A program made the position numbers and the translations under genes. Shown here one piece after another: positions 1-11,240 of a stretch of 11,240 nt of DNA. This stretch comes from Desulfobacterales bacterium (GTDB lineage: Bacteria > Desulfobacterota > DSM-4660 > Desulfatiglandales > Desulfatiglandaceae). Location: NCBI GenBank assembly GCA_022013615.1, contig JAKLQB010000814.1, positions 1-11,240 on the forward strand. Reading direction: 5' to 3'. The number at the start of each line of letters is the position of its first letter. Position 1 is the stretch's first letter. The notes under the pieces are model-generated. The model was not told the DNA's origin and did no database searches. It saw only the letters and a program-made list of their open reading frames with translations.

Positions 1-173
1 AGGCGGGATATTTCGAGCTTCGGATTTCCAGAAAATTAAATAAACAAATAAACTCTATTCTTTCAACGTGTTATCTCTTTAAATGACTTAGTCCTGGGGG
101 TGTCAACTGTTTCGAATGCAAAATGTTTACAGTCGTTCTCTAACATCAACCTATATGAATGATAGTGACATCA

Positions 174-1259
174 TTACGATTCTTTGTCGGAAACGCCCGC
201 TTCATCAAATGTAAGCATATCTTGAAAGATCCTTACAGATCCTTCCATGATCCCCATGGCAAGTGCGGCACCTGTCCCTTCACCGAGACGCATCCCCAGG
301 TCCAGAATGGGGTGGAGTCCCAGATAGCTCAGCATGAGCTTGTGCCCCGGTTCCTCTGAGCAATGTCCTGCAAAAAGATAATCCACCACATCCGGGCAAA
401 TGGCATGTGCCACCAAGGCTCCGGCAGTTGAAATAAGGCCATCGATCACCACCGGACGACTATGGTAGGCTCCGGCCAGAACACACCCTGCGATTCCACC
501 GATCTCAAATCCCCCTATTTTTGACAAAACATCCACACCATCTTCTGGGTTCGGCTGGTTCAGATGAATCCCCTGACGAATAGCTTCTTGTTTCCTCAAA
601 AGCCCTTCGTCATCCACGCCCGTGCCCCGGCCCACCATCTCCTCAAGGCCTCTGCCTGTGAGCACGGTTCCAATGGCCGCTGAAGGGGTCGTGTTGCCGA
701 TGCCCATATCCCCCGTGCCCAAGATCTCTACGCCTTTCTGGAAAAGGTCAGTGGCAAGTTGAAAACCCGTCAAAATGGCCTTTTCAGCTTCCTGGCGCGT
801 CATGGCCGGACCTTTGGTAAAATCCGATGTTCCCTTAGCCACCTTGCGGATCAAGAGCCGGTCACCCCCGTCCATAGAAGTATTACCCAGTTCAGGAATA
901 ATCCCCATGTCCACCACCCAGACTTCTGCATCCACATGACGGGCAAGTACGTTAATCCCTGCACCGCCTCTCAGAAAGGTGCGGACCATCTCGCCCGTAA
1001 TCACCTGGGGATAAGCGCTCACCCCTTGTTCAACCACCCCGTGGTCTCCGGCCATCACTAAAATCGCCCTCCGATCCATCGAGGGCTCAAGTGTCTTATA
1101 GATGCCGCACAGACGCTCAGAGATTTCATGAAGCCTTCCCAGAGCCCTGGTGGGCATCACCAGTTGAGCCGTTCGCTCCCGGGCCTTTTGGATCCATTCT
1201 CCGTCCAGCCGTCCAATCCCTTGTGATATCTCCTTCAACCCAATATCTTTGGTGACCAT
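174..1259 (-). CDS. cobT: Nicotinate-nucleotide--dimethylbenzimidazole phosphoribosyltransferase CobT
   Basis: CobT transfers the phosphoribosyl group of nicotinate mononucleotide to 5,6-dimethylbenzimidazole or a related base. The product is the alpha-ribazole phosphate used to build the lower ligand of cobalamin in the cytoplasm. The 361-residue length fits the family. Visible family motifs are AGDHGVVEQGVSAYPQ (about 70-85), the loop GDMGIGNTTPSAA (183-195) and LGEGTGAAL near the C-terminus, where E327 corresponds to the catalytic glutamate of characterised CobT. The ATG start has a GGAGG box 9 nt upstream. The stop is TAA. It is transcribed alone, behind a cobalamin riboswitch and terminator, so expression should fall when cobalamin is abundant. 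The family assignment is firm. Confidence 0.96.
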   Translation of the reverse strand: MVTKDIGLKEISQGIGRLDGEWIQKARERTAQLVMPTRALGRLHEISERLCGIYKTLEPSMDRRAILVMAGDHGVVEQGVSAYPQVITGEMVRTFLRGGAGINVLARHVDAEVWVVDMGIIPELGNTSMDGGDRLLIRKVAKGTSDFTKGPAMTRQEAEKAILTGFQLATDLFQKGVEILGTGDMGIGNTTPSAAIGTVLTGRGLEEMVGRGTGVDDEGLLRKQEAIRQGIHLNQPNPEDGVDVLSKIGGFEIGGIAGCVLAGAYHSRPVVIDGLISTAGALVAHAICPDVVDYLFAGHCSEEPGHKLMLSYLGLHPILDLGMRLGEGTGAALAMGIMEGSVRIFQDMLTFDEAGVSDKES

Positions 1260-1400
1260 TTCGTTCTACCTCCATTTAATTTTACTAAATCTCCCCCATA
1301 AGTGATTCAAGAAGTTATCTGCCCGCTTTCATCATAAGAACCCGCAAGCTCGCCATCCCCAAAACATATCTCGGTACCTGGGGTTAAAAGCCCCACTTCC

Positions 1401-1435
1401 AAAAAAAACCTCAAGCGTTAGTCGCTTGAGGTTTT
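1401..1435 (-). terminator. Riboswitch-linked intrinsic terminator before cobT
   Basis: Read on the minus strand there is a perfect 13-bp stem (1423-1435 with 1405-1417) closing a 5-nt loop, followed by a run of eight T (1408-1401). It lies between the cobalamin riboswitch and cobT, about 140 nt before the cobT start. This is the expected place for the expression platform that stops transcription when cobalamin is bound. The structure is seen directly; the switching is inferred. Confidence 0.88.
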
Positions 1436-1459
1436 ACCTTCTCCACAAACATGAACCAG

Positions 1460-1631
1460 GATGGCAGGTCTTCTGACTCTCGGATCGCTCTACTACCCGC
1501 GCCTTCCCATCCGGCACTCAAACATCTGAGTGCCAGGCAGTGGCATATTGCGGGGTTCGTCCCCAATCACAGCGGCGGGTCCGTACCGGATTTTAACCGG
1601 TTTCCCTATTATGCCCGCAAGGGGCACCATC
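1460..1631 (-). promoter_or_regulatory. Cobalamin riboswitch upstream of cobT
   Basis: On the minus strand the consensus blocks of a cobalamin riboswitch occur in order: GATGGTGCC at the start, ATAGGGAA, a GG-rich segment leading to CCGCCGCTGTGAT, ATGCCACTG, a hairpin arm, TGGGAAGGCGCGG, and the closing AGTCAGAAGACCTGCC. The ends pair as P1 (GATGG at 1631-1627 with CCATC at 1464-1460). It sits directly upstream of a strong terminator and then cobT, so it most likely lowers cobT transcription when adenosylcobalamin is plentiful. Confidence 0.95.
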
Positions 1632-1660
1632 AAGTTGCAGTATATATTTATTTTGATTCC

Positions 1661-1690
1661 TAATATGACTTGAACATGCGGCATTGTCAA
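1661..1690 (-). promoter_or_regulatory. Candidate promoter for the cobT riboswitch transcript
   Basis: On the minus strand there is a perfect TTGACA -35 box (1690-1685) and an ATATTA -10-like box (1666-1661) separated by 18 nt. The inferred start would be about 20 nt before the first riboswitch block. The -10 box is imperfect and the spacer is one base longer than ideal. Confidence 0.5.
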
Positions 1691-1805
1691 GCTTTTTATT
1701 CCTCGGCCGGAGACAGAGATGGTTTGAGAAAGAAAATGCTATTTGTATATGAAAGCATTGCACGTTTTTATTGTACTGATGAATTGCACCAGGAGTTTCA
1801 CAGTG

Positions 1806-2621
1806 TTATTGGATACGGTTGAAATCTTTTTGCCTGAGCGCCTTCCTCACGAGGTTCACACGGGGGCTTCCTGTGGCAGGGTTTCTATCCACTAACACAG
1901 GGCAATCATAGACCGTCTCAATATTCGAGGTAGTAACGACTTTCTCCGGAGTTCCGATGCTGAAGAGATGACCGTCTTTTAATATGACCAATTGATGGCA
2001 ATACTGGGCGGCCAGGTCAATATCGTGGGAGACCACAACAACGGTTAAACCCTTCTCCGATGTGAGAGAGGAGATCAGTTCGTATATCTCTCTTTTAAAC
2101 TTGATATCCAGGAAGGAGGTGGGCTCATCTAATAATATGAGTTCTGGTTCCTGTGCGAGTGCCCTGGCAATGAGTACCCTTTGCTTCTCCCCTCCTGAAA
2201 GTTCGTGGATGGAGCGCTCTGCCAGGTTCACAGCGTGCATGGCCTCCAAGGCAAGCAAGGCGACTTCTATATCCCTTTTTCCCTCGAACTGCAATCTCGT
2301 TAGATGAGGGAATCTCCCCATAAGGACCACTTCTAATACGGAAAAAGCGAATCTGAAAGAGGTTTCCTGGGCTACCAGGGCAATTTTTCTGGCCAGAGCA
2401 CTTCTCTTTAAACCGGAAAGAGCTCGGTTTTTAAGCTGGACTTCTCCCTCCTGGGGCACAAGGACACCGTCCATGATCTTGAGAAGTGTGCTTTTCCCGG
2501 AACCGTTCGGACCTAAGATACCCACCAGTTCCCCTGCAGGGATATCCAGATGGATTCCCTTTAGCGCCCAGAGCGATCCATAGGTAAATCCCACATTTTT
2601 CAGGGTCATGATCTGTCCCAT
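1806..2621 (-). CDS. btuD: Corrinoid ABC transporter, ATP-binding protein (BtuD-type)
   Basis: This is the cytoplasmic ATPase that drives vitamin B12/corrinoid import through the BtuC-type permease. All ABC signatures are visible in 271 residues: Walker A GPNGSGKST (37-45), Q-loop Q85, signature LSGGEKQRV (141-149), Walker B LILLDEP (161-167) and the switch histidine in VSHD (H199). It is the last gene of the btuF-btuC-btuD operon. The listed ATG overlaps btuC by 16 nt. A second ATG at 2609 forms an ATGA overlap with the btuC stop and gives MTLKNVGFTYG, which resembles the usual family start, so it may be the true one. The FecE/BtuD family also serves siderophores and haem; the upstream cobalamin riboswitch points to corrinoid. 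Confidence 0.92.
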   Translation of the reverse strand: MGQIMTLKNVGFTYGSLWALKGIHLDIPAGELVGILGPNGSGKSTLLKIMDGVLVPQEGEVQLKNRALSGLKRSALARKIALVAQETSFRFAFSVLEVVLMGRFPHLTRLQFEGKRDIEVALLALEAMHAVNLAERSIHELSGGEKQRVLIARALAQEPELILLDEPTSFLDIKFKREIYELISSLTSEKGLTVVVVSHDIDLAAQYCHQLVILKDGHLFSIGTPEKVVTTSNIETVYDCPVLVDRNPATGSPRVNLVRKALRQKDFNRIQ

Positions 2622-3640
2622 TGACTTCCCTTTTTTCTGAGCAAAGTGATAAAAAATGGGGCACCCACAAATGCAGTAATCACTCCCACTGGCAATTCAC
2701 TTGGTGATATCACCCATCGGGCCATGGTATCGGAGACGACTAAAAAGATGGCCCCTCCAAAGCAGGATACAGGGATCAGGAGGCGATGGTCAGAACCAAA
2801 GGCCATCCTCCCTAAATGGGGAACGATGAGGCCGACAAAACCAATGAGCCCTGAAAAGGAGACAACAAGGCCAATGACTAAAGAGACTAACAGAAAGCAG
2901 ATCCTTTTGGCTTTTTCCACTTCCACACCCAACTGAAACGCGGACTCTTCCCCCGAGGTGATGAGATTGAGATCTCTTGCAAAGCCATACAGAACAAAAG
3001 CAGCGATCAAAACCACAGGAGCGATGATGGCCGACTGGGTAAAGTGACTCTGGGAAAGATCTCCATAGAGCCAAAAAAGCATGGTATGAAGCCTGCTGTC
3101 AGCGGAGATAGAGATAAAGAACATGATAATAGCCGTGAAAAAAGCGTTTATGATCACTCCTGTGAGAAGGATTGTGGATGATTCCATGCCCATCTTTCTG
3201 GTCCCTATGAGCATTACCAGATTGATGGTCAACAGTGCCCCTCCGAATGACATCACCGGGATACCAAGGTGAAAGCTAAAACCTAATATAATCCCTATAA
3301 TGGCGCCAAAGGCGGAGCCGCTGGAAACGCCTAAGATAAAGGGGTCTGCAAGGGGATTTCGCAGCAGGGCCTGGAACACGACTCCCCCAAGAGAAAGAGC
3401 AAAACCCACCAGTCCTGCAAGAATGACCCTGGGGAGTCTGATTTTTAAAATGATCAGGCTTGTCGTATCATCAGGATGGGTTCCCGAGAGAAGTCTCCAT
3501 ACTTGGTTTAAAGAGATATCCGCCGTGCCCAATAACAGGGAAAAAGCCATGACCAACAAAAGCGTAAAACACATGATAAGCGATATGGTCAGCACCTTTT
3601 TTCGGCTTAAAAGCGTTTTTATGTGGGTCTTGACTACCAT
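2606..3640 (-). CDS. btuC: Corrinoid ABC transporter, membrane permease (BtuC/FecCD family)
   Basis: This 344-residue integral membrane protein forms the channel of the corrinoid importer as a dimer. It is very hydrophobic throughout, consistent with the roughly ten helices of this family, and the first helix starts near residue 18. The family signature is clear in the first third: IRLPRVILAGLVGFALS (67-83), followed by a GVVFQALLRNPLADP segment (86-100) and a GVSSGSAFGA stretch (104-113). A C-terminal glycine-rich GLIGFVGLIVPH segment matches the region that contacts the ATPase. The ATG overlaps the btuF stop by 7 nt and its own TGA stop overlaps the start of the ATPase gene, so the three are translationally coupled. 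Related siderophore permeases look alike; substrate is assigned from the riboswitch. Confidence 0.92.
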   Translation of the reverse strand: MVVKTHIKTLLSRKKVLTISLIMCFTLLLVMAFSLLLGTADISLNQVWRLLSGTHPDDTTSLIILKIRLPRVILAGLVGFALSLGGVVFQALLRNPLADPFILGVSSGSAFGAIIGIILGFSFHLGIPVMSFGGALLTINLVMLIGTRKMGMESSTILLTGVIINAFFTAIIMFFISISADSRLHTMLFWLYGDLSQSHFTQSAIIAPVVLIAAFVLYGFARDLNLITSGEESAFQLGVEVEKAKRICFLLVSLVIGLVVSFSGLIGFVGLIVPHLGRMAFGSDHRLLIPVSCFGGAIFLVVSDTMARWVISPSELPVGVITAFVGAPFFITLLRKKGSQWDRS

Positions 3641-4524
3641 GCGATTTCCGGGTGTATAAGCCTTGCCATTTTTTCAAGACCATCCACAATGCGGGGAGAT
3701 GGCCTGTCAATGATATCTGAATCTATAAGGTGGACCCTCCCGTCTCGTACGGCAGGTACGGAGTCCCATTTTAGCCATACCTTCCGAGCCTCTTCAAATT
3801 TTCCTGCTCTCTCCATTGAGGATATAATGATAACTTCAGGCCTTCGCCGTATCACCTCTTCAAGGCTGATTCTGGGATAGGTGATTGGTTCATCCCGAAA
3901 AAGGTTTCTTCCTCCACACAACCTGATAATATCGTTATGAAAAGTATTGCGGTTAACCGTCATGATCGGTTTGAGGTTTATCTGCAGAAAGACCTTTGGT
4001 TTTTTTAGTGATCTGGTCTTTTTTTCGATGTAGCTTACGCGTTTTCTGAGTTTCGAGCAGAGATCTCTTGCATTTTCAGAAACGCCACAGACCCTTCCTA
4101 AAGTCTCGATGGTCTCAATGGCCTGTTTCACATTCCTGGGGTTTACAATGAACACCTTCACACCGGCCTGATCCAGGAGACTTACCAGAGACTGGCTATT
4201 TCCATCCACTGTCCCGATGACAAGTGCAGGGGAAAGGCTTATGATCTTTTCCACGTTCAGGTCTACATAGCTACCTACTCTGGGCTTATGTAGGGCTTCC
4301 TCCGGGTAAGTGCTATATTTTGTGACTCCTACCACTCGATCTCCAAGGCCTAAAAAATAGAGTATCTCAGTAAGGCTTGGGGCAAGGGAGACAATCCTTG
4401 ATGGAGGGGCATTAAGGACTATTTTTCGTTCTAAAACATCTTCGAACGTGTCAGAAAACGCAGAGGTTGCCAGGAAAGTGATTATTGCCAAAATCAAGAA
4501 TATAGTCTTCAATTTTTGATGCAT
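3634..4524 (-). CDS. btuF: Periplasmic corrinoid-binding protein (BtuF-type)
   Basis: This is the soluble binding protein that delivers corrinoid to the BtuCD channel. Residues 1-24 are a signal peptide (a basic start, then a hydrophobic core FLILAIITFLATSAF); no lipobox cysteine is seen, so the mature protein is probably free in the periplasm. The family motif SRIVSLAPSLTEILYFLG occupies residues 42-59, followed by the typical GVTKYSTYPEEA and VGSYVDLNVEKIISLSPALVIG segments (90-residue region). At 296 residues the length is normal. It is the first gene of the operon behind a cobalamin riboswitch. Its ATG lies only 3 nt after the terminator T-run and has no good independent ribosome-binding site, so its translation may also be controlled by the hairpin. 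Confidence 0.93.
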   Translation of the reverse strand: MHQKLKTIFLILAIITFLATSAFSDTFEDVLERKIVLNAPPSRIVSLAPSLTEILYFLGLGDRVVGVTKYSTYPEEALHKPRVGSYVDLNVEKIISLSPALVIGTVDGNSQSLVSLLDQAGVKVFIVNPRNVKQAIETIETLGRVCGVSENARDLCSKLRKRVSYIEKKTRSLKKPKVFLQINLKPIMTVNRNTFHNDIIRLCGGRNLFRDEPITYPRISLEEVIRRRPEVIIISSMERAGKFEEARKVWLKWDSVPAVRDGRVHLIDSDIIDRPSPRIVDGLEKMARLIHPEIAW

Positions 4525-4527
4525 CGC

Positions 4528-4566
4528 AAAAAAATCCCGGACCGAAATGAATCGATCCGGGGATTT
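4528..4566 (-). terminator. Riboswitch-linked terminator immediately before btuF
   Basis: On the minus strand a GC-rich stem of about 13 bp with one bulged base (AAATCCCCGGATCG pairing with CGGTCCGGGATTT) closes an 8-nt loop and runs into seven T (4534-4528). The btuF ATG begins 4 nt further on. The 3' arm holds CGGGA, the only purine-rich stretch close to the start codon, so the same hairpin could also hide the ribosome-binding site. Confidence 0.85.
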
Positions 4567-4624
4567 CCCTTTTTAATCCTCAAGATCCTCAGATTGACCC
4601 CCGTCTGTGAAGGTCATATCTCTC

Positions 4625-4787
4625 GTTCAGGCAGGTCTTCTGACTTTCGGATCATCCTATTTGCCGCGCCTTCCCATTCCGTTTGAAACGGAACAGTGGC
4701 TTTTTGCAGCGTTCGTCCCCGAATACAGCGGCGGGCCCGTCCCCGATTCTTACGAGGTTCCCTATTAAGCTATACGAGCACCTGAAC
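4625..4787 (-). promoter_or_regulatory. Cobalamin riboswitch upstream of the btuFCD operon
   Basis: On the minus strand the conserved blocks are: P1 arm GTTCAGG, GTGCTCG, AATAGGGAA, CCCGCCGCTGTATTC, AGCCACTG, a hairpin TTCCGTTTCAAACGGAA, TGGGAAGGCGCGG, and AGTCAGAAGACCTGCC. P1 pairs perfectly over 7 bp (4781-4787 with 4625-4631). It is a second copy of the same class as the one before cobT, with a different sequence in the variable stems, so it is not a recent duplicate. It controls the import operon. Confidence 0.95.
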
Positions 4788-4854
4788 ATTAAAAAAAGCT
4801 TTATATAAAAAGGGATGAAAGTCAATAAAAAATTGACGTGTGTTTTTTAGTGTC

Positions 4855-4880
4855 GTTCGAAACAGCATGCTTTTTCGAAC
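4855..4880. repeat. 8-bp perfect inverted repeat in the divergent region
   Basis: GTTCGAAA (4855-4862) and TTTCGAAC (4873-4880) are exact inverted copies separated by 10 nt. The repeat lies between the btuFCD riboswitch start and the plus-strand cobU promoter. It could be a binding site for a dimeric regulator or a hairpin. No U-tract follows, so it is not a convincing terminator. A shorter inverted repeat, GTCAAT-N5-ATTGAC, lies nearby at 4821-4837. Confidence 0.5.
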
Positions 4881-4938
4881 CAAACATTAATCCTGCACTT
4901 TTGGAGCTAAAAATTGCAGATGGTCAGAGGCTGTTCCC

Positions 4939-4967
4939 TTGACAATGGGTTCTGACTGAAATAGTAT
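4939..4967 (+). promoter_or_regulatory. Sigma70-type promoter for cobU
   Basis: A perfect TTGACA (4939-4944) is followed after exactly 17 nt by TAGTAT (4962-4967). Transcription would begin near 4974 and give an untranslated leader of about 255 nt before cobU. The stretch from 4968 to 5229 has no recognisable gene or known riboswitch; it holds the hairpin at 5113-5144. Confidence 0.7.
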
Positions 4968-5112
4968 TGGCGCGGATTTATAATCAAGGACCAGCCCTTC
5001 TCGCGCTTTAACTGGTGTCCATCCTTAAACGAGATAGTTTTTTCCGGCAGCAAATCTGCACTCAGCCCCACCCCTTTCCCCTAGGCCCTGCGCCCCGGAG
5101 GAATAGGCTCCG

Positions 5113-5144
5113 CCCCAGTTGAATAGGTTTCACATTCAACGGGG
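5113..5144 (+). other. Stable hairpin in the cobU leader
   Basis: CCCC (5113-5116) and GTTGAAT (5118-5124) pair with ATTCAAC (5134-5140) and GGGG (5141-5144). This makes an 11-bp stem with one bulged A and a 9-nt loop. No T-run follows, so it is not an ordinary terminator. It lies about 85 nt before the likely cobU start. I cannot match the leader to a cobalamin riboswitch, unlike the two minus-strand leaders. Confidence 0.5.
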
Positions 5145-5229
5145 TGAAGATTCCATGGGGCATGAGCACAGATGCTGGGAAACAGCTATTGGTGAATGGG
5201 GGCTCGTTACAAAGATTGGAGGAAAAGCT

Positions 5230-5762
5230 TTGATCAGACAGAAAGAGAGAGAAATTATTCTGATTACAGGAGGATGCAGGAGCGGCAAGAGCCGCTTTGG
5301 TCAAAGGTGGGCTGAAGAGCGTGCCTCAAAACGACTCTTTCTGGCCACGGCCCGGGCTTCTGATGATGAGATGGTAGAGAGGATTCGCCGGCATCAGGCG
5401 GCACGAGGAAAAGGATGGGTCACCGTTGAAGAGCCTCAAATGGTCAATCGTGTAATCCAGGAACATGGATCAACCGTCGAAGTGATTCTTCTGGATTGCG
5501 TGACTATTTGGGTGAGCAACCTCTTAATGAAGGGGCTTTCCGATGAAGAAATTTTAGATCAGGTTAAAGGGGTAAAGGAAACCCTGTCTCAGGTTCCATG
5601 CTCGGTGGCTACGGTGACCAATGAGGTCGGCTGGGGAATAGTTCCTGACCACCCACTGGGAAGGAGGTTTCGTGATTTAGCCGGATCCGTAAATCAACTT
5701 CTGGCCCAGCCCGCGGCCGTGTCGTACTCATGGTGGCGGGGATACCTATGGTCGTGAAGTGA
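5230..5762 (+). CDS. cobU: Adenosylcobinamide kinase/guanylyltransferase CobU with a C-terminal frameshift
   Basis: CobU phosphorylates adenosylcobinamide and then forms adenosyl-GDP-cobinamide. Family motifs are clear: ILITGGCRSGKS P-loop, the RRHQAARGKGWVTVEEP region with the guanylylation-type histidine, LLDCVTIWVSNL, and TNEVGWGIVPDHPLGRRFRD. The TTG at 5230 is preferred because GGAGG stands 7 nt before it and CobU proteins normally start a few residues before the P-loop; the frame stays open back to 5119, with an ATG at 5155. The open frame ends at 5757 with an atypical tail. The normal ending VVLMVAGIPMVVK lies in another frame and stops at 5762. One missing base near 5716 would restore about 177 residues. 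This may be a real mutation or a sequencing error; most of the enzyme is intact. Confidence 0.88.
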
Positions 5763-5786
5763 GATTGTTTTGCCTTAGACATTATA

Positions 5787-6824
5787 CTAAAACTCAATCC
5801 CTCTTCTTGCCTTTATGCCTTTTCTGAAAGGATGTTTGATTTCTCTCATTTCGATGACGGTTTTTGACGCCTCTATGACGTCTGGATGAGCGTTTCGGCC
5901 GCTCAAAAGAATATGGAATCTCTGAGGTGTAAGAAAAAGCATTTCCCGGACCCGCGCGCCACTGATAAGCCCATAACTTGTGGCGATATTGATCTCATCC
6001 ATAACGAGAAGCCCGTAATCTTGTGAGTAAATTTGCCTTTGCCACAGTTCCCATGCCTGTTGGGCGGCCCGTCTATGTTTCTCAATGAGATATGGGCTGT
6101 GTAGATTCAAAAACCCTTTCCCCATGGTTTTGATTTCGAGATGGGGTAATCTTTTAATGGCCTTAACCTCTCCATATGGCTGAGGAGATTTTATGAATTG
6201 AAGGATCAAAGCAGGAATTCCTATACAGGAGGTGAGCAATGCTTTCCCCAGGCAATACGTGGTTTTGCCTTTGCCCCTTCCGGTAACCACCTCAATGGAG
6301 CCATTCCCTTCCGGGCAATTTCCCGCCTGAGGCTGGCGTTCCATAGTGCGCACGACCATTTCTGTTACCAAATCCGCTTTTTCGATAATCTGCTCGCTTG
6401 CTCTCGACCCGGAGAGGACCAACTCGACGTTTTCAGGTTTTTCTTCCATTAATTTTAAGACATCTTCAAGTGGAATAAGTCTCTGGCTTAACATCTGATG
6501 AATGCCGTTCAGAATTACAATGTCAAAATCTCCACTAAAAACCGCCGCTCTTGACCTTTGAAAGGCCTCGACAATCCTACGCGGACTAACCTCGTCTGTC
6601 TTTCCACCGGCCGAACTCTTTTCAACAGCGGAATGTTCAATGACCAAATTGGGTTTAAGGAGTGAGGAAGCCATTCTGGCCCCTTCCATCAACTCGTGGG
6701 GCGTGAAACAGGTGATCAGTGTACGAAGACCTTGCCCTGCTGCTCTGAGGCTCAGGCCTACAGGGGCAAAATTCATTTGATCAGATTCACTTGTATATAC
6801 TTGTATTAATCCCTTTTCCAACAT
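5787..6824 (-). CDS. cobO: Tandem CobO-like corrinoid adenosyltransferase with a degenerate N-terminal half
   Basis: CobO adenosylates reduced corrinoids using ATP. The C-terminal half (about 176-345) is a full CobO: P-loop GRGKGKTT (182-189), LLVMDEIN (272-279), LLSGRNAHPDVIEAS (306-320) and the ending HPFRKGIKARRGIEF. The N-terminal half (about 1-160) has the same layout: GLIQVYTSESDQMNFAPVG (5-23) where a P-loop would be, FDIVILNGIHQ (100-110) in place of the DEIN strand, and LVLSGSRASEQIIEKADLV (135-153) matching the second half. It has lost GKGKTT, so it should not bind ATP in the usual way. A normal CobO is about 170-200 residues; this one has 345. The gene converges with cobU, with 24 nt between their ends. 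The adenosyltransferase call is firm; the role of the first half is unknown. Confidence 0.88.
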   Translation of the reverse strand: MLEKGLIQVYTSESDQMNFAPVGLSLRAAGQGLRTLITCFTPHELMEGARMASSLLKPNLVIEHSAVEKSSAGGKTDEVSPRRIVEAFQRSRAAVFSGDFDIVILNGIHQMLSQRLIPLEDVLKLMEEKPENVELVLSGSRASEQIIEKADLVTEMVVRTMERQPQAGNCPEGNGSIEVVTGRGKGKTTYCLGKALLTSCIGIPALILQFIKSPQPYGEVKAIKRLPHLEIKTMGKGFLNLHSPYLIEKHRRAAQQAWELWQRQIYSQDYGLLVMDEINIATSYGLISGARVREMLFLTPQRFHILLSGRNAHPDVIEASKTVIEMREIKHPFRKGIKARRGIEF

Positions 6825-6969
6825 CTGATGTCACTCTCGTAGGTTTCTGGTTTCGCTAAGGAGTTATATTATTTTGCGTATGGACACAACCAAAATCGCA
6901 AAAACAAGACTCAAATCTTTATTATTCATAAATAATATCCATTTTTTCAAAATATCAAGATAAAATAAT

Positions 6970-7725
6970 TCATCTAAGAGACTCTTTGGCCTTTTTCCAC
7001 GTTTTGTTTAAAATTTCTAAGGTTCCCTCACGGACTTCAGTACGGAAACCGAACAACTTGTTAAACTGGTTCACGTTTCGGCTCATTTGATCTTCAGACA
7101 TGATTGGCGTTGAAATAAGGAGGGAACGTTCGTAATGGGCGAATAGGCGTTTTGCCAAATCCAGAGGTATGCCGCCAAATTCCTGTTCGAACATTCGCTT
7201 CCAGTGGATCGACCAACCAGGTATCATGAAGAAGGTTCCGGCAACCTTACACAGCTCGCCATAGTAACATTCACGCCCTCCTATGATTAAACCGACACAG
7301 TCGTCTACAGGATGATCTTCATCCATGGGGATGAAGATGGGTACGCCGACTTCCGATAGCAGTTCATCCGGGTTTTCAAGGGCGTTGCCGCACAGACCAT
7401 ATCCAAGAAGTAATGCATCCACATATGGACTCATTTTTAGAGCCGCCTGCACTAATCCTTGCTGAAGGCTTTTCTTCCTATTATGGAGCCCTATTTCCAG
7501 CACGCAAGCCAACACCTCCAGATTATTTGAACGATTTGGATTGAACGCTTCTATATGTTGGATTCGCCTAAGATTTTCGAGTCCCTCCGACTCAAGCGCC
7601 TTGATAATACGAGCGGAAGGGATATCTTCAAGCACCGTAATCCGTGTCACCTCGGATTCCTTACTCAGAAGATAAGCGAATTCAAGTTCCAGAATCTCGC
7701 ATGTGAGGACACCCAATACCGCCAT
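6970..7725 (-). CDS. DUF1638 family protein
   Basis: The 251-residue protein carries the hallmark of DUF1638, LLLGYGLCGNALE (105-117), followed by a conserved acidic/His/Cys region IPMDEDHPVDDCVGLIIGG (132-150). C9, C112, H138, C143 and C153 are candidate metal or corrinoid ligands, but this is inference. No signal peptide or membrane segment is seen. AAGGAG stands 11 nt before the ATG. The biochemical function of this family is not established; as I recall, members are often found near corrinoid-dependent methyltransferase genes, and here the neighbour is cobO. It is transcribed divergently from the selenoprotein cluster. Confidence 0.8.
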   Translation of the reverse strand: MAVLGVLTCEILELEFAYLLSKESEVTRITVLEDIPSARIIKALESEGLENLRRIQHIEAFNPNRSNNLEVLACVLEIGLHNRKKSLQQGLVQAALKMSPYVDALLLGYGLCGNALENPDELLSEVGVPIFIPMDEDHPVDDCVGLIIGGRECYYGELCKVAGTFFMIPGWSIHWKRMFEQEFGGIPLDLAKRLFAHYERSLLISTPIMSEDQMSRNVNQFNKLFGFRTEVREGTLEILNKTWKKAKESLR

Positions 7726-7763
7726 ATGGTCGTCTTCTCCTTGGGTTTCGTCGAAAGTGCTTT

Positions 7764-7792
7764 ATGGTATCTTATGTTGATCCCCTTGTCAC
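7764..7792 (-). promoter_or_regulatory. Weak candidate promoter for the DUF1638 gene
   Basis: On the minus strand GTGACA (7792-7787) and TACCAT (7769-7764) are 17 nt apart, about 40 nt before the start codon. Both boxes deviate from consensus, so this is only a suggestion. Confidence 0.3.
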
Positions 7793-7904
7793 TAATGATC
7801 GAGCAAATTTGCAAGATCTCACGTTAAATACGATTCCAATCTCCCTTAACGATTTTTTCTGATCAAATTGTGAACCATCTCGGTATTAGCCTAACATAAT
7901 TTCC

Positions 7905-7932
7905 TTGACATTTTTTAATATCAATATATAAA
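7905..7932 (+). promoter_or_regulatory. Promoter of the arsR-selenoprotein operon
   Basis: TTGACA (7905-7910) and TATAAA (7927-7932) are separated by 16 nt in a very AT-rich stretch. Both boxes are near consensus. Transcription would start near 7940, leaving a leader of about 115 nt before arsR. The inverted repeat at 7915-7942 covers the spacer and -10 box, so a bound repressor would block RNA polymerase. Confidence 0.7.
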
Positions 7933-7942
7933 TAGATATTAA
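7915..7942. promoter_or_regulatory. Putative ArsR-family operator (TTAATATC-N12-GATATTAA)
   Basis: TTAATATC (7915-7922) and GATATTAA (7935-7942) are perfect 8-bp inverted copies with a 12-nt spacer. The size and AT-rich nature match the imperfect palindromes bound by dimeric ArsR/SmtB regulators, and it overlaps the promoter just upstream of an arsR gene. Autorepression is the simplest reading. The repeat is seen directly; the binding partner is inferred. Confidence 0.6.
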
Positions 7943-8053
7943 TGTATTTATTTAATGCATTCCCTTACTTATAGGAATTGAGAGAATAAAGTAAGCGCTC
8001 CTTTCTGTGAAGGCCTAAATATTTAAGCAATTCAGATTAACAGGGGGGATATA

Positions 8054-8389
8054 TTGTTGCAGTCAAAGAAGGAAAAGTACTCCAAGCTCAGTGAACACCT
8101 GGATACCATCGCCATTTTGGCGAAAAGCTTGTCGGACGAAAACCGCCTTCGTATTCTTCTTTGCGTTGGCAACGGGAAAAAATCCGTCTCCCACATAGTA
8201 GAGGAACTGGTTCTTTCCCAGCCGCTTGTCTCCCATCACCTTAAGGAGTTGAAGAGAACCCTTTTGGTGAAGGTGGAGCGAGAAGGCCCTTTTATCTACT
8301 ATGAAATCGCCGACAAAAGAATCCTTACCATTCTCAAGGATTTGGATGTGTTAGCCACGGATTTGCTAACACAAAGAAAAACCTTTTAG
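8054..8389 (+). CDS. ArsR/SmtB-family winged-helix transcriptional regulator
   Basis: This 111-residue protein has the ArsR core: LAKSLSDENRLRILLCVGNG (22-41), then a helix-turn-helix with recognition helix SQPLVSHHLKELKR (55-68), and the wing VEREGPFIYYEIAD (74-87). The cysteine pair ELCVCDL typical of arsenic or cadmium sensors is absent; KKSVSHIVEEL occupies that place and C37 is the only cysteine. It may therefore sense something other than a classical metal, or sense through another site. The start is one of two adjacent TTG codons (8054 or 8057) behind GGGGGG; there is no ATG. It is the first gene of the plus-strand cluster, 17 nt before the first Sec-containing gene, so it probably controls that cluster through the operator at 7915-7942. 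Confidence 0.9.
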   Translation: MLQSKKEKYSKLSEHLDTIAILAKSLSDENRLRILLCVGNGKKSVSHIVEELVLSQPLVSHHLKELKRTLLVKVEREGPFIYYEIADKRILTILKDLDVLATDLLTQRKTF

Positions 8390-8406
8390 CCTGCGGAGAT
8401 GACCCT

Positions 8407-8862
8407 GTGAGTGCAAATAAAATTCAAGAAATAGTAAATGGTATGGACCCTGAAGAGGCTGCAGCGGAGATGGCCCTTGCGATGAAGAAACTGTTCCCTC
8501 TTCTGGGAGAGGAGGCTCGTCTAAGATTCGTCATGAGCCTGGTGGGAGACTCCGGTGAGGACAAAGTGGGAAGCATGGTCCACCTCTGACTGGCAGAATG
8601 CATGGACGAAGGTGTCGATCCAACGCAAATGTGCCAGAATCTGGTGGAAAAGGTGGCCCAGTCTAAACAACTCTCGGCAGTTGTTGAGCCTGAAGTCCTG
8701 GTTCTCTTTGAAAACTGGCTGGAAGAGCTGGAGACCGAGGTGATCTCTTGTGTCAGAAAAACCGGTTCTTCGGATCCCCTCGATCTTGCCGAGGCATTGG
8801 GCTTATCCAGCTCGGGCGCCACATTCCTTATCACCAAACTCAAAAGGGAAAATAAACTGTAG
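8407..8862 (+). CDS. Predicted selenoprotein of unknown family with winged-helix-like tail (Sec61)
   Basis: The frame starts at GTG 8407 (GGAG 8 nt upstream), meets TGA at 8587-8589 and continues in the same frame to TAG at 8860-8862, giving 151 residues if TGA encodes selenocysteine. The region around it reads SMVHL-U-LAEC, so Sec61 and C65 lie one helical turn apart, a plausible redox pair; C76 and C115 are further cysteines. The protein looks mostly helical. Its end, DPLDLAEALGLSSSGATFL (122-140), resembles a winged-helix recognition region. No signal peptide is seen, so it is probably cytoplasmic. A hairpin resembling a bacterial SECIS follows the TGA. I do not recognise the family. The downstream half could start at ATG 8602, but no ribosome-binding site precedes it and it lies in the hairpin. 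Confidence 0.75.
8590..8637 (+). promoter_or_regulatory. SECIS-like element for UGA at 8587
   Basis: Directly after the UGA an outer stem CTGGCA (8590-8595) pairs with TGCCAG (8632-8637). An inner stem TGGACGA (8603-8609) pairs with TCG-A-TCCA (8615-8622, one bulged A) and closes the loop AGGTG (8610-8614). The loop starts 21 nt after the UGA, within the distance used by bacterial SelB-bound SECIS elements, and begins with AG, meeting the rule of a G in the first two loop positions. Confidence 0.65.
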
Positions 8863-8871
8863 GGGCGAAGA

Positions 8872-10620
8872 ATGAAGGGAGGAAAAAAAGTCCTCTTGGC
8901 CTTTGTGGCCGTAGCTATCACGGTTGGCGTTCAGTGGTACAACACCCGTACTGTAGCTCCGAAAGAGTCTGCCTGGGAGGATGTGGTGGCCGAAGCCAGG
9001 CGTGGGGGCTACCAGCTTATCAGTACTGAAGCACTACAGGAGCTTTACAGTAAGAAACCCCGGAGCCTTTTTCTGGTAGACACACGCCAGGAATGGGAGT
9101 ACCGGACTGGACATATTAGAGGGGCCTTAAACTTTCCCTTTGAACCGACGTGGTTGTCGCGATGGCGAAAAAAGGGTGAGCTTGAGACATTCCTGGGGCC
9201 TGACAGGAATCGTCTTATCGTGTTTTACTGAGCCGGACTCACATGAGTCCGCAGTGACTCGGCGGCTAGGGTAGCCGTAATACTTGGGTATGAAAATGTC
9301 TACCGCGACCCTCAGGGGTATCCAGAATGGTATGCCAAAGGCCTGCCTGTGGATAGTTTTCCGGCAGGGCTCGCTACGATGGCCCAGGAGCCCGAGAAGC
9401 CGGGCCTTGTATACGGCTGGGCCATGATATGGACCCTCTTGGGTATCTTTGCAGGTGGTATGGCCCTTAATTTAACTCCATGTGTCTACCCTTTGATCCC
9501 CATTACGGTCTCCTATTTTGGCGGTCGCAGTGGAGGGGGGAAAGGCAAACTGATTGGCCACGGATTATTGTATATTGGCGGATTATCGTTAACAAATTCT
9601 TTGCTTGGCGTGGTTGCGGCCCTGACCGGGGGCCTCATGGGCGCGATGCTCCAGAACACTGTGGTGCTGAGCCTGGTAGCAGCTATTTTGGTCTTTTTTG
9701 CGAGCAGCCTTTTTGGTTTCTGGCAATTGCGGCTGCCAGCGAGCTTCACTCACAACGCCTCAAAAAGCTATACGGGTTATTTCGGAAGCCTATTTATGGG
9801 TTTGACTTTGGGAGTCGTGGCAGCACCCTGCATCGGCCCTTTTGTGCTGGGTTTGCTCACCTGGGTGGCGAGTATGGGTAGCCCATATCTGGGCTTCTTA
9901 ATCTTTTTTACCCTGAGCCTTGGCCTGGGCCTGCCCCTCTTTCTCTTAGGCATTTTCTCTGGTCAGATTGATAAACTACCTCGTTCCGGCGAGTGGATGC
10001 TGTGGGTGAGAAAGCTTATGGGATGGGTCCTGGTGGTGATGGCCGCTTATTTTATTCGACCCGTCTTACCCAAAACAGCAGGAATCTTCCTTTTAGCAGC
10101 CGCGGCTTTAGCCGCGGGGCTTCATCTTGGGTGGGTTGAGAGGTCAAGAGCCAGTTTTCGAGCCTTTAACTGGCTCAAGTCTGCTGCTTTGGTGGTGGGT
10201 CTGGTCATGGCCACTCTCCTCACCGGATCATATGTGATGCGTGGCCCTGGGGTTACCTGGCAGCCCCATTCTGACCAGTTGCTGGAAGAGGCACGAAGAT
10301 TAAGTAAACCGGTAATCATTGATTTCTCTGCCGACTGGTGTACGCCTTGCCGCGAACTGGATAATATAACGTTTCATGACCCTGAAGTCGTTAAACAGGC
10401 AAAGCGTGATTTCATCATGATAAAGGTTGATCTCACCCGAAGAGGCAACCCAATTCACGAACGCCTGTTGCGCCAGTATGGCGTCAAAGGCGTGCCAACA
10501 GTTGTGTTTTTGGATCGACACGGAAAGGAGAGGCGAGATCTCCGTTTGGTGGATTTTCTCCCGGAAGATCAGTTCCTGATCCGTATGGCTGAAGCCAAAA
10601 AAGGACCTGGTTTAAAATAG
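8872..10620 (+). CDS. Predicted di-selenocysteine rhodanese-DsbD-thioredoxin fusion protein
   Basis: Read with two UGA codons (9229 and 9244) as selenocysteine, one frame runs from ATG 8872 to TAG 10620, 582 residues. Residues 5-20 are a membrane anchor. Residues 50-155 form a rhodanese domain: VDTRQEWEYRTGHIRGALNFP, then LIVFY-U120-AGLT-U125-VRSDSAA, then LGYENVYRDPQGYPEWYAKG. In relatives both Sec positions are Cys. Residues 180-450 are a DsbD/CcdA membrane domain with the paired cysteines NLTPC204VYPLIP and APC320IGPF. Residues 465-570 are a thioredoxin domain with ADWC490TPC493 and the cis-proline GVPT. DsbD passes electrons from cytoplasmic thioredoxin to the periplasm; here rhodanese replaces the usual N-terminal DsbD domain, suggesting sulfane-sulfur handling. 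Conventional calling splits it into 8872-9231 and a gene near 9349. Confidence 0.85.
9245..9260 (+). promoter_or_regulatory. Candidate SECIS hairpin for UGA at 9229
   Basis: GAGTC (9245-9249) pairs with GACTC (9256-9260) around the loop CGCAGT, which starts 18 nt after the UGA and has G at its second position. An alternative hairpin, GGACTC (9235-9240) with GAGTCC (9245-9250) and loop ACAT, competes with it. This element is weaker than the other three and its stem contains part of the second UGA. Confidence 0.4.
9262..9278 (+). promoter_or_regulatory. SECIS-like hairpin for UGA at 9244
   Basis: CGGCT (9263-9267) pairs perfectly with AGCCG (9273-9277), extended by a G-T pair, closing the loop AGGGT (9268-9272). 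The loop starts 21 nt after the UGA at 9244-9246, the same distance as for the UGA at 8587. Confidence 0.6.
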
Positions 10621-10658
10621 ATCCAACCTATGTGATTAGCTGAAGATTCACCGAAGAG

Positions 10659-10676
10659 TCGCAGAGGTCGCTGCGA
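10659..10676 (+). other. Small hairpin between the DsbD-fusion and thioredoxin-like genes
   Basis: TCGCAG (10659-10664) and CTGCGA (10671-10676) form a perfect 6-bp stem with loop AGGTCG in the 127-nt gap between the two genes. No T-run follows, so it is not a standard terminator. Two short GATTCACC copies flank it (10645-10652 and 10682-10689). It may affect mRNA stability or be chance. Confidence 0.3.
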
Positions 10677-10747
10677 TGAATGATTCACCAAGGCCGGCCA
10701 AAAGCATTTTATCACTATTCAATTTTCAATAGCCAAACGAGGAGAGC

Positions 10748-11065
10748 ATGCTTAAAGTCAGATTTTTTCTCAACGAGCCCAACGGTAAGCCGTGAAAGCA
10801 TTTTCTGGAAATGATGCCCAGGCTGGGCAATAAGTATGATATTGAGATCGAAACCATATCCAAGCCCCGGGAAGAATACAGCATCGATGAGTATTTTGAC
10901 CTGGACCTCCCGGTTGCTCCTGCCGTGATGGTGGGTGAAGAGATTGTGGTGGAGGGCTCGGACGTTTCGTATGAGAAGCTCGATGAAGTCATCTGTAACC
11001 ACCTGGGTCTTCCCCCGCCGGAGCCTCAAAAAAAAGGAATCCTTGGTCGTTTTCTAAAAAGGTGA
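10748..11065 (+). CDS. Predicted thioredoxin/glutaredoxin-like selenoprotein (Sec16)
   Basis: ATG 10748 has a GAGGAG box just upstream. The frame meets TGA at 10793-10795 and continues to TGA 11063-11065, giving 105 residues with selenocysteine at position 16. The start MLKVRFFLNEPNGKP-U-KHF fits a thioredoxin fold: a first beta strand, then the redox residue at the N-terminus of helix 1. The later segment VAPAVMVGEEIVVEG (about 57-71) matches the cis-proline loop and last strands. The usual first cysteine of CxxC is replaced (NGKPU), and the only cysteine is in EVICNHLG, so it would act as a monothiol (selenol) type or with a partner. The tail is basic (GILGRFLKR). Conventional calling would start at ATG 10811 and lose the active site. 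No signal peptide: cytoplasmic, possibly reducing the DsbD fusion. Confidence 0.82.
10815..10829 (+). promoter_or_regulatory. SECIS-like hairpin for UGA at 10793
   Basis: TGCCC (10815-10819) pairs perfectly with GGGCA (10825-10829), closing the loop AGGCT (10820-10824). The loop starts 24 nt after the UGA. Its AGG start matches the loops behind two of the other three UGA codons. Confidence 0.6.
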
Positions 11066-11081
11066 TCTTTATTTTGTGTTC

Positions 11082-11103
11082 ATAGTCCATTGACAATGAC
11101 TAT
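11082..11103. terminator. Possible weak terminator hairpin between convergent genes
   Basis: ATAGTC (11082-11087) pairs with GACTAT (11098-11103), with a further CATTG/CAATG complementarity inside, so most of the 22 nt can pair. It lies 17 nt after the stop of the last selenoprotein gene and before the end of the minus-strand gene at the right edge. No clear T-run follows on either strand. Confidence 0.35.
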
Positions 11104-11132
11104 AGTTCTTCGCAGATGAATTGATACCCTTT

Positions 11133-11240
11133 TTAACTAAACTCTTGCTCATCAAACTGTAAATCTTCTGTCCAGAACTCATCTTCGATTTTTCTTACCT
11201 TCTCAATAATTTTTGCGCACGTTTTACCTGTCACCTTGTC
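11133..11240 (-). CDS. C-terminal end of an unrecognised protein (partial)
   Basis: Reading the minus strand from the window edge gives 35 codons without a stop, then TAA (11135-11133). The translated end contains VTGKTCAKIIEKVRKIEDE followed by an acidic tail FWTEDLQFDEQEFS. The mixed charged and helical composition looks like real protein, but the piece is too short to name a family. It would converge on the selenoprotein cluster. Confidence 0.45.
   Translation of the reverse strand, partial: DKVTGKTCAKIIEKVRKIEDEFWTEDLQFDEQEFS

Follow-up and report, generated by a model that had tools for sequence, protein, structure and literature searches.

TsoB of a Desulfobacterales tso operon: a rhodanese/DsbD fusion with two closely spaced selenocysteine codons and a proposed transmembrane electron relay

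The window, an 11,240-nucleotide stretch of contig JAKLQB010000814.1 from a Desulfobacterales bacterium (assembly GCA_022013615.1), carries a complete tsoR-tsoA-tsoB-tsoC operon on the forward strand, of which tsoA to tsoC occupy positions 8407-11065 with tsoR located upstream. Here, tsoR (8054..8389) encodes an ArsR/SmtB-type regulator (NCBIfam NF045707, 169.9 bits at a cut-off of 115; Pfam HTH_5), whose closest solved structures are ArsR-family repressors, for example CzrA and SmtB. The gene tsoA (8407..8862) starts with GTG and encodes a LULAxC selenoprotein (NF045695, 237.2 bits, cut-off 170) with Sec61 specified by the UGA at 8587-8589. It is followed by tsoB (8872..10620), which encodes a fusion of a membrane-anchored rhodanese, a DsbD transmembrane part and a thioredoxin, as assigned by NF045694, the Pfam domains and the conserved Cys and Sec residues. 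The last gene, tsoC (10748..11065), encodes a NEPxGxxU selenoprotein (NF045708, 150.7 bits, cut-off 45) with Sec16 at the UGA 10793-10795 and a TGA as stop codon. Four Sec codons are present within three adjacent genes, one in tsoA, two in tsoB and one in tsoC. The first-pass annotation of this DNA did not include tsoR, tsoA and tsoC, the latter two of which each carry an in-frame UGA.

With UGA read as Sec, the tsoB frame comprises 582 residues, contains exactly two UGA codons and is terminated by TAG. It is recognized by NF045694, titled "rhodanese/DsbD fusion-like selenoprotein TsoB", with 1016 bits at a cut-off of 805, covering residues 6-575. The window protein shares with this family the full length, the U-x4-U motif and the identical operon partners TsoA, TsoC and TsoR, and displays no defining difference. 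The original paper on the Tso operon is said to be that of Haft and Tolstoy from 2025. A review table lists it as a named three-selenoprotein operon with the motif UxxxxU for TsoB, and the passages of this review that deal with the operon give no function (PMC13188914). Among the matches listed in the literature searches, no further paper was recognised as dealing with TsoB, and as far as these searches showed, the details of tandem-hairpin decoding and of the electron relay described below were not found in print. Judged by its sequence, TsoB of the window is a member of an already named family, and it is the function that we infer here. The unusual selenoenzyme proposed in the first-pass annotation is supported as a Sec-Sec fusion, but it is not an isolated oddity.

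Cobalamin-related genes occupy part of the window upstream of the operon. A gene for a DUF1638 protein (6970-7725, reverse strand) is divergent to tsoR and separates the tso operon from the cobalamin genes. Two cobalamin riboswitches (4613-4800 and 1446-1646) are located on the reverse strand as well, which also carries the btuFCD-like genes and cobT. By eye, the frame of the cobU-like gene at 5119-5757 is apparently broken near its end, the final CobU-like residues being in another frame, which could reflect either a genuine frameshift or a mistake in the assembly.

The two UGA codons of tsoB, for Sec120 (9229..9231) and Sec125 (9244..9246), lie in a loop that reads FYU-AGLT-U-VRSDSAA. ORF calling with translation table 11 splits the gene at this place into 8872-9231 and 9349-10620. 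The first-pass annotation had proposed two in-frame UGA codons in the rhodanese loop and a frame continuous through rhodanese, DsbD and thioredoxin; both are confirmed, the latter by the Pfam domains and the match to NF045694 over almost the entire frame. Its loop motif U120-AGLT-U125 is correct, and the C-x-G-x-x-C type that it names takes the form U-x4-U here.

Relatives were collected by a contig scan, in which 114 loci were confirmed and 80 were kept; some assemblies contribute two loci, so that these are 80 loci and not 80 genomes. Most of their record titles name Desulfobacteria or 'Deltaproteobacteria', and the others are Nitrospirae (L034), (uncultured) proteobacteria (L055, L058, L073) and 'bacterium' (L069). 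In 80 of the 80 kept loci both columns are UGA. A second sample consisted of 395 genomes drawn from the phylum of G003; it has G003, if not more, in common with the 80 loci. It yielded 23 matches above the TsoB cut-off in 22 genomes, and 22 of the 23 contain exactly two in-frame TGA. A further genome (G098) gave a match that is split into two pieces below the cut-off, of which one contains two TGA.

The single match above the cut-off without TGA (in G293) is the locus L091 (5493-7262), where the motif FYCAGPDCVRSD places Cys at both Sec columns. The same genome harbors a U/U copy, and no match to tsoA, tsoC or tsoR was obtained within the 14 kb fetched around L091. A second Cys/Cys homologue, P0004 (motif FYCTGQTCVRSDSAA, 64% identity overall), was obtained by a protein search with three matches among 637 candidates, the remaining two being partial. 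Because P0004 and L091 are Cys/Cys, both UGA columns are thiol/selenol positions.

These data bear on the reading that the UGA codons are true stops, so that the rhodanese would be truncated and DsbD would be a gene of its own from about 9349, or that they are sequencing errors. Standard ORF calling splits the gene in just this way. Nevertheless, UGA at both columns throughout the kept loci and in all but one of the genome matches above the cut-off, the two homologues with Cys at both columns and the covarying hairpins directly downstream speak against it, and we regard it as extremely improbable. A reassigned code, in which UGA stands for Trp or another amino acid, was also rejected. UGA is a normal stop here, as seen from tsoC, btuC and the DUF1638 gene, all of which terminate with TGA in the window; a reassignment is further contradicted by the confinement of sense UGAs to fixed Cys columns.

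For the partner proteins, the Sec column of TsoA is U in 38 of 39 loci, L071 not covering this column, and that of TsoC is U in 63 of 64. The exception is L006, whose tsoC looks broken because of a TAA at the Sec column (6331-6333). This TAA, an additional UGA at the TsoB W183 (Trp) column in L071 and a non-UGA stop interrupting the tsoB frame near residue 303 in L069 each point to a decayed gene or a sequencing error. L069 with its broken frame and the partial L039 enter the TsoB alignment as pieces.

The Sec machinery was searched in 15 genomes with tsoB. Here, selB and selD were found in 15 of 15 and selA in 14, being absent from G014. The tRNA-Sec exceeds the gathering score in 14 of the 15 genomes; the best match in G010 reaches 45.9 against 47. 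In each of the 15 genomes, the best selD match contains its own single in-frame TGA. Within the 395-genome draw, selB is present in 21 of the 22 TsoB genomes (G093 being without) compared to 350 of 395 overall (Fisher p 0.26). Since selB occurs in that many genomes, its presence is expected but not telling, and it was discarded as an uninformative discriminating profile.

On sequence level, both tsoB UGA codons are followed by conserved hairpins which comply with the majority of the rules for a bacterial SECIS. The first SECIS-like hairpin, assigned to Sec120 (9245..9260), pairs 9245-9249 with 9256-9260 around the loop 9250-9255, and the second, assigned to Sec125 (9262..9278), pairs 9262-9267 with 9273-9278 around the loop 9268-9272. 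Counted from the first UGA as nt 0, these stems are nt 16-20 with 27-31 and nt 33-38 with 44-49. Since the second UGA occupies nt 15-17, the stem of hairpin 1 begins inside it, its 5' strand starting with the GA of this codon. With the UGAs 15 nt apart and each having its own hairpin, hairpin 1 would be unwound as the ribosome advances to the second UGA.

Over 81 sequences, 98.2% of the cells in the two hairpins are paired compared to 94.3% after shuffling, and changes on both sides of a pair affect four pairs (shuffled 1.7) and 39 cells (shuffled 9.0). The values for pairing, double changes and covariation were reached by none of 500 shuffles, which ignore the relatedness of the sequences; the number of further pair types, one of the five pairing measures, was reached by 10 of the 500. 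Sliding the register by 1-3 nt drops the pairing to 27-58%. As both sides of the stems code for protein, the wobble positions are the telling sites. In hairpin 2, the wobble pair nt 35-47 (n=80) is G-C in 47 sequences, A-T in 23, C-G in four, G-T or T-G in four and unpaired in two, and the pair nt 38-44 (n=80) is C-G in 71 and T-A in nine. In hairpin 1, 97.3% of the cells are paired over the 81 sequences and zero pairs changed on both sides. Here, a strong codon bias relative to the rest of the same genes is observed, with GTC for V126 in 70 of 77 sequences (background 0.28), GAC for D129 in 79 of 80 (0.40) and TCG for S130 in 59 of 77 (0.12). L074, which has a deletion after the motif, was excluded from the codon counts and included in the pair counts.

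The bSECIS rules demand a loop of 3-9, a stem of 4-16, a G in the first two loop positions and a spacing of 16-37 nt. On form, both hairpins agree with them, hairpin 1 with stem 5, loop 6 and a spacing of 18 nt, and hairpin 2 with stem 6, loop 5 and a spacing of 21 nt. A G is the second loop position of each hairpin in 80 of 81 sequences; in either hairpin this G is part of Arg codons and may be set by the protein. Compared to the MFE limit of -7.5 kcal/mol, the minimal hairpins of the window reach -6.0 and -9.7 kcal/mol (medians over the 80 loci -6.3 and -10.2), and the 47-nt window folds reach -15.2 and -15.9 kcal/mol. Hairpin 1 alone is weak, ranging from -8.2 to 0.0 kcal/mol over the 80 loci, and an alternative hairpin competes with it in the window sequence. 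Single-sequence folds of the window showed no excess stability over shuffles (z -0.34 and -0.98).

The Cys/Cys copy L091 could have served as a SECIS control by loss of the hairpins, and no such loss was seen, as 11 of 11 pairs are still possible. In the fixed structure, its hairpin 1 is weaker (-1.7 vs. -4.5 kcal/mol) and its hairpin 2 stronger (-9.5 vs. -7.8 kcal/mol). L091 may represent a recent change from Sec to Cys, of which the hairpin-compatible sequence is perhaps a fossil, or may merely be G+C-rich.

For the other two selenoprotein genes, SECIS-like hairpins are predicted by consensus folding. That of tsoA (8603..8622; stems 8603-8609 and 8615-8622) derives from 39 sequences, 38 of them distinct, and contains one pair which is G-C in 22 and A-T in 15; that of tsoC (10815..10829; stems 10815-10820 and 10824-10829) derives from 68 sequences.

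Within TsoB, Pfam assigns a rhodanese at residues 53-155 (3.5e-13), a DsbD_TM domain at 186-399 (1.6e-39), followed by thioredoxin domains which start near residue 461. The window protein contains only six Cys or Sec residues, namely U120, U125, C204, C320, C490 and C493, which we take to be the three redox pairs of DsbD. All six positions are Cys or Sec across 82 rows (the window, the 80 loci and P0004), with one gap each at C320, C490 and C493. In the same 82 rows and apart from gaps, the rhodanese residues D70, R72, E76, S128 and D129 are without exception, and H81 and R127 have one exception each. A hydrophobic segment is found at residues 1-25; together with the DsbD-like topology, it suggests that the rhodanese and thioredoxin domains are periplasmic.

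The AlphaFold model of TsoB, for which an alignment of 43 of the 82 rows was used (P0001, P0004 and 41 loci; 33 sequences for TsoC), is of moderate confidence with a mean pLDDT of 74 and a pTM of 0.49. Its structural matches include the DsbD C-terminal domain (1uc7, 5.6e-7), rhodaneses (6mxv, 8.7e-5) and, at a weak level, a polysulfide-sulfur transferase (1qxn, E 1.3e-3). The last of these is one of the pointers to sulfur, next to the dsrA genomes and the ArsR-rhodanese fusions described below.

The transmembrane and thioredoxin parts of TsoB with C204/C320 and C490/C493 resemble DsbD (NF001419, PRK00293). In contrast to DsbD, the N-terminal domain is a rhodanese with two Sec, and the score of TsoB against NF001419 is 235.4 bits, below the cut-off of 330. 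Four related DsbDs (L093-L096, L093 being from G003, which also has tsoB) share 49-54% identity with TsoB in the membrane and thioredoxin parts. Their N-terminal region is an ordinary one and contains a C-x4-C pair, the spacing of which equals that of U-x4-U. Because these DsbDs carry a C-x4-C N-terminal domain at this place, the best reading of TsoB is that of a DsbD in which a U-x4-U rhodanese has taken the place of the acceptor domain. The first-pass annotation had proposed a Sec-Sec rhodanese coupled within one protein to a transmembrane electron carrier; this is supported by the U/U columns, the two Cys/Cys homologues, the SECIS-like hairpins, the Sec machinery in genomes with tsoB and the six conserved redox residues. 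The rhodanese families PQQ_CXXCW (TIGR03865) and rhodanese_LYCAU (NF041203), whose names imply an additional Cys or Sec at or close to the loop, match the rhodanese domain of TsoB weakly and far below their cut-offs, with 28.7 of 128.05 and 27.3 of 115, respectively.

Mechanistically, it appears reasonably probable that TsoB uses a DsbD-type relay across the membrane to reset a Sec-Sec rhodanese after the uptake of sulfane sulfur, and that its UGA codons are each decoded with their own hairpin. A cytoplasmic donor, either thioredoxin or the Sec-bearing TsoC, would supply electrons to C204/C320 in the membrane, which would hand them to C490/C493 of the periplasmic thioredoxin domain, and this pair would reduce U120/U125. 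In this process U120 would accept a sulfane sulfur atom from polysulfide, thiosulfate or persulfide, U125 would resolve the U120-bound sulfur under release of sulfide, and the relay would reset the Sec pair. TsoC, for which Pfam gives no match, would act as a redox partner in the cytoplasm. Persulfide, selenium or thiosulfate chemistry, as suggested in the first-pass annotation, is a putative role.

A reading in which TsoB is a Sec-boosted reductant of oxidised protein thiols or peroxides outside of the membrane, the rhodanese being a mere scaffold without sulfur transfer, would fit to the entirely DsbD-like C-terminal part, to the three redox pairs as in DsbD and to the x4 spacing of the Sec pair, which equals that of the N-terminal pair in the four related DsbDs. 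Nevertheless, it appears rather unlikely, since rhodanese residues besides the Sec pair (D70, R72, E76, S128, D129, H81, R127) are conserved and since two further observations, from the genomes and the gene neighborhoods, point toward sulfur. The first is the co-occurrence with dsrA (E <= 1e-80), which is found in 21 of the 22 TsoB genomes compared to 190 of all 395 genomes drawn (Fisher p 1.4e-6, ancestry being ignored). The second is a gene for an ArsR-rhodanese fusion, which lies directly upstream of tsoB in place of tsoA in 15 of the 80 loci; a C-x4-C rhodanese loop, YCRGPYC, with the same spacing as in TsoB is present in all 17 such fusion genes found. The gene tsoA lies upstream in 39 of the 80 loci, 36 of which also have tsoR and tsoC. 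No locus has both tsoA and the fusion, and 26 of the 80 have neither, some of them being on short contigs.

The upstream ArsR-rhodanese fusions fit a sulfane-sulfur signal. ArsR-type repressors which respond to sulfane sulfur, such as sHdrR and SoxR, exist (PMC12423496), and an ArsR-type regulator likewise heads the tso operon. In difference to sHdrR, where Cys50 and Cys116 are 66 residues apart (PMC12423496), C35 and C86 of the ArsR-rhodanese fusions are separated by 51. TsoR in turn differs from both repressors by having no conserved Cys pair; its C37 is found in 18 of 37 sequences, and a role of TsoR as a cysteine persulfide sensor is unsupported. For TsoA, U61, C65 and C76 are invariant in 39 sequences. 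Its all-helical model (mean pLDDT 77, pTM 0.39) gave nothing below E 0.85 against solved structures, the winged-helix matches listed spanning only about 43 residues, and the Pfam HTH match is below the cut-off (18.2 of 21.9).

Several further genes accompany tsoB. Two tsoC-like genes follow it in L026, L028, L042, L051, L062, L074, L079 and others, and a HUIPC motif occurs nearby in L006, L010, L016 and L020. The selenoprotein motif HSGNPxU, which is that of TsoX in the review table (PMC13188914), is found in the flanks in L019, L050, L053 and L078. A protein family is located near the end of tsoB in seven loci (L020 9194-9703 and six others), one member of which is related to GcvH (NF045810). 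Some sulfur oxidation systems make use of lipoyl-type carriers, and by this analogy the GcvH-related neighbor may be relevant to tso. Beside the Cys copy L091, cobU is found together with cobT- and cobS-like ORFs (by eye). Of the 18 neighbor clusters present in at least five loci, few of which are typed, the only cobalamin gene recognised is an ABC-ATPase cluster (nine loci, including an ORF of the window), so that the cobalamin genes beside tso are probably a coincidence.

In 20 loci, a VTT/DedA-type membrane protein family, one member of which was typed by Pfam, is encoded close to tsoB and in the same orientation. DedA proteins have a role in selenite uptake. This neighbor, together with the four Sec codons across three adjacent genes, would suit an operon that handles selenium, in which TsoB would reduce selenotrisulfide, selenium(0) or selenite adducts outside of the membrane and thereby aid uptake or detoxification. 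We consider such a function even less likely than the reduction of protein thiols or peroxides: TsoB exceeds the cut-off in only 22 of the 395 genomes and selB is present in 350, which shows that most Sec users lack TsoB, and zero selenium genes were found among the neighbor families typed, a minority of the clusters.

Taking the relay with a sulfane-sulfur substrate as the preferred reading, TsoB might even represent a mechanism of a new kind, in which sulfate reducers would reduce sulfane sulfur with a selenium-based transmembrane enzyme, built from a DsbD rewired to a Sec-Sec rhodanese as acceptor and decoded by tandem SECIS elements, the first made in part of the second Sec codon, with a forced hand-over; this wider proposal is a tentative one, and we would sooner doubt than accept it at present. 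If the relay is correct, it would be a case of sulfate reducers moving electrons across a membrane to a site at which selenium handles sulfur. The overlapping hairpins of tsoB would offer a compact case for the bacterial decoding of two close Sec codons. Furthermore, the number of redox residues, the C-x4-C DsbDs, the Cys/Cys homologues and the association with dsrA make the proposed redox relay of TsoB a testable one.
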